The notes under the pieces: generated by a model | The model's input: the letters and a program-made list of their open reading frames with translations, nothing else | Database searches by the model: none | What the model was told of the DNA's origin: nothing | Part shown: positions 1-64,000 of the stretch, one piece after another | Numbering within the stretch: the stretch's first letter is position 1 | Layout: every line of letters begins with the position of its first letter | Source of the DNA: Thermogemmatispora onikobensis | GTDB taxonomy: Bacteria; Chloroflexota; Ktedonobacteria; Ktedonobacterales; Ktedonobacteraceae | Direction: 5' to 3' | DNA: 64,000 nt | Assembly: GCF_001748285.1 (NCBI RefSeq) | Contig: NZ_BDGT01000004.1 | Location: 1-64,000 of the forward strand | Position numbers and translations under genes: made by a program

Positions 1-76
1 TGCCGGCGGCCCGGCCTGCTCGGCCTGGCGCTGTCGGGCAGCTATAGGATGCCCCGTTCTGGGGAGGCCTCTTCTG

Positions 77-1099
77 ATGGTAGCTTTCGAGCGCTACTCG
101 CGACAGACTCTCTTCGGTCCTATTGGCCGCCAGGGTCAGGAACGCCTGCTTGCTTCCTCCGTGGCCATTGTCGGCTGCGGAGCGCTCGGCACGATGCTCG
201 CCAACCACCTCTGCCGCGCTGGTATCGGCCAGGTGATCATCGTCGACCGCGATTACGTTGAGCTGAGCAATCTACAACGCCAGATTCTCTTTGACGAAGA
301 CGACGTCCAGGCTCATCTACCCAAGGCGGTGGCCGCAGCCAGGAAGCTGGAACGCATCAACAGCGAAGTCAGGGTCGAAGCTCTGGTTGCCGACCTCGAT
401 ATCGAGGAGGTCGAGTCGCTGGTCCAGCGCGTCGATCTGGTGCTGGATGCTACCGATAACTTCGAGACGCGCTATCTGCTCAACGATGCCTGTGTGAAGC
501 ATCAACGGCCCTGGATCTACAGCGGAGTGATTGCTGCCCACGGGGTGACGATGAACATTCTCCCAGGCGAGACCGCCTGTTTGCGCTGCGTCTTTCCCGA
601 GATGCCCCCTCCTGGCAGTACACCAACCTGCGACACCGCCGGAGTGCTCAATGGGATCGTGAGTATGATTAGTGGCATTGCTGCGACCGAGGCCCTCAAG
701 ATCCTCCTTCAGAGTCCTCTGATCAGCCGGGCCTTGCTGGTGGCCGATCTCTGGGAAAATACTTTTGAGCGTCTGGAGCTGCCTCGTCAGAACGATTGCC
801 CAGCCTGTGCCCTCGGGCGCTTCGATTTCTTAAACGCCTCCATCCAGAGCAGGACAACCGCCCTCTGTGGGCGCAATGCCGTCCAGGTACGCAGCAGTCG
901 CCGTGAAGCTTCTGTCGATCTGACAGCTCTGGCCCAGCGTCTAGAGGCACTCGCTCCTGTCCAGCACAATGCCTACTTGCTGCGCTTCACGATCGATGGC
1001 TACGAGATGACGGTGTTTTCCGACGGGCGCGCGATCATCAAAGGCACCGACAACGAACAAGTTGCCCGCTCACTCTACGCTCGCTATATCGGCATGTGA
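77..1099 (+). CDS. thiF: ThiF/MoeB/HesA-family adenylyltransferase
   Basis: A 340-residue E1-like enzyme that would adenylate the C-terminal glycine of a sulfur-carrier protein (ThiS or MoaD) in thiamine or molybdopterin synthesis. The nucleotide-binding motif VGCGALGTMLANHLCRAG lies near residue 32, followed by the metal/ATP region VDRDYVELSNLQRQ. Two CxxC pairs (CLRC near residue 172 and CPAC near 240) would bind the structural zinc, and PTCDTAGV carries the candidate catalytic cysteine. A C-terminal extension of about 90 residues resembles the longer Bacillus-type ThiF. The ATG at 77 follows a GGGGAGG ribosome site. No thiS, thiG or moaD partner is in view, so ThiF and MoeB cannot be told apart. 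Confidence 0.85.
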   Translation: MVAFERYSRQTLFGPIGRQGQERLLASSVAIVGCGALGTMLANHLCRAGIGQVIIVDRDYVELSNLQRQILFDEDDVQAHLPKAVAAARKLERINSEVRVEALVADLDIEEVESLVQRVDLVLDATDNFETRYLLNDACVKHQRPWIYSGVIAAHGVTMNILPGETACLRCVFPEMPPPGSTPTCDTAGVLNGIVSMISGIAATEALKILLQSPLISRALLVADLWENTFERLELPRQNDCPACALGRFDFLNASIQSRTTALCGRNAVQVRSSRREASVDLTALAQRLEALAPVQHNAYLLRFTIDGYEMTVFSDGRAIIKGTDNEQVARSLYARYIGM

Positions 1100-1233
1100 C
1101 CGATCCCGCGCCAGCCTGGCGCAACCCAGCCCGCGGGAGAGCGCCAGGTGGCCCAGCGGGGTGGCAGGCAGATAGGCAGGCAAGCAGGTCCGGCCCCCGC
1201 CGCACAGGGTCTTGTTCCTCTCTCACTCTATGC

Positions 1234-1239
1234 TATAAT
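1234..1239 (+). promoter_or_regulatory. Promoter -10 element upstream of metG
   Basis: A perfect TATAAT preceded by TGC gives an extended -10. A weaker -35-like TTGTTC lies at 1212-1217 with a 16-bp spacer. Transcription would start near 1246, leaving a leader of about 170 nt before metG. The rest of the gap 1100-1414 holds an 8-bp inverted repeat (CCTGGCGC at 1115-1122 with GCGCCAGG at 1141-1148) without a T-run, and AC/AG-rich sequence with no T-box motif. Confidence 0.6.
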
Positions 1240-1414
1240 GAGGCTCAATCCGCCTGGTGGTCTCTTCACTTCATCATCTGTTAGCGTCTCTTTGAGAGAC
1301 ACGGCTATCAACAGCACCAGCAACCAAGCTACCAAGTATACAAGCAACAAGCAAGCAATTCAAAAAGGGGACACAACAGCTGACCTCCATCAGCAAGCAA
1401 GGGAGTCGTCTTCT

Positions 1415-3094
1415 ATGGCTGAGTATATTCTGGTCTGCGTGGCCTGGCCCTACGCCAAAACGTCGACCCACGTGGGGCAGATCGCCGGCGCTTATCTGCC
1501 CGCCGATACCTTTGCGCGCTACCATCGCCTGGCCGGCAACCATGTGTTAATGATTTCAGGCAGCGATGAGCATGGCACGCCGATTCTGGTCGAAGCCGAG
1601 CGTCAGGGCATCCCGCCGCGCGAATTTGTCTCCTACTACCATCGCCAGATCTGTGAGGTCTGGGAGCGTTTGGGTATCTCCTGGGATCTCTATACGGAAA
1701 CGGGCACGGAGAATCATTATCGCATTACGCAGGATTTCTTTCTGACGCTCTATCAGAAGGGCTATGTCTATAAAGATACCATGCAGTCGCCCTACTGCCC
1801 AACAGATCGCCGCTTTCTGCCCGATCGCTATGTTGAGGGGACCTGTCCCCATTGTGGCTATCCCCAGGCGCGCGGCGACCAGTGCGACAATTGCGGGCGA
1901 GTACTTGATCCCGTTGACCTGATCCAGCCCCATTGCCGTCTCTGTGGCAGCAGAGAGCAGCCGCTGGAGATCCGCGATACCGAGCATTTCTTTCTTGATC
2001 TACCCAAGCTTCAGGAGCCGATTCTGCAGTGGCTCTCTGAGGACAAGGAGCATTGGCGCCCCAACGTCTACGCCTTCACGATGAACTGGCTGAAGGAGGG
2101 GCTGCGCCCGCGCGCGATCACGCGCGATCTTGATTGGGGGGTGCCCATTCCTCTGGAGGGCTACGATGAAAAGCGCATCTATGTCTGGTTCGACGCGGTG
2201 ATTGGCTACTTCTCAGCTACTGTGGAGTGGGCACAGCGCAGCGGCGACCCCGATGCCTGGAAGCAGTGGTGGATTCCCGGCCTGGCCGATCCTCCAGTGA
2301 AAGCCTACTACTTTATTGGTAAGGACAATATTCCCTTCCACACGATTATCTGGCCAGCCATGCTGATGGGCTATGGCAACCGCAATCTACCCTACGATGT
2401 TCCGGCCAACGAGTTCATGACGATGCGCGGCAGCAAAGCATCGAGCAGCCGGGGCAATGTGGTCTGGACCAAGGATGTGCTCGACCTCTATGGGGCTGAT
2501 CCTCTACGCTACTACCTGTCGGCCACCGCCCCCGAAGGACGTGACACCGATTTTACCTTCGAGGAACTGGTACGACGCAACAACGATGAACTGGTCGCCA
2601 CCTATGGCAACGCTGTCCATCGCACTCTGACCTTTGTCCAGAGCCGCTTTGGCGGGACAGTTCCTACCCCCGGGGTACTGAGCGCCGCTGATGAGGCAAT
2701 GCTGAGGGAGGTCGAGAAGGGCTTTCAGCGGGTCGGCGAGCTGATCAGCCGCTGCCGCTTTAAGGATGGGCTACAGGCAGCGATGGCCGTGGCCCATGTG
2801 GCTAACCGCTACCTCGATGAGCAGGCGCCCTGGAAGCGCATCAAGGAGGACCGCGAGGCCGCCGGAACAACGCTCTACGTGATGCTGCAGGTGCTGAGCG
2901 GTCTGCGCTTGTTACTCTATCCTTACCTGCCCTTCTCTTCGCAGAAGCTGCATGGCTACCTCGGCTTCGAGGGCGATGTCAGCAGCTCCCGCTGGCAGCT
3001 TGAGACGGTACCCGCCGGTAGGCGGCTTCCGCCACCTCAGCCACTCTTTGCTAAGCTGGAGGAGCCTGCGGACCTCTCCCCCGTCCAGCAGTAA
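1415..3094 (+). CDS. metG: Methionyl-tRNA synthetase
   Basis: Charges tRNA-Met with methionine in the cytoplasm; 559 residues. The class I signature appears as the HIGH-like motif THVGQIAGAYLPADTF near residue 19 and the KMSKS-like loop RGSKASSSRGNVV. A connective-peptide zinc module with four CxxC knuckles (CPHC, CDNC, CRLC and one upstream C) marks the two-zinc subtype. The C-terminal anticodon-binding domain includes YLDEQAPWK. There is no C-terminal EMAP/Trbp111-like tRNA-binding domain. The reading frame is open upstream to 1148, but only the ATG at 1415 aligns with the family N-terminus, and the upstream codons fall in the leader after the promoter. Confidence 0.97.
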   Translation: MAEYILVCVAWPYAKTSTHVGQIAGAYLPADTFARYHRLAGNHVLMISGSDEHGTPILVEAERQGIPPREFVSYYHRQICEVWERLGISWDLYTETGTENHYRITQDFFLTLYQKGYVYKDTMQSPYCPTDRRFLPDRYVEGTCPHCGYPQARGDQCDNCGRVLDPVDLIQPHCRLCGSREQPLEIRDTEHFFLDLPKLQEPILQWLSEDKEHWRPNVYAFTMNWLKEGLRPRAITRDLDWGVPIPLEGYDEKRIYVWFDAVIGYFSATVEWAQRSGDPDAWKQWWIPGLADPPVKAYYFIGKDNIPFHTIIWPAMLMGYGNRNLPYDVPANEFMTMRGSKASSSRGNVVWTKDVLDLYGADPLRYYLSATAPEGRDTDFTFEELVRRNNDELVATYGNAVHRTLTFVQSRFGGTVPTPGVLSAADEAMLREVEKGFQRVGELISRCRFKDGLQAAMAVAHVANRYLDEQAPWKRIKEDREAAGTTLYVMLQVLSGLRLLLYPYLPFSSQKLHGYLGFEGDVSSSRWQLETVPAGRRLPPPQPLFAKLEEPADLSPVQQ

Positions 3095-3257
3095 GCCATC
3101 GCCGCAGGAGAGAGAATAGCCCGCCGCTCTGCCTGGACAGCAGGAGGCCCAGCCAGGGAGCAGGAAAGAGAGCAAGCCAGTCAGCAGGGGAAAAGCGTTC
3201 GTTCTACGATCCAACAACATGGATGGGGAGAGTTTCCTCTTCTCTCCAGTACCAGAC

Positions 3258-3292
3258 CAGCCAGGCGGAGGAGGAGACGCTCCGCCTGGCTG
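3258..3292. terminator. Bidirectional terminator between metG and the ROK kinase
   Basis: A 13-bp perfect stem (CAGCCAGGCGGAG at 3258-3270 with CTCCGCCTGGCTG at 3280-3292) with a 9-nt loop sits between two converging genes. It is followed by a short T-containing tail on the plus strand. The position and stem strength fit a shared factor-independent terminator, although the T-run is weak. Confidence 0.6.
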
Positions 3293-3296
3293 ATCC

Positions 3297-4340
3297 TTAT
3301 TCCTCCACCGCCGGCTCTCCGCTCTCACGGAGACGGTAGCCCGCCACTTCCGCCGCCAGGCAGGCGGCCCCCACGACACCCGAGAAGTCGCCCAAGCGGG
3401 TACGTACGATGGGCGTCTGGCGGGCAGGAAGGGACAGCGCCACGGTGCGCGCACGCCGCACGGCACGCTCAAAGAGCAGGTCAACGGCCTCGATGACGCC
3501 TCCTCCCAGGATAATGGCCTCGGGATTGTAAAAATTGATGATCGAAGCCAGGCCATACCCCAGGTAGTCCGCGGCCTCGCTGACAACTTCGATCACCAGC
3601 TCATCGTTTTGCTGGATCGCGCTGGCCAGCAATCCCGAGCGGATGATAGTTTCGCCTCCTTTGAGCTGGAGCAGGGCCTCGTCGGCCAGTACGGATTTGC
3701 GGCCATGATGGATCTCAGCCAGAATAGCCCGCGTGATGGCTGTGCGTGAGGCGTAGGCCTCCAGGCAGCCACGCGCGCCACAGCTACAGATGCGTCCGCT
3801 GGCCTCCACCGTGATATGGCCAATCTCGCCAGCGGTGCCGGAGAGACCCGTATAGAGCCGCCCGTTTTGAAGAATCCCCGCCCCAATGCCGGTGCCGATA
3901 AAGACGCAGACAAAGTTCTTGTAGGTGCGTCCAGCCCCGTGGAGATACTCGCCAAGAGCAGCGACCTCCACATCATTGCCAACAGCCACCGGACGCTCAA
4001 ATTCGGCGCTGAGCAGGGCCGCCACTGGCATATCGCGCACGCCGAGATTGGGCGCCTCCAGAATCACGCCGGCCTGACGATCAATCTGGCCAGCGGCGCC
4101 GATGCCTACCGCGAGCAGCTCGCGCCCGTTGCGCAGATCAGCGGCCTCGAGAGCGGCGTGGGCTACCTCCACCACCCGGCGGGCGACGAAGTCTTGCCCT
4201 CGTTCCGCTTTTGTACGCTTGCGCGCTGAGGCGATCACTGCGCCAGTAGAGACATCGATGACTGCCGCCAGCGTCTTGGTGCCCCCCAGGTCGATGCCAA
4301 GAGCATAGGTTGCCGGATGCCCCGCGTGATTCTTGGCCAT
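3297..4340 (-). CDS. glk: ROK-family glucokinase
   Basis: ATP-dependent sugar kinase, most likely glucose to glucose-6-phosphate; 347 residues. The N-terminal phosphate-binding motif is GIDLGGTKTLAAVID. The ROK zinc site is CSCGARGCLEAYAS, and GNDVEVAALGEY carries the catalytic aspartate region. There is no N-terminal HTH, so it is a kinase rather than a NagC/Mlc-type repressor. The ATG at 4340 follows TTGAGGAGAGAACT, an ideal ribosome site; the upstream ORF extension lacks one. It faces metG across a shared terminator. Sugar specificity is inferred from the family only. Confidence 0.85.
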   Translation of the reverse strand: MAKNHAGHPATYALGIDLGGTKTLAAVIDVSTGAVIASARKRTKAERGQDFVARRVVEVAHAALEAADLRNGRELLAVGIGAAGQIDRQAGVILEAPNLGVRDMPVAALLSAEFERPVAVGNDVEVAALGEYLHGAGRTYKNFVCVFIGTGIGAGILQNGRLYTGLSGTAGEIGHITVEASGRICSCGARGCLEAYASRTAITRAILAEIHHGRKSVLADEALLQLKGGETIIRSGLLASAIQQNDELVIEVVSEAADYLGYGLASIINFYNPEAIILGGGVIEAVDLLFERAVRRARTVALSLPARQTPIVRTRLGDFSGVVGAACLAAEVAGYRLRESGEPAVEE

Positions 4341-4498
4341 AGTTCTCTCCTCAATACAAACAGAACGGCAGCCACAGGCGACACAGCCTGTTTCATACCG
4401 CTCGCTCATCGGACATGTGAGCGTGGGACGACCCTTTGAACAGAGCCTGTTGACCGCTCCCGCTCCACGCTCGTCTGCTCCCGTCCCTCTGCTCTCCC

Positions 4499-5677
4499 CT
4501 ACGCCTGTCGAAAGGGCAGGCTTAAGTTCGGCTCTACGTCCAGATCAAGATCATGCCGCTCGCCGCGCAGGAGATGGAAGAAGGCCGCAGCAGCTACCAT
4601 TGCCGCATTGTCCGTACAAAATTCGATCGGCGGATACTGCAGCCGGACCCCCAGCGGCGTTAGCTCTTCCTCCAGACGTGCGCGCAAGGCAACATTGGCC
4701 GCCACGCCACCGGCCAGCAGAACCTGCCGTACGTGATACTCCTGGGCCGCCATGCGCGTCTTGACTGCCAAGACGTCGACGATGGCTTCCTGGAAGCCTG
4801 CCGCCAGCAGGCCAATATGGACTTGCCCCCGTCTGGCGGCTTCGCTACCCATCGTAGTGTAGCGACTCACCTGGCGCCCTCCACTGGGCAGCGGACGATC
4901 AGGCTGTTGATCCGCCACCAGTCCTTCAGCCAGGTGAAGCATGGCGGTTTTCAGCCCGCTGAAGCTGAAGTCATAGGTTCCTCGCAGCCAGGCCCGCGGC
5001 AGCCGATAAGGATTGCGCACCGGCAGGCGCTGCTGACGGAGCTCCTCTTCCGCCAGGCGCGCGGCCTGCTGAATGGCTGGACCACCGGGGTAGCCAAGTC
5101 CCAGGATGCGCGCCACCTTATCAAAGGCTTCTCCCGCTGCATCATCGCGCGTCCGCCCCAGCAGGAGATAGTCGGTATGGTCGCGCATGAGAACCAGCTC
5201 GCTATGAGCGCCGGAAACAACCAGACAGATCAGGGGGAAGAGCGGATCACCAGGCAGATAGGCGCCTTCCGTCTCGCTCGCGTCAGTCTGGAGGTCAGTG
5301 TCTGACGCCTGGCGCAGCCAGTTGGCGTAGATATGGGCCTCCAGATGGTTGACCCCCAGAAAGGGCAATTCACGGGCCAGGGCCAGGGTCTTACCTACCG
5401 TTAGGCCAACGAGCAGCGAGCCGGCCAGGCCGGGACCATAGGTAGCAGCTACAGCATCGATATCTTCCCAGCAACAGTGAGCCTCCTGGAGAGCGGTCTC
5501 GATGACCGGCAAGACAGCAGCCAGCTGCTGTCGCGAGGCGACCTCGGGCACCACTCCCCCGTAGCGCTCATGAATCTCTGTCTGCGAGGCAACCACATTA
5601 GCCAGTACGTAGCGGCCATCTTTGATAATGGCCGCCCCAGTCTCATCACAAGAGCTTTCGATTCCCAGAACGAGCAT
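4499..5677 (-). CDS. tsaD: tRNA N6-adenosine threonylcarbamoyltransferase TsaD
   Basis: Transfers threonylcarbamoyl to A37 of ANN-decoding tRNAs (t6A) with TsaB and TsaE. The start LVLGIESSCDETGAA, the metal-binding HLEAH and the late GGVAANVALR are family hallmarks. At 392 residues it is about 50 longer than most TsaD. The extra length sits in two loops, an acidic one near residues 125-140 (SDTDLQTDASETEG) and a second near 255-285 rich in Gly/Arg/Ser. The ATG at 5677 has a GAGGGGGTGAACT ribosome site. rimI, tsaB and tsaE lie upstream on the same strand after a 249-bp gap. Confidence 0.95.
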   Translation of the reverse strand: MLVLGIESSCDETGAAIIKDGRYVLANVVASQTEIHERYGGVVPEVASRQQLAAVLPVIETALQEAHCCWEDIDAVAATYGPGLAGSLLVGLTVGKTLALARELPFLGVNHLEAHIYANWLRQASDTDLQTDASETEGAYLPGDPLFPLICLVVSGAHSELVLMRDHTDYLLLGRTRDDAAGEAFDKVARILGLGYPGGPAIQQAARLAEEELRQQRLPVRNPYRLPRAWLRGTYDFSFSGLKTAMLHLAEGLVADQQPDRPLPSGGRQVSRYTTMGSEAARRGQVHIGLLAAGFQEAIVDVLAVKTRMAAQEYHVRQVLLAGGVAANVALRARLEEELTPLGVRLQYPPIEFCTDNAAMVAAAAFFHLLRGERHDLDLDVEPNLSLPFRQA

Positions 5678-5926
5678 AGTTCACCCCCTCTCTCTCAAAG
5701 CTGCATAGCTGGAAGGGACCTCTCACTGACTAACATCGGGCGCCCCGTTCCCCTGTCCAGCAGCACGGCGGGAGCAAGCTGGCCAAAAGCGGTTGAGGGA
5801 CACTAGACGCCCGAGGCCACCGGCTCCTGCTCTCTCCCTATCATCACCAGCCCACACCCACCAGGATAGGAGCAGCAGCCATTGTCGGAGGCTAGACCGG
5901 TTGGATGGGGGCAGAGCACTCTTCTC

Positions 5927-6562
5927 TTAGCCCTGAGCTTCCAGCTTCCGCAGCAATGCAGCCTTCTGCTCCTGAAACTTCTGGCGATAGGCTGGGCTGT
6001 GGATCTCGTCGGTCCACATGATCAGGGCATCCTCTTGATTATCGCTATAGTAGCGGTGGCGCAGGCCAGCCTCGCGGAAGCCGTACTTACGATAGAGATT
6101 TTGCGCAACGTAGTTGGAGACACGGACCTCAAGCGTGACCCATCTGGCGCCGATAGTATAAGCAATATCGATCAGGCTGACGAGCAAGAACTCTCCGAGT
6201 CCCTGACGACGATAGTCAGGATGCAAGGCAATCGTAGTGATATGCGCCTCGTCGACCATGAGCCATAGCCCGGCAAAGCCAATGATAGAGGCAAGCTGCG
6301 GCGAGGATGTCGCCGTCGACGAGCGGCCCGGCAACAGCGACAGAGGGAAGAAGCGCCTGGGCTTCTCAGCCTCAGAGGTAGAAGGCTCCACGTGCTCCTC
6401 TATAAGCTTTTTGTCGCGCAGGACAATATAGTGAGCCCAGCGGTTATCTTGCAGTTCCTTGCGATAGGCACTAGGAGGCCAGGTCGATGGATAGGCCAGA
6501 CGCTCGATCTCAATCACCCGAGGCACGTCTGACAACGTCATGCGTTCAATGATGTAACGCAC
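5927..6562 (-). CDS. rimI: RimI-type ribosomal protein alanine N-acetyltransferase
   Basis: GNAT acetyltransferase of 211 residues. The acetyl-CoA loop is LHPDYRRQGLGEFLLVSL (RxxGxG/A), followed by LEVRVSNYVAQNLYRKYGF, typical of RimI. A family-atypical insertion of about 40 residues (KLIEEHVEPSTSEAEKPRR onward) falls between beta2 and beta3. The GTG start at 6562 follows GAGGGAAGAAC and overlaps the end of tsaB by 17 bp, so the two are translationally coupled. rimI next to tsaB/tsaE/tsaD is a widely conserved arrangement. The substrate is inferred. Confidence 0.85.
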   Translation of the reverse strand: MRYIIERMTLSDVPRVIEIERLAYPSTWPPSAYRKELQDNRWAHYIVLRDKKLIEEHVEPSTSEAEKPRRFFPLSLLPGRSSTATSSPQLASIIGFAGLWLMVDEAHITTIALHPDYRRQGLGEFLLVSLIDIAYTIGARWVTLEVRVSNYVAQNLYRKYGFREAGLRHRYYSDNQEDALIMWTDEIHSPAYRQKFQEQKAALLRKLEAQG

Positions 6563-7379
6563 GTTCTTCCCTCTCTGTCTCGCTTTGAGGTAGTGAGCGC
6601 GGCTGATCCACCGCGTTCAGCAGCGGTTGCTTACGCGCGCTGGCCGTAATGGCAGGAGGGCGCAAGTAGAGCGGCTCCAGGCGCAAAGGATCATCGCCCT
6701 CGCCACGCAAGAGGCGAGGCCAGGCAAGCGCAGCCAGAGTAGTAGCCCTTCTGGTGGCCAGCAACGGCTCAGCGAAGGCACACTCCGGCAGAGAGGAGCG
6801 CAGAGTCGCACAGGTGGCCGCTTTCAGTTCCCCACAGAAGAGAAAAGGAGGAAGCTCGCGCCGGCCTGGCACCGCCAGGGACGTAGCAGCCAGCTCTTTG
6901 AGATAGGCCACGAGCTGCTGGGGAGGCAGCAGGACATAGTCACCAAGTCGCTGCAGATCCTGCGTAAGTCGCCCCTGCTCATCCTGGCCCTCCGTACTGA
7001 GATAGCAGGCGGCATACAGTTCGGAGCGCCCTGCCTCCAGTACAGCGCAGATCGGCCCTGACCAGCGGCGCTGCTGAGCAGCGATGATATCCAGAGTGCC
7101 CACCCCAACCAGCGGCTTCTCCAGAGCGAAGGCCAGGCTACGAGCCGTGGCCACCGCTACCCGCACGCCATTGAAGGAGCCTGGGCCCAAAGCTACCGCC
7201 AGGGCAGAGAGATCCGCCGGACGCCAGTTTCGGCTGCTCAGTAATCGGCGGATCGCCGGCAACAGCTCAACGCTGTGATTGTTCTCGACAAGCCAGGTCT
7301 CCTCTGCGTAGAGGGTCTCCTCTGAGCAAAGGGCCAGACTGGCCTGGCGCGTGGAGGAATCAATTGCCAAGAGCAGCAT
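6546..7379 (-). CDS. tsaB: t6A biosynthesis protein TsaB
   Basis: Non-catalytic ASKHA-fold partner that dimerises with TsaD for t6A synthesis; 277 residues from the ATG at 7379. The start LLLAIDSSTRQASLAL, then ENNHSVELLPAI and ALGPGSFNGVRVAVATARSLA, are TsaB signatures. An in-frame GTG at 7412 would add 11 residues. Both starts overlap the end of tsaE, and neither has a strong ribosome site, so translation is probably coupled to tsaE. About 45 residues longer than E. coli TsaB, mainly in the C-terminal half. Confidence 0.92.
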   Translation of the reverse strand: MLLLAIDSSTRQASLALCSEETLYAEETWLVENNHSVELLPAIRRLLSSRNWRPADLSALAVALGPGSFNGVRVAVATARSLAFALEKPLVGVGTLDIIAAQQRRWSGPICAVLEAGRSELYAACYLSTEGQDEQGRLTQDLQRLGDYVLLPPQQLVAYLKELAATSLAVPGRRELPPFLFCGELKAATCATLRSSLPECAFAEPLLATRRATTLAALAWPRLLRGEGDDPLRLEPLYLRPPAITASARKQPLLNAVDQPRSLPQSETEREERALHH

Positions 7380-7917
7380 AGGTATTTTTCTGGAATTGTT
7401 GTAGCAGCTCACAATAATACGATCCGACGGCCTCGAAGAGGAGCGCCCGCTTCGTCTCGCTGAGCAACTTCAGACGGATGCGGAGATACTCGCCAGACCA
7501 GAGCGTTGGGGCCTTATCAGCCCACTCCACTACACAGACGCCTGCCGGGTGAGAAAAGTAATCTTCGAAGCCCAGATCGAGTATCTCTTCAGGATGCTCC
7601 AGGCGATAGAGATCAAAATGATAGAGCGCCAAACCTCTGGAGTGTGCTGCCTGCCCTTCTCCGCGCCCACGTGGTTGGCCACGGTACTCCTTCAGGAGTG
7701 TAAATGTGGGGCTGCTGACCACCTCAGTAATACCCAGGCCCTGAGCCAGACCTTGCGTAAAGGTGGTCTTCCCCGTTCCCAGTTGGCCAGCCAGCAGGAT
7801 AAGCTCGCCACCGCGCAGCAGCTCGCCTAAGCGGATACCCAGCCGCTGGGTTTGGGCCGCACTATGGCTGATCACATCAAGAGTACAGCTCACCTCGTCT
7901 TGAGAAGCACCAGTCAC
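7360..7917 (-). CDS. tsaE: t6A biosynthesis ATPase TsaE
   Basis: P-loop ATPase that drives the TsaB-TsaD cycle in t6A formation; 185 residues. The Walker A GQLGTGKTTFTQGLAQGLG and the following VSSPTFTLLKEY are diagnostic, as is the late HFDLYRLEHPEEILDLGFEDYF. The GTG start at 7917 has a strong GGAGAAGGAAGACGGC ribosome site. First gene of the tsaE-tsaB-rimI run. An insertion rich in Arg/Gly (GQPRGRGEGQAAHSRG) follows the TLLKEYR motif. Confidence 0.93.
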   Translation of the reverse strand: MTGASQDEVSCTLDVISHSAAQTQRLGIRLGELLRGGELILLAGQLGTGKTTFTQGLAQGLGITEVVSSPTFTLLKEYRGQPRGRGEGQAAHSRGLALYHFDLYRLEHPEEILDLGFEDYFSHPAGVCVVEWADKAPTLWSGEYLRIRLKLLSETKRALLFEAVGSYYCELLQQFQKNTYAALGN

Positions 7918-7988
7918 GCCGTCTTCCTTCTCCCCTGCTATAGCCGCGGCTCAAGTATCTCTTGAGCCTTTCCAGAGAGCCTCAAATT

Positions 7989-7994
7989 ATTATA
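7989..7994 (-). promoter_or_regulatory. Promoter -10 element for the tsaE operon
   Basis: On the minus strand TATAAT is preceded by TGT (extended -10), 72 bp before the GTG of tsaE. The -35 position reads AGGCGA, far from consensus, so the call rests on the extended -10 and its position at the head of the operon. Confidence 0.5.
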
Positions 7995-8016
7995 ACACAG
8001 TCCTCCCTGCTTCGCC

Positions 8017-8550
8017 TCAGCCGATTTTCTTCCCACAGTTAGAGCAATAGAGCGCCCGCACCCGGACGGGTTGGCCACAGTGAGGGCAAGGGACCTTATC
8101 CGCTGCCCGCGAGGTCCCACTGCCACCAGCGCCAGCACTGGCCCTAGTCATTCCTGGGGCGCCTCCCACGGTCGGCGCCTGCTGCGTCGTCGGGGCCGTG
8201 GGAGTCACCGGTGGCGGCGTATAGTCGCGCGGGGGCTGCGGAGCAAACTGCTCCGGCTGATAGGTCTCATTTTTGATCTCCTGAAGCTGTTGCTCTCGAT
8301 TGCTCAAGTCGGCATCCAGCTCCTGAATACTGGCACAGATGCGCGCTAATTGTGGTTGAGACAGCGCCCCCTGCTGATACAGGGTCATAGCCGCTGTGGC
8401 AAGCTCTTCCAGCAGAAGCTGACGCTGCTTGAGCAGCTGATCAATCTCCCCCTGCTTATTCCGAATACGCAGCTGTTTCTGGGCTTCCCAGGTAGTACGG
8501 CTGACAGCTGCCGAGACAAGATGTTTTGCTGACTCAACAAAGTCCGCCAT
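8017..8550 (-). CDS. Coiled-coil zinc-ribbon protein of unknown function
   Basis: A 177-residue soluble protein in three parts. Residues 1-90 are predicted helical/coiled coil rich in Gln, Leu and Glu (KQGEIDQLLKQRQLLLEEL). Residues about 95-145 are a Pro/Thr/Ala-rich linker. The C-terminus is a zinc ribbon, CPHCGQPVRVRALYCSNCG. The ATG at 8550 has a GGGAAGGAGCACCAACG ribosome site. It stands between yraN and the tsa operon on the same strand. The ribbon with a helical oligomerisation region suggests a scaffold or partner protein; no catalytic motif is visible. Confidence 0.75.
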   Translation of the reverse strand: MADFVESAKHLVSAAVSRTTWEAQKQLRIRNKQGEIDQLLKQRQLLLEELATAAMTLYQQGALSQPQLARICASIQELDADLSNREQQLQEIKNETYQPEQFAPQPPRDYTPPPVTPTAPTTQQAPTVGGAPGMTRASAGAGGSGTSRAADKVPCPHCGQPVRVRALYCSNCGKKIG

Positions 8551-8676
8551 CGTTGGTGCTCCTTCCCTTGAGTTGGTCTGGTGAGCTGGGAACGCTGGGC
8601 CTTCTTCTCTACTCTCCTGATCGTTAGCGCGTCAGATGCGCCAGGCTGCTATCAGGAGATCCAGCACAGGGTGCCG

Positions 8677-9105
8677 CTAGGTCTCTTCCTCCACAGCGCC
8701 GCGATAGACACGCACGGCTTCCAGTCGGCCCACGCGGTTGAGCTGGATGGCCACCACATCAATGCGCCAGGGGCGCCCGTAGGCCTCGTGCTGCTCAAGA
8801 TAGTAAGAGGCTACCTCAATTAACTTGCGTCGCTTGCGCGGCGTCAGCGCCTCTTCAGGACGGCCCCAGTTGCTGCCGCGGCGGGTCTTCACCTCAACAA
8901 AGACCAGCTCCTCGCCATCGCTGGCGACAAGGTCGACCTCTCCGGCCCGGCAGCGAAAGTTACGCTCGTGAATATGATAGCCCCGCTGATGCAGGGTAAG
9001 AGCAGCAAGACGCTCGCCAGCCCGACCGAGCGCACGTTGTCTGCTGGCCCTGGTCAGGCCCTCTTGTCCCTGCCCTTCAGACTCCTCGTGATCTGTACCA
9101 TTCAT
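8677..9105 (-). CDS. yraN: YraN/UPF0102-family nuclease-fold protein
   Basis: About 142 residues with the restriction-endonuclease-like core of UPF0102. ALGRAGERLAALTL is followed by CRAGEVDLVASDGEELVFVEVKTRR, which carries the E, D and ExK residues of the fold. Function is not established in the family; a role in DNA processing is inferred. An in-frame GTG at 9129 would add eight residues and neither start has a clear ribosome site. The acidic N-terminal tail (GTDHEESEGQGQEG) is unlike most relatives. Divergent from the hydrolase gene downstream on the plus strand. Confidence 0.85.
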   Translation of the reverse strand: MNGTDHEESEGQGQEGLTRASRQRALGRAGERLAALTLHQRGYHIHERNFRCRAGEVDLVASDGEELVFVEVKTRRGSNWGRPEEALTPRKRRKLIEVASYYLEQHEAYGRPWRIDVVAIQLNRVGRLEAVRVYRGAVEEET

Positions 9106-9284
9106 GAGAGTAATACGCCATCCCCACACTCAATGTTGTATGCTTCCTATGAGGGCATCGCTGAGCTAGCAGCGCTCTTGCCGTCTCTGCAAGGATAGCC
9201 TAAGACAGTGGCCAGATGCAAGCAGACAAGGAGCGTCCCTGAAGACGACACTGAAGAACATACAGAAGAGGAGCAAGCCAAGAG

Positions 9285-10052
9285 ATGGATCATCAACCGA
9301 TTGTCTTTCTCCACGGCGCAGGAGGGAGCGCCCGCAGCTGGAGCGCTCTGCTGGAGTATCTCGGCTCGTATCCCGCCATTGCCATTGACCTGCCAGGGCA
9401 CGGCCAGCGCGCGGATACGCTAGCGGCAGAAGTGAGCGTGAGCGACTACGCCCAGGCCGCCTGGCAGATCATCAGCAAGGAACTACAGCTTCAGAGGCCG
9501 ATCGTTGCCGGGCACTCGATGGGAGGAGCCATTGCTCTGACCCTGGCCCTGGAGCATGGTCAGGAGCTGTCAGGATTGATCTTGATCGGAACGGGCGCCC
9601 GCCTGCGCGTACGAGCCGATCTGCTGGAAGCCACGCGAACAGGCTCCCCTGAGGCGCTGCAGGCGCTGTCCACCTGGAGTCTGGTCCCAACCAGCAGCGA
9701 GAGCCAGCGCACCCACTTCCAACAAGAGCTAGCCAGTGGCGCAGCTCAGCTTTACCGCGATCTATTGGCCTGCCATACATTCGATTGCATGGCCCGCCTG
9801 GGAGAGATCCAGCTCCCGACCCTGATCGTCGTAGGCGCAGAAGACCAGATGACTCCTGTGAAGTACAGCCAGTATCTTCACGACCATATCGCGGGGTCCA
9901 CGCTGCAGATCATTCCTGCCGCTGGTCACGCCTTGATGCAAGAGCGACCGAAGGAACTGGCTCGCGTCATTGCTGCCTGGCTGGCAGCAGCCCCCTCGAC
10001 GCCTTCCCCTGGTTCATGCTACAATACAGCCAGTGGTTTCCCTCACGAATAA
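9285..10052 (+). CDS. Alpha/beta hydrolase
   Basis: A 255-residue esterase/lipase-type hydrolase. The oxyanion motif VFLHGAGGS lies at residues 7-15 and the nucleophile elbow is GHSMGGA. The acid comes from VVGAEDQMTPVKYS and the histidine from PAAGHALMQERPKELA, so the full Ser-Asp-His triad is present. There is no signal peptide, so it is cytoplasmic. A ribosome site AGAGGAG lies 10 nt before the ATG at 9285. It resembles the BioH/MhpC/3-oxoadipate lactonase group, but the substrate cannot be told from sequence. Confidence 0.85.
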   Translation: MDHQPIVFLHGAGGSARSWSALLEYLGSYPAIAIDLPGHGQRADTLAAEVSVSDYAQAAWQIISKELQLQRPIVAGHSMGGAIALTLALEHGQELSGLILIGTGARLRVRADLLEATRTGSPEALQALSTWSLVPTSSESQRTHFQQELASGAAQLYRDLLACHTFDCMARLGEIQLPTLIVVGAEDQMTPVKYSQYLHDHIAGSTLQIIPAAGHALMQERPKELARVIAAWLAAAPSTPSPGSCYNTASGFPHE

Positions 10053-10119
10053 TAGAGCAAGCAGGGCAGCAACGGCCCTTCTTCATACAGAGCATTTGCG
10101 ATAAATAGGGGGCAACGGT

Positions 10120-10878
10120 ATGTCAGGCCATTCGAAATGGGCACAGATTCGCCGAGCTAAAAGCGTGAACGATGCGCGCAGAGGACAACTGTTCACGCGC
10201 CTCGGGCGCGAGATCGCAGTTGCTGTGCGCGAAGGAGGAAGCGGAGATCCCGCTGCCAATCCGCGTCTGCGCATGGCCATTCAGCGCGCACGCGACGCCA
10301 ACATGCCGATGGAGAACATTGAGCGCACCATCAAGCGGGCACTTGGCGGCGCAGAGGGCAGCAACCTTGAAGAAGTGACCTACGAAGGCTACGGTCCCGG
10401 CGGGACAGCGATCCTCATTGAGGCGATGACCGAAAACCGCAACCGCACGGTCGCGGAGATTCGCAACGCTTTCAGCCGCAACGGCGGGAGCCTGGGCGAG
10501 ACAGGAAGCGTCTCCTGGCTCTTTGAGCCGCGTGGGGTCATTGAGGTGGCCCTCGACGGGCACGACCCCGATGAGGTCTCATTGGAGGCCATCGATCTGG
10601 GAGCCGAAGACGCGGAACCATCAGCAGAGGACGAGGTCTTGACGGTCTACACGACCCCGGCCAACCTGGAGAAGGTGCGCCAGGCCCTCCAGGAGAAGGA
10701 TTACAAGATTCTGAAAGCTGAGAGCACAATGGTTCCCAAGACTCGGGTTGAGCTGCGTGATGCCAGAACTGCTCATCAGCTGATGCGGCTTGTCGAGAAG
10801 CTGGAGGATCTGGACGACGTCCAGAACGTCTATTCCAATGCCGATATTCCTGACGAACTGGTGGCCTCCTATGAGTAG
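10120..10878 (+). CDS. yebC: YebC/PmpR-family protein
   Basis: A 252-residue TACO1/YebC-family protein, historically a transcription regulator and now linked to relief of ribosome stalling at proline stretches. The N-terminus SGHSKWAQIRRAKSVNDARRG is the family signature, followed by GGSGDPAANPRLRMAIQRAR and GPGGTAILIEAMTENRNRT. Standard full length. It heads a yebC-ruvC-ruvA run, a common bacterial neighbourhood. Confidence 0.96.
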   Translation: MSGHSKWAQIRRAKSVNDARRGQLFTRLGREIAVAVREGGSGDPAANPRLRMAIQRARDANMPMENIERTIKRALGGAEGSNLEEVTYEGYGPGGTAILIEAMTENRNRTVAEIRNAFSRNGGSLGETGSVSWLFEPRGVIEVALDGHDPDEVSLEAIDLGAEDAEPSAEDEVLTVYTTPANLEKVRQALQEKDYKILKAESTMVPKTRVELRDARTAHQLMRLVEKLEDLDDVQNVYSNADIPDELVASYE

Positions 10879-10971
10879 GGCGGGGGATGGCGGCAAACCA
10901 GGGATCAGAGCGACCCTTGTGGCCGCTCTGTCCTCCCACCGGAAGCACAGCGAGGAAGGCGGCATATCCTT

Positions 10972-11523
10972 ATGACTCAGAAGGCTCCGCCGCGGCGGGT
11001 CGCCCTGGGCATCGATCCAGGAACGGCAATTGTCGGATATGCTGTCGTAGCGGCCCAGGGCGACAGGCTCAGCTTACTCGCCTGCGATGTCATCACCACG
11101 CCCGCCGGTATGCCCTTACCTCAACGTCTCCAGCAAATCTATGAGCGCTTGGGGGAGATCATTAGCACTCACCAGCCGGCGGAGGCTGCAATGGAGGAGC
11201 TTTTTTTTGCCAAAAACGCTCGCACGGCGATGATGGTCGGCCAGGCCCGCGGTGTGGCCATGCTGGCCCTGGCAAACCACGGGCTGCCCATTGCAGAGTA
11301 TACGCCACGCCAGGTGAAACAAGCGGTCACCGGCTACGGTAGCGCAGACAAGGCCCAGGTCGGGGAGATGGTGCGCATTTTGCTCAACCTGCGCTCCGTT
11401 CCTCGCCCCGATGATGCCGCAGATGCAGCAGCTATTGCCATCTGTCACCTCCATAGTTCCCACCTGATCAGAGCCAGCCTCCTTTCCGAGGACTTCCACC
11501 CCTCAGAATCAGGAGGATGGTAA
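10972..11523 (+). CDS. ruvC: Holliday junction resolvase RuvC
   Basis: Resolves Holliday junctions with RuvAB; 183 residues. The first catalytic aspartate lies in GIDPGTAIVGYAVV and the first glutamate in AAMEELFFAKNARTAM. The remaining acidic pair lies in RPDDAADAAAIAICHLH. TPRQVKQAVTGYGSADKAQV is the conserved DNA-contact region. 93 nt after yebC and 91 nt before ruvA on the same strand. ruvB is not in the window. Confidence 0.96.
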   Translation: MTQKAPPRRVALGIDPGTAIVGYAVVAAQGDRLSLLACDVITTPAGMPLPQRLQQIYERLGEIISTHQPAEAAMEELFFAKNARTAMMVGQARGVAMLALANHGLPIAEYTPRQVKQAVTGYGSADKAQVGEMVRILLNLRSVPRPDDAADAAAIAICHLHSSHLIRASLLSEDFHPSESGGW

Positions 11524-11614
11524 TCATTCCCCAAAAAGTCAGCAACCGTTACTCAGATCACGCCAGTGGCGTTACTTCCTATACGACAGCAGAGGGAGAG
11601 ATAGGCAGGCAGGG

Positions 11615-12199
11615 ATGATTGCGAGCATTCATGGCATTCTTGAAGCACAGCGCGAGGACCATTTGATCATCCGCGTGGGAGGCTTCGGGCTACGTGTCTT
11701 TGTGCCAGCCTCAACACGCACTCGCTTCAGTACGCCCGGCAGCGAAATCTCGCTCTATACTCACCTGCACGTCCGTGAGGACGGCCTGGCGCTCTACGGC
11801 TTCGCTGAGGAGGCTGAGCGCGATATGTTCGAGCTGTTGATCGGTGTCAGTGGCGTCGGTCCCAAGGTGGCTTTGGCACTGCTCTCGGTGCTCGATGCGC
11901 CCACCTTCTACCGCGCGATCGCCCAAGAGGATGTTCAGCAGTTGGCCCGCGCCCCCGGCGTGGGCAAGAAGCTTGCCGGTCGTCTGGTGCTGGAGCTGAA
12001 GGGCAAGGTCCCGGCAGTGGCCCCAGGCACAACCTCCGCCGGTGGTATCCGGCGCTCCGAGGTATTGGAAGCCCTGGTCGGTTTGGGCTACAGTCCTGCT
12101 GCCGCCCAGGCGGCCATCGCTCGCCTGCCCCAGGATCAGAATCTGTCGCTGGAAGAGCAAATCACCCTGGCCCTGCGCTCCCTCGCCCGCGAACTCTGA
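11615..12199 (+). CDS. ruvA: Holliday junction DNA helicase subunit RuvA
   Basis: Binds four-way junctions and loads RuvB; 194 residues. Domain I carries the OB-fold start MIASIHGILEA and YTHLHVREDGLALYGF. Domain II has the two helix-hairpin-helix motifs GVSGVGPKVALALLS and APGVGKKLAGRLVLELK. Domain III at the C-terminus (RRSEVLEALVGLGYSPAAAQAAI) binds RuvB. Complete family length. Confidence 0.96.
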   Translation: MIASIHGILEAQREDHLIIRVGGFGLRVFVPASTRTRFSTPGSEISLYTHLHVREDGLALYGFAEEAERDMFELLIGVSGVGPKVALALLSVLDAPTFYRAIAQEDVQQLARAPGVGKKLAGRLVLELKGKVPAVAPGTTSAGGIRRSEVLEALVGLGYSPAAAQAAIARLPQDQNLSLEEQITLALRSLAREL

Positions 12200-12263
12200 T
12201 CTGACTGACGGTCGTTGTAGCAGGTAGGATTCGCAGAAAACGCCTATTTTCTGGAGGATGCTG

Positions 12264-14612
12264 ATGGCAACGGACGAATTGCTGCCGCCAGCATGTGCTT
12301 TCGCTGTCTCTGTCCTGGCCGAGTACGAGCAGGACCCCGAGGCCGTGCCCGAGGAGGCTGTCGAGGCTGCCCGACAGCATATGGCCTCTTGCCCACGTTG
12401 CAAGGAAGCCTCGGCAGCGAGTAGCCCCAAGCGCAAGAAAAAGAAGGTACGGCGCATCTCCCCGGCGGAGTCTCTGGCCGCCTCGGCGGGCGATGAGGCG
12501 GCAGTTGCTGCCCCAGCCCTGGCTGGCGCCGAACCGTTCCAGGTGGCTCCCCCCGTCTCGCAGCCACCCACCGCGCCAGGCTTCTCTTCTCCCCCATCCG
12601 GCTCCGAGACACAGGAGCAGACAATCCGTATTGCGCCTCCCTCGGCTGGCGATGGCCTGATCGACTGCCAGCAGTGCCGTCAACTACTACCCGAGTACGC
12701 CGAGGCGATGGACAGCGGGCAGAATGTGGCCTTGCTCTATCCCGAGGTTCAGGCCCACTTGCTCGTCTGCGACACCGGCTGTCTGGTTTTGCTCGACCTC
12801 TTCCGCCAGGAGGCCAAGGCCAATCGCAAGTATCGACGCCGCCCGGTGCGTGACCCGTTCCGCGTGATGTGGTGGCAGATGAGCGGCTTTTTCCGCGGTG
12901 GATTAGTACCGGTCTCCCCGCGCGCTTTGGCCTTCGGGACCTTGATCCTGATTTTGTTGCTGACCTCCCTGACCGCGTTCCTGGCGATTCGCTGGGATGA
13001 CGCCCGCTACTACCATCCCCCCAATACGCATCTGTTGCCAACACCGGACGGTATCGGGCTAAGCGATGGGCTGAAGATCTTCGATGCCTGTAACGCCGCA
13101 GGCTACCAGGACAAGCGCCAGGCCGCCCAGGCGATGCAGGCGGGCAATAGCAAGAAGGCCGAGGCTCTGCTCTCGGCAGCCGTGGAGATCAGCGATACGA
13201 CGGGCTGCAACAGCGCCGAGGCTGCCATTTATCGAGAGGACCTGCGGGTGCGCCTCTCGGGCCACCCCTATGGCATTATTGTGGTGAGCTTCGATAGCGG
13301 CCCCGGTGTAGCCGATCCCCAGGGCGGCACCGATCGCCATATTCTCTATGCCGCCTATACCCAGGAGTTGGTGGGAGCCTATATCAGCCAGGAGCAGTAC
13401 AATAGCGCGCAGATGAAGGTTCCTGGCGCACCTTTGCTGTACCTGGTACTGGCGAACACAACCGGCGAGGAGGAGGGCGCGCTGCAAATCGCCAATGCCG
13501 TGGCGACCCTGAACGCCAAAGGGAACTTCGCAGACTTCGGCCTGCAGGTAACCGGACGTCCACCTATCCTGGCGGTACTGGGGCTGGCGCCAAGCCGCTT
13601 GACCGAGGTGGTGCTGCCAGTGCTCTGTCGCGCCGGTGTCCCTTTGCTCGCTCCGACCGCTTCGGGCCTCTTTATCATTGACTTGCTCTCCCAGACCTCG
13701 CTCTATCGCCACTGCACTCCCGGTTTCGCCTTTATTCGCTTCTCGGCGGACGATTCGGCTCAGAGTCGCGCCGGAGCCGACTACGCCTACAACGAGCTGG
13801 GCGCTCGCAATGTGGCAATCTTCTATGACCCGAGCAATCCTTCTTCCAGCAGCTCGGCCCGCTATTTTAGCCAGTCCTTCACCGCTCATCGGCATACACG
13901 CATCGTGGCTCAGGAGACCGCGGTGGCCAGTGGTCTGCTCGATGCTAATGGACGCCCCCAGGCCTCGCGCGATGACTTGCTGGCTGGCCTCAAGGATGCT
14001 CTGCAGGCTCAGCCCCGGCCCGATTTAATTTTTGCTCCGCTGCTCTCTAACGATGTCATGACCCTGGCTGAGGCCATTGCCCAGCTCCCGCGCGATCAGC
14101 AGCCGATTCTGCTGATCGGTGGCGAGTTTGTCCAGCCAACGGCTATCCAGAAGCTGGTACCCTGGGTGCGTCAAAACCAGTTCACACTGCCTCGTATTTA
14201 TGTGACAGTCAGTAGCGCTGCTCGTCCCCCTAGTGGAGATAGTCCCTGGCCCAAGCAGTTCTACGCCGCTTTCTGCACGCTCTTTGCTTCACCAGGGAGC
14301 TTCTGCAGTGGAGCAGCGGCTCTGGATCAGGGCGCTCTGCTCTTCGGCGATGCGGTGGAGCTGGTGACTTTGAGCCTTGGCCAGAACCAGCAGTCCGGGC
14401 AACAGGCTCAGAGCAGCCAGGGACAGGCTCAGGCAACTCCCAGCTTCCCGACGCCAGCTCAGCTCGTGCAGCGTATCAGTAACCAGAGCTTCAATGGGGT
14501 GAGCGGCCCTATCGCCCTGCGCTTGTGGAATAATGTCCTGATAACCAGCACACGCGCCGCGCCGGCGATTCTGGAACTGCAACAGGATGGCAGCATCCAG
14601 ATCGCTCAGTAG
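12264..14612 (+). CDS. Double zinc-finger, single-helix membrane protein with extracellular ligand-binding domain
   Basis: A 782-residue protein of unusual build. Residues 10-50 hold an anti-sigma-type zinc finger (Cys then HMASCPRC). After a basic and Pro-rich linker a second one appears near residues 135-175 (CRQLLPEYAEAMDSG then HLLVCDTGC). One membrane helix follows (ALAFGTLILILLLTSLTAF, near 226-246). The remaining 520 residues resemble a type I periplasmic-binding fold of the Leu/Ile/Val-receptor kind (GPGVADPQGG, LYLVLANTTG, AIFYDPSNPSSSSSARYF). Cytoplasmic fingers joined to an outside sensor domain suggest signal transfer across the membrane. No sigma factor gene is adjacent. The ATG at 12264 is six nt after GGAGG; the ATG at 12258 overlaps that site. 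Confidence 0.75.
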   Translation: MATDELLPPACAFAVSVLAEYEQDPEAVPEEAVEAARQHMASCPRCKEASAASSPKRKKKKVRRISPAESLAASAGDEAAVAAPALAGAEPFQVAPPVSQPPTAPGFSSPPSGSETQEQTIRIAPPSAGDGLIDCQQCRQLLPEYAEAMDSGQNVALLYPEVQAHLLVCDTGCLVLLDLFRQEAKANRKYRRRPVRDPFRVMWWQMSGFFRGGLVPVSPRALAFGTLILILLLTSLTAFLAIRWDDARYYHPPNTHLLPTPDGIGLSDGLKIFDACNAAGYQDKRQAAQAMQAGNSKKAEALLSAAVEISDTTGCNSAEAAIYREDLRVRLSGHPYGIIVVSFDSGPGVADPQGGTDRHILYAAYTQELVGAYISQEQYNSAQMKVPGAPLLYLVLANTTGEEEGALQIANAVATLNAKGNFADFGLQVTGRPPILAVLGLAPSRLTEVVLPVLCRAGVPLLAPTASGLFIIDLLSQTSLYRHCTPGFAFIRFSADDSAQSRAGADYAYNELGARNVAIFYDPSNPSSSSSARYFSQSFTAHRHTRIVAQETAVASGLLDANGRPQASRDDLLAGLKDALQAQPRPDLIFAPLLSNDVMTLAEAIAQLPRDQQPILLIGGEFVQPTAIQKLVPWVRQNQFTLPRIYVTVSSAARPPSGDSPWPKQFYAAFCTLFASPGSFCSGAAALDQGALLFGDAVELVTLSLGQNQQSGQQAQSSQGQAQATPSFPTPAQLVQRISNQSFNGVSGPIALRLWNNVLITSTRAAPAILELQQDGSIQIAQ

Positions 14613-15047
14613 CGACGAGTAAAGCAGGCAGGCCAGGCAGAGGGTCTTGGTTGGTTGGCCCTCTCCCCACAGCCAGCGCTGCCAGGTAAGAGAGTACAGG
14701 GGCGGCAAGCAAACCTCAGCTGACTACGCTGGGGTCGCCGCCCCCTCTCTCTGCGTTCTCCTCTTCCGGCCTGACTATGGACCTTCTACCTGGAGGAGAC
14801 TAAGAGAGCCTGGCACGCCAGCCAGCTAGCTAGCTAGCCAGCACAGCACAGCAGCGTAGAGCAGACCTCGACCAGCTATGGCGCTGCTTGCACTTGCCCC
14901 TTCGCCACGCGGTCGCTCCGATAAGATGGGTGAGCAGAGCGCCATCAGCCTGGAAGCACTGAAGAGAAGATAGCGAGGAAGAGGAAGAGCAAGAGGAGGA
15001 AAGCCAAAGAGCCAAACAAGAGCTTAGGAGAAGTGGGGAGCTGAGTA
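14613..15047. other. Intergenic region, no gene seen
   Basis: 435 bp. Just after the zinc-finger fusion gene is an inverted repeat, AGAGGG at 14639-14644 with CCCTCT at 14659-14664 around a TTGG-repeat loop, but no T-run follows. A short CTAG microrepeat (14825-14839) and a CAGCA repeat follow. No coding potential or clear promoter is visible. Confidence 0.5.
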
Positions 15048-15701
15048 ATGGAGCTACTCATTGTAACGCTGGCGCATATCAGGCCAGCCTACGAAATTGA
15101 CGCTCAGACGCAAGTGCGGCAAGTAACCGACGCTCTGCGTCCAACCCCCGGCTTGCTGGGCGTACGCAGTTACACCAGCCGCGACAGGCGCTATCACCTG
15201 CTGCTCACCACCTGGGAGAATGAGGAGGTCTGGCAAAAGGTGCGCGATCGCTGCAGCCCCGCCCGCCTGCTACAGGAGATGGCAGGCGCTCAGCTCATGG
15301 ACACCCCAGAGCAGTGGGCCATGCGCTCTATCTGGGGCTATGTACGCCCGGCAGTGACTCCTACTCTGGCCGTGGCACTGCTGGCACGGGTCCAACCAGA
15401 GCAGGCTGAGGCAATCGAGCAGCGCTGGCTAGAAAGCCTCCACCGTCAGGCGGCAGAACTGCTGATGGCCTCGGCTTTTCTGGCACGCGGGGAGGAAGAG
15501 AGCAGGACGCGAGCCGGAGGAGATAGGGAGGACGCCAGTCGAGAGCCAGCCTATCGCTGGGGAACAGTCTTCCTCAATTTTCTCACCTGGGCGAGCGAGA
15601 TCGAGCAGGAGGAGTTCTATACTCAGCCAGGCTACCAGAACTTCAGCTTGCAGCTGCACCAGGCGGCTCTCATCCAGATGCTGGCCCTGGAGCAGCCCTG
15701 A
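15048..15701 (+). CDS. Tandem antibiotic-monooxygenase-like (ABM) barrel protein
   Basis: A 217-residue protein that appears to be two fused half-barrels of the dimeric alpha/beta-barrel (ABM/EthD) type. The first, residues 1-105, has ELLIVTLAHIRP..., GLLGVRSYTSRDRRYHLLLTTWENEEVW. The second starts at TLAVALLARVQPEQAEAIEQ and ends FLTWASEIEQEEFYTQPGYQ. An acidic/Arg-rich loop of about 25 residues interrupts the second repeat. Family members bind haem or small aromatics, but no ligand residues can be named here. The ATG at 15048 follows AGGAGAAGTGGGGAGC. It stands alone between intergenic gaps. Confidence 0.55.
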   Translation: MELLIVTLAHIRPAYEIDAQTQVRQVTDALRPTPGLLGVRSYTSRDRRYHLLLTTWENEEVWQKVRDRCSPARLLQEMAGAQLMDTPEQWAMRSIWGYVRPAVTPTLAVALLARVQPEQAEAIEQRWLESLHRQAAELLMASAFLARGEEESRTRAGGDREDASREPAYRWGTVFLNFLTWASEIEQEEFYTQPGYQNFSLQLHQAALIQMLALEQP

Positions 15702-15907
15702 TGCCTCTCTCTGGTCCTTTTCTTGCAGTCACTCCGTTTAGCAAGGGGAGGAGAGAGCCAGGACAGGACCAGGGCCACACCTGAAGCACCAGGCCCTGCC
15801 GCTAATCAGAGGCGAGGCCGTCGGCGCTGGCTCGCGTCCGCGACCTGGCCCGGCCCGACAGTGACTAATGGCTTCCTCCCGACCGCGGCCCACGAGGAGA
15901 GAACTCC

Positions 15908-16300
15908 TCAGTCACTGGAGCTTTCGGCCACCGGCCTGGCATAGTACTTCTGAAGCTCAGACCAGAGCAGGGCACGATCCCGCCACATGGCAGGCGTAAA
16001 GATGTGATACTCCCCATCACAGAGGGGAACCTGGCTGGGACAGATACGGTGAGGCGTCAAGCGGAAGCGGATGGTATCCTCAACCACTTCCACCCAAATA
16101 TGACGTCCCGTATACCCCGAACCCCATTTGAGGAGCACGAGCGTATCGTATTCTTCAAAGCGCCCTCTCCCCTTGAGCAACTCGCGATCGAGGCGGCGCA
16201 AGAGCGAGGGAAGATCGCTCTCCCGCATAATGCGCCGCGCGTTTTCACGGCGCGCTTGACGCTGAGCATCTGCGTCAAAGAACTCTTCCGACAGACTCAT
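15908..16300 (-). CDS. Conserved-looking hypothetical protein
   Basis: 130 residues, not recognised. A charged helical N-terminus (DADAQRQARRENARRIMRES) is followed by beta-rich sequence with VLLKWGSGYTGRHIWVEVVEDTIRFRLTPHRICP and a C-terminal helix LLWSELQKYYARP. There is no signal peptide or membrane segment. Codon use matches the neighbours and the protein has a globular composition, supporting a real gene. The ribosome site is weak (AGAAAGGACGG about 15 nt upstream). It is flanked by gaps of 205 and 254 bp. Confidence 0.6.
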   Translation of the reverse strand: MSLSEEFFDADAQRQARRENARRIMRESDLPSLLRRLDRELLKGRGRFEEYDTLVLLKWGSGYTGRHIWVEVVEDTIRFRLTPHRICPSQVPLCDGEYHIFTPAMWRDRALLWSELQKYYARPVAESSSD

Positions 16301-16554
16301 AGTAGAAGCACTCAGCCGTCCTTTCTTCTCCTGAAGAGCAGCGGATGATGAGCACGAGACGCCTCTCTGCCCTTCTGTGGCTCACTCAGCATGGGCAGCT
16401 CCGACTCCGAACCATCAAAGATCTGCTCCTCTATCGCCCCTCAGCGAGCCAGGGCTCATGATCCTTCGAAGAAAACAGAGCCCCAAGAGGAGGCAGCGGC
16501 CAGAAGCGGAAGAGAGCATCAGCCAGTCAGCTATAGTGTTCTTTCCGCTCCTTC

Positions 16555-17661
16555 CTAGGGCCGCAGACGCAGCTCATAGTCGCTGCGCGCCTCCTCGCCG
16601 CTGAAAGCATGAACCAGCTCACGCCTGCTCAGCTCCCACTCCCAGCTGAGAGTCGAGAAAGGAAGAACGGCGGCACTGACAGCACTGGCCGGGAGAGGGA
16701 GAGCAGAGGCAAGGGGCTGATCAACGAAACAGTCAGCGACGTCGCGAGATGACGAGATGTAATAAATATTATCACTGGAGCGCTTCGCGTTGCGCTTGGC
16801 TTCGGCGACCAGATAGCTGATTTCCTGCAGGCTGTGAGTCAGATAAGGCTGGTTGTTGACGATGCCAATCGAGAGCGAGACGAGCGGGAACTGATAAGGA
16901 CGCCCTTTGCGGTCCACGCCGCTGATCGTCCCACGCTTGAGGTCTTCAGGCCGATAGAACGGTTGGCTCAGCTCTTTGTAGGCCGCAATGATGCGGCAAC
17001 TGAGCAGGCGAGCCCGGTCAGGCGTGGTGACCACGACAAAGTCATCGCCCCCAACATGGCCCACGAAATCTTCTAGATTGCCATATTCACAGACCACGCG
17101 ACGGCAGATGCGTCCTACCAGACGGATCATCTCATTGCCAGCAAGGAAACCATAGGTATCATTGAAGGCTTTAAAATTATCGAGGTCGAGGTAGAGGAGG
17201 CTCCACGGCTCCTGGCTAGCAAGCCTGCACTTGATAGTCATTTCAACCTGGAGCGCCCCAGGAAGGTCGATGAGCCTCGATAACATCACCTGCTGCACAT
17301 GTCGCAACTGCGTGCGCACACGCTCCAGAAACTCTTCGGCGTCAAAGGGAGTGGCGATATAATCATCTACTCCCATGCGGAACGCACGCACCTTAGCACC
17401 GGGGTCGCTTGCGGCACTAACGACAATGATAGGAATATACATGGTCCGCGCATGCGTGCGCAGGCGCTGAATGAACCGCTCGCCATCACTGTCTGAGCCT
17501 GTCATATTGAGAATGACAAGCTGAGGCATTTTGCGCAGCGCAAACTGGACAGCATCCTCGCCGTGAAGGACAGTGAGCGTATGATCTCCATCACTTTCCA
17601 GATGTTTCTGAAGGATGCGAGAGATCAGACTGTTGTCCTCGACGACCAATACATTGCCCAT
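16555..17661 (-). CDS. GGDEF-domain protein with degenerate receiver domain
   Basis: 368 residues: CheY-like receiver (1-125), GGDEF diguanylate-cyclase domain (about 145-310), and a C-terminal tail of about 55 residues. In the receiver the phosphoacceptor aspartate is Asn52 (QLVILNMTG) and the conserved lysine is replaced by Thr (YIATPF), so normal phosphorylation is unlikely. The acidic pair E8-D9 is kept. The cyclase motif reads HVGGDDF instead of GGDEF or GGEEF. The preceding NLEDF lacks the RxxD inhibitory-site arginine. The substrate region LYLDLDNFKAFNDTYGF is intact. It may still make cyclic di-GMP. No paired kinase is adjacent. Confidence 0.88.
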   Translation of the reverse strand: MGNVLVVEDNSLISRILQKHLESDGDHTLTVLHGEDAVQFALRKMPQLVILNMTGSDSDGERFIQRLRTHARTMYIPIIVVSAASDPGAKVRAFRMGVDDYIATPFDAEEFLERVRTQLRHVQQVMLSRLIDLPGALQVEMTIKCRLASQEPWSLLYLDLDNFKAFNDTYGFLAGNEMIRLVGRICRRVVCEYGNLEDFVGHVGGDDFVVVTTPDRARLLSCRIIAAYKELSQPFYRPEDLKRGTISGVDRKGRPYQFPLVSLSIGIVNNQPYLTHSLQEISYLVAEAKRNAKRSSDNIYYISSSRDVADCFVDQPLASALPLPASAVSAAVLPFSTLSWEWELSRRELVHAFSGEEARSDYELRLRP

Positions 17662-18762
17662 AAGTGCTCCTGCCTCTACGCTTCACTAGCACAACGAAAG
17701 CACATTTTACCTTTCACACCTGATCCTCACAGGAACAAAAACAGCCCTATGTGATAAGGTGTGACAGAGGTGCAGAGGTATCTGTGTAAGAAACCTCCAG
17801 GTTCGCTGCCCGGGGTGAGCATGAGTGCTTCCTCTGCGCACACCAACCTGCTCACCGCCTTTTTTCTCCAGGCAGGATCGGTTGTCACAAATCATAGACC
17901 CTGGCCACTGACGACCCCTGACGATAGGGCAAACGAGCAGCTCCCTGGGCACAGGGCGAGGACTAGGATTAGAACTAGAGCTAGAACTCATGCACCGCCA
18001 CCGCTATCTCTGCTCCCCTCTTCGATAAGGCAGCGCGCATGAGCAAGAGCACAGAGCAAACAGAGCAAATAACGTAGAGTTGCAAATGTTTTCCCCTCTA
18101 CTCCACCGCCCATAAAGCCAGCCAACGTAGCGACTTTGAGCACGGACGGAAGCCTCCCCACCACCGGTGCGCGGCGGCTTCTCGTTTTCCTCGGCCTGGC
18201 CATCAGATCCTGGAGCCCTGTGGAGCTGGACCCGCGTTGCTCCTCACGAGTCCTGGCAACAGCACCATACCTGCTTGCCCCATCATATTAAACGCTAGCA
18301 CATAAAGCAAGCAGTGTCAACACATCAGAGATGAATTTTTCATCATCCACCTGAGCACGAGAAAGTTCAACATTTGTCTGCACGATCCAGTGTAATATCC
18401 CTAGATGGATCTGCAAAGAAAGTTCTACCAAATGTTCTTGTCACGTTATACAGAAGACGATGGAAGGCTATTCCTTCTACCAACAAGTGTCACGATGTCC
18501 TCGTAGCCTGGCCTGTCTGATTGTCAGTCACAGGCTCTGGAGTGCCGACGCCGCCAACTCAGCCGCTTCTGCTTCCTGATCAGGCGGGTTCTTACAGATC
18601 GCACTCTGCGCCTGGCTCAGCAGAACACGACTCGGCCTGCTCAATGAGGTCGCTTGAGAGAAGAAGCGAGGAGCTGGGCTGAGGGCAAACGAACGAGCCA
18701 CGAGACCCCTCGTTGAGAGAGGATTTCCAGGTTTTGCAGTTGACGTGCCGCCCGGCCTGCGC
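17662..18762. other. Long intergenic region, no convincing gene
   Basis: About 1.1 kb, more AT-rich than its surroundings around 18290-18480. The short ORFs here have low-complexity or biased translations and no ribosome sites. A minus-strand promoter-like pair occurs near 18290-18330 (TTGACA, 17 bp, TAGCGT) that could drive the GGDEF gene with a long leader. A possible plus-strand hairpin (GAAGCC at 18149-18154 with GGCTTC at 18176-18181, then TCGTTTTCC) resembles a weak terminator. GATGAA/TTCATC around a TTT loop near 18330 is a small inverted repeat. Confidence 0.5.
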
Positions 18763-18768
18763 TAAGAT
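18740..18768 (+). promoter_or_regulatory. Sigma-70-type promoter for the hydrolase-fold gene
   Basis: TTGACG at 18740-18745, a 17-bp spacer and TAAGAT at 18763-18768 lie 54 bp before the next start codon. This is one of the best promoter matches in the window, with transcription predicted to start near 18775. Confidence 0.75.
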
Positions 18769-18821
18769 AAAAGCGCCCATTCAGGCGCGAGAAACATCTA
18801 GCCAGTCTTGAAGGGGAGCCT

Positions 18822-19496
18822 ATGGCCATATCCTCCGCACCGACCGAGCGCAGCGTGGTTTTCCCCAGCAAGGGACAGCCTTCTTTCATGCTAGAGGGCA
18901 TTCTCCATTATCCCGGCCAGGCTCGTCAGGCCCCCGCCGCTGTGCTTTGCCATCCTCAGCCAGCCAGTAGCGATATGCAGGATGTACTGACGTTGCTCCT
19001 GGCACGCCGCCTGGCCGAACAAGGTCTGATCGCCCTGCGTTTCAATTTCCGTGGCGTTGGCCGTAGCCAGGGACAACAGACCGATGGTCGCTTAGAGCCG
19101 CTGGATCTGGCTGGCGCTATCGACTTTGTTTTGGCTCAGCCTGGGGTCAATCCCGCTAAGCTCTGTGTGATTGGTCACGCCTTCGGCGCCTATATCGCGT
19201 TGCAGTATGCCCCCTACGATCCGCGCATCCGCACAGTGGTGGCAATTAGCCTGCCACTCTTCCGAGCCATCGGCGGCTTACCTCGCCAGTTTGAACGCCC
19301 CAAGCTCTTTGTGACCGGCGAGTTCGACGAGGTCTGTCCGCTCTATAAGCTGGAGCCCTTCGTTGAGCAGCAGAAAGGCCCCAAGGGCATCAAGGTGATC
19401 ACCGGGGCTCGCCACCTGATGCGCGGCTACGAGGAGCCAGCAATTGAGGCGATTACGCGCTACTTGCTGCGCTGGGCCGAGATGCCCGATATTTGA
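18822..19496 (+). CDS. Dienelactone-hydrolase/YfhR-like alpha/beta-fold protein without nucleophile serine
   Basis: A 224-residue protein of the small alpha/beta-hydrolase group. FRGVGRSQGQ and the fold pattern are intact, as are a late GEFDEVCP acid region and the histidine of GARHLMRGYEEP. The nucleophile elbow reads VIGHAFGAY, so the expected serine (GxSxG) is alanine. No compensating serine, cysteine or aspartate sits at that position. It is therefore either inactive, a binding protein, or uses another mechanism. The strong upstream promoter and clean reading frame argue against a pseudogene. Confidence 0.75.
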   Translation: MAISSAPTERSVVFPSKGQPSFMLEGILHYPGQARQAPAAVLCHPQPASSDMQDVLTLLLARRLAEQGLIALRFNFRGVGRSQGQQTDGRLEPLDLAGAIDFVLAQPGVNPAKLCVIGHAFGAYIALQYAPYDPRIRTVVAISLPLFRAIGGLPRQFERPKLFVTGEFDEVCPLYKLEPFVEQQKGPKGIKVITGARHLMRGYEEPAIEAITRYLLRWAEMPDI

Positions 19497-19970
19497 TTTG
19501 AGCCAGAGAGCTAAGTAAGCAGGCGCTCCTCTCCTTCTCTACCTCTCTTCTTCATCGCTCCGGCGGTCTCTGACAGGAGAGCCAGAAAGGAGTGGCTGGC
19601 AATGCCTGACTGTGCTCGCTCTTGGGCCTGATGCACTCCAATCCCAGCGCTAGCCCCAACTCGCAGGCAGGCCCGGCAGGCTCGTCAGGCCCTATTTCGA
19701 CCTTGACAGCTCCTGACGAGGGTGCTACCCTTGACAGCAGATGCGCTATCGATCGGTCACCAAAGATGCCAGGCACTGGTGGTCAGACCCTGTCTCGTTT
19801 GCTCACAGCTGTGAGAGCCTCTGCTGCCAGGCCCCTTCGTTGCTGATCTCAACTGCGCTTGCCCGCGGACCAGCTGCGGTTTTGACCGTGGTCCGGCTCC
19901 GGCTGCCAGGACGTCGCGAGAGCAGCCGTTAGCTGTCAGCTATGACGATGTTAGAGGAGGAGTTTACGCT
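19497..19970. other. Intergenic leader region ahead of manA
   Basis: 474 bp without a gene. It contains one promoter candidate (listed separately) and a second TTGACA at 19731-19736 that lacks a matching -10. If the promoter is used, manA would have a leader of about 230 nt. Confidence 0.5.
19703..19731 (+). promoter_or_regulatory. Candidate promoter for manA
   Basis: A perfect TTGACA at 19703-19708 is followed after 17 bp by TACCCT at 19726-19731. The -10 is weak, but spacing is ideal and no other gene lies downstream before manA. Confidence 0.45.
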
Positions 19971-21005
19971 GTGGAGAGCGTTCACCCGATCCTCCTGGAA
20001 GCTTCGCTCCATGAGACAATTTGGGGAGGGCGGCGCCTGGAAGAGGATGGTTGGAAAAAGCTGCCTCCGGCGAAGCTAATCGGTGAAGCCTGGGAGACTG
20101 AGGTGAAGACGCTGGCCCAGAATCCGCCCTACACTGGGAACACGCTGGGTCAGCTGGTGACAGAGCTTGGGCCTTCTCTCCTCGGCCCCCAGGCGGGGGC
20201 AATCTTTGGTCCACGCTTCCCCCTTCTGGCCAAGTTCATTGACGCTCATCAGAAGCTGTCTGTGCAGGTGCATCCCGATGATCTTTACGCCGCTCAGTAT
20301 GAGGGCGGAAAGCTCGGCAAAACGGAATGCTGGTATATTCTGGCCGCGGAGCCTGGCGCGACCATTGTCCACGGCTTTGCCACCCTCACCAGCCGTGCCG
20401 AGGTGGCTGCGGCTATCGAGCAGGTAACGCTAGAGCAACTTCTTCATGAAGAGCCTGTTCAGGCCGGCGATGTCATTTTTGTTCCAGCAGGAACGGTGCA
20501 CGCCATCGGTGCAGGTATCCTGCTCTACGAACTCCAGGAATATTCTGATATCACCTACCGCATGTATGACTATGGGCGCCTGACCGCCGAAGGAAAGCCC
20601 CGCGAGCTACACGTTGAGCGCGCGCTGGACGTGGCCCATTACGGGCCTTCGGCACGGATTAAGGTTCGCCCGGTAACCCTGGCTGGCGGACCGGGGTACG
20701 AGGAGCGTTGTCTGGTTGCCTGTCGCTACTTTGTGATGCGCGAGCTGGCGCTTAAGGGAGAGGCTCGCGATCAGACGATGGGAAGCTGCCAGATCCTGTC
20801 ATCGCTGGGAGCCGAAGCAACAATCCACTATGGCCCCTCGCTGCAGCAGCGCCTGAGCTTTGGGCGCGGTCAAAGCCTCGTGCTACCCGCTGCTCTTGGT
20901 CCTTACTCTCTTGAGGGTCATGGGCTGCTCTTGCGCTCCTACGTGCCCGCTCCCGATGACGCGGCCTGGCTGGCCTGGAAAGAGGCTAATCCTGAGCTGG
21001 CCTGA
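19971..21005 (+). CDS. manA: Mannose-6-phosphate isomerase, class I
   Basis: Interconverts fructose-6-phosphate and mannose-6-phosphate with a bound zinc; 344 residues. Zinc ligands appear in SVQVHPDD and TECWYIL near residues 99 and 116, and in PAGTVHAIGAGILLYELQ. ETIWGGRRL at the start is typical of the short Bacillus-type enzyme. The GTG at 19971 follows TTAGAGGAGGAGTTTACGCT, a strong ribosome site. It would feed the nucleotidyltransferase/phosphomannomutase fusion at 55.5 kb for GDP-mannose. Confidence 0.93.
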   Translation: MESVHPILLEASLHETIWGGRRLEEDGWKKLPPAKLIGEAWETEVKTLAQNPPYTGNTLGQLVTELGPSLLGPQAGAIFGPRFPLLAKFIDAHQKLSVQVHPDDLYAAQYEGGKLGKTECWYILAAEPGATIVHGFATLTSRAEVAAAIEQVTLEQLLHEEPVQAGDVIFVPAGTVHAIGAGILLYELQEYSDITYRMYDYGRLTAEGKPRELHVERALDVAHYGPSARIKVRPVTLAGGPGYEERCLVACRYFVMRELALKGEARDQTMGSCQILSSLGAEATIHYGPSLQQRLSFGRGQSLVLPAALGPYSLEGHGLLLRSYVPAPDDAAWLAWKEANPELA

Positions 21006-21130
21006 GCGAGAGGCAGAGACAGCGAAACCGCTCGCTGATCACCTCACCGGGCCCCTCCTCAGTAAAGAGAACCTGGTCGGGTCTAGCCAAGCTGACCAGG
21101 TTCGACTCTGGCCCCCCATAGACCAGGCCC

Positions 21131-21565
21131 CTAGTTAGCTCCGGGCCGGCTTTCTCGCTCACGCCGCTTCTCATCCAGGTAAACAATGGTGCCCTCAACG
21201 ACACGCGGTTCGCCGCCTGTCTCGCCTTCACCAGGTCGAGAGGGGGAATCATCCTCGACAAAGCCTAACTCGCGCTGGAGTTGCTCGACAGTGGCCAGCA
21301 CCTGCGCCACCCCGCGGAGCAGCTCAACAACTTTGAGAACAGCGAAGAGGGCCACCCAGAGCACTAGCCCAAGCAGTAGAGTGATGCCTCCTCCAATCAG
21401 GCCGTTGAGGAGGCTTTCATAGATGACACCAGCGAGTAGGGGGAACCAGTAGAAGCGAACCACTACCCGGAGCAGCCAGTAGAGGAACCAGAAGACCGCC
21501 TTGATGGGGTCCGCTGGCATCTCCCAGGGCGGTATCCATTGGAAACGGCGATTCTTTCTTTCCAT
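21131..21565 (-). CDS. Small membrane protein of unknown function
   Basis: About 144 residues. Two adjacent hydrophobic stretches (AVFWFLYWLLRVVVRFYWFP and GGGITLLLGLVLWVALFAVL) form membrane helices. They are followed by a helical segment (LRGVAQVLATVEQLQREL), an acidic Pro/Gly linker and a short basic tail. It is not recognised. The ATG at 21565 is the family-neutral choice; an in-frame GTG at 21583 adds six residues and neither has a strong ribosome site. Converges with manA. Confidence 0.65.
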   Translation of the reverse strand: MERKNRRFQWIPPWEMPADPIKAVFWFLYWLLRVVVRFYWFPLLAGVIYESLLNGLIGGGITLLLGLVLWVALFAVLKVVELLRGVAQVLATVEQLQRELGFVEDDSPSRPGEGETGGEPRVVEGTIVYLDEKRRERESRPGAN

Positions 21566-21874
21566 GTTTGCGGTGCCAGGCACGCTGCTGTTCCGTCCCG
21601 TCTTTGTTTCTTCCCCCCTTTCGCCTAACTCGGCGCTGCTCCGGTCTCCGCTTAGCGAACAGCGCGGGCGGGCAGTTCAGCAGTGCCTCCGTCAAGGATA
21701 AGTGTCGCTACTCTTTTGCTGACACCATTGTAACAGCCAGAAGGCAGCAGCGCCAGGGCTTTGCTACTGAGCCAGCCCCTCAGTAGACCCAGTACGTTTG
21801 CCGCCTCCCGGCCCCTCTGGCCCCGCCACAAGTGTGCAGGCTTCCTGCCCAGGACCTCAGCAGGCCCTCGCTGA

Positions 21875-24070
21875 TCACCCTCCAATTCCGCTACTCACCG
21901 ACAGTGGAAATTGGGTTAGTCCTTCCACTGTCTGCAGCAGATGCAAATTTATCTCTTTCGATATAGAGGTCTCTAGATGCAGCGGACCATAATTTGGCAT
22001 ATAAAAGACAGTGCGGTAGGACCAGATACGTAGCAGTAGGCTGCTGGGAATCGGTTCCATATCAGCCAGGCTGAAGGTCACGAGGAGCCTCTCCCCCGCC
22101 TGTAAGCGGTTAAAAGTACAGGTCGTTGCGAGGCTTTGAGACGACGAGGCCCCAGCAGTGGCCACGAAGCGATAGGCATAGGTCGTATTGAGGACAGGCT
22201 GTGCCTCTTGCATGACTCGCCAGGGTGAGACAAGCCAGGTGGTAGTCTGAGAGCGCTCGGTCAGAGTGAGGGGCACAGCCTGCGATGAGAGTGCCTCTAG
22301 TGCGCCAAGCCTCCAAGGAGCAGCCTGGACAGAAGTGGCTCCTTGCGTCTCAGGTTCGATCACATAGAGAGAGAAGGGTAGGCCCCCTGGGCGCGGTAAT
22401 CTGCTTACCAGCGTGGCATGCGTAAAACGCTCCAATAGAGCCGTAACCCAGGAATCGTAAGGCCCCACGAGCATGACCGTACGCTCCGTGGGCAGGAGCA
22501 GACAGTGGGCATCAAAGAGAGAGACCGGCGTCTGCATCTGGCGGCTGAGGAAGAAGAGAGCCGTGCGGGTGGCGTCATCTACCGTGATATAGGCCCGCGA
22601 GAGATGCTCGCGCTGGGCGAGCTGATCAGTAGCAGCCAGAGCCTGCTGGAGCGAGGCCAGATCATTATGGTACGGATAGGGCTGGAACGCGCGATCATCA
22701 AAGTGCCCTTCCAGAGCATCGAGGACACTGACAGCCGAGGCCAGACTTTGAGCAACCACTAGCAGCCCCACCAGAAGATAGCCGGCCAGACGCAGACGCT
22801 GCAGCCAGCCCTCGCGCTGATACAGCCACTGGCAGCCCCGTGCCACCACGATGCCAATCAAGAGAAATGGCCCCGGCATCAAGAGCAGCAAATACTGAGT
22901 GTGTAGTTCTCCTCCATAGCGCAAGAAGACCAGAAGAGGGAAAAGTTGCCAGAGAAGCAAAATCAGCGCTCCACAACGCTGGCCATCCGAGCGCAAGCTC
23001 TCCCAAGCTTGACGCAGCCGTGGCCACCAGCGGCCAGGCTCCGCCGCTCCCTGCGACTCCGCCTGCTCGGCAGCCGGGCCAGCCTGTCGGCGCACAAGCA
23101 CGACCAGCAGCCACAGGGCGGCCAGGATCAGCAGGGCAGGCATCGCCAGCTTGAGCCAAGAGAAAAGGCGGTGGAGTGGCAAGAGGATTGCATCGCTACG
23201 ATGAGGAAGCTGATCATATGGAATGATGAAAAGGCGATAGATACGCAGAGCTTGAAGAGAGAGGCCGCCGGCCTGATGATTAGAGAAACTAAGAGTAGAG
23301 CGTAGATCATGCAGGCCAGAGACGAGCAGCCAGAGCAACGATGGAGTAAAAACAAGCAGCAGGGCCAGGAGAGCGAAAAGGGCATCGCGCCAACGCACAG
23401 TCTGGGGAGCGAGCACCAGGCAGAGCAGCAGCGGAGCCGCCAGCAAAAGATTGACCTCATGGGCCTGGTAGAGGAGGGCCAACCAGAGCACAGCCCACGC
23501 GAACCACCCCTGCCGCCGTGCTACCACGCCGCGGAAGAGCGCCAGCAGAAAGAGCACAACAAAAGGAGCGGCTATATTGGGCTGCCAGATAAAACGAGCA
23601 TACTTCACTGGCAATACGGCAGAAGCGTAGAGAAAGGAGCCAGTTACAGCTGCCAGGCGGCCATAGTAGCGGTACAAGAAGAAATAGGTTAACAGGACAG
23701 CCAGGACATTAAGCAGGGCCACAAGCACAGCGGCCCAGAGCGGGTTAGCGCTCAAGGCCGCAGGCAGCATGAACAAATAGACCACGCCGGGCGGATGCTG
23801 GGCCCCGATCGAGCCAGTATTGCTAGTGACCGGGAGCAGGCCCTGATGGACAGCATCGTAGGCCATCCGAAAGAGCGTGGCCTGATCGTCATCAAACTCG
23901 GTCCGATTGAGACCGTAGAGCCGCAAGGCCGATGCGAGGAGCAGCAGGCCCGGGACTTCCGGCTTCAACAGCCACGACCACGACTCCCAGAGGCGCCGCC
24001 GCTCAGAGCCTCCCTGGTGCTGTGAAACCATCCTTCCCTGATGATGGGCTGGTAAGGGGGCCAAGCGCAT
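21875..24070 (-). CDS. GT39/ArnT-like polytopic membrane glycosyltransferase
   Basis: 731 residues. The N-terminal first loop RLYGLNRTEFDDDQA holds the acidic Asp pair typical of the GT-C dolichyl-phosphate/undecaprenyl-phosphate mannosyl- or arabinosyltransferase superfamily. About 11-12 membrane helices follow to residue 500, then a soluble outer domain of about 230 residues. It would transfer a sugar from a lipid carrier on the outer face. The ATG at 24070 follows AGGAGGACACTTG and overlaps the end of thrC by 68 bp, so it is expressed with thrBC. The link to threonine synthesis is not obvious. Confidence 0.75.
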   Translation of the reverse strand: MRLAPLPAHHQGRMVSQHQGGSERRRLWESWSWLLKPEVPGLLLLASALRLYGLNRTEFDDDQATLFRMAYDAVHQGLLPVTSNTGSIGAQHPPGVVYLFMLPAALSANPLWAAVLVALLNVLAVLLTYFFLYRYYGRLAAVTGSFLYASAVLPVKYARFIWQPNIAAPFVVLFLLALFRGVVARRQGWFAWAVLWLALLYQAHEVNLLLAAPLLLCLVLAPQTVRWRDALFALLALLLVFTPSLLWLLVSGLHDLRSTLSFSNHQAGGLSLQALRIYRLFIIPYDQLPHRSDAILLPLHRLFSWLKLAMPALLILAALWLLVVLVRRQAGPAAEQAESQGAAEPGRWWPRLRQAWESLRSDGQRCGALILLLWQLFPLLVFLRYGGELHTQYLLLLMPGPFLLIGIVVARGCQWLYQREGWLQRLRLAGYLLVGLLVVAQSLASAVSVLDALEGHFDDRAFQPYPYHNDLASLQQALAATDQLAQREHLSRAYITVDDATRTALFFLSRQMQTPVSLFDAHCLLLPTERTVMLVGPYDSWVTALLERFTHATLVSRLPRPGGLPFSLYVIEPETQGATSVQAAPWRLGALEALSSQAVPLTLTERSQTTTWLVSPWRVMQEAQPVLNTTYAYRFVATAGASSSQSLATTCTFNRLQAGERLLVTFSLADMEPIPSSLLLRIWSYRTVFYMPNYGPLHLETSISKEINLHLLQTVEGLTQFPLSVSSGIGG

Positions 24071-25478
24071 CAAGTGTCCTCCTGACACTGGCGAGATCAG
24101 GGTCAATAATGACCGTCTCGGCGCGCGGGACACCGGTCTGATGATCTTTGAGCAAATTGCCGGTGAGGATAGCAACCACGCGCTCATTTGGCTTGATTAT
24201 ACCAGCCCTGACAAGCTTGCGAATGCCGGCCAGAGTTGCCGCAGAGGCAGGCTCACAGCCAATACCCGCGCGGTCAATAACGGCCTTCGCTTCTAGGATT
24301 TCTGGGTCACTGACCTCCTCAACGAGGCCCGCACACTCCTCGATCACCAGGCGAGCACGGGCGTAACTGACTGGATTTCCGATCTTAATTGCGCTCGCCA
24401 CCGTCTGAGCCCGGACCGCATGTCGACGGGCGAAGCTCTCGCGGTAGCTCAGGTAGAAGGGGTTCGCACCGGCAGCCTGGATAGCGGCCAGACGCGGCAG
24501 GCGGCTGATCAGACCCAGATCGCGCGCCTGACGGAAGGCCTTGCCCAGAGCCGAGGTATTCCCCAGATTGCCGGCGGGCAGAACCAGCCAGTCGGGGGCC
24601 TGCCAGTCGAGTTGCTGCAGCAATTCAAAGGCAATCGCCTTCTGGCCTTCGATGCGGAAAGGGTTGAGCGAATTGAGTAGATAGATGCCCAGCTCATCGC
24701 AGACCTGCTCAACGAGCTGCATGGCGGCATCGAAGTCGCCATTAATCTGCACCATGTGCGCCCCATAGGCCAGCGTCTGCGATAGCTTGCCGCCTGCAAC
24801 CTGACCAGCGGGCAGAAAGACCAGCGCCTGCAGGCCCGCCAGCGCGGCATAGGAGGCCAGCGAAGCCGAGGTATTGCCAGTTGAAGCGCAGGCAACGGCT
24901 CGCGCCCCCATCAGGCGCGCCATCGTCACACCCACCACCATTCCGCGGTCTTTGAAACTCCCTGTAGGATTCTCTCCCTCATGCTTGAGGTAGAGCTGGG
25001 CCAGGCCAGCATAGTCTCCGATGCGCCGCAGGCCAGGGCAGGCCTGGGTCTCCTGCTGCTGATCACTGCCCACTGCGTACAACCTGGTATTGCCCTCCGC
25101 TCGCGAGAGAACGGCCTCTTCAGGGACTGGCAGAATCAGCTCGCGATAGCGCCAGACACCACTGCGCCGCGAAACAGCAGCGCCTGGCGCACCTGGCACG
25201 AGTGCAGCCCGCTCCGCGAAGAGCCGCCGCCAGGCGGCAGCCTCATCATGCTCCTGCGGAGAGGTCCCGGCCTGAAAGACGAGCGACGTTGGCAAGTGGA
25301 GAGGGATCTCGACGTCGAGCACCTCTCCACAATCGCAGCGATAGCGCGCCGCCCGCCCCGGCTCCAGCACGGGATAGAGCGCCTGGCAGGCCACACAGCG
25401 CAGGCGCACCTCCTCCAGCGCCTGGCGGACAGAGAAGGTGAGCTGGATCTCCTCCTGACGATCAACGCTAGCGTCCAA
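24003..25478 (-). CDS. thrC: Threonine synthase
   Basis: PLP enzyme converting O-phosphohomoserine to threonine; 491 residues. The N-terminal zinc-ribbon-like region has CVACQALYP and CDCGEVLD. The PLP lysine is in NPTGSFKDRGM, and the phosphate loop is ACASTGNTSASLASYA. It is about 80-100 residues longer than short bacterial ThrC because of the ribbon and a Gln/Ala-rich insertion near residue 85-125. The start is TTG at 25478, chosen because AAAGGAGGGGCCGC lies directly upstream. It overlaps the thrB stop by 11 bp. Confidence 0.95.
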   Translation of the reverse strand: MDASVDRQEEIQLTFSVRQALEEVRLRCVACQALYPVLEPGRAARYRCDCGEVLDVEIPLHLPTSLVFQAGTSPQEHDEAAAWRRLFAERAALVPGAPGAAVSRRSGVWRYRELILPVPEEAVLSRAEGNTRLYAVGSDQQQETQACPGLRRIGDYAGLAQLYLKHEGENPTGSFKDRGMVVGVTMARLMGARAVACASTGNTSASLASYAALAGLQALVFLPAGQVAGGKLSQTLAYGAHMVQINGDFDAAMQLVEQVCDELGIYLLNSLNPFRIEGQKAIAFELLQQLDWQAPDWLVLPAGNLGNTSALGKAFRQARDLGLISRLPRLAAIQAAGANPFYLSYRESFARRHAVRAQTVASAIKIGNPVSYARARLVIEECAGLVEEVSDPEILEAKAVIDRAGIGCEPASAATLAGIRKLVRAGIIKPNERVVAILTGNLLKDHQTGVPRAETVIIDPDLASVRRTLDALGPLTSPSSGKDGFTAPGRL

Positions 25479-26508
25479 GCGGCCCCTCCTTTACCGGTCG
25501 GGCAGGCGACCAGCAGAATTGATCTTCATAGTAACGAGCGCGCGGACGGCGCACTCGCTGATGGCGAGGGTTGATCACCCGCGCCCCATGCTTATCGGCC
25601 CGCAGGATCATACCGGTTCCTTCCACGCCGCGGGCACGCGCAGCCTCCTGCATCGCGCGCAGAATCTCCTGGAAGCGCGAACTTGCAAGAGCAATTAAAG
25701 AAGAACCGCCGCCAGAAAGACAGGCACCGTGGGCCCCGGCAGCCACCGCAGCCTGAATAATATCGGGCATGGCAGGAAAGAGCGCTTGCCGATAGGGCTG
25801 GTGCAGGCGATCCTGCATTGCCTCGCCGATCAACTCATAGCGCCCCGCCTGCAGAGCCGAGAGGAGCAGCGCCACACGCCCAGTATTGAAGGTCACATCA
25901 TCCTTGGGATAGCTGGGGGGAAGCAGCCTGCGCCCAGCCAGCGTATCCATTGAGAACGAGGGAGTAAAGATGACCGCCTTCAGGGCATCCGGGAAGGGAG
26001 TCCTGACCGCATGAATCTTGCCGTCCTTGACCGTGGCCGCCACCAGCCCGCCCAGGAGGGCCGGGGCCACATTGTCAGGATGCCTTCCCTGTTCGCTGGC
26101 CACCGCCAACTCCAACACCTCCTGCTCAGAGAGCGTCAGACCCCGCAGACGCAGAAATTCGCTGGCCGCCACCACACCACCCACGGCAGCAGTGGCACTG
26201 CTACCCAGTCCAGCCCCTGGCGGAATGTGAATCAGCATACGAATGCGTACCGCCGGCGGCTCTATTCCTTTAGCAGCAAAGACCGAGGAAAAAGCGCGGA
26301 AGAAGAGATTTTCAGGACCTGTGGGAAGACCTGCCCCCAGACTCCCTTCGATCTGGATGACAGGACGCTGCGGATCATTACCACTCGCTACAACCTCAAA
26401 GCGGTTGTAAAGCTTTAAAGCCAGACCTAGGCTATCGAAACCCGGCCCCAGGTTAGCCGAGGTGGCCGGTACGAGCACAGTGAAAGCGACAGGAAATACC
26501 GGTGCCAT
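25468..26508 (-). CDS. thrB: Homoserine kinase
   Basis: GHMP kinase that phosphorylates homoserine before ThrC; 346 residues from the ATG at 26508. PATSANLGPGFDSLGLAL is the N-terminal substrate motif. HIPPGAGLGSSATAAVGGVVA is the GHMP ATP loop, and GACLSGGGSSLIAL the C-terminal motif. The ribosome site AGGAGGCCCGTGGCG precedes the start. The C-terminus is extended by about 40 basic residues relative to short ThrB (HQRVRRPRARYYEDQF). Heads the thrB-thrC-GT39 run. Confidence 0.95.
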   Translation of the reverse strand: MAPVFPVAFTVLVPATSANLGPGFDSLGLALKLYNRFEVVASGNDPQRPVIQIEGSLGAGLPTGPENLFFRAFSSVFAAKGIEPPAVRIRMLIHIPPGAGLGSSATAAVGGVVAASEFLRLRGLTLSEQEVLELAVASEQGRHPDNVAPALLGGLVAATVKDGKIHAVRTPFPDALKAVIFTPSFSMDTLAGRRLLPPSYPKDDVTFNTGRVALLLSALQAGRYELIGEAMQDRLHQPYRQALFPAMPDIIQAAVAAGAHGACLSGGGSSLIALASSRFQEILRAMQEAARARGVEGTGMILRADKHGARVINPRHQRVRRPRARYYEDQFCWSPARPVKEGPLGR

Positions 26509-26601
26509 CGCCACGGGCCTCCTGTCTTTCAGCTGCAAGACCTTCCATTGCTCTCAGCATCTCCTTTCTGTCCGCTTTGTCAGCGGAGAAGAGTGGCTTT
26601 T

Positions 26602-26631
26602 ATTGTACCACGCACTTGGGCTACTCGTCAG
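26602..26631 (-). promoter_or_regulatory. Promoter for thrB-thrC-GT39
   Basis: On the minus strand CTGACG (26626-26631), an 18-bp spacer and TACAAT (26602-26607) lie about 94 bp upstream of thrB. A GC-rich inverted repeat (GGGGGGAGCCATCCCCC) lies further upstream near 26672-26688 and may separate this unit from ilvE. Confidence 0.6.
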
Positions 26632-26773
26632 TAGCCACGGCGCCAATAAGGTGCGCCTGGGAGCGAGGGGGATGGCTCCCCCCGTGTTCACCGCTCGCTC
26701 TAGCCCAGGCCAGCGAGACAGGCAACAAGAAGGGCAAGGCTCCCCCGCCCAGCTCCACAGCGCCTCTCTCTCC

Positions 26774-27751
26774 CTATTCGTAGACGGGTGTCAGCCAATG
26801 ACGATACTTGTCGTTCTCGCCACGACAGGCCGCCAGATAGAGGGCTTGTAACTTCATCGTAAAAGGACCAGGGCGCCCGCTACCGATCGGGCGGTGGTCG
26901 ACACTGATCACCGGAGAAACCTGGACGCCAGTCCCGCAGAGGAACATTTCTTCACTGGCATACAGCTCCGTGCGATCAATACGCCGCTCCTCGACAGTCA
27001 TGCCAAATTCATCACGCACCAGCTGGATCAGCGCATTGCGTGTGATGCCTTCAAGAATGTCTTCAGAGGGGGCCGGAGTGATCAGCTTGCCGTTGCGCAG
27101 GATGAAGAGATTACAGGAACTGCCCTCGGAGACATAGCCATCGTGCGTCAGCATGATCGCCTCATCAAAGCCACTGGCCAGAGCGTCTTCGGTCGCCAGA
27201 GCACTGTTGACGTAGCCCCCTGTCACCTTGGCCCGCACCGGCATGGCATTGCTGTTGGCCCGCCGCCAGCTTGACGTGCAGACCCGCAAGCCCGACTCGA
27301 TGTCGACATAGTTGCCCATGCCAAAGGTATAAATCGCAAACTCATCCTTGAGACCAGTCAGGCGCGGCTTGACCGTCAACGAAGCCTTATAGGCAATCGG
27401 TCGAATATAGACATCTTGCTGATAGTTATGCTTCCGCAGTAGCTCAACTGTGATACGCTCCAAGTCCTCCATCGAATAGGGGAGATTGAAGCGCATTACA
27501 TTCCATGAATGCATCATCCGCTCGTAGTGTTCGCGCATTTTCAGCACATAGAGCTGCTCTTGAGCGGCATTCCAGTAGGCGCGGATTCCCTCGAAGCAGG
27601 CAGTACCGTACTGCAGGGCATGGGTAGCAATGCTAATCTTGGCCTCAGCGATGGGCACAATGCGGCCCTCGAAGAAGGCGTAGCCCTCAAGCGGGTCCTG
27701 AATCGAGACCTTCTGTGGTGTGGCTTCCTGAGAACTCTGTGTCTGCGTCAC
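26774..27751 (-). CDS. ilvE: Branched-chain amino acid aminotransferase
   Basis: PLP class IV aminotransferase for the last step of Leu, Ile and Val synthesis; 325 residues. HALQYGTACFEGIRAYW is the family start. The PLP lysine is in VRAKVTGGYVNSALA, and DEAIMLTHDGYVSEGSSCNLF follows. The GTG at 27751 is preferred because GAAGGAGTGAGGTC precedes it and the protein then has normal length. The open frame upstream to 27982 encodes unrelated sequence over a terminator. It follows leuA on the same strand after a 259-bp gap. Confidence 0.94.
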   Translation of the reverse strand: MTQTQSSQEATPQKVSIQDPLEGYAFFEGRIVPIAEAKISIATHALQYGTACFEGIRAYWNAAQEQLYVLKMREHYERMMHSWNVMRFNLPYSMEDLERITVELLRKHNYQQDVYIRPIAYKASLTVKPRLTGLKDEFAIYTFGMGNYVDIESGLRVCTSSWRRANSNAMPVRAKVTGGYVNSALATEDALASGFDEAIMLTHDGYVSEGSSCNLFILRNGKLITPAPSEDILEGITRNALIQLVRDEFGMTVEERRIDRTELYASEEMFLCGTGVQVSPVISVDHRPIGSGRPGPFTMKLQALYLAACRGENDKYRHWLTPVYE

Positions 27752-27829
27752 GACCTCACTCCTTCGATCGATACAGGCAAAGCGCAGGGGCCATAGAACC
27801 GTCCCACGCGTAAATAAGAGCATGGTAGA

Positions 27830-27888
27830 GAAAAAAGGAAGAAGGCGCAAGGGCGTGCCGCTGAAACCTCTGGCGGACACACCCTTGC
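27830..27888 (-). terminator. Terminator between leuA and ilvE
   Basis: On the minus strand GCAAGGG pairs with CCCTTGC across a roughly 30-nt GC-rich loop with further internal pairing (CCGCCAGAGG...GCGG). It is followed by GCCTTCTTCCTTTTTTC. The long pyrimidine/T-run fits factor-independent termination of the ilvBNC-leuA message, which would leave ilvE with its own promoter or dependent on readthrough. Confidence 0.55.
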
Positions 27889-28010
27889 GGGCCAGAAGCT
27901 CTCTCTTGACCGTTGCTGGTCCTGTCTGGTCTGCCAGTTGGCCAGTCGGGGCGGGAGTGGAGAGAGGTGCTCTTCCCGACAAGCCAGGGCAGGGCAGGGT
28001 AGCAGCGACC

Positions 28011-29192
28011 CTAGATCGCCGAAGGTGTCTCCAGGCTGCTTTCGACGATATAGATCAGATCGTCGTCGGTCACATACTTCTTCTCATCGGCGAGAGCGAT
28101 GAAGCGTGCATAGGCCTTCTTGAGCTGCTCAGCATTCAAGCGATAGCCGAGCTGGCGCAGGCGGGCATCGAGGCCGTGGCGTCCGGAATGTTTGCCGAGC
28201 ACCAGGCGCGTATCGTCCCAGCCGACCGACTGTGGCGTCATGATCTCGTAGGTCAAGCGATTCTTCAGCACGCCATCCTGATGGATGCCGGCCTCATGAG
28301 CGAAGGCATTCTGGCCCACAATGGCCTTATTGGGCTGCACAGGGATACCTGTCAGGCGGCTGACCAGCTGGCTGGCCGCCACGAACTCGCGGGCATTGAT
28401 GCGCGTATCGGCCTGGAAGACATCCGGGCGCGTACGCAGGGCCATGACCACCTCCTCCATCGCCGTATTGCCAGCGCGCTCACCGATGCCATTGATGGTC
28501 ACCTCCACCTGTCGAGCGCCGCCGCGGATCGCCGCCAGAGTGTTGGCCGTGGCCAGGCCGAGGTCATCATGGCAGTGGGCGCTGAGCACCACATTCTCCA
28601 TGCCCGGCACATGCTCGCGCAGGTAGCGGAAGAGCATCTCATACTCATGCGGCATCACGTAGCCGACCGTATCGGGCACATTGATCGTCGTGGCGCCCGC
28701 CTTGATGGCCAGCTCGAAGACGCGGCAGAGATAGTCCCAGTCGCTGCGGGTGGCATCTTCCGCCGAGAACTCGACCCGCGGGCAGAGATTGCGTGCATAG
28801 GCCACCATGGTCTTGACCTGCTCCAGGGCCTCCTCGGGCGTGATCCTCAGCTTATACTTCAGGTGGATATCAGAGGTCGCCAGAAAGACATGGATCACTG
28901 GCTGGTCCGCCTCGCGGACGGCTTCCCAGGCCGCGTCGATATCCTGGGTATTGGCACGCGCCAGGCCGGCGACGGCCACATCATGGCCACGCACACGCTG
29001 CGCAATGGCCCTCACCGCCGCCAGGTCTCCGGGTGAAGCAGCCGGAAAGCCAGCTTCGATGATATCGACGTTCAGGCGCACGAGCTGCTCAGCAACTTGC
29101 AGCTTCTCCTCGGTTGTCATGGTGGCGCCAGGCGACTGTTCACCGTCACGCAGAGTTGTGTCAAAGACGCGAATTACCGCAGGATCTTCCAT
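28011..29192 (-). CDS. leuA: 2-isopropylmalate synthase, catalytic-only form
   Basis: First committed enzyme of leucine synthesis (2-ketoisovalerate plus acetyl-CoA). [24 protein letters not shown] and [18 protein letters not shown] are the catalytic-barrel signatures. [17 protein letters not shown] carries the metal-histidine region. At 393 residues it ends just after the linker subdomain. The C-terminal allosteric LeuA-dimer domain of about 120-150 residues that binds leucine is absent. The stop is followed by a terminator, so this is a genuine short form. Citramalate or homocitrate synthase are alternatives, but the context favours leuA. The ATG at 29192 has AAGGAGG upstream. Confidence 0.88.
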
Positions 29193-29299
29193 TGCTGTTG
29201 TTCCTCCTTGTGACCATTCACCGGATGACGAGAGGCCATTTGTCGGCGTCTCGCCACCCGTAGCGCAGGCAAGCCGATGAGCGTGCCGGCGGTCAGGCC

Positions 29300-29326
29300 A
29301 GCTGGCTCGTCACCGGCGAGCCAGCT
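29300..29326. repeat. Perfect hairpin in the ilvC-leuA spacer
   Basis: AGCTGGCTCG (29300-29309) and CGAGCCAGCT (29317-29326) form a 10-bp stem around a 7-nt loop, 16 bp after the ilvC stop. There is no T-run on either side. It may act as an mRNA-stabilising or processing element within the operon rather than as a terminator. Confidence 0.7.
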
Positions 29327-29342
29327 CAGGCTGCTCCTTTCC

Positions 29343-30374
29343 TCACTTCTTGGTCGGCCCCGCAATTTCAGGCCGCTTGTCTACAGGCTTGAGCCAGGGC
29401 ATCATCGCGCGCAGCTCGCTACCGACCTGCTCGATCTGGTGCTGCGCGTTGGCGCGGCGCATCGCCTGGAAAGCCGGGCGCCCAGCCTGATTCTCCAGAA
29501 TCCAGCGTGTTGCAAAGGTGCCGTCCTGGATCTCGCGCAAGATCTTACGCATCTCGTTCCGTACTTGCTCATTAATGATGCGCGGGCCAGAGACATAGTC
29601 ACCATACTCGGCAGTATCGCTGATCGAGTAGCGCATATAGCTCATGCCGCCCTGATACATCAGGTCAACGATCAGCTTCATCTCGTGGAGGCATTCAAAA
29701 TAGGCCACCTCGGGCTGATAGCCAGCCTCCACCAGTGTCTCGAAACCAGCGCGGATCAGGGCCGTCACGCCGCCACAGAGTACAGCCTGTTCGCCAAAGA
29801 GATCGGTCTCGGTCTCCTCCGCGAAGGTCGTGCGCAGGACGCCGGCACGGGTGCATCCAACGGCGCGGGCATAAGCCAGCGTGAGGGCTTCCGCCTGCCC
29901 GGTCGCATCCTGATGGACAGCCCACAGGGCTGGCACGCCCACGCCTTCGGTGAAGAGCCGGCGCATCATATGGCCGGGGCTTTTGGGGGCTACCATCGCG
30001 ACGTCAATATCGGGAGGCGGCACGATCTGCGAATAATGGACGCTGAAGCCGTGGGCGACCATCAGCATCTTGCCCGGGGCCAGGCCAGGACGAATATCGC
30101 GCTCAAATACTTCGCGATGGTACTGATCAGGGATCAGCAGCATGATGATGTCGGACTGCGCCGCCGCCTCGGCGGTCGTCATGACTGGCAGTCCATCAGC
30201 CTCGGCTTTCTCGCGGCTCTTGCTGCCTGCTGGCAAGCCAATTACGACATTGCAGCCGTTGTCGCGCATGTTGAGGGCATGAGCGTGGCCCTGGCTGCCA
30301 TAGCCAATGACCGCCACACGCTTGCCCTGAATCAGCTCAAGATTGGCATCTGCATCGTAGTAGATATTCGCCAT
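29343..30374 (-). CDS. ilvC: Ketol-acid reductoisomerase, class I
   Basis: Converts acetolactate to dihydroxyisovalerate with NAD(P)H and magnesium; 343 residues. The Rossmann motif is [17 protein letters not shown] and the cofactor loop [15 protein letters not shown]. The metal site includes [12 protein letters not shown] and the late [13 protein letters not shown]. The short-form length matches class I. The ATG at 30374 follows AGGAGGAG, 15 bp after ilvN, so both lie on one message. Confidence 0.97.
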
Positions 30375-30389
30375 TGACTGCTTCTCCTC

Positions 30390-30929
30390 CTATTCATCGC
30401 GCGCAATCGCCAGACAACCGCTGCGCGCCAGTTCGCGAATGCCATAAGGCTGGAGTCGTTCCAGGAGTTGCTCCACCTGCTCACCTTTGCCGGTAACCTG
30501 CAGCGTGAGCGTTTCGGGCGCAAGGTCGACGGCCTGCGCCCCAAAGTGCTGGCCCAGTTCGATGATCTCGCTGCGGTTGGCAGCGGTGCAGTTGACCTTG
30601 ACCAGCGCTAGCTCACGTTCAATCGCCCGCCCAGCCGGGAAGAGGAGCACCTGACGAACGTCGACAATCTTGCGCAACTGCTCGCAGAGGTGCTCGACGC
30701 CGACTTCGGCATCGTCAACGACCACAGTGACCCGTGCCACTCCGGCCTCTTCGCTCGGGCCGACGACGAGGGTGCGCATGTTGGCCCGTCGGCGACGCAG
30801 CACATTGACCACCCGATCAACCGCACCCTGGCGATCGTCGACCAGCAGCGCCAGGGTGTAGAGGCGCGCGCTTCCCTGGGGGGCATCCGCCTGCCCGGCA
30901 CGCGCTGAGGCGATAGCCTGCTCTGTCAT
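30390..30929 (-). CDS. ilvN: Acetolactate synthase small (regulatory) subunit
   Basis: ACT-domain partner of IlvB that confers activation and valine feedback; about 179 residues from the ATG at 30929. The ACT start YTLALLVDDRQGAVDRVVNVL is clear, and the C-terminal half (ALVKVNCTAANRSEII... ) matches the small-subunit C domain. An in-frame GTG at 30977 inside the ilvB end lacks a ribosome site. A Gln/Ala-rich 20-residue tail precedes the ACT domain. Confidence 0.93.
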   Translation of the reverse strand: MTEQAIASARAGQADAPQGSARLYTLALLVDDRQGAVDRVVNVLRRRRANMRTLVVGPSEEAGVARVTVVVDDAEVGVEHLCEQLRKIVDVRQVLLFPAGRAIERELALVKVNCTAANRSEIIELGQHFGAQAVDLAPETLTLQVTGKGEQVEQLLERLQPYGIRELARSGCLAIARDE

Positions 30930-30969
30930 GTCTGATCCCGTCCTTCCGTCTGTCCTCACAACCTGCCCG

Positions 30970-32736
30970 TTATTCACGCTCGATAATCATATCGGTGATG
31001 GCGGCTCCAGGCGGCACCATTGGGTAGACGTTAGCCTCGGCCTCGATGGCAAAGTCGATGATGACCGTGCCAGGGGTCTGCATGGCCTGCTGCACGGCGG
31101 CCTGGACATCTTCGCGCCGCTCTACTCGTATACCCGTCAGGCCATAGGCTTCCGCCAGCTTGACGTAATCCGGGCTGCTAATGGGAGTTTCAGAGTAGTT
31201 ACGCTGGTGGAAAAACTCTTGCCACTGGCGCACCATACCGAGGTAGCCATTGTTCATGATGGCCACTTTGACCTCAACGCCCTCATCGCGGATGGTGGCC
31301 AGCTCCTGAATATTCATCTGGATGCCACCATCTCCGGCCACCACCCAGACCGTGGCCTCGGGCCGCCCCATCTTGACGCCCATTGCCGCCGGCAGAGCGA
31401 AGCCCATCGTGCCAAGGCCGCCAGAGGTGATATGACTGTTGGGATGGGTCCACTTGTAGAAACGGGCTGTCCACATCTGGTGCTGGCCCACATCGCTGAC
31501 CACCGTGGCCTCGCCATCAGTGACCTCGTAGATGGCATCGAGGATATCGGTCGGCGTGGGATAGGACGCAGGACGGCGCAGACGGCGAGCTCGCTCCTGC
31601 TCCTCGGCCTCCCACTGGCGCAGCTCGCTCAGCCATTCCTGGTGATCGCCTGGTTCCACGGCCTCCACCAGGGCCGCCAGGGCCGCCTTCGCATCGGCCA
31701 GAATGGGCACGGCAGCCGGCTTGACCTTGTTCAGCTCCGACGGATCGATGTCGATATGGATGATCTGAGCCTGGGGAGCAAATTCGCTCACCTTGCCGGT
31801 CACGCGATCGTCAAAGCGCAAACCGATACCGATAATCAGGTCGGTGACCCCAATCGCGCGGTTCACAAAGGCCGGCCCATGCATGCCCGGCATGCCCAGG
31901 AAAAGCGGATGCTCAACTGGGAAGGCACTCAGGCCGAGGAGGGTGGTGATCACCGGAATGTTGGCCTTCTCGGCCAGGGCACGCAGCTCGGCATAGGCAT
32001 TTGAAAGGATGACGCCATGACCAGACATAATGACTGGGCGGCGCGCCTGAGCGATGAGGCGAGCAGCCTGCTGAATGGCCTCGGGCGCTGGTTGAGGCAC
32101 GCGCGTCGCGCGGTACAGTTCGATCGAGCGCACGGAAGCAGCAGGGCGATAGACGGTCTTGGCGAACTGGACATCCTTGGGGACATCGACCAGCACAGGA
32201 CCGGGGCGCCCGCTGCGGGCAAGCTGGAACGCCTCATGCACCACATCCGCCAGCTCCTCGACATGCCTGACCAGGAAGTTATGCTTGGTGATAGGCAGGG
32301 TCAGGCCAAGGACATCGGTCTCCTGGAAAGCATCGCGTCCGATGAAGGGACGACCCACCTGGCCCGTGATGGCGACCACCGGCGTTGAGTCCATGTAGGC
32401 GGTGGCAAGGCCGGTCACCAGATTGGTGGCCCCCGGACCACTGGTGGCCACACAGACGCCAACCTTGCCAGTGGCACGCGCGTAGCCATCGGCGGCATGG
32501 GCCGCGGCCTGCTCATGGCGCACCAGCACATGATGCAGTCGCGGGTAGGCGGGGAGCGCGTCATAGAAAGGCATGATCGCGCCACCCGGATAGCCATAGA
32601 GCAGCTCTACGCCCTCGCGCACCAGGGCCTCGCAAAGAATGTGACTACCTGCCAGCTCGCGCGCTTCATCAGCGGCGTGCGCACTGGCCCTACGGGCATC
32701 TCCTGACTCCTGAGTAACCGTCGCAGTTGTTGTCAT
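30970..32736 (-). CDS. ilvB: Acetolactate synthase large (catalytic) subunit
   Basis: Thiamine-diphosphate enzyme joining two pyruvates, or pyruvate with 2-ketobutyrate; 588 residues. ELLYGYPGGAIMPFYDAL carries the conserved ThDP-activating glutamate region. RHEQAAAHAADGYARATG follows, and the C-terminal GDGGIQMNIQELATI is the ThDP/magnesium motif. A charged N-terminal tail of about 28 residues precedes the core. The ATG at 32736 has AAGGAGGAAGGTAGT. Its upstream region carries the leader ORF and terminator, so expression is probably set by attenuation. Confidence 0.97.
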   Translation of the reverse strand: MTTTATVTQESGDARRASAHAADEARELAGSHILCEALVREGVELLYGYPGGAIMPFYDALPAYPRLHHVLVRHEQAAAHAADGYARATGKVGVCVATSGPGATNLVTGLATAYMDSTPVVAITGQVGRPFIGRDAFQETDVLGLTLPITKHNFLVRHVEELADVVHEAFQLARSGRPGPVLVDVPKDVQFAKTVYRPAASVRSIELYRATRVPQPAPEAIQQAARLIAQARRPVIMSGHGVILSNAYAELRALAEKANIPVITTLLGLSAFPVEHPLFLGMPGMHGPAFVNRAIGVTDLIIGIGLRFDDRVTGKVSEFAPQAQIIHIDIDPSELNKVKPAAVPILADAKAALAALVEAVEPGDHQEWLSELRQWEAEEQERARRLRRPASYPTPTDILDAIYEVTDGEATVVSDVGQHQMWTARFYKWTHPNSHITSGGLGTMGFALPAAMGVKMGRPEATVWVVAGDGGIQMNIQELATIRDEGVEVKVAIMNNGYLGMVRQWQEFFHQRNYSETPISSPDYVKLAEAYGLTGIRVERREDVQAAVQQAMQTPGTVIIDFAIEAEANVYPMVPPGAAITDMIIERE

Positions 32737-32862
32737 ACTACCTTCCTCCTTAACCTAGGGGCGTCCCTGCATAGCTCGCTAGACTCGATTCGATTTGTGT
32801 CTGATAGACGCTTGAGACCAGATAATGTAAGTGAGACTGCTGCGAAACGCCCTGCAAGCAAT

Positions 32863-32899
32863 AAAAAACGAGGAACCGCCCTGCCGGGAGGCCCTCGTT
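32863..32899 (-). terminator. Attenuator-type terminator before ilvB
   Basis: On the minus strand AACGAGG (32893-32899) pairs with CCTCGTT (32867-32873), with further GC pairing in the loop (GGCCTCCCGG/GGGCGG). It runs directly into TTTTTT. It lies 40 nt after the stop of the leader ORF and 127 bp before the ilvB start. A strong terminator between a leader peptide and the structural genes is the core of transcription attenuation. Confidence 0.8.
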
Positions 32900-32938
32900 A
32901 GGTTACCTGCGCTGGATCGGGTTGCGTCGTTGCTCCCG

Positions 32939-33325
32939 CTACTCTCCTCTCGGCGTGCCAGGCGTAAGGCCCGTGGTAAGCGTTACGAGGCTAAGGCTAA
33001 GGCCCGTAAGGCTTACCACCCCGCTAAGGGTAAGGCTAAGGCCAATAAGAAGGAGCACAAGCCCTACAAGGAGGAGCGTGGAGGCAATCGCAATAGCTAG
33101 AGGGGCTACAAATAAAGAAATCGGCGTCATGACGCCGATTTTCAGAATAAGGAGGAGACCAGCCATCATAGCAGCGGACATAGCAACGGCAGTCACCGTA
33201 GCCGTAGCTTGCCCCATACTGCCACGCATCGTGGCAGCAGCAGCAGAGCGACAGCCCATCGCAGGCTGCTCAGCCCAGGACATCGCTTCGGCCCACTGGT
33301 TGCCGGTACGACACGCTGCTGACAT
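32939..33325 (-). CDS. ilv operon leader ORF rich in Leu/Ile/Val/Thr codons
   Basis: The last 63 codons (from ATG at 33130) contain 18 Leu, 6 Val, 4 Ile and 9 Thr. The leucines use CTT twelve times and CTC four times and never CTG, although CTG dominates in neighbouring genes. It ends 40 nt before the terminator ahead of ilvB. This matches leader peptides whose ribosome stalling reports shortage of branched-chain amino acids and threonine. The ATG at 33130 has no ribosome site and lies inside a palindrome. An in-frame ATG at 33325 has AGAAGGAG and would give a 128-residue product with a Met/Ala-rich first half, far longer than known leaders. Which start is used is uncertain. Confidence 0.8.
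   Translation of the reverse strand: MSAACRTGNQWAEAMSWAEQPAMGCRSAAAATMRGSMGQATATVTAVAMSAAMMAGLLLILKIGVMTPISLFVAPLAIAIASTLLLVGLVLLLIGLSLTLSGVVSLTGLSLSLVTLTTGLTPGTPRGE
33121..33138. repeat. Perfect palindrome inside the ilv leader ORF
   Basis: TCGGCGTCATGACGCCGA is an exact 18-bp palindrome centred on the internal ATG at 33130. On the minus strand it is followed by TTTCTTTATTTG, so in RNA it would be a GC-rich hairpin plus U-rich tail, resembling a second, upstream terminator within the leader. A ribosome coming from the ATG at 33325 would melt it. Confidence 0.7.
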
Positions 33326-34019
33326 GCTCACTGGCTCCTTCTCTACAGAGATCTCGCGACCTTCGTTCGTGTTTGCTGTTCCGTACTTCTTCCGCTCCGC
33401 GCGATTGCTCAGCTTAGAGCAGGGAAAGATACCCTCTGCGCCAAACAACCTTCTCAACAGCTAAAGAGATTAGAGTTTGCTTGCAAGAGACGTTCAGCGG
33501 TAAGAGGCTAATCGTTGCCTCAAACCTGCTGCGCTGGCTTCTCTCCGTCGACAGCTGGCCTGGCTCATACCTGATTGTCTCACCAGCTTGCAACCTAGAG
33601 AGATCATAAGAGCATGCGCGGCATCTCGGAGGTAATTGACTGCGGGCGTCGTTGCCAGGTCGTCGTGCGAACCCCGTACCTGCTCTTCTTCCCCTCTCCA
33701 CCTACCCCCTACTGGAGCCACTTCTTCGTAGCGGGTCCTGCTGTCTGAGAGGATACACCACTCGTTGGAGTTTGTCAACCCCTGAATCGCTTTCTACTCC
33801 TCTTGGCGAGAGCAGTGAAAGCGATCAGGGCAGGCTGGAGGCTGCTCGGGTCTCTCGTTATTCCGTGATAAGCTCTGCCAAGAGAGGAGTCAACAGGGTG
33901 AAAGGCAGCTCCCTCTCCGCTTGTCCTGCGCAGCAGAAGAGGGAGCCAGGTCTCAGCATGAAGCAGACGGAGCGAACGAAACCGAGAGATGAGCTGGTAC
34001 TGAGATCATTCAGTGCCAG
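33326..34019. other. Intergenic region upstream of the ilv leader
   Basis: About 700 bp between the ilv leader and thpR, both on the minus strand. It should contain the ilv promoter. AT-rich minus-strand stretches near 33440-33500 hold imperfect hexamers (TTGAGA and TTGCAA with TAnnnT-like partners) but none has good spacing. No ORF here has both a ribosome site and a plausible composition. Confidence 0.4.
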
Positions 34020-34619
34020 TTACTTCTCATCGTGTGGCCTGACAAGGTGGGCACGATGCAAGCAGCTATAGCGCGCCCCTGCTCGCGACAGCTCACTCTT
34101 CATGACGTCCAGGGTCTCTACGGTATGTTGTGGCAGGGAAGCCGGTACGCGGATCTCGTAGAGCAAGCGCTGCAAAGCCTGCTGCTCCTCACGTGAGAGC
34201 GGCCTCTTGAGGCGAGCCAGCGTCAAATGGGGAGAAAAGGGGCGCTCTTCGGGAGGGAAGCCTCGCGCCTTCAGCTCACGCATGAGTGTCTGCTGCAAGG
34301 CCCGCATCCGCCCCGATGCATCCTCGAGGCCCATCCAGATGACGCGCGGCGCGCTGGCCGGTCCAAAGGTACCAAGTCCTGTTAAGCGATAGCTGAAAGG
34401 TGACACCTGTCGCGCCGCGGCCTCGCCGGCTTCAATCGCCTGTGCCAACTGCTCATCACTCAACTCTCCCAGAAAAGCCAGCGTCACGTGCAACGAGGTC
34501 GGCTCAACCCAGCGCGCCGCGGGTAAAAGATGCGTGCCCCGGGCAATGGCTCGTCCCAGAAAGGTCTGCAGCTCTGGACTGAGATCGAGAGCAAGAAAGG
34601 TGCGTGTCATCGCAAGCAA
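34020..34619 (-). CDS. thpR: RNA 2',3'-cyclic phosphodiesterase (2H family)
   Basis: 199-residue 2H phosphoesterase that opens 2',3'-cyclic phosphates in RNA. The two HxTx motifs are HVTLAFLGEL near residue 44 and HLTLARLKRP near 130. RTFLALDLSPELQ at the N-terminus is typical. The TTG at 34619 is 5 nt after GAGGGG; an ATG three codons later is an alternative. It starts 9 nt after the ftsH stop, indicating one message with ftsH. Confidence 0.92.
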   Translation of the reverse strand: MLAMTRTFLALDLSPELQTFLGRAIARGTHLLPAARWVEPTSLHVTLAFLGELSDEQLAQAIEAGEAAARQVSPFSYRLTGLGTFGPASAPRVIWMGLEDASGRMRALQQTLMRELKARGFPPEERPFSPHLTLARLKRPLSREEQQALQRLLYEIRVPASLPQHTVETLDVMKSELSRAGARYSCLHRAHLVRPHDEK

Positions 34620-34628
34620 TCGTTCCCC

Positions 34629-36470
34629 TCACGCGGCAAAGAGCATGGCATCCAGCTCCTCACCATCGATGGTCTCAACCTCGATCAAGCGCTCAGCGAT
34701 AGCAACCAGCTTCTCGCGCTTCTGGCGAAGAATGTCGAGAGCCGTCTGATGAGCCTCCTCTACCAGGCGCGCGACCTCGGCGTCGATGCGGGCCGCCATC
34801 TCGGGGCTGATCAGGGTAGTGCCATCCTCATTCATTTTGAGGGCCACATTTCCCAAGGCGCTCATGCCGAACTCGCAGACCATCCGCCGTGCCAGCGCTG
34901 TCACATACTCGATATCCTGACTGGCTCCAGTCGTGATGTCGCCGAAGACCAATTCTTCAGCAGCGCGTCCTCCCATCGCGCCGGCCATTTTCGCCAGGAG
35001 TTCCGAGCGGCGCAAGAGATAGCGGTCCTCCAGCGGCGCCTGAAGCGTAATGCCCAGGGCCATGCCGCGGGCGATGGCCGTCACTTTGCGTACCGGGTCT
35101 GCGCCGGGCAGCGAGCGCATGACGATGGCGTGGCCTACCTCGTGATAGGCAATGATGGCCTTTTCGGCTTCCGTAATGACGCGGCTTTTACGCTCCGGCC
35201 CTGCCATCACTCGCAGAATAGCCTCTTCTAGCTCGGCATTGCCGATAGTGTCACGGTGCCGACGCGCCGCCAAGAGAGCCGCTTCATTGAGCAGATTGGC
35301 CAGATCAGCCCCAGAGAAACCCGCCGTCTGGCGCGCTACGTGCTGCAGATCAACCTCCTCCGCCAGGGGTTTGCCACAGGCATGGACCTCCAGAATCGCC
35401 AGGCGTCCTCGAATATCTGGCTTATCCAGAATAATCTGCCGATCGAAGCGGCCTGGACGTAACAAAGCTGGGTCGAGAACATCGGGCCGGTTGGTGGCGG
35501 CGATTACCACGATGCTGCTGTTTTTCTCGAAGCCATCCATCTCGACGAGCAGCTGGTTGAGGGTCTGCTCCCGCTCATCGTTTCCGCTGGCCGCCGAGGC
35601 ATGCCGTTGACGGCCAACGGCGTCAATCTCATCAATGAAGATGATGCAAGGAGCATGAGCCCGCGCTTCGCGGAAGAGATCTCGCACACGTGCAGCCCCC
35701 ACGCCAACGAACATCTCGACAAACTCAGAGCCGCTGACGCTGTAGAAAGGGACACCCGCTTCACCAGCAACAGCCCGGGCGAGTAGCGTCTTGCCTGTAC
35801 CCGGCGCTCCCACGAGCAAGACCCCGCGCGGCGTACGCGCCCCCATCACCCGAAAGCGCTCGGGCTGCTTGAGGAATTCAACGATCTCTTCTAGCTCAAC
35901 TTTGGCCTCTTCAACTCCAGCCACATCTTTGAAGAGGATCGACGGACGACTCTCGTGAAAGCGCCGCGCGCGCGAGCGGGCAAAAGGTAGGGCCGAGGCT
36001 CCAGGACCAGCCCGGCGCAGGATGAAGAAGGCTCCGCCGACAACGAGAGCGACAAAGAAGAGATAGGCCAGTCCCTGCCCCCAGCTCGTATGCTGCCCGT
36101 TATCGACAGTCACGGTGACTCCGTCCCGCCGCAGGAGGTCAGTCAGCGTCTGCCCCTCCTCCTTCAAGGCATGGTATTGCTGACCGCTCCGATCGCGGGC
36201 ATAGACGTCGCTGCCACTGATCAGAACACTCTGGAGGCGGTGATGGTCGGCCATATCGAGCAATGCGCTGATCGGCACTTCGTGCGTGGTTCCCCCCATG
36301 AAGGGAATGCGCACGACACGCATGGTCAGCAGGACGAAGAGCGCGGCACTTACTAAGACTAGCGGCAGCACCAGACGCAGCCAGGGGTTCTGCTTCCAGA
36401 ACGCCCTCAGAGAGAATCGTCGCTTGTTCTTCGACGATGATTCGTGCTTGTGCTCAGGAGACCTATCCAT
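34629..36470 (-). CDS. ftsH: ATP-dependent zinc metalloprotease FtsH
   Basis: Membrane AAA+ protease; 613 residues. Membrane helices occur near 32-50 ([18 protein letters not shown]) and 130-150 ([19 protein letters not shown]), enclosing a small external domain. Walker A is GAPGTGKT, Walker B is [11 protein letters not shown], and the second region of homology is [20 protein letters not shown]. The zinc site is [10 protein letters not shown]. The C-terminal tail is short and ends at LFAA. It is cotranscribed with thpR and divergent from fdhA. Confidence 0.97.
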
Positions 36471-36871
36471 GCATCCTTTAAATCCTTCTTACAACATTTA
36501 CTTCCAGGGCAGGTTATATATCCCCAGAGTATATCAAGGTAGCTCTCTGTGTTTTAGATCGGTTCAAATATGTGATTACTATAGCCTGCTACTGCCCGGT
36601 TTAGCAAGTCTGTAGCTGATTGTACCAGGAGGGGAAACCGGCAAGCAGACCCTTTTTCCCAACTCCTTGCTATCTAGCCAGAATCAGGGAGAGCGGCCCC
36701 TCTCAACGGGACTGGAAATCGTTCCCGGCCCGTGCCATAATGATTCTGTTCCTCAGTCGGAGGCACCAACGACGCTGAAGTTGCCGACGGCAGCGACATG
36801 CCATACTACTCAGCATGCCTGAGCAGCCCGGCAAACGACTCGCGGGAGATGGAACGGAAAGGAAAGAGCCT
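36471..36871. other. Divergent promoter region of ftsH and fdhA
   Basis: 401 bp. The ftsH-proximal 130 bp is AT-rich (several TATA-like hexamers such as TATATAA and TATACT on the minus strand, none with a good -35). Toward fdhA a CATAAT preceded by TGC lies near 36737-36742 and could be a -10. No gene is visible. Confidence 0.4.
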
Positions 36872-39800
36872 ATGTCATCCAGGAAGCGCGAAGCAGCAGA
36901 AGAAGCAACTGCAGCGCGACCACTGCTGGTGAAGACGCTCCAAGAGGTGGCCAATGAGGCCCTGGAGATCGGTTCTAAGCGCCAACCCTTCAGCGCGGAG
37001 AGCCGTTACAAGGCGCCCCGCATTCGCGATGCGCGCGTGGTTCATAGCGTTTGTCCCTATTGCGCTGTAGGTTGCGGCCTCAATGTCTATGTGAAAGATG
37101 GTCAGGTGATCGATATTGAGGGGAACCCAGACAGCCCAATCAACCACGGGACACTCTGCCCCAAAGGGGCGGCTACCTTTCAGTATACGGTGAATCCCAG
37201 CCGCCTGACGCGCGTACTCTATCGTGCCCCCTACAGCGATCATTGGGAAGAAAAGTCGCTTGATTGGGCGATGGAGGAGATCGCGCTGCGGGTTAAAGAG
37301 ACGCGCGATGCAACCTTTGTTGAGCGGCTCCCGGATGGGCGGGAGGTCAATCATACGCTGGCGATGGCCTCGCTGGGCGGTGCCACGCTCGATGTAGAAG
37401 AGAACTATTTGATGAAGAAGCTCTTCACGGGCGCCCTGGGCATTGTCTCCATCGAGAACCAGGCCCGTATATGACACAGCTCTACAGTGCCCGGTCTGGG
37501 CACAACCTTTGGGCGTGGCGGGGCCACGACCTTCCCACAGGACCTTGTCAATAGCGATTGCATTTTGATCATGGGCAGCAACATGGCGGAAGCCCATCCG
37601 GTGGCCTTCGCCAACGTTGTCAAGGCAAAAGAGCGCGGCGCCAAGGTTATCCACATCGATCCTCACTTCTCACGTACATCCGCGCTCGCTAACCTGTATG
37701 TGCCCATTCGTGCAGGAAGCGATATTGTTTTCCTGGGGGCCATTATTCGCTATCTGCTGGAGAATAGGGCCTTCTTCCAGGAGTATGTGCTGCACTATAC
37801 GAATATCGCCACCCTGATCCGCGAGGATTTCCGCGATACTGAGGACCTCGATGGGGTTTTCTCGGGCTACGATCCCGAAACCGGGACCTATGACCCGACC
37901 AGCTGGGATTACGAGCGCGATGCTGAGGGCCGTCCGCTGAGCGATCCGACGCTGCAGCATCCACGCTGTGTTTACCAGATCATGCGCCGCCACTACGCAC
38001 GTTATACGCCCGAGCTGGTCGAGCAGGTCTGTGGAGTGCCGCGCGCACTCTGGCAGCAAGTGGTCGATACCCTGGTCGCCAATTCGGGCCGCGAGCGCAC
38101 AAGCGCGATCTGCTACGCCGTGGGCTGGACACAGCAATCGAAGGGCGTGCAGATTATCCGTACGGCGGCTATGCTTCAGTTATTGCTGGGCAATATCGGG
38201 CGCCCAGGTGGCGGGGTAATGGCTCTGCGCGGCCATGCCTCGATCCAGGGGTCAACCGATGTCCCAACGCTCTACGATCTGCTCTCTGGCTATATGCCAC
38301 AACCGGCGGCTCTGCTCGCTCCTGGAGAGGGAACCAGGCGCCCCCGGGCAGAGGAAGTGCAGGCACCGGTCGCCGGCGAAGAGATGAGGCCGGTCGGTCC
38401 CTCACAGCAGACGCTGGCCGAGTATATCGCTGCCGTGGGCCAGAAAACAGGCTGGTGGGCCAATCTGCTGGCCTATATCCGTAGCCTGTTGAAAGCCTGG
38501 TACGGCTCTTACGCCGATGAGGAGAACGGGGAGCGCAGCTATCGCTTCCTGCCTAAGATTATCGGCGACCATTCTCATCTGGCCACAAGTTACGCTATGC
38601 TCGATGGCAAGGTGCGCGGTTACTTCCTCTTCGGCCAAAATCCCGCCGCCGGTAGCACGAATGCCCGCATGCAGCGTAAGGCTCTGGCACAGCTCGACTG
38701 GCTGGTAGTACGCGATCTCTACGAGGTCGAGTCGGCGGCTTTCTGGTACCGGGGTCCAGAGGGCGAGGCAATTGATCCCAGGCAGATCAAGACCGAGGTC
38801 TTCCTATTGCCTGCCGCTGCCTCCACGGAGAAAGAGGGGTCTTTCACTAATACCCAGCGCCTGCTGCAGTGGCGCGACAAGGCCGTTGATCCCCCTGGCG
38901 ACGCGCGCTCCGATCTGTGGTTTGTCTATCACCTCGGCAAACGCTTGAAGGCGCTCTACGCTAATAGTCCCTACGAGCGTGATCTGCCGATCAAGGCCCT
39001 GACCTGGGACTACGAGCGCGAGACACCCGAACCCGGTTCACGTATTCTCGATGAACCAGATGCCTTGCTGGTGCTGAAGGAGATCAACGGCTACTATGCG
39101 CGCTCTGCCGATGGGAAGGAGTATAGTCTGCGTGAGGCGCCGCATGTGCCTGATTTCACGGTGCTCAAAGCCGATGGCAGCACGGCCTGCGGCTCCTGGA
39201 TCTACAGCGGAGTCTATCCAGCACCGGGACGAAACCGGGCGGCGTCGCGCGATCCTTCTGGCTATACCTTCCCCAACTGGGGCTTTGCCTGGCCGGCCAA
39301 CCGCCGTATTCTCTACAACCGCGCCTCGGCTGATCCCCAGGGTCGTCCCTGGTCGGAGCGCAAAAAGTACATCTGGTGGGACGAGGAGCGTCAGCAGTGG
39401 ACGGGTTACGATGTTCCCGACTTTCCGCTGCGCAAGCCGCCAGACTACACGCCTCCGCCGGGCGCTACCGGGATCGACGCCCATGCTGGCAGCGATCCTT
39501 TCATCATGAAGCCCGATGGCAAGGGCTGGCTGTTTGCGCCGAGTGGCCTCAAGGATGGTCCGCTTCCGACGCACTATGAGGCGGCGGAGGCACCTATCGC
39601 CAACCCGCTGTACCATCGCCAGAGCAATCCTGTGGCTCGCTACTTCCGCGACCGACCCGATAATCGGCTGGCAGCGGTCGGCGACGAGCGCTATCCGATC
39701 GTGGCTACTACTTACCGCTTGACGGAGCATCATCTGAGCGGGCCGATGACGCGCTGGCTGCCCTGGCTGAACGCGCTCCAGCCAGCCCTTTTCGTCGAGA

Positions 39801-40093
39801 TCAGTCCCGAGTTGGCCGCAGAACGCCAGATTCGCCACGGCGATGAGGTGATTATCAGTACGCCGCGGGGCGAGATCGAGGCCCGCGCCCTGGTGACGCG
39901 GCGGCTGCGCCCGTTGCGGCTCAATGGGCGCATCGTCCATCAGGTCGGCTTGCCTTTCCATTGGGGCTTCCAGGGCAAGGCCACGGGCAGCATCACAAAC
40001 GATCTGACCCACATGGTGCTGGAACCCAATGTCAGTATCGAGGAAGCAAAAGCCTTCCTGTGCGATGTGCGTCCAGCACGAGGCAGGCGCTAA
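36872..40093 (+). CDS. fdhA: Formate dehydrogenase catalytic subunit, selenocysteine-containing
   Basis: Molybdopterin-bis-guanine-dinucleotide and 4Fe-4S subunit oxidising formate; 1073 residues if the UGA at 37472-37474 is read as selenocysteine (residue 201). The frame continues without a shift across it, giving ENQARI-U-HSSTVPGLGTTFG, the exact context of Sec in known FdhA. The 4Fe-4S site is CPYCAVGCGLNVY with GTLCPKG. Later regions include IIMGSN-like ILIMGSNMAEAHPV and HIDPHFSRTSALA. The N-terminus shows no twin-arginine signal, unlike periplasmic FdnG, so it may face the cytoplasm. The ATG at 36872 follows AAAGGAAAGAGCCT. fdhB and nrfD-type genes follow. An internal GTG at 37487 is not a separate gene. 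Confidence 0.95.
37472..37510 (+). promoter_or_regulatory. Bacterial SECIS element with selenocysteine UGA
   Basis: The in-frame TGA (37472-37474) is followed by GTGCCC (37487-37492), loop GGTCT (37493-37497) and GGGCAC (37498-37503). The apical GGTCT loop is the same as in E. coli fdhF and lies 18 nt after the UGA, the usual distance for SelB binding. Confidence 0.9.
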
Positions 40094-40251
40094 CTAAGCG
40101 CGCGCAGAGCGGCACGGCACGGCCCCCCAGCCTCGGCGACCTGGCTGTGCAGATAGCAAGCAGAGCACTGGCAGCAATTGCGATCTGCACCTGTCTCCCT
40201 CGCCCGGTGCCGCCGCCGCTCTGGCACGTTGGCAGCAAAGGAGTGAAGACT

Positions 40252-41169
40252 ATGGCGGTTGAAGCAGCGAGATCCCTGCCTGGGGCGCTCAAGCAGCTGC
40301 GCACCTTGCTGGAGCCGCTGCGCAAGGAGGAGCCGCTGCCTCCACAAACAGCGGTGGGCTTTTTTACCGACACCAGCCTGTGTATCGGTTGTAAAGCCTG
40401 TGAAATTGCCTGTAAGCAGTGGAACCAGCTCCCTGCCCGTGAACCAGTCTGGGCAGGGACCAGCTACGATAATACGCGCGAGCTGAACGCGATCAACTGG
40501 CGCCACGTGCTCTTTATCGAGCGCCTCGGGCGCCATGAGGAGAACCATCACGACGGAGGTAGCACCGTGGGAACGGTCGCGGCTCCCACAGAGTTACCTT
40601 TCTTCAATTCCGATCGCTGGCTGATGCTGAGCGACGTTTGCAAGCATTGCGCTCATGCTCCTTGCCTCGAAGCCTGTCCGACCGGGGCGATCATTCGTAC
40701 TGAATTCGATACGGTCTATGTGCAGCAGGACGTTTGCAACGGCTGCGGTTACTGCGTGGTCGCTTGCCCCTTCGGGGTGATCGCTCGCGATGCGTTAGGA
40801 GGAACAGCGCGTAAGTGCACACTATGCTACGATCGCCTGAAGGATGGTCTGGAGCCAGCCTGCGCCAAGGTCTGCCCGACAGACTCGATCGTTTTCGGCC
40901 CAGTCGATCAGCTGCGCCAGCAGGCTCAGGCTCGTCTGGCTCAGCTGCATGAGCGCGGCTTGCACGAGGCCCGCCTCTATGGCGCCGACGATACCATCCT
41001 GGAAGGCGGCCTTCGCGCTTTCTTCCTGCTGCTGGACGAGCCTGCCGTCTACAACCTGCCCGAACGCCCGTCACGCCCCAGTAGACATGTTCTGCCCGCT
41101 TCCTTCTGGACGGCGCTGGTGGCGTTGGTACTGGGTCTGTTCGGAATCTTCTCGTTCAGGAGGCGATGA
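40252..41169 (+). CDS. fdhB: Formate dehydrogenase iron-sulfur subunit
   Basis: 305 residues with four ferredoxin-type cysteine groups: CIGCKACEIACKQW, CKHCAHAPCLEACP, CNGCGYCVVACP and CTLCYDRLKDGLEPACAKVCP. They would hold four 4Fe-4S clusters passing electrons from FdhA to the membrane subunit. A single C-terminal hydrophobic helix (WTALVALVLGLFGIFSF) anchors it, as in FdnH/FdoH. The ATG at 40252 follows AAAGGAGTGAAGACT. The open frame upstream to 39961 overlaps fdhA and is not used. Confidence 0.93.
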   Translation: MAVEAARSLPGALKQLRTLLEPLRKEEPLPPQTAVGFFTDTSLCIGCKACEIACKQWNQLPAREPVWAGTSYDNTRELNAINWRHVLFIERLGRHEENHHDGGSTVGTVAAPTELPFFNSDRWLMLSDVCKHCAHAPCLEACPTGAIIRTEFDTVYVQQDVCNGCGYCVVACPFGVIARDALGGTARKCTLCYDRLKDGLEPACAKVCPTDSIVFGPVDQLRQQAQARLAQLHERGLHEARLYGADDTILEGGLRAFFLLLDEPAVYNLPERPSRPSRHVLPASFWTALVALVLGLFGIFSFRRR

Positions 41170-41175
41170 CGAGCG

Positions 41176-42327
41176 ATGCAGCCAGAGAGGCAGAGCTTTT
41201 CCACCTGGCTCGCTACGGGTCAGGCACTAGCGCAACGGCTTCGGCAGATCTCGCGCGCCACTGGCTGGATGGAGCGCCTGGCAGCGCTCAGCACAGGCTA
41301 TCATCCAGACCCTGAACGCGAGCAGCAAGAGCCAACATATTACGACTATCCTGCTCTCAAAGAGCCGGTCTGGCGCTGGGAAATCGTCTGGTACTTTTTC
41401 TTGGGCGGCCTGGCCGCAGGCTGCTATTTCATCGCCAGCCTGGCGGCGCTCTTTGGCGGACCCGAGGATCGAGCGACGCGGCGAACTGGCTACTATCTCT
41501 CGTTGCTGGCCTTGCTCCCGTGTCCGTTGCTGCTCATCAAGGATCTCGGACGGCCCGAGCGCTTTCTGAATATGTTACGCATGTTTAAGGTGCGCTCGCC
41601 CATGTCAATGGGCGTCTGGTGCCTGGTAAGCTTCTCTTTCTTCAGCGGCCTGAGCGCTCTGATTCAGGCCGCTCGCGACCAGTGGCTGGGCCGCTGGTGG
41701 GGAGCACGCTGGCTGGCGCGTCTCCCTCAGCGCCTGCTGGCACTCCCAGGTATGGCGCTCGCTCTCTTCCTGGGAGGCTATACCGGCGTTCTCCTGGCTA
41801 CCACGAGCATTCCGCTCTGGTCGCGCAGCAAGATGCTCGGCGCCGTTTTCATCTCCTCGGCCATCTCTACCAGCTCGGCACTGATCACCTTCGTGCTACG
41901 CCTCAGCGCCGCGCCTGCCGCCGCTCTGCACAAACTGGAGCGCCTGGAGTGGGGCGCGCTCCTCAGCGAGCAGCTCGCTCTCTTTGCTTTCCTGCGCGGT
42001 TCTGGACGTGCCGCCCGTGCCCTGGTGGGTAGCGGACCTGCGGAGCACGGACCTCGCTTCTGGCGCCTTGTGGCCATCGGCGGCTTGCTCCTGCCCTGGC
42101 TACTCCAGACATGGCTGCTGCTGACACGCCGCGCTCATGGAGAGGCAGCCACGGACAGGATGGCAAGCAAGCGGCCAGAGCGCAAGCGTGTGAGCCTCAG
42201 CGGCTTGTGGCTCTCACTCTTGGTCCTCATCGGCGGCTATTTTCTGCGCCGCACGATCATTGAGGCTGGCCATAGCTCCAGCCGAGATGCCCGTACCACG
42301 CTCTGGCACGCCCGCGCCGCTCGCTAA
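41176..42327 (+). CDS. nrfD: NrfD/PsrC-family quinone-reactive membrane subunit
   Basis: 383 residues with about nine hydrophobic helices, beginning at WEIVWYFFLGGLAAGCYFIAS, the NrfD/PsrC hallmark. LIKDLGRPERFLNMLRMF lies in the next loop. This family links iron-sulfur subunits to the quinone pool without haem. It starts 6 nt after fdhB, so the three genes form one complex: FdhA, FdhB and NrfD. It replaces the cytochrome b subunit (FdnI) found in enterobacterial enzymes. Confidence 0.9.
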   Translation: MQPERQSFSTWLATGQALAQRLRQISRATGWMERLAALSTGYHPDPEREQQEPTYYDYPALKEPVWRWEIVWYFFLGGLAAGCYFIASLAALFGGPEDRATRRTGYYLSLLALLPCPLLLIKDLGRPERFLNMLRMFKVRSPMSMGVWCLVSFSFFSGLSALIQAARDQWLGRWWGARWLARLPQRLLALPGMALALFLGGYTGVLLATTSIPLWSRSKMLGAVFISSAISTSSALITFVLRLSAAPAAALHKLERLEWGALLSEQLALFAFLRGSGRAARALVGSGPAEHGPRFWRLVAIGGLLLPWLLQTWLLLTRRAHGEAATDRMASKRPERKRVSLSGLWLSLLVLIGGYFLRRTIIEAGHSSSRDARTTLWHARAAR

Positions 42328-42597
42328 TCACAAGCTCTGACTCTGCCTCCCCTGGTCAGCTTGCCCCTCCTCGGTGGCCAGTCCGTCCAGCCAGGCCATC
42401 CAGGGGCGATCTGGCCAGGCGGACGAGAGCCTTGCTCGCCCTGGTCCCGGCCTGTCTGGCCTGACTTGCCAGCGATCTTCAACTCTGAACCAAGCCACAG
42501 CGTAGATGTAATGAGTGAAAGGAAGTGACGGCGAGCCTGTCATTCCCCAGAGGTAAGCACCAGAGCAATCTTTCAGCGAAAGAGTAGGAACCGAGCA

Positions 42598-45255
42598 ATG
42601 GAGGAGCCTCAGCATCACAGCGGCAGTGGGTCCGACAAGGTGGGAACAGGAAGAATCACCAGCCGCCTAGACTCAGAGGTAGAGACCCCAGAGGCGAGTC
42701 GGAGCGCAGGACCGGATACCATAAGGGTTCAGGAAGCAGTGAAGGCCACAGCCAGTCAGGATGAGGGCCTGCAGTTCGTTGTCGTCGAGGGCTTGCAGGT
42801 TGGACGTGGCGTTGCCCGTCTTGATCCGCGCGATATCGAGGCTTTGGGCTGTCAGCCTGGAGATATTGTCTTGATCAGCGGCGCACGGACCACCGCCGCC
42901 AGGTTGTTGCCTGGTGTCCCACAGCAGCGCGGGCAGCGTATCATCCAAATGGATAGCCAGGTACGCCAGAATAGCGATGCCGGCCTGGGCGAGCGCGTTA
43001 CGGTTCGCAAAGCTCGGGTGCAGCGAGCGGAGAAGATCACCCTGCTGCCGCTGACCCGCGGTGCCCCCATTCAAGAGAGCGACCTGCAGTACATCGCACG
43101 CTACCTGGTGGGCCTGCCCGTCGTCACAGGCGACCTGCTTCGCCTCAACCTGCCGGGTACAGCGAGCCGTGAATTCTTGATTATTAGCACGGCGCCCGCC
43201 ACACCCAGTTACCCTTCTCGCCGCTCGCAGCTAGAGGGGACAGCCGTCGCCCCCCTGGCCGAGCAGAACGAGCGGGCGGAGGTCGAAGCGGTCATCGTTC
43301 AACCGGGCACGGTCGTCCGCGCTCAGGCCCGCGGGGCCGGGCGCCCGGGCGGCCTGGGACGGGTCAGCTACGAAGATATCGGGGGCCTGGGGAAGGAGCT
43401 ACAGCGTATTCGCGAAATGATCGAGCTACCGCTCAAGTATCCAGCGGTCTTCGATCGTCTGGGAGTAGAACCTCCTAAAGGGGTGCTGCTCTATGGCCCT
43501 CCTGGTACCGGCAAGACCTTGATCGCCCGCGCCGTCGCCTCGGAGACGAACGCAGCCTTCTTCGTGATCAATGGGCCGGAGGTCATCAACAAGTTCTACG
43601 GCGAGAGTGAGTCACGCCTGCGCGAAGTCTTTCAGGAGGCCCAGCGACGCGCCCCCAGCATCATCTTTATCGACGAGCTGGATGCGCTGGCACCGCGCCG
43701 TTCTGAAATGGGCGGCGAGGTTGAGCGGCGCATTGTTGGTCAACTGCTGGCCCTGATGGACGGCATGGCCTCGCGCGGCCAGGTCGTTGTCATCGGAGCC
43801 ACCAATCAGCCCAACGCGCTCGACCCGGCCCTGCGCCGTCCGGGCCGTTTTGACCGCGAAATTGCCCTGCGCGTCCCTGATCTCTATGGACGCATGGAGA
43901 TCCTGCGCATCCATACACGCGACGCGGCCCTGGCAGACGACGTTGATTTTGCCCGTCTGGCGCAACTGACCCCCGGCTTCGTGGGGGCCGATCTGGAGGC
44001 ACTCTGTCGGGAGGCGGCCATGATCGCGCTCCGCCGCGTGCTTCCCTACATTGACTATCAGAGCGGCTACATTCCGTTCGAGACCCTGGTGAATCTCAAT
44101 ATCACGATGGCTGATTTCCAGGCCGCCCTGCGCGAGATCGAGCCTTCGACGACTCGCGAAGTCTACGTTGAGGTCAGTGAAACGACCTGGGATGATATTG
44201 GAGGACAGACCCAGGCCAAGCAGCTGCTGACCGAGGGTGTGGAGTGGCCGCTGCGCTACCCCGAGATCTATAGCAAGGCCAAAGTTGAACCACCCCGTGG
44301 CGTACTGCTGGCCGGCCCTCCCGGCTCCGGTAAAACCCTCTTGGCGCGCGCTCTGGCCAACCAGTGCAACGCGAGCTTCATCTCTATCAAAGGTCCCGAG
44401 CTGCTCTCAAAGTGGGTCGGCGAATCTGAGAAGGGGGTACGCGAGATCTTCAAGCGTGCCAAACAGGCGGCACCCTGCATCATCTTCTTCGACGAAATCG
44501 ACGCCCTGGCACCGCGCCGCGGGGCCGAGCTGGACAACCATGTCGGCGATCGGGTGATCGCTCAGCTGCTAACGGAGCTGGACGGCATCGAGGGGCGCAC
44601 GGGCGTTATCGTGCTGGCCGCCACCAACCGGCCCGAGCTGATCGATCCAGCCCTGCTGCGTCCAGGCCGCTTCGATTTGATCGTCGAGCTTACCTATCCC
44701 GATGAAGCCGATCGCCAGGCGATCTTCGCCGTGCACACGCGCGGCAAACCGTTGGCTCCCGATGTCAGCCTGGCGGAGCTGGCACAACTGACGCCAGGCC
44801 GCAGCGGCGCCGATATTGAGGCCATCTGTCGCCGCGCCTCGATGCTGGCCTTGCACGACTGGATCGAGCCGCGTCTGCAACAAGTAGGCCGTGTACAGAT
44901 CAGCGAGGAGCAGCAGGAGGCGAAGGCTTCCGGCACGATCGGCACTCCCAGCCAGGCAGCTCAGACCAGCGGAGAGGAGAGCCACTTCTCTATCCGTCGT
45001 GAACACTTTCTGCATGCGATCGCCGAGCAAGAAGAGCGCTATCAGGCCCAGGCCAGGCTGGAAGCCGAGCGCGCCCGTCGCGACGAGGCCCGGCAGCGCC
45101 TGCTTGATCTGGCCGCCAGCTACGGCAGCCTCGGGAACCCACCTTCACAGACCGCTCTCCAGCCACCAGCGCTGCGTGGCTGGCGCCTCTGGCTCGCCCG
45201 TCTGCTCGGCCTACTGCCGCGCCACTCTCAGGCAGACCCATCTTCCTCCTCCTGA
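42598..45255 (+). CDS. Cdc48/VCP-like tandem AAA+ ATPase
   Basis: 885 residues. Residues 55-210 form the N-domain (double-psi barrel plus second lobe; GLQVGRGVARLDPRDIEALG). D1 has GPPGTGKT near residue 299, IIFIDELDAL and ATNQPNALDPALRRPGRFDR. D2 has GPPGSGKT near 573, IIFFDEIDALAPRR and [19 protein letters not shown]. Both ATPase sites look intact, including arginine fingers. The D1-D2 linker and pore loops (NKFYGESE and SKWVGESE) match the archaeal unfoldase type. A C-terminal extension of about 80 residues, helical then Gln/Pro/Ser-rich, follows. It is likely to unfold proteins for degradation or disassembly. No proteasome genes are in the window. Confidence 0.93.
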   Translation: MEEPQHHSGSGSDKVGTGRITSRLDSEVETPEASRSAGPDTIRVQEAVKATASQDEGLQFVVVEGLQVGRGVARLDPRDIEALGCQPGDIVLISGARTTAARLLPGVPQQRGQRIIQMDSQVRQNSDAGLGERVTVRKARVQRAEKITLLPLTRGAPIQESDLQYIARYLVGLPVVTGDLLRLNLPGTASREFLIISTAPATPSYPSRRSQLEGTAVAPLAEQNERAEVEAVIVQPGTVVRAQARGAGRPGGLGRVSYEDIGGLGKELQRIREMIELPLKYPAVFDRLGVEPPKGVLLYGPPGTGKTLIARAVASETNAAFFVINGPEVINKFYGESESRLREVFQEAQRRAPSIIFIDELDALAPRRSEMGGEVERRIVGQLLALMDGMASRGQVVVIGATNQPNALDPALRRPGRFDREIALRVPDLYGRMEILRIHTRDAALADDVDFARLAQLTPGFVGADLEALCREAAMIALRRVLPYIDYQSGYIPFETLVNLNITMADFQAALREIEPSTTREVYVEVSETTWDDIGGQTQAKQLLTEGVEWPLRYPEIYSKAKVEPPRGVLLAGPPGSGKTLLARALANQCNASFISIKGPELLSKWVGESEKGVREIFKRAKQAAPCIIFFDEIDALAPRRGAELDNHVGDRVIAQLLTELDGIEGRTGVIVLAATNRPELIDPALLRPGRFDLIVELTYPDEADRQAIFAVHTRGKPLAPDVSLAELAQLTPGRSGADIEAICRRASMLALHDWIEPRLQQVGRVQISEEQQEAKASGTIGTPSQAAQTSGEESHFSIRREHFLHAIAEQEERYQAQARLEAERARRDEARQRLLDLAASYGSLGNPPSQTALQPPALRGWRLWLARLLGLLPRHSQADPSSSS

Positions 45256-45720
45256 AGGAAGGGGCGATGGCGAATTCATCCGCGGGCAGGCAAGAGTCCA
45301 ACGATCAGTCAGAGCGTCAGAGAAAACACGAGGGGAGCACGAGAGAGAGCCGTCCGGCGCCCTCTTCGCTCTCCCTTCGCGTTCCTCCTTCTGGTTCCCG
45401 ACGGCTTGCCACCCCAGGCCCCCAAGGCGCACGGCGTGACAATTGAGGCAGCGCCTTCATTCCTGCGAAAGTTGGCCGTTTGCAAGCCGCCGAAGAGACG
45501 CCTGCCAGGAGCATAACCGCCTCTTTTAAGCAGTGCTTGCTCAATACATTGAGCAGGCATACGTATTAACACTTGATAAAGCCAGGCTGCTTCTCTCCTG
45601 GATCAAAGGCAAAGACATGTCAATACAACTACTTCGACTCCAATCAAAGTTAGCTGACCGGGATAGTTAGCGTGTGATATAATATAAAGGAGAGTGTGAG
45701 CATAGCGAAGGGAGACAACA
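45256..45720. other. Intergenic region with palindrome and promoter
   Basis: 465 bp between the Cdc48-like gene and the small ORF before the kinase. It contains an 8-bp-arm palindrome (TGCTCAAT AC ATTGAGCA at 45538-45555) about 100 bp before a promoter -10 at 45678. No other ORF is convincing. Confidence 0.5.
45654..45683 (+). promoter_or_regulatory. Promoter of the small ORF-sensor kinase pair
   Basis: A perfect TATAAT at 45678-45683 preceded by TGA (extended -10) and a CTGACC -35-like hexamer at 45654-45659 with an 18-bp spacer. It lies 38 bp before the TTG start at 45721. Confidence 0.7.
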
Positions 45721-46110
45721 TTGTCGCTGTACTCATCAGACACCAGCTCTGCAGACTCCCGGAAGCCAGTTGTCGCGGCCTATCTAGAGGTCATTCGCCT
45801 GCTTGATGACCGTGTCGCGCCTCTCCTGGGCAAAGTGACCACGCGGGTCCTCGTGCAGGGCGCGGCCCGGCGAGTAGCGGAGAAGTACCCATTTCTTCAC
45901 TTTCTTGAGCGTATCCCATATACTGAAGTCACTCCGGCGATTGCCCAGGAGCAGCTTGGTGGTCAATCTCCGCAGGAGCTGACGGCAGGTTTGAATGCTC
46001 TTCTGGAGGAGTGTTTTGCGGGCTTGAAGGAACTCACCGGCGACCTGATTGTTACCCCGCTTCACGATGAGGTGACCCGCCAGCTCCAGCATATGTCGAT
46101 CATGTCGTAA
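45721..46110 (+). CDS. Small helical protein of unknown function preceding a sensor kinase
   Basis: 129 residues, predicted all-helical apart from a few loops. KPVVAAYLEVIRLLDDRVAPLLGKV, then an Arg-rich helix (RVLVQGAARRVAEKYPFLHFLERIP) and a C-terminal LLEECFAGLKELTGDLIVTPL. There is no signal peptide or membrane segment. The start is TTG at 45721 after AGGGAGACAACA. It is 30 bp before the sensor kinase and shares its promoter, suggesting a dedicated partner, possibly a cognate regulatory subunit. The family is not recognised. Confidence 0.65.
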   Translation: MSLYSSDTSSADSRKPVVAAYLEVIRLLDDRVAPLLGKVTTRVLVQGAARRVAEKYPFLHFLERIPYTEVTPAIAQEQLGGQSPQELTAGLNALLEECFAGLKELTGDLIVTPLHDEVTRQLQHMSIMS

Positions 46111-46140
46111 AGAGAAGATGGCCTAGCGTCGCAGCGAGCA

Positions 46141-47919
46141 ATGGAGAAGAGCAGCGTGCAGTCTCAGTCGACACTTCCAGATGGCGCGTACCGCTCTTCC
46201 AGAGGATCGGGGGAAGATCGGCTGGCGGTTCTCCGCCATGAGATAGAATATCTTAACACCATCGGGAAGCGCTTCGTCGCCGCCAACGATCGCTTCCAGG
46301 TCCATCGTGCCCTACTGGCCACGTTACAAGAGTTATACAGTTTCTCCGCCTGTGCTATCCTGCTCAAAGGTCAGCAAGGCGACCCTTTCGAACTCTCCAT
46401 TATCCCTCGCTATCCCCTCAGCGCTTCCTTCCTCCAGGAGATGATCCAGCGGATCGCTCGCGCCGCCAACATCATTGACTTCCCCAACGTGACGCCCGAG
46501 GAGCTGGCCGTCGCAGCCTATCTCGATGCTCCCGATGACCTGGCTCTGATGGAGCCACAATCTTCTCCTGGCAGCAGCGAAATCGGTGACTTCCTCCATC
46601 TGCCACTGGCCGTCGAGGACCGCATCATTGGCCTGCTCAGTCTCTTCCACGAGCGCGAGGGCGTCTTTGATACGCAGCTTCTGCAGCTCACACGCATCAT
46701 CGCCGACTACGCCGCCATCGCTCTGGAGAATATGCGTCTGCGCGAGCGCGAGCAGGCCCTCTGGCGCGAGGCCGAATTTGAGCGGCGCCGGTTGGAGCTG
46801 ATTATCAGCAGTATGGCTGAGGCCCTGCTGATCACCAATGCCCAAGGTGCCATTGTCTCCCTGAATCGCTTTGCCGAGCAGCTCTTCCAGCAGGCTGAGA
46901 TCGACACACGCCTCGAACCTGGTGTACCCCTCCGCCAGCTTGCTGCTCGCAGCAACGTATCCTGGCTACGCGAGCTGACGCATGTCGTTGATCAGGCCCT
47001 GACCGGGCAGACGATCAAGAATCAGGAGTTGATCATCGGCGAAAGCGGCGAGGCCGTCCCGCTCACCTTGAGCATCAGCGCGGCCCCACTGAGCCAGGAG
47101 AGCCATCACCCGCTGCCCGGCGGCGCCGTTGTGGTGCTCAACGACATCACCGATCGCAAGCAGATCGAGAAGCTCAAAGACGAGTTCGTCTCGGTGGTCT
47201 CCCACGAGCTGCGGACCCCGCTGACCGCCATCAAAGGCTACACCCAGCACCTTGTTCGGCGCCTGGAGCGGCGCCTACGCCAGCAAGCGCGCGAGGGCCG
47301 CGAGCAGCCTGAGTCACCGGAAAGTTACGATCTACGAAGCCTCTACATCGTACAAAGCCAGGCCGAGCATCTGGAGCGCCTGGTCAGCGATCTGCTCGAT
47401 CTGTCGCGCGTGCAATGGGGACGCCTGGACTTGCAATACACCCCTTTCTATCTGGCCGACCTGTTGGCCGAGCAGGTGCGTCTGGCCCAGGCCAACACCG
47501 AGCAGCACATTGTTCAGCTCGATGTGCAAGTCCAGGACAGCAAGGTGATCGCCGATCGCCAGCGCATCGCCCAGGTCGTGGGCAACATCCTGGACAACGC
47601 CATCAAATACTCACCCCAAGGGGGACATGTCACAGTGCGGCTGGAGAGCGCGGACGATGCATTCCTGGTCAGCATCAGCGACGAAGGCATCGGGGTCAGC
47701 CCTGAATACCTCGACCACATCTTCGAGCGCTTCTATCGAGTTCGCAACGCCGCCAGTCGCCAGTACTCGGGGATCGGCCTCGGCCTTTACGTTGCCCGCG
47801 CCATCGTCGAAGCGCACGGAGGCCGCATCGGCTACGCCAGCAATAAGCAGGGGATGGGCAGCACCTTCTACTTTAGCCTGCCGCGGAGCCCCAACCCAGT
47901 CGAGACAAGGCAGCCCTGA
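46141..47919 (+). CDS. GAF-PAS sensor histidine kinase
   Basis: 592 residues, soluble. A GAF-like domain occupies about 50-205, a PAS domain 220-335 (LIISSMAEALLITNAQGAIV), a HisKA domain has the phospho-histidine in VSHELRTPLTAIKGY near residue 355, and a HATPase domain at 440-585 has NILDNAIKYS, DEGIGVSPEYLDHIFERFYR and GIGLGLYVARAIVEAHGGR. No membrane helices, so it senses a cytoplasmic signal. No response regulator is adjacent. Translation is probably coupled to the preceding ORF because no strong ribosome site precedes the ATG. Confidence 0.92.
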   Translation: MEKSSVQSQSTLPDGAYRSSRGSGEDRLAVLRHEIEYLNTIGKRFVAANDRFQVHRALLATLQELYSFSACAILLKGQQGDPFELSIIPRYPLSASFLQEMIQRIARAANIIDFPNVTPEELAVAAYLDAPDDLALMEPQSSPGSSEIGDFLHLPLAVEDRIIGLLSLFHEREGVFDTQLLQLTRIIADYAAIALENMRLREREQALWREAEFERRRLELIISSMAEALLITNAQGAIVSLNRFAEQLFQQAEIDTRLEPGVPLRQLAARSNVSWLRELTHVVDQALTGQTIKNQELIIGESGEAVPLTLSISAAPLSQESHHPLPGGAVVVLNDITDRKQIEKLKDEFVSVVSHELRTPLTAIKGYTQHLVRRLERRLRQQAREGREQPESPESYDLRSLYIVQSQAEHLERLVSDLLDLSRVQWGRLDLQYTPFYLADLLAEQVRLAQANTEQHIVQLDVQVQDSKVIADRQRIAQVVGNILDNAIKYSPQGGHVTVRLESADDAFLVSISDEGIGVSPEYLDHIFERFYRVRNAASRQYSGIGLGLYVARAIVEAHGGRIGYASNKQGMGSTFYFSLPRSPNPVETRQP

Positions 47920-48095
47920 CTGCCAGTGAACACCAGGCCCGGCCAGTCCTCTATCCGGCTCGACCTCAGTCCTCCCCATCTCAGGGCAGAGACGACCTTA
48001 GCGCTCGACCAGCCAAACGGTCAGCACAATGATCTTTTCATCCGCTCCCTTGCTACCTTCCCTTGCCACCTCGTGCCAACCGGCACGGATCTCGC

Positions 48096-48614
48096 CTAGA
48101 AAGCCTTCAACAGCTCGGTCGGCGTCGCCTGGAAGCGGTCCCGCAGGTAAGAGCGGCCAAAGGGAGTAAAATGGATAGTAGCCCAGCTTGCCCGCAAAAT
48201 CTGAATATGGCGCAAGACGCGGGCCTCTCCCCAGAGTGGATAGAGCAAATCGCAGAGGGCATTAACAATATCGCCGGTACTGGTGATGAGCACACCGACC
48301 AGCGTCACCCCGACCACCCAGAGGAGGTGATGGGGGAGAGCCACCGGGCCGAACGCCGTAAAGAAGCCGATATAGACCATGCTGCCTGAGACCACTGCGG
48401 GCAGAAGCGCTTCCAGCACAATATAGAAACGCGACGGCTCACGCACAAACAGGGTGGTGATTCCCAGGGGGCCAATAGCCCAACCGATCAGCTGATCGCG
48501 CCGCACGAGCGCCAGCAGCAGATGGGACCCCTCAACCAGCAGCAGCCAGAGGAGCACAAAGGCAATTAAGCCCGGTATAGAACGAAGCTGGATACTGGCC
48601 AGTATCCCCGGCAT
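48096..48614 (-). CDS. Four-helix membrane protein of unknown function
   Basis: 172 residues. Hydrophobic stretches at GLIAFVLLWLLLVEGSHLLLAL, LEALLPAVVSGSMVYIGFFTAF and LLWVVGVTLVGVLITSTGDIV suggest three to four helices, with a conserved-looking cytoplasmic tail (LRASWATIHFTPFGRSYLRDRF). It is not recognised. The ATG at 48614 is six nt after GAGGAGG; the ATG at 48620 overlaps that site. It follows pcm on the same strand by 91 bp. Confidence 0.65.
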   Translation of the reverse strand: MPGILASIQLRSIPGLIAFVLLWLLLVEGSHLLLALVRRDQLIGWAIGPLGITTLFVREPSRFYIVLEALLPAVVSGSMVYIGFFTAFGPVALPHHLLWVVGVTLVGVLITSTGDIVNALCDLLYPLWGEARVLRHIQILRASWATIHFTPFGRSYLRDRFQATPTELLKAF

Positions 48615-48705
48615 GCTCATCCTCCTCGAACGTCGTAAACAGCGACACCAGAAACCTCTGTTTGTATTGTACGCCCACTGAGGGCCTGCCGACAACAGGA
48701 CTTCA

Positions 48706-49350
48706 CTATTCTTCCCACCCTCCTTTGCCAACCAGCGGCACAAAGACACAGCCCCCAAGCGAATGTACCTCCTGCCCGCCGGGCGTGCGCCGTATGACCA
48801 GCAGCTCCTGATGGTCGTGACTGCCCACAGGAATGACCAGGATTCCGCCCTGGACCAACTGAGCAACCAGCTGCTGAGGAATCTGCGGCGCCGCAGCAGT
48901 GACCACAATCCGGTCATAAGGAGCCGCCTCTGGCCAACCTAGCGAGCCATCACCCACAAAGACGGCTACATTATTCAGGCCCAGCTGCAGCAGCCGCCTT
49001 GCCGCCTGACATGCCAGCTGCTGGTAGCGCTCTACCGTTACGACAAAGGCCGCCAGACGTGCCAGAATAGCTGACTGATAGCCCGAACCCGTTCCAATCT
49101 CCAGAACCCGCTCCTGACCGCTCAGCTGCAGCGCCTGGGTCATCGTCGCCACAATAAGGGGCTGAGAAATGGTCTGACCACAGCCAATTGGCAGGGCCTG
49201 GTCAGCATAGGCCCACGGCTGATGTTGAGGATCAACGAAGCGTTCGCGCGGCGTGGCCCCAATGGCTGCCAGCACACGCTCATCGTGGATACCAGCGCTG
49301 CGCAAGCTCTCTAGCAGAGAACGGCGCTGCGTCTCAAGATCACGAGCCAT
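48706..49350 (-). CDS. pcm: Protein-L-isoaspartate O-methyltransferase
   Basis: SAM-dependent repair methyltransferase for isoaspartyl residues; 214 residues. RERFVDPQHQPWAYADQALPIGCGQTISQPLIVATMTQAL is the diagnostic N-terminal region (quoted in parts), VLEIGTGSGYQSAILARL binds SAM, and YDRIVVTAAAPQIP is motif III. Complete length. Confidence 0.95.
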   Translation of the reverse strand: MARDLETQRRSLLESLRSAGIHDERVLAAIGATPRERFVDPQHQPWAYADQALPIGCGQTISQPLIVATMTQALQLSGQERVLEIGTGSGYQSAILARLAAFVVTVERYQQLACQAARRLLQLGLNNVAVFVGDGSLGWPEAAPYDRIVVTAAAPQIPQQLVAQLVQGGILVIPVGSHDHQELLVIRRTPGGQEVHSLGGCVFVPLVGKGGWEE

Positions 49351-49737
49351 AGCATTCCAGGGCAGAGTCGAGAGGAAAACACTCTATTCTAGATACCAGG
49401 CACACTATACGAGACCCATGCTCCAGGCAGGGAGAGGCGCAGAGGAAAAGTACAGCTAGCAAAGACCATCCTCCCTCGGCTATTGATCAGCTCACAGGGC
49501 CTCTGCCTTCTTCGAAGGCTCAGCTGCCCACTCCGAGATGAGACGCACGAGGATATTCATTTAGAGTCTAAAGCCTGGTGAAACAGACGTCAAGGAGAGC
49601 AGCGCAGCGTAGCGCCTGTTACCTCTCCTGCAACGGGCAGGGCGCGAGGGGGGGAACAACCTGGCCGTCAGGGCCAGCCTCGCTAGAAGGAAAAGGGGAT
49701 AAAGCAGCGCAGGCAGAACAAAACAGGCATAAAAAGG
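49351..49737. other. Intergenic region between pcm and tRNA-Val
   Basis: 387 bp. Near pcm the minus strand has TATAGT and TAGAAT hexamers (about 49384-49412), neither with a well-spaced -35. The T-run directly after the tRNA 3' end lies at its other edge (49731-49735). No ORF with a ribosome site is seen. Confidence 0.4.
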
Positions 49738-49809
49738 TGGGCGCTACTGGGCTCGAACCAGTGACCTCTTCGGTGTGAACGAAGCGCTCTCCCACTGAGC
49801 TAAGCGCCC
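49738..49809 (-). tRNA. tRNA-Val (anticodon CAC)
   Basis: 72-nt cloverleaf: acceptor GGGCGCT/AGCGCCC, D-arm GCTC...GAGC, anticodon arm CTTCG-TTCACAC-CGAAG giving anticodon CAC, and T-arm ACTGG-TTCGAGC-CCAGT, with discriminator A. The 3' CCA is not encoded (CCT follows) and a TTTTT run comes right after, likely ending transcription. CAC reads GUG valine codons. Confidence 0.95.
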
Positions 49810-49880
49810 ATTGACTCTACCAGCCGGGGTAAGCGCCGCTTGCCGGGCCTGTGCTCCATCCCCGACACTCTGGTATAGCT

Positions 49881-49909
49881 ACTATAGCACTCCGGGCGGG
49901 GCTTGTCAA
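49881..49909 (-). promoter_or_regulatory. Promoter of tRNA-Val
   Basis: On the minus strand TTGACA (49904-49909), a 17-bp spacer and TATAGT (49881-49886) precede the tRNA by about 70 bp. Near-consensus strength fits a tRNA gene. Confidence 0.85.
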
Positions 49910-50172
49910 GTAGGGACACGGGGCATAGGTGGCAAGCGCCAGAGCGTCTTGGCGCGCGGCCTCATCAGCCAGCCAAAGACGCCGGTGGCGCAGCCTTTCC
50001 TGGTATTTGCCGACAGAAGAGGAGAGTAGGACTGGAGCAGGCAAGGCCAGCGGTCCAAAGCACCGCCCGGAGTATGAACCCAGGTAGCACGCAGAGGCAT
50101 CAAGGGCGAGAGTAGAAGCGGGCGCGCAAGTGAGCAGGAATAGCGCTGGCTGGCTGGCTGGCTAGCAGCACT
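49910..50172. other. Region between tRNA promoter and lysS
   Basis: About 260 bp (part of a 363-bp stretch without a coding gene). A GGCT microrepeat (50146-50163) lies just after the lysS stop. No strong terminator hairpin with T-run is visible and no gene is seen. Confidence 0.4.
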
Positions 50173-51651
50173 TCACAGCTCGTTAGGGGCCTTGCGCATT
50201 GTGGGGAAGAGAATCACATCGCGGATGGACTCCTGATCGGTCAGGAACATGACCAGGCGATCCACGCCGATGCCCAGCCCGCCTGTGGGAGGCATGCCTA
50301 CCTCCAGGGCCTCCAAAAAGTCTTCATCAAGCACCTGCGCCTCCACATCGCCGTGAGCACGCTGGCGCATCTGATCCTCAAAGCGCTGGCGCTGATCGAG
50401 CGGGTCATTCAGCTCAGTAAAAGCGTTTCCGACCTCCAGGCCGCCCAGGAACGGCTGAAAGCGCTCCACCAGATCGGGCTGCGCCCGATGGCGCTTGGCC
50501 AGAGGCGAGACATCCAGCGGATAATCGGTCAAGAAGAGCGCGCGGCGTAGCGGCTCAGCTCCCTGGCGGAACATCGCACTCTTCAGCTCATCGATCAAGC
50601 GGCCTCGACCCAAGGTGGGATCAACCTCATAGCCACGGGCCCGCATCTCAGCGGCCAGACTCTCCCGATCGGGATAGCGATTCACGTCAATCCCAGTAAA
50701 CTCCTCGATCGTCGCCAGCAAAGGTAGACGCGGCCAGGGGGGCGTCAGATCCACCTCATAGCCCTGGTAGCGAATGCGGGGAGTTCCGCAGGCCTCCAGG
50801 GCAATAGCATAGATCATCTCCTCTGTCAGGCGCATCATGTCCTCATAATCGGCATAGGCCTGATAGCACTCCATCATCGTAAACTCGGGATTATGCGTGC
50901 GATCGATCCCCTCATTGCGGAAGTTGCGCCCAATCTCATAGACTCGCTCGAAGCCGCCAACAATCAGGCGCTTCAAATACAGCTCTACCGCGATGCGTAA
51001 GTACATATCGCGATCGAGGGCATGATGATGAGTCACGAAGGGACGGGCCGTAGCGCCACCGTAGATGGGCTGCAGGATTGGCGTCTCCACTTCCAGGAAG
51101 CCATGCTCATCGAGGAAGCGGCGCATGGCGCGAATGACGCGACTACGTCTGACAAAGATCGGCTTAACCTCATCCCCATTGGCCAGCAGATCCAGATAAC
51201 GCTTGCGCTGGCGCAGTTCGACATCTTCTAGCCCGTGGTACTTCTCGGGGAGTGGACGCAAACCCTTGGCAATCACCGCGAACTGCAGAACGTGCAGCGT
51301 GCGCTCACCCGTGCGCGTGTAGAAGAGAAAGCCTCGCGCTTGAATAAAGTCGCCGATATCCAGCAGCCGGACCGTGCGATAGGTTTCCTCACCGAGGTCG
51401 TTAATGCGGAAGTAGACCTGGATGCGACCAGTGCCATCCTCTATATGGGCAAAGGCCACCTTGCCCATCTCGCGGAGCAAGCGGATGCGTCCGACTAGAG
51501 AAAAAGAGTGCTCCTCTCCCAGCCACTCATCGAAGTGCTGCAGCACCTCGGCAATGGTATGGCTGCGCTCTACATGGTTGGGATAGGGATTGATACCGCG
51601 CTCACGCAAAGCCTGCAGGCGCTGGAGCCGCACACTTCTTTCATCAGCCAT
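50173..51651 (-). CDS. lysS: Lysyl-tRNA synthetase (class II)
   Basis: 492 residues. The N-terminal OB-fold anticodon domain has SLVGRIRLLREMGKVAFAHIEDGTGRIQVY. Class II motif 1 is RRFLDEHGFLEVETPILQP, motif 2 is RNEGIDRTHNPEFTMMECYQAYADY, and motif 3 is GGLGIGVDRLVMFLT. Full length for the bacterial enzyme. A candidate extended -10 (TGTTAAAAT) lies 37-42 bp upstream of the start. greA is encoded upstream on the same strand after 244 bp. Confidence 0.97.
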   Translation of the reverse strand: MADERSVRLQRLQALRERGINPYPNHVERSHTIAEVLQHFDEWLGEEHSFSLVGRIRLLREMGKVAFAHIEDGTGRIQVYFRINDLGEETYRTVRLLDIGDFIQARGFLFYTRTGERTLHVLQFAVIAKGLRPLPEKYHGLEDVELRQRKRYLDLLANGDEVKPIFVRRSRVIRAMRRFLDEHGFLEVETPILQPIYGGATARPFVTHHHALDRDMYLRIAVELYLKRLIVGGFERVYEIGRNFRNEGIDRTHNPEFTMMECYQAYADYEDMMRLTEEMIYAIALEACGTPRIRYQGYEVDLTPPWPRLPLLATIEEFTGIDVNRYPDRESLAAEMRARGYEVDPTLGRGRLIDELKSAMFRQGAEPLRRALFLTDYPLDVSPLAKRHRAQPDLVERFQPFLGGLEVGNAFTELNDPLDQRQRFEDQMRQRAHGDVEAQVLDEDFLEALEVGMPPTGGLGIGVDRLVMFLTDQESIRDVILFPTMRKAPNEL

Positions 51652-51687
51652 AACGCTCTTGGAAACTCCTCACAATGGTTTGCCGCT

Positions 51688-51693
51688 ATTTTA
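51688..51693 (-). promoter_or_regulatory. Possible -10 element for lysS
   Basis: TAAAAT preceded by TGT on the minus strand, 37 bp before the lysS ATG. No acceptable -35 is seen at 17 bp, so this is a weak call supported mainly by position and the extended TG. Confidence 0.35.
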
Positions 51694-51895
51694 ACAAAAT
51701 TCCGGGCCACTGGATAGCAGGGAGAGAGAAAGACCCGGCGGCAGCTCTCCCCGGATGGGAACCAAAGAGAAGGGCCGCACCAGAGAAGGCGGCCCCGAAA
51801 GACACAGCGGCATACTCCATCCTGGCTGGATCAGAAGACGAAAGCCCTCGGGGAGGAGAAAGAGAAATGCTCTCGTCGCAGGGGGAGAAGCTCAT

Positions 51896-52360
51896 CTACT
51901 CGATGGCGAGGACCGTGTACTCTTTGACGCCACCAGGGGTAGAAACCATAACCAGATCGCCCACCTTATGGCCAAGCAAGGCTTTGCCAACGGGAGACTC
52001 GTTGGAGATGCGGCCAGCACTCGGATTCGCCTCATAGGCGCCTACAATCGTATAGCATGCCTCGCGCCCATCGCTGCAGCGCACATGCACCACCGATCCC
52101 AGGGTTACCTCGTCGCTCTGGACTTTCTGAATCGTGCGCGCGGTGGCGAGCATCTGCTCTAGCTCATAGATCTTCCCTTCGAGCCGGGCATACTCCGTCT
52201 TGGCCTCCTCATAGGCCGCATTGTCGTTGACATCGCCTCCCTCCTTGGCGTCGTGCAGGTAGCGCGCGACCTCAGCCCGCTTGACAGTACGCAGGAACTC
52301 CAGTTGATTCAGAAGACGTTGCCGGCCATCCTCGGTCAGATAGACGCCCTGTGTCTCCAT
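51896..52360 (-). CDS. greA: Transcription elongation factor GreA
   Basis: 154 residues that rescue backtracked RNA polymerase by stimulating transcript cleavage. The N-terminal coiled coil has YLTEDGRQRLLNQLEFL and VNDNAAYEEAKTEYARLEGKI with the acidic tip. The C-terminal FKBP-like domain has ISNESPVGKALLGHKVGDLVMV. The ATG at 52360 follows GGAGGGAAACATAGG; the open frame upstream has no relation to the family. Confidence 0.95.
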   Translation of the reverse strand: METQGVYLTEDGRQRLLNQLEFLRTVKRAEVARYLHDAKEGGDVNDNAAYEEAKTEYARLEGKIYELEQMLATARTIQKVQSDEVTLGSVVHVRCSDGREACYTIVGAYEANPSAGRISNESPVGKALLGHKVGDLVMVSTPGGVKEYTVLAIE

Positions 52361-52634
52361 CCTATGTTTCCCTCCATTGTCTGCAGGAAATCTCTCATCT
52401 ACTACCAGAGTCTTCGCTTGCCTACCAACCTGCCGCGCCGCAACGAGGGGAAGGCGCCAACAGACAGTAAGCAGCTTCTTCAACAGAGAGCCGGTCCAGG
52501 TCTCTAGTATGCTGGCCGGTTGTACCTGAGTCAGCGCATCGGAGCAGACCAGGCGAGACAAAGTCAAGGACAGCGGTTCTCTTCTCCTCTCCTCTCACCT
52601 AGCGCCTAGTGGCGGGTCCGAGAACAGGAGCTGA

Positions 52635-53588
52635 TCATCCAGAGGAGAGATGTCCCACATCTCCCCAGGTTACTGTCACCCGCTCGCCCGAGCGGCAGCA
52701 CAGTAGCAACTCGCCGCTCTCAGTGACCTCTTCCGCCCTGCCTTCGAGCTGACGAGCCCCCTGCTGAATACGCACCAGACGTCCTAACGTCTGCAGGCGG
52801 CTGCGCCAGCGCTCGCGAATATGGCGAGCCACCGGCAGCGAGAAGAAGGCCGCCGAGACGGGAGACGCCGCGAGCGCGGATCGCTCAGCGAGTGCTCGAC
52901 CCTCTTGCTGCAGGGCGAGATAGGAGTCCTCCAGATGCTCCAAAAGCCGGGATATAAACACCTCACGGCTCACCTGGCGACCGCACTCGGCCTCTAGCGT
53001 TGTCGGCGTCGGCACTTGAACCAGCGGAGCTGACGCAGCCGCAGGAGCCTCGGGACAGGACTGCACTGATCCGCCCGTACTCTGCTCGATCGCTAAATCC
53101 TTACTGCGTCCATTGACATTGACGCCGATGCCCAGTACGGCCACTAAACGACCCGCCCGATCGGAGCTGGTCTCGATTAAAATACCGGCAACTTTACGTT
53201 CGCCAATCAAGATATCATTGGGCCATTTGATACCAGCGACAAGGCCAGCGATATCAGCAATGGCCTCCACCACAGCCAGAGCGGAGAACATCGTGACCAG
53301 GGGAAGCGGGAAGCGTGGATAGAGCACCAGCGATAAGAGGACATTGCGCCCAGCCACATCAACCCAGCGGCGGCCTTGCCTGCCACGCCCGGCTGTCTGA
53401 GTTTCTGTGAGCGCCACCAGGCCCTCTAGACTCTCGCTTGGTGCAGCCTCGATGGCACGCTGCATTGCCAGCCTATTCGTCGAATCGACCACCGGAAGAT
53501 AGAGCAGCCGCGCCTCTCCCTTCCCAAGGAGGCGAGTGCCTAACATCTGCTGCAGTCTGTCGAGATGCAATCGTTCGCTATTGGCCAT
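52635..53588 (-). CDS. birA: Biotin-acetyl-CoA-carboxylase ligase (no DNA-binding domain)
   Basis: 317 residues. It activates biotin and attaches it to carrier lysines. STNRLAMQRA, TAGRGRQGRRWV (the biotin-AMP loop) and GIKWPNDILIGERKVAGIL are all present, and a C-terminal SH3-like domain follows. A Ser/Pro/Ala-rich insertion of about 35 residues lies in the middle (GGSVQSCPEAPAAASAPLV). There is no N-terminal HTH, so it is not a biotin repressor. The ATG at 53588 follows AAGGGCAG; the GTG at 53612 lacks a ribosome site. Confidence 0.93.
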   Translation of the reverse strand: MANSERLHLDRLQQMLGTRLLGKGEARLLYLPVVDSTNRLAMQRAIEAAPSESLEGLVALTETQTAGRGRQGRRWVDVAGRNVLLSLVLYPRFPLPLVTMFSALAVVEAIADIAGLVAGIKWPNDILIGERKVAGILIETSSDRAGRLVAVLGIGVNVNGRSKDLAIEQSTGGSVQSCPEAPAAASAPLVQVPTPTTLEAECGRQVSREVFISRLLEHLEDSYLALQQEGRALAERSALAASPVSAAFFSLPVARHIRERWRSRLQTLGRLVRIQQGARQLEGRAEEVTESGELLLCCRSGERVTVTWGDVGHLSSG

Positions 53589-53639
53589 CTGCCCTTGTGC
53601 ACCGCTGCTCACCGCTGCTCACCTCGCTACTACCTCTCG

Positions 53640-54145
53640 CCCTTCCTCAGCTGAGGGCCTGGACTTTCCGCCAGGGTTTCACTAACCACTTTCGCTCTCC
53701 CCGCTTTCTTACGTTCTTTCGCACCGGCCTTGCCTCACCTTCCTCCCCACTCAGCATCAGCACCACCCCGCTCCGCCGTTGCCGCTCCACCAGACCAGCT
53801 CGCTCATCTCGGCCTGCCCGCTCTAGAGACCTTGCCCACCAGACTTCTCCGCGGGCACCAGGCCGGCTAGTAGCGACAATTCAGCGCCCTGTACACGCTC
53901 TGTTTGCATGCAGCGGAGACGAAGAATGTGAGAGCACTACCGACCGGCACTGGTCCTGCGGTAAGCCATACAGGCGGGAGTTAACCGACTTTCACTTTCC
54001 AAGCGGGCCAGGTTCGTTCCCACCTTCCGGCTGGGGCCACACTCAGGAGGCGCCCCTCCCTTCCCGATTGGTGTGACTGGTTAACTCGCCACCTGCGTGG
54101 CATTCACGTTCAGGCATGTGCACACCACCTCCTTTCATTGCGCTA
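53640..54145 (-). ncRNA. Candidate structured RNA or leader transcript upstream of birA
   Basis: Driven by a near-consensus promoter at 54146-54175. The first 170 nt holds nested inverted repeats: GGTTAACTC and GAGTTAACC about 100 nt apart, GCCAC/GTGGC around a 4-nt loop, CACAC/GTGTG, and GGAGG/CCTCC around GGCG. Later GACC/GGTC and TACCG/CGGTA pairs occur. It could be a riboregulator, an mRNA leader for birA, or a decayed group II intron domain I (the start region has a GTGYG-like 5' end). No reverse transcriptase is present. RNase P, SRP and tmRNA signatures were looked for and not seen. The 3' limit is a guess. Confidence 0.35.
54043..54117 (-). CDS. Possible 24-codon leader ORF
   Basis: ATG at 54117 follows AAAGGAGGTGGTGTGCAC, one of the best ribosome sites in the window, and about 20 nt from the predicted transcription start. 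The product is 24 residues with one Cys and two His (MPERECHAGGEL...). It may be a leader peptide, or the ribosome-site match may be incidental to RNA structure. Confidence 0.35.
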   Translation of the reverse strand: MPERECHAGGELTSHTNREGRGAS

Positions 54146-54175
54146 ATTGTAACATTGCATTTCAGGTGCTGTCAA
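54146..54175 (-). promoter_or_regulatory. Strong promoter of the 54-kb structured region
   Basis: On the minus strand TTGACA (54170-54175), an 18-bp spacer and TACAAT (54146-54151). The -35 is perfect and the transcript would start near 54138, reading toward birA. Confidence 0.85.
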
Positions 54176-54351
54176 GCTTTTCGTTGAAATTTACTTGAAC
54201 ACTTTTTCCTTGAGCTTTTCGACCAGAACGCCAACGTCAACAGGAACGATCAACCGTGCGGATTTTAAGGGTTCTTTCATGCCCATGCGCAGGTTCTCAA
54301 GGCTTGAAATAATATACAATAAGATTGGTCCAGGAAAGGAGGAGTTCCGCT

Positions 54352-54606
54352 ATGCCCATCGAGCGTACCGCTCATCCCTATATTGTTCGTGACTCCGCCA
54401 TCTACGGTGGCGAGCCCATCATCGAAGGCACACGCACCGGCGTGCGCCATGTGATCCTGCTCTTCCAGTCGGGCAAGGACCCCGAAGAGATCGCGCGCAT
54501 CCATCGCTTGAGTCTGGCTCAAGTCTATGATGCTATCAGCTATTTTTACGATAACGAAGAGGAAATCGAGCGCTACATTCGTAACCAGTCTTGGGACGGT
54601 GACTAA
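54352..54606 (+). CDS. DUF433-family protein (antitoxin-like)
   Basis: 84 residues. IYGGEPIIEGTRTGVRHVILLF and GKDPEEIARIHRLSLAQVYDAISYFYDN match DUF433, a small winged-helix-like protein often the antitoxin partner of a PIN-like DUF5615 toxin. No toxin gene is next to it on either strand, so it is an orphan here. The ATG at 54352 follows GGAAAGGAGGAGTTCCGCT. The upstream TATACAAT stretch near 54313-54320 may hold a -10. Confidence 0.85.
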   Translation: MPIERTAHPYIVRDSAIYGGEPIIEGTRTGVRHVILLFQSGKDPEEIARIHRLSLAQVYDAISYFYDNEEEIERYIRNQSWDGD

Positions 54607-55197
54607 GCGACCGCTCCTTGCCTGGTGGCCTGTCCGCGTTGGCCATTAAGCAGTGCTGGTGCCCGTCCGACTCCGGCACCTCCTCTTTGCTCCTTTTGTC
54701 AGACACTGGCGGGAGAGAGTATAGCCAGCCTGTTCATCAGGGCTAGCCACAGAGCCGCTTGACGCGCTATACTGTATACATAGTATACTGGCGGAAATCA
54801 GCCCGGTGGAGCTGAAGGTAAGTGGCGCAGGGCGGCTCTTCTTCCTCTTCGCCACGCTCTCCAGGGCTGTTCTCCCGCTTCGCCACGCGACCACACGCCT
54901 GTTCTGTTCTGTTCTATCCTGCTCTGTCCTGTCCTGTTTTGTCCTGTCCTATCCTGTCCTGGTGCTCAAGGCTGATGTCGACCTTCTGATGCTCGCCGGC
55001 ACAGCTCTTTTCCTCTCTGCCAGGGCCGCTGGGCACTGTGCTGATAGGCTGCATCCCAGCCGCGCCGCGGGGGCCTGGTTGGGTTGGCAGAGCCTTCGCT
55101 TCTCAATGGAGCCGTCCGGCCAGTTGCGCTCGCACGTCCTGCGAGCACGTCCTGCGAGGAAGATATGGAAGAGCAGCAAGAAAGGAGGACCTGATAG
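54607..55197. other. Intergenic region with repeat and candidate promoter
   Basis: About 590 bp. A TTGACG (54759-54764) is followed by TAGTAT/TATACT at 54781-54789. Two GTATAC palindromes separated by ATA overlap this promoter (54774-54788) and could be an operator. A pentanucleotide array (54901-54960) follows in what would be a 400-nt leader. No gene is seen. Confidence 0.5.
54901..54960 (+). repeat. Pentanucleotide tandem repeat (GTCCT-like)
   Basis: Twelve consecutive 5-bp units of consensus GTCCT with variants GTTCT, ATCCT, GCTCT and GTTTT. In the gap before the small ORF at 55198. Such repeats are prone to slippage and length change. Confidence 0.85.
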
Positions 55198-55380
55198 ATG
55201 CAGCAATACAGCGATCTGCTAATCGATGCCCTCCTGGATGAGGGCTTCACGGTCGAGGAGGCCAGTCGCCTGATCGAGCTGCGTGAGGCCTATGAAGAGC
55301 AGCTTGCCCGCGAGGAGACCCCCTATCAGCGCTTCATGCACTGGCTGATCGACCACAGCCACTTGAGCGATTACCTGTAG
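55198..55380 (+). CDS. Small acidic helical protein of unknown function
   Basis: 60 residues, predicted helical, acidic (LLIDALLDEGFTVEEASRLI, EAYEEQLAREETPYQRF). The ribosome site GAAAGGAGGACCTGATAG is strong and the ATG at 55198 is well spaced. It lies 161 bp before the nucleotidyltransferase fusion but has a separate promoter between them. No family is recognised. Confidence 0.65.
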   Translation: MQQYSDLLIDALLDEGFTVEEASRLIELREAYEEQLAREETPYQRFMHWLIDHSHLSDYL

Positions 55381-55413
55381 CATTCAAACCAAGCAAGCAA
55401 GGGCAGAAAATCC

Positions 55414-55443
55414 TTGTAGCTGCCTTCTGCTGTGAGGTACAAT
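55414..55443 (+). promoter_or_regulatory. Promoter of the ManC/PMM fusion gene
   Basis: TTGTAG at 55414-55419, an 18-bp spacer and TACAAT at 55438-55443, 98 bp before the ATG at 55542. The leader carries a CGGCGCAG/CTGCGCCG hairpin around 55469-55491. Confidence 0.65.
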
Positions 55444-55541
55444 AGCAATGAGGCAGGCAGTAGACCACGGCGCAGCCCCCTGCTGCGCCGTTGCAGTTTC
55501 CATGACCAGATGAGCAACCCCGCGCCAAGGAGAGAGAAGTC

Positions 55542-58046
55542 ATGAAAGCGGTTGTTATGGCCGGAGGGGAAGGATCTCGCCTACGTCCCCTGACCATTAA
55601 GCGCCCCAAGCCAATGGTGCCGATCGTGGGCAAGCCCGTCATGGAGCATATCCTGAACCTCCTGAAGCGACATGGCATCACCGAGGTCATCGTCACGGTC
55701 CAGTACCTGGCAAGCAATATTGAGGACTACTTCGGCAATGGCTCGCAGTTCGGCATGCGCATCACCTACTCTCGCGAGGATGTTCCGCTAGGGACCGCCG
55801 GCAGCGTGAAGAACGCCGAGGAGCACCTGACCGAGCCGTTCCTTGTGATCAGTGGCGATGCGCTCACCGATTATAATCTGAGCGATATCATCCGCTTTCA
55901 TCAGGAAAAGCAAGCGCTGGCAACGTTGACGCTCGCTCATGTCCATAATCCACTCGAGTACGGGGTCATTATCACGAACGAGGATGGCCATATCACGCAA
56001 TTTCTGGAGAAGCCTAGCTGGGGCGAGGTCTTCAGCGATACGATCAATACAGGTATCTATGTGCTCGATCCCCGCGTGCTGACCTACTTCGAGAAGAATA
56101 AGCCCTTCGATTTCAGCCAGGATCTCTTTCCGTTGATGCTCAAAAAGGGTGACCCCATCTATGGCTATATCGCCAGCGGCTACTGGTGCGATGTGGGGAA
56201 CCTGAGCGAGTATATGCGTGCCAACGCCGATGCTTTGCAGGGACGAGTCCAGATCGAGATTCCTGGTCGCCATATTGGCAACAGTATCTGGTGCGAAGAG
56301 GGCGTGGAGATCGCTGAGGATGCTCAGCTCTACGGCCCGGTTTACCTGGGGCATGACTGCAAGATTAAGTCGGGCGCCATTATCCACGGGCCGAGCATTA
56401 TCGGCCACTATACGATCATCGATGAGCGGGCCCAGGTCGACCGGAGCATCATCTGGAATAACTCCTATATCGGTGAGCGAGCTGAGCTGCGCGGCGCTCT
56501 CGTCGGCTCGTCGACGAGCATTAAGAGCAAGGCCGTGATGTTCGAAGGCTCGGTGATCGGCGATAACTCGATCGTCCAGGAGGGCGCCATTATTCAGCCC
56601 AACGTGAAGATCTGGCCCGATAAGGAGATCGAGACTGGCGCCGTGATCAATAATAGTATCATCTGGGGTTCGCAGGGTAGACGCGGCCTCTTTGGGCGCT
56701 ACGGGGTGACGGGTCTGGTGAATATCGATCTGACTCCCGAGTTCGCCGCCAGCCTTGGCGCAGCTTACGGCGCCATTCTTCCCAAGGGCAGCATTGTGGC
56801 TGTCAATCGCGATTCATCACACCGCACGTCACGGATGATTAAACGGGCGATTGTGGCTGGCCTCCCCTCGGCAGGCATCAACGTCCACGACATTAATCAG
56901 GTACCAATCCCGGTGGCCCGCTACTATGTGCGGAATACGGAGGCCGTCGGCGGTATCCATGTGCGCCTCTCTCCTCACGATCCGCGCATTGTCGACATTA
57001 AGTTCTTTGACCAGTATGGTCTCGATATCAATAAGGCGACCGAGCGCAAGGTGGAGAACCTCTACTTCCGTGAGGATTTCCGCCGCGTCTATATCGACGA
57101 CCTGGGGTCGATCGAGGTCCAGGAGAATGAGCGCGTGCTCAATCTCTATCTGGAGGGCTTCCACAAGGTAGTCGATGAGGGGCTGATCCATCAGCGCAAG
57201 TTCCAGATCGTCATGGACTACGCACACGGCAGTACGACGCAGCTGCTGCCCGGCATTTTTAACCGCCTCGGCGTGGATGTCATTATCTTGAATACGAGCG
57301 CCGATGAGTCGCTGGTGACCCGTACGAAGGATGAGGTGGAGCGCGATCTGCAGCGCCTGGCGACGATTACGGCAGCCCTGCATACGGATCTGGGTGTCCG
57401 TATCGATCCGGCAGGCGAGCGCATCGCTGTGGTAGATGACCGTGGGCGCATCCTGGATGGGATGAAGATGTTGGCGGTGATGACGAGCCTGATGCTGCGC
57501 CGCTTCCACCAGGCCACAGTGGCAGCCCCGGTCACAGCCCCCAGCGCCCTTCAGCATATCGCTAAGCGCTACGATGGCTACATTCTGCATACGCGCGTTC
57601 TGCCTCAAGCGCTGATGGCAACGGCCAGTCGCGAGGGGGTGGTGCTGGTCGGCGATGGCGAGGGCGGCTTCATTTTCCCGGAGTTCCTGCCCGCCTTTGA
57701 TGGAATGATGGCCGTGGCTAAGCTGCTGGAGCTGCTGGCCTACTTTGAGGTGAAGCTCTCTGAGGTGGTGGACGATCTGCCGAGCTACTACTTGAGCCGC
57801 ACGCGCGTGGCTTGCCCCTGGGAGCACAAGGGCAAGGTCATGCGTATCCTGAGTGAGCAGTATCGCGAGCGACGGGCCAAGCCGATCGATGGGATTAAGA
57901 TCGACCTGGGAAGCAAGGAGTGGGTGCTGGTGTTGCCCGATGCCGATCGACCGCTCTTCCATGTGGTGGCAGAGTCGGAGTCGAGCGAGCAAGCCCAGGC
58001 GCTGGCTGAGAAGTATGCGCGCGTGGTCAGCGGCTTGCAACAGTAG
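55542..58046 (+). CDS. Nucleotidyltransferase-phosphomannomutase fusion (ManC/ManB-like)
   Basis: 834 residues. Residues 1-235 are a sugar-1-phosphate nucleotidyltransferase ([31 protein letters not shown]). Residues 250-375 are left-handed beta-helix hexapeptide repeats ([19 protein letters not shown]). Residues 385-830 are phosphohexomutase-like. In the mutase part the catalytic serine loop TASHN is not present; the aligned region reads [13 protein letters not shown]. It probably makes GDP-mannose or another NDP-sugar, with the mutase half perhaps regulatory or altered. The ATG has AAGGAGAGAGAAGTC. Works with manA at 20 kb. Terminator follows. Confidence 0.85.
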
Positions 58047-58106
58047 CTTCTTCTGACCCGGTCCGCAAACACTCAGCCGCGGAACCAGCCCAGCCGGATC
58101 GGAAGG

Positions 58107-58145
58107 GCAGACGCCCCGTTCAGGGCATCTGCTTGCGCCTTTTTC
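58107..58145 (+). terminator. Terminator of the ManC/PMM fusion gene
   Basis: GCAGACGCCC (58107-58116) pairs with GGGCATCTGC (58123-58132) with one mismatch and a 6-nt loop, followed by TTGCGCCTTTTTC. 60 bp after the stop codon. Confidence 0.7.
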
Positions 58146-58165
58146 GGCTGCAGTTGGCTTTCACC

Positions 58166-58211
58166 CTAAAAAGAGGCCCCGTTGCGGTGGAGGGAGTGGC
58201 CGCAACGGGGC
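58166..58211 (-). terminator. Terminator of the epimerase-fold gene
   Basis: On the minus strand GCCCCGTTGCGG (58200-58211) pairs perfectly with CCGCAACGGGGC (58176-58187) over a 12-nt loop, followed by CTCTTTTTAGGG. It lies about 215 bp after the stop of the convergent gene. Confidence 0.75.
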
Positions 58212-58233
58212 TTATGCGTTCGGTGTCCGGTCC

Positions 58234-58273
58234 GATGTCGCCAGATGTCGCCAGATGTCGCCAGATGTCGCCA
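58234..58273. repeat. Four exact copies of a 10-bp tandem repeat
   Basis: GATGTCGCCA repeated four times without change, between the two converging terminators. No spacers, so not CRISPR. Rich in GATGTC/CGCCA, possibly a protein-binding array or a slippage product. Confidence 0.9.
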
Positions 58274-58424
58274 CTGTCACCGCGCCAGCGTAGGGGAAAG
58301 ATAGCAGGCAGTCTTCTCGCTCGCTGATCTCTTTCCTGCTCGCTGGTCACTCTCTCCTGTAGCCCAAGGGTCAGCGGTATCCCACACACGGTGAGCTAGC
58401 CGCCCCTCCGGCTGGGTCCGCCCT

Positions 58425-59441
58425 CTAGGCCGAAGCTGAGGCAGCCAGGCGCGAAGACGGCGCCGCTTCGACAGAACGCGCCAGGACAGGCTGAAGCGGT
58501 ACAGGCGGCAGACTGTGGCCCAGACTGGCGCAGATGCTTTGAGCAGTGCGCCATATCCCCTCTTCGAGATCAACACTCGGCTGCCAGCCAAGGAGTTGCC
58601 GCGCCCGACTGTTGTCGAGCGCAATGGCCGCCCCCGTCCTCCCACGCTCGCTGAGATAGAGCGGAGGTACTTCGCTGGTGAGCAGGGCCGCTGCATGCTG
58701 GTAGAATTCTTCAAGGCTGGTCCCACTGCCACTGCTGATGTGAATGGTCCGGTTGCTGCCCCGCTCAAGCGCCAGGAGATGAGCCTGGACAACATCGGCA
58801 ATGTAGATGTGGTCGCGTTTCTCCCCCTGGGGGGCACGAATGACTACCCGTCTTCGCTCTAGCAGGCTGTAGATGAATTCGGTTAGGGGGTGTTGGGCGC
58901 TTTGTCTCTCAGTTTCTCCATAGACATCAGCATAGCGCAGAATAACATGCTCTATTCCATAGTGGCGGCTATAGTAGCGAATATACCATTCTCCAGCAAG
59001 TTTGCTAATGTCGAGAGGACGCCGTGGACAGAGCGGGGCCTCTTCGGTGAGAGGAAGCGCCTGGCCTTCGCCAGCGTAGAGATCGTTGCCGCCAGAGGCA
59101 AAGATAATGCGACCAACGTTGGCCGCAATGCAGCCATCAAGCAGGTTGAGCAGGCCATGCAGGTTGATGTCAGCATCGGTCAGCGGACGCTGACCAGGCT
59201 GCAGCGCTGAACGACAGGCCGCGTGATGGCTGACGATCTCTGGACGCTCCATCTGGAGCACGGCGTGTAGCCGCGGGTCCCGAATGTCTAGCTGGTAGAA
59301 GCGCGCTCGCGGATCAAGGCGCTCCCGTGCGCCGCTGGCCAGTGAGTCAATGACAATGACTTGGTGACCAGCATCCAGACAGGCACGAGTCAGGTGCGAC
59401 CCGATAAACCCAGCTCCGCCAGTGATGGCGATCTTGACCAA
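58425..59441 (-). CDS. NAD-dependent epimerase/dehydratase-fold protein lacking catalytic tyrosine
   Basis: 338 residues. The NAD motif is AITGGAGFIGSHLTRACLDAG and the late HIYIADVVQAHLLAL is typical of extended SDR sugar epimerases. The active-site YxxxK reads RRPLDISKLAGEWY: the lysine is there but the tyrosine position is leucine. The serine-like site (ASGGNDLYAG) is also altered. It may bind NAD and a nucleotide sugar without normal epimerase catalysis. The TTG at 59441 follows AAGGGAGAGACACAC and aligns with the family start. Converges with the ManC/PMM fusion. Confidence 0.8.
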   Translation of the reverse strand: MVKIAITGGAGFIGSHLTRACLDAGHQVIVIDSLASGARERLDPRARFYQLDIRDPRLHAVLQMERPEIVSHHAACRSALQPGQRPLTDADINLHGLLNLLDGCIAANVGRIIFASGGNDLYAGEGQALPLTEEAPLCPRRPLDISKLAGEWYIRYYSRHYGIEHVILRYADVYGETERQSAQHPLTEFIYSLLERRRVVIRAPQGEKRDHIYIADVVQAHLLALERGSNRTIHISSGSGTSLEEFYQHAAALLTSEVPPLYLSERGRTGAAIALDNSRARQLLGWQPSVDLEEGIWRTAQSICASLGHSLPPVPLQPVLARSVEAAPSSRLAASASA

Positions 59442-59898
59442 GTGTGTCTCTCCCTTCTGTGCTTGCTTGGCTTGCCGCTGCCTCGATCGGTGGCCCTCCG
59501 CTATCTCTAGTGTAGCGCTGACCTCTATTACATATATATAGATACATCTATAAAGCAAAATGGAAATAATTGCTTGCAGATATGATGTTGGTCAATCGAC
59601 CCATCTCTTTCTGTAAGAGGAAGCTCAGGAAAGAATTGGCGAGAGGCGGTGCATCGGGCAGGTGAAGATGACAGTTCGCGCACCTCTGGTCGGAGGTGTC
59701 TGGTTTCGCTGTCGTCTGCGCTCCTTCCGAAGTGGCTCTCGCGGAGAGCGGGAGTGATCTGGACTGATGCCGGTATGGGGGCGAAGGGAGCTGCGCCGGC
59801 GGGGGTACGGCGCAGGTTGGGAACGTGGGGTCTGCTCGCTGTGCCAGCCGCCGCTGGGCTGCAGATCTTCTCTGGCTGAACCAGCGGCGGCTGGTTCC
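59442..59898. other. Intergenic region with AT-rich segment and a long hairpin
   Basis: Contains an AT-rich stretch at 59525-59570 on the epimerase promoter side, and a 14-bp perfect inverted repeat at its far end (listed separately). No gene is convincing. Confidence 0.5.
59844..59894. repeat. 14-bp perfect inverted repeat after the HTH gene
   Basis: CCAGCCGCCGCTGG (59844-59857) and CCAGCGGCGGCTGG (59881-59894) around a 23-nt loop, starting 5 bp after the HTH stop codon. GC-rich and without a T-run. It may shield the 3' end of the HTH message. Confidence 0.75.
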
Positions 59899-60099
59899 CT
59901 ACGATGCAGGGGTGGTTCCTCGCATGAGCGCATCCAGCGTGGACTTCTTGATACGGTAAGCCTGGCGCTTGCCACGATGGGGGAGGGTGATCGCCTCCAG
60001 GGCTCCGCTTTTGATCCAACGACGCACCGTTGTATCGTCCACGCGCAGGCGGCGCGCAACTTCACGTACCGTGAGCAGTTCTTCCAGATCCTCAGCCAT
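59899..60099 (-). CDS. Excisionase/MerR-type helix-turn-helix protein
   Basis: 66 residues. LLTVREVARRLRVDDTTVRRWIKSGALEAITL is the HTH_17 fold of excisionases and small DNA-binding regulators, followed by a basic wing YRIKKSTLDALM. The ATG at 60099 follows AGGAGAGACTGCT. No integrase, phage or toxin gene is adjacent, so it is more likely a stand-alone regulator than an excisionase. Confidence 0.85.
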   Translation of the reverse strand: MAEDLEELLTVREVARRLRVDDTTVRRWIKSGALEAITLPHRGKRQAYRIKKSTLDALMRGTTPAS

Positions 60100-60546
60100 A
60101 GCAGTCTCTCCTACTCTTTGGGATTAGCTCGTAACAGGCGCGATCACCAGCGTTCCTCTGACACCCCAGGCGCGCCGCTTTCTCCTTGTTGGCCGGAGAG
60201 AGCCGGATCGCCTCCCGGTCAAGCCCGGAAGGGGTGCCATCTGGCGATTCACGAGCAGACGTTTTTTCGGTCCCTCTATACGAGAGTATATCCCTGGGGG
60301 TAGCATCCTCCCGTGAGGCCAGAACAGTTGAACGCTGTCTGCCAGTTAACTACACTATACAACTACGCACAAACGTACTAAAATGGAGCAGATGTCAGGT
60401 TGGCGTCTGCCTTCTTCTTCTGGAAGGAAGCGGTTACTCCGGCTGCCGCTTCGGGGGGCATCTGGCAGAATGCTTTCTTAAGAAGGGAAGACAGGCGCGT
60501 ACTCGGCTTCCGAGCGCTCCGAAAGACTGGAAGGGGTTCTTTCTTG
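60100..60546. other. Region between HTH gene and metallophosphoesterase
   Basis: 447 bp, including a small TATAC/GTATA inverted repeat (60272-60285) and a promoter for the downstream gene. The open frame from 60400 into the gene is the leader and not translated from a good start. Confidence 0.4.
60328..60356 (+). promoter_or_regulatory. Promoter of the metallophosphoesterase gene
   Basis: TTGAAC at 60328-60333, a 17-bp spacer and TACACT at 60351-60356. About 190 nt upstream of the start at 60547. Confidence 0.6.
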
Positions 60547-61959
60547 ATGCCTGTGACCATTCTGGTCGTCAGTGATCTCCACCTTGCTCATGGCCAACAG
60601 CCTTTCGAGGGTTTCTCTGAGCAGCAACAACGCGCCTGGGAAGAGTTTCTGCAGGCTGCTGCTCCCGGCGGTCTCCTCGTCGAGAAAGGGGTTGATGAGA
60701 GAGTCGAGCTGGTGATCAATGGCGACGGCTTTGATTTTTTGGCAGCTGCTCCTTTATGGCACGATCGCACCCGGACGGTGGCTCAGGCTCTGGAGAAGTT
60801 AGAGCGGATCGTTGCCGCTCATGGGCCTTTCTTTGAGGCGCTAGCTCAGTTTTTGAGACAGCCCCAACGGCGTGTGACCTTCGTGCCCGGCAATCACGAT
60901 ATTGAGCTGCTCTTGCCTGCAGTACAGCAGCGCCTGCGCCAGGCAGTGGGTTGGCCGGAGGCTTCAGAGGAACGGCTCCGCTTCTGGCCACGTGCGCGCT
61001 ACGAGCCGCTGCCGACAATTGCCATAGAACATGGCAATCTTTATGATTTTTGGAATCACCGCCGTGCCGGTCTGTGGACTGCCAGCGGTGAGCCGCTACC
61101 CCCTCCAGAGGAGATTCTGCTCTCCCCCGGTTCGTGGTATTATCAAGAGGCAGGGGCGCTGATCCATCGCCGTTTTCCGTATTTCGACCACCTGGAGCCG
61201 TCGCTCGGCTATCCACGTCAGATGGCGCTGCTGAGTCTCTTTGCTCCTGAGCTGCTGCGCGAGGTGGTGACAAATCTTGTTGGGCTGTTGAGCCAGCCGC
61301 GTCAGCCGTTGGCCGGCTTACGCGCCAACGAGGAGAACCAGGCTTTGCGCCTTTTCGAGGAGGCGATGCTGGATCTGGCCGCCTTCCAGCGCGATATGGA
61401 GCGCCAGAAAAGCGACTGGCAGCCAGTGCCAGGCTGGGACGAACAGCGGGCTACGGCAGCGTTACTGGAGGAGTATACACTGCTGCGGGAAGCACTGGCT
61501 CAGGCTAGCCAGCCGACAGCGACTGAGCAGACTCTGCTGGAGGTGGTGGCTCGCATTTTGGGACGGCCAACAGCGCCCAAGGGGACAGGCCCCACCGGCG
61601 CCGGCTTGCGGGCCCTGCTGCAGCGTGAGCCTCGCCTGCATTATGCCCTGGCCGGCCATACTCATGCGTGGCTCGTGGAGCCGCTAGCCGAGAGCCACCA
61701 ATCCTATCTGAATACGGGTACCTGGACGTGGCGCCTGGCCAGGCCCACACCGGAGGAGATCACTCCGGCGATGTTAGCCTGGCTGCGCTCTCCAGACTGG
61801 CCTCCTACGCCGACAACCTCGCCGCTGCGCGAGGTCACACAGTTTACGTTCGCCCTGATCCGCGCCAGCGATGACGGGACTCAGACGACAGCCAGCCTTT
61901 GCGCCTGGGAGACCCGTTCTCAGCCAGCTTACCGGGTCCTGGCTACGGCTGCCTCCTGA
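60547..61959 (+). CDS. Calcineurin-like metallophosphoesterase
   Basis: 470 residues, cytoplasmic. Metal-binding motifs in order: SDLHLAHG, INGDGFDF, VPGNHDIELL, and late AGHTHAWLVEP. HGNLYDFWNH lies between the third and fourth. This is the phosphohydrolase superfamily seen in UDP-diacylglucosamine hydrolase-like and other two-metal enzymes. An all-helical insertion of about 150 residues occupies the middle. Start ATG at 60547 chosen for the family N-terminus and GGAAGGGG upstream. It is 91 bp before polA on the same strand. Confidence 0.85.
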   Translation: MPVTILVVSDLHLAHGQQPFEGFSEQQQRAWEEFLQAAAPGGLLVEKGVDERVELVINGDGFDFLAAAPLWHDRTRTVAQALEKLERIVAAHGPFFEALAQFLRQPQRRVTFVPGNHDIELLLPAVQQRLRQAVGWPEASEERLRFWPRARYEPLPTIAIEHGNLYDFWNHRRAGLWTASGEPLPPPEEILLSPGSWYYQEAGALIHRRFPYFDHLEPSLGYPRQMALLSLFAPELLREVVTNLVGLLSQPRQPLAGLRANEENQALRLFEEAMLDLAAFQRDMERQKSDWQPVPGWDEQRATAALLEEYTLLREALAQASQPTATEQTLLEVVARILGRPTAPKGTGPTGAGLRALLQREPRLHYALAGHTHAWLVEPLAESHQSYLNTGTWTWRLARPTPEEITPAMLAWLRSPDWPPTPTTSPLREVTQFTFALIRASDDGTQTTASLCAWETRSQPAYRVLATAAS

Positions 61960-62050
61960 GCGCGTGAGGATCAGGTTGCAATGGGAGCAAAGCAGTGAGC
62001 ACGCCAGTCATGAGAGGAGCTTGCGTGGCCTGAAGGGTTGAGTAGAAAGT

Positions 62051-64000
62051 ATGAGTGAAAGCGACATTTTAAGAGCACAGGAGAAGCCTCGATGCGGTGA
62101 GAGCGGCAAAAAGCTGCTCCTGGTCGATGGACATGCTTTGATCCACCGAGCCTTTCATGCGCTGCCGGAGATGCTGACGACGAGCAGCGGCGAGGCTGTG
62201 AATGCGGTCCTTGGCTTCGCCAGCATGCTGATGAAGGCTCTGGCCGACGTGCGGCCAGACTACGTCGCCGTGACCTTCGATCGCTCGGTGCCTACCTTCC
62301 GTCATGAGGCCCTTCCAACGTACAAGGCGCAGCGCCCTCCGCTCCCACCAGTAATGCGCCCGCAGTTTGAGCGTGTCCGTGAGCTGGTGCAGGCTTTCAA
62401 TTTTCCTGTCTACGAGCTGGACGGCTTTGAGGCTGACGATCTGCTCGGAACACTGGCACGGCAGGCCACGGAGCAGGGCCTGGAGACGATTATTCTGACT
62501 GGCGATATGGATACGCTGCAGCTGGTCGATGAGTGCGTGCGCGTGATGGTGGCCAAACGTGGCATCAGCGAGGTAACGGTCTACGATCGGGCCGCGGTAC
62601 AAGCACGCTATGGCATTGAACCGGCACAGCTGCCAGACTTCAAGGGCCTGGTCGGCGACCCGTCAGATAATATTCCTGGCGTGCCTGGGATTGGGGAGAA
62701 GACCGCCAGCCGGCTGATCGCTACCTACGGCAGCCTTGAGGCGGTGCTGGAACACCTGGCCGAGCTGAAACCTAAAGAGCAGAAAGCCCTCAGTGAGGCA
62801 CGCGAGCAGGCGATCCAAAGCAAGTACCTGGCTACAATTGTCCGCGACGCTCCCGTGCAGCTTGATCTGACCGCTTGCGATATCAGACGCTTCAATCGCG
62901 AGAAGACGCTGGCTCTCTTCCGCAGGTTGGAGTTTCACTCGCTGGTCGATCGACTGCCCGGTCCCAGTGGGACTTTCGGCTCCGGCGACACAAGGGGCAA
63001 CGAGAAGACAGGCAGCCAGGGACAGACCATTGCTCTCGCTACAGAACAGCCAGCCCCCAAGGAGTCGGCCAGCGTTCAACGGGGGGATGAGGCTCACGAC
63101 GAGCAGGCCGCACCGCTGGGCCTTGTTCCCATTCTGGAGCCCCCTCCTCCACCAACTCAGCTCACTCAGGCTGGCCAACCAGGGAGAGCAGTGGAATTCG
63201 CTTCGGCATCTCAGAAGCCTGCCAGCAGGTTGCCGTCCCAGCAGAGGGAGAGGGACCACTCCCACGATCAGGTAGAGCAACTGGCGCTCTTTGAGCTGGC
63301 AGCTCAGGCAGAGGCAGAGGTGCGCCATCTCCGCCTGCCAGCCGTTGGTGAAAGTCTTCCGCTTCCGCTCCTTGAGCCGGTTAGCGAGAAAACAACCAAT
63401 ACGCTGCTCATCACCAGCGAGGAGGCGCTCACAGTCCTGGTGCACAGTCTACGCCAGGCGGGAGCCTTCGCCTTTGACATCGAAACCTCCTCTGAAGACC
63501 CGTGGCGGGCCGAGCTGGTCGGGCTGGCTTTCAGTATGGCCCCCGGCGAGGCCTACTATGTCCCTCTTGGCCACCAGCGAACACTCGACGGCGAAGAGCC
63601 ACCGACTCAGCTTCCCTTACCACTCGTCTTGGAGCGACTGCGCCCAGTCCTGGAGGATGTGCACATCGCCAAATATATGCATAATGCGAAGTACGATCTG
63701 CTGGTGATGGCACGCTACGGCGTACGCATTCAGGGACTCACGTTCGATACGCTCCTGGCTGCCTATCTGCTCGACCCAGGCCGGCGCGGTCTGGGACTGA
63801 AAGAGCAAGTCTTCCAGCGCCTGGGCTACGTGATGACCCCCATTGCTCAGCTCATCGGCAGTGGTAGCAAGGCCATCAGCATGGCCCAGGTTTCGGCAAT
63901 GCGCGCCGCCGAGTACGCGGGAGCCGACGCCGACATGACCCTGCGCCTGGTAGAGCCGCTGCGACGCGACCTGCAGCGCCAGGGCCTGTGGAAGCTGTTC
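62051..64000 (+). CDS. polA: DNA polymerase I (partial, runs off window)
   Basis: First 650 residues. The 5'-3' exonuclease domain starts KLLLVDGHALIHRAFHAL and includes YELDGFEADDLLGTLA and DPSDNIPGVPGIGEKTA. A Gln/Pro-rich linker follows around residues 315-430. The 3'-5' proofreading domain has FDIETSSEDP, HNAKYDL and YAGADADMT, so its acidic metal ligands look intact, unlike in Taq polymerase. The polymerase domain lies beyond the window. The ATG at 62051 follows a weak AAGGG. Confidence 0.95.
   Translation, partial: MSESDILRAQEKPRCGESGKKLLLVDGHALIHRAFHALPEMLTTSSGEAVNAVLGFASMLMKALADVRPDYVAVTFDRSVPTFRHEALPTYKAQRPPLPPVMRPQFERVRELVQAFNFPVYELDGFEADDLLGTLARQATEQGLETIILTGDMDTLQLVDECVRVMVAKRGISEVTVYDRAAVQARYGIEPAQLPDFKGLVGDPSDNIPGVPGIGEKTASRLIATYGSLEAVLEHLAELKPKEQKALSEAREQAIQSKYLATIVRDAPVQLDLTACDIRRFNREKTLALFRRLEFHSLVDRLPGPSGTFGSGDTRGNEKTGSQGQTIALATEQPAPKESASVQRGDEAHDEQAAPLGLVPILEPPPPPTQLTQAGQPGRAVEFASASQKPASRLPSQQRERDHSHDQVEQLALFELAAQAEAEVRHLRLPAVGESLPLPLLEPVSEKTTNTLLITSEEALTVLVHSLRQAGAFAFDIETSSEDPWRAELVGLAFSMAPGEAYYVPLGHQRTLDGEEPPTQLPLPLVLERLRPVLEDVHIAKYMHNAKYDLLVMARYGVRIQGLTFDTLLAAYLLDPGRRGLGLKEQVFQRLGYVMTPIAQLIGSGSKAISMAQVSAMRAAEYAGADADMTLRLVEPLRRDLQRQGLWKLF

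Follow-up and report, generated by a model that had tools for sequence, protein, structure and literature searches.

Leader peptides of the enteric attenuators (ilvGMEDA, ilvBN, leu and thr) are short, roughly 15–35 codons, and at the pyrBI operon of Escherichia coli the signal is the pausing of RNA polymerase at low UTP. Within the pyrBI leader (pyrL), a closely coupled ribosome prevents the terminator, and stalling upstream of that terminator raises termination (PMC5021804). The ilvD attenuator of Staphylococcus aureus has a 26 aa Leu/Ile-rich leader peptide, one terminator located 52 nt after the stop codon and an antiterminator that sequesters the poly-U (PMC5794164). In Corynebacterium, the uORF of the ilvB-II motif encodes a peptide of 15–17 aa (PMC10272879) and, as in actinobacterial ilvB leaders (PMC1262725), a uORF rich in codons for branched-chain amino acids (BCAA) is followed by a terminator before ilvB. 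We found no published attenuator for Chloroflexi/Chloroflexota or Ktedonobacter in the open-access literature.

The window, a 64,000-nucleotide stretch of Thermogemmatispora DNA, carries an ilvB operon preceded by a long leader ORF (Table 1). From sequence comparison and predicted RNA folding, we propose with a probability of about 0.85 that this region is a ribosome-mediated attenuator of ilvB-ilvN-ilvC-leuA-ilvE-thrB-thrC, with two terminators (T1 and T2) in series under one leader ORF. It resembles the enteric attenuators in combining a leader ORF of regulatory codons and a mutually exclusive antiterminator and terminator with an operon for the same amino acids, and differs from them in the antiterminator junction that overlaps the stop codon, in the extra terminator inside the ORF and in having ilv, leu and thr genes under one leader. 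A first-pass annotation had described an exceptionally long version of the enteric design, apparently from Chloroflexota. Both the length (leaders of 90–130 codons, against the enteric range above) and the placement (relatives include Thermosporothrix hazakensis) are borne out. Its attenuation reading is likewise supported, although the regulation itself is what we infer; the simple enteric design is not, given the junction at the stop, T1 inside the ORF and a Met/Ala-rich half. New beyond that annotation are the 90–130-codon leaders, T1 within the ORF, the Met/Ala-rich half before T1, and thrB-thrC in the operon.

The BCAA-rich uORF and following terminator of the ilvB-II and actinobacterial leaders recur here, but those systems have 15–17 aa and one terminator, and their sequence and structure are different. 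The S. aureus ilvD leader is alike in its Leu/Ile-rich peptide and its terminator after the stop, and unlike in its 26 aa, its poly-U-sequestering antiterminator and its single terminator (PMC5794164). Our proposed model for T1 is that of pyrL, a closely coupled ribosome preventing the terminator; at T1, however, we propose that the signal is amino-acid status or translation, with a second attenuator downstream. Control of ilv genes by a terminator and an antiterminator is also found in T-box leaders of BCAA genes, whereas the T-box covariance model has no match in the Thermogemmatispora leader up to E 5; some other Chloroflexota have a T-box in tandem with a leader ORF.

Table 1. Positions in the window of the leader elements and operon genes; P1–P4 are predicted helices of the antiterminator junction
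Feature	Position	Strand	Remark
Promoter TTGACA-17-TATCCT	33750..33778	-	conserved in all same-genus genomes
Shine-Dalgarno AAGGAG of leader ORF	33335..33340	-	from sequence; kept in all same-genus genomes
Leader ORF, 128 codons, ATG to TAG	32939..33325	-	N half Met/Ala-rich, C half Leu/Ile/Val/Thr-rich
Leader N-terminal half	33143..33325	-	family-wide Met 14%, Ala 21%
T1, terminator-like hairpin and T-rich tail (AAATCGGCGTCATGACGCCGATTT CTTTATTTGT), inside ORF	33108..33141	-	pairing, compensatory changes
63-codon Leu/Ile/Val/Thr-dense half	32942..33130	-	37/63 codons
P0, long hairpin in coding region	32975..33017	-	13–14 bp in most other genera
P1 5' strand (GGAG), next to stop codon	32944..32947	-	
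P2 hairpin	32918..32938	-	
P3 (UCC..GGUA)	32904..32916	-	
P4 (CCU AACG AGG)	32893..32902	-	
CTCCC, partner of P1 (antiterminator) or inside T2	32886..32890	-	
T2, intrinsic terminator before ilvB, TTTTTT end	32863..32899	-	in all members
ilvB, acetolactate synthase large subunit	30970..32736	-	ATG at 32736
ilvN	30390..30977	-	
ilvC	29343..30374	-	
leuA (2-isopropylmalate synthase)	28011..29192	-	
ilvE	26774..27982	-	
thrB, homoserine kinase	25468..26538	-	
thrC, threonine synthase	24003..25478	-	

The leader ORF is dense in the codons of the operon's own amino acids

The leader ORF most plausibly starts at the ATG at 33325, with AAGGAG (33340–33335) placed 9 nt 5' of it, and ends at a TAG (32941–32939). 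Its last 63 codons (33130–32942) include 37 for Leu, Ile, Val or Thr, exactly the number first reported, and 28 for Leu, Ile or Val (LIV). When all stop-free 63-codon windows of the 64 kb were scanned in six frames (n = 33,280; mean 16.2, sd 4.8), a count of 37 or more was reached solely by overlapping windows of the leader. The 18 leucine codons of this half are CTT (12), CTC (4), TTA (1) and CTA (1), so that the absence of CTG noted in the first-pass annotation stands, while its restriction of leucine to CTT and CTC does not. In ilvB of the same operon, by contrast, 28 of 43 leucine codons are CTG (Fisher p 1e-6). Across genera, the LIV half contains 29% Leu, 14% Val and 7% Ile, LIV thus making up about 50% of residues; CTT provides 55% of its Leu codons and GTA 51% of its Val codons, against 12% each in the ilvB genes, which rather than the whole genome served as the codon-usage reference. 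Such otherwise rare codons may be the choice favoured in an amino-acid sensor. The leader is therefore dense, in count as in codon bias, in the amino acids that the ilv, leu and thr genes of the operon serve.

Same-genus genomes are 86–93% identical over the region and differ by 3- and 6-nt in-frame indels, with few changes after 33118. Over the whole leader ORF, changes at codon positions 1, 2 and 3 number 75, 29 and 80. In the N half, 29 of 109 codon changes are synonymous (expected 0.25), with no excess but with position 2 conserved, whereas after T1 the leader frame has 11 synonymous changes among 18 (expected 0.30). In other genera the ORF has 93–123 codons and the same end point, mostly with RGD or QGD before the stop; among all members, its length is 93–128 codons. 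The in-frame indels, the conserved stop and the synonymous excess after T1 argue for coding selection on the leader. A plus-strand Lys/Arg-rich ORF (32831–33100) could conversely be the real gene and the LIV ORF its antisense shadow, as the two share one triplet register and the plus-strand ORF is basic in composition, with a hairpin past its stop. However, its frame has only 2 of 18 changes synonymous after T1 (expected 0.22), antisense stops break the LIV half in most other genera, and the plus-strand ORF has no family match; on the substitution pattern and the antisense stops we rejected it as very improbable.

The leader and its RNA element are conserved upstream of ilvB

A covariance model (R1) was built on the element from stop to terminator. 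The leader and this element lie upstream of ilvB in 28 of 29 genomes of the Thermosporothrix family (Ktedonobacteria); the only one with no R1 match (G015) has no close ilvB. R1 also matches a genome of a second family (G030) with E 1e-10. The matched loci examined are directly upstream of ilvB, and the window's own genome has a single copy. R1 matches outside the class at E 0.01–1 were not counted as evidence; weak ones directly upstream of ilvB (L066, L046) served only as a lead for inspecting those places. Comparison of the region upstream of ilvB, the check named in the first-pass annotation, found the ORF, the stop codon, the density of regulatory codons, the terminator and the competing antiterminator pairing kept in 13 genera. 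A further set of genomes of the order (G029 and G031–G046, families f2 and f4; many are incomplete) shows neither the leader element nor a close orthologue of ilvB, the best E being about 1e-19 to 1e-86 and one genome having no match; this hints that BCAA synthesis has been lost or replaced.

The promoter is matched in most other genera by TTGACA-N-TATnCT located 130–210 nt before the leader ATG. Since a promoter is conserved upstream of the leader, transcription of the ilvB operon runs through the leader first. The region ahead of the leader ORF spans about 420 nt in the window's genus and roughly 100–180 nt elsewhere, and a small element after the promoter, CCGGCAAAGUUGCUG, is common to many genera (window 33742–33341 and family loci). 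In the Thermosporothrix-family members whose downstream contig is long enough, thrB-thrC follow ilvB-ilvN-(ilvC)-(leuA). As listed, the ilvE ORF carries about 100 residues ahead of the aminotransferase domain, and its start codon is putative. A 770-aa ORF (21875–24187, minus strand) overlaps thrC and has no NCBIfam match; it is kept after thrC in several genomes of the family, with several copies in L158.

A predicted antiterminator junction contains the leader stop codon

T2 consists of the stem AACGAGG (from 32899) ... CCTCGTT, followed by TTTTTT to 32863, and such an intrinsic terminator is located between the leader ORF and the first gene in all members. The strong terminator first reported 40 nt past the leader stop, before ilvB, was confirmed in both gap and stem. 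Using RNAalifold and per-sequence folding, we found that the leader stop codon lies within an 85-nt RNA element predicted to be foldable as a four-way-junction antiterminator. Its predicted outer stem, P1, is GGGAG-CUCCC, with the 5' strand in the last ORF codons at the stop codon. As the 3' strand of P1 is part of the 5' arm of T2, antiterminator and T2 would be mutually exclusive, and by structure prediction the switch is within reach of the ribosome's position at the stop. For most of the sequences, folding predicts a junction closed by P1, at −9.5 to −26 kcal/mol; P1 is paired in 97% of cells, and the whole structure in 95% versus 32–57% when slid. Within the Thermosporothrix family P1–P3 vary too little to give strong covariation, one pair being changed on both sides; the most divergent member, G030, has longer P1, P2 and P4 helices whose strands have changed together. 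Another strong hairpin (P0) is found in most genera 37–75 nt before the leader stop. Pairing of the P3 loop AAAGAA with the U-tract was considered and dropped: many relatives have this complementarity, but the window's genus lacks it.

Computed nearest-neighbour energies favour T2 over the antiterminator, so the latter must act kinetically or via tertiary structure. The unpaired junction nucleotides AUCC, GGUA and GCAAcGA are highly conserved across genera, which gives reason to expect tertiary stabilisation. The same conservation would suit an aptamer that senses a ligand such as ppGpp or an amino acid, with the LIV ORF secondary or additive; indeed, ppGpp riboswitches are reported ahead of some ilvB genes (PMC10272879). 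We regard an aptamer as quite unlikely, for the leader stop codon is inside the element in every member, other Chloroflexota retain the ORF and the complementarity without the junction, and Rfam, with such ilvB-associated and ppGpp/ykkC-type RNAs as it contains, gave no match to the leader up to E 5 except malK-I (E 2.7, other strand), taken as chance.

A terminator-like hairpin separates the two halves of the leader

Between the two halves of the leader, about 185 nt into the ORF, we identified a second terminator-like hairpin, T1, absent from the first-pass annotation. No other minus-strand hairpin in the window combines 9 bp or more with a T-rich tail; like the terminator of pyrL, T1 sits inside the leader ORF. 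Every Thermosporothrix-family member examined has AACCGACGU-loop-ACGUCGGUU or variants of it, followed by a T-rich tail. T1 is 99.5% paired versus 24–51% when slid, with compensatory changes (one pair is U-A in the window's genus and C-G in others; another is G-C, A-U or G-U), and both its paired cells and its covariation score lie above all 500 shuffles (0/500). One genome (G016) has a second ilvB (L168:1700–2600) with its own leader, including an LIV half, and no ilvN, ilvC, leuA or thrBC within 5 kb downstream. The leader of this paralogue follows the same plan with a wholly different T1 stem, GACACCUGC..GCAGGUGUC, and the tail TTTCTTTAT. No conserved complement that might compete with T1 was seen by eye in the aligned Met-rich half, and such a partner was rejected.

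T1 could instead be a pause or mRNA-stability hairpin with no regulatory role of its own, T2 alone attenuating. The interrupted tail in the window (CTTTATTTGT) and the absence of T1 from the second family (G030) would fit this, and we hold it to be possible if on the unlikely side, against near-perfect pairing, compensatory change and a T-rich tail that is present in every family member examined and in the paralogue with its different stem. T1 as a terminator inside the ORF also bears on whether the product of the ORF is simply a small, functional membrane protein, with the LIV residues as a transmembrane segment and T2 as no more than a separator of transcripts. The C half is hydrophobic and the RGD/QGD end of the protein is conserved, but a protein function would leave unaccounted the rare-codon bias at Leu and Val, the variable length (93–128 codons), the covarying terminator within the ORF and a stop codon inside the antiterminator stem; the ORF has no family match, and we consider this highly unlikely.

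The half of the leader that precedes T1 is of a different make-up. ATG accounts for 14.4% of in-frame codons in the N half and for 1.2% of out-of-frame triplets; enrichment in frame alone shows that selection acts on the peptide or its codon reading rather than on a trinucleotide. Met exceeds its frequency in ilvB (p 9e-33, indicative only, the sequences being related). This enrichment is not universal, L029 having two Met and the G016 paralogue its start alone. G030, whose leader has neither T1 nor a Met-rich half, carries thrB-thrC upstream on the other strand, a single contrast suggestive of T1 and the Met-rich half tracking thrB-thrC in the operon.

Shorter leaders in other Chloroflexota

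Many other Chloroflexota, including relatives of Thermomicrobium and Sphaerobacter, have an LIV-rich ORF and then a terminator before ilvB. These leaders are shorter and follow the same logic, with the antiterminator strand at or just before the leader stop, and they keep the ORF and the complementarity but not the four-way junction. Several end in GGGAGGC-stop, the exact complement of GCCTCCC in the terminator arm, and in 8 of 16 such leaders an 8-nt stretch at the stop or shortly ahead of it is complementary to the T2 arm. Summed over the 16 loci, the longest complementarity is 102, compared with a mean of 72 and a maximum of 86 in 1000 shuffles. Short LIV leaders with GGGAGGC at the stop, complementary to the terminator arm, argue for ribosome-mediated attenuation as the mechanism. 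On these predicted pairings, the attenuator principle is spread through the phylum, some of the examined lineages lacking it, and has been elaborated in the Thermosporothrix family. Two genomes of another Chloroflexota family have a T-box (L194:968–1185 and L196:920–1129; Rfam, E 5e-33 and 2e-22), downstream of which the same strand carries an LIV-rich leader ORF and a terminator before ilvB, apparently tRNA-sensing and ribosome-sensing attenuators in tandem.

Discussion

In the proposed mechanism, when Leu-, Ile-, Val- (and Thr-) tRNAs are charged, the ribosome would reach the stop codon and cover GGGAG, the antiterminator would be blocked, and T2 would end transcription. When charged tRNAs are scarce, the ribosome would stall upstream, P1 together with P2–P4 would hold CUCCC, and RNA polymerase would enter ilvB. 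Because an untranslated leader leaves P1 free too, the T2 switch by itself would be on in the absence of translation. The T1 hairpin would be kept from folding by a ribosome that follows RNA polymerase closely; if the leader is not translated, or if ribosomes stall in its Met/Ala-rich half, T1 would fold and transcription would end. T1 would thereby supply a "no translation, no expression" default, provided that coupled ribosomes suppress terminators and stalled ones do not. In E. coli, terminators late in a coding region are suppressed by ribosomes, and those in its first 100 bp can work despite translation (PMC4824070).

We tentatively raise a further possibility, itself doubtful, that the leader is an AND-NOT gate in which T1 would be passed only if the Met/Ala-rich half is read without delay and T2 only if Leu, Ile, Val or Thr is short. 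If true, passage of T1 would signal that Met, Ala and general translation are sufficient, so that homoserine and pyruvate can be spared, and the competing aspartate- and pyruvate-family branches would be weighed within one RNA. The G016 paralogue, which lacks thrBC, bears on this in that it keeps T1 and is not Met-rich.

The principle is known, but a long two-stop leader conserved in a whole Chloroflexota family appears to be undescribed. The stretches ahead of the two terminators differ in amino-acid composition and, to our knowledge, the Ktedonobacterial version, two terminators with one ORF of 90–130 codons, is the most elaborate leader-peptide attenuator. The locus extends peptide-leader attenuation to Chloroflexota, where many lineages share one simple rule, an antiterminator strand placed at the leader stop codon or shortly ahead of it. 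It also makes testable the question of whether one leader ORF can integrate two amino-acid signals of opposite sign. As the leader's codons and predicted folds suggest, the cell very probably gauges its amino-acid supply by how fast ribosomes move along this leader.
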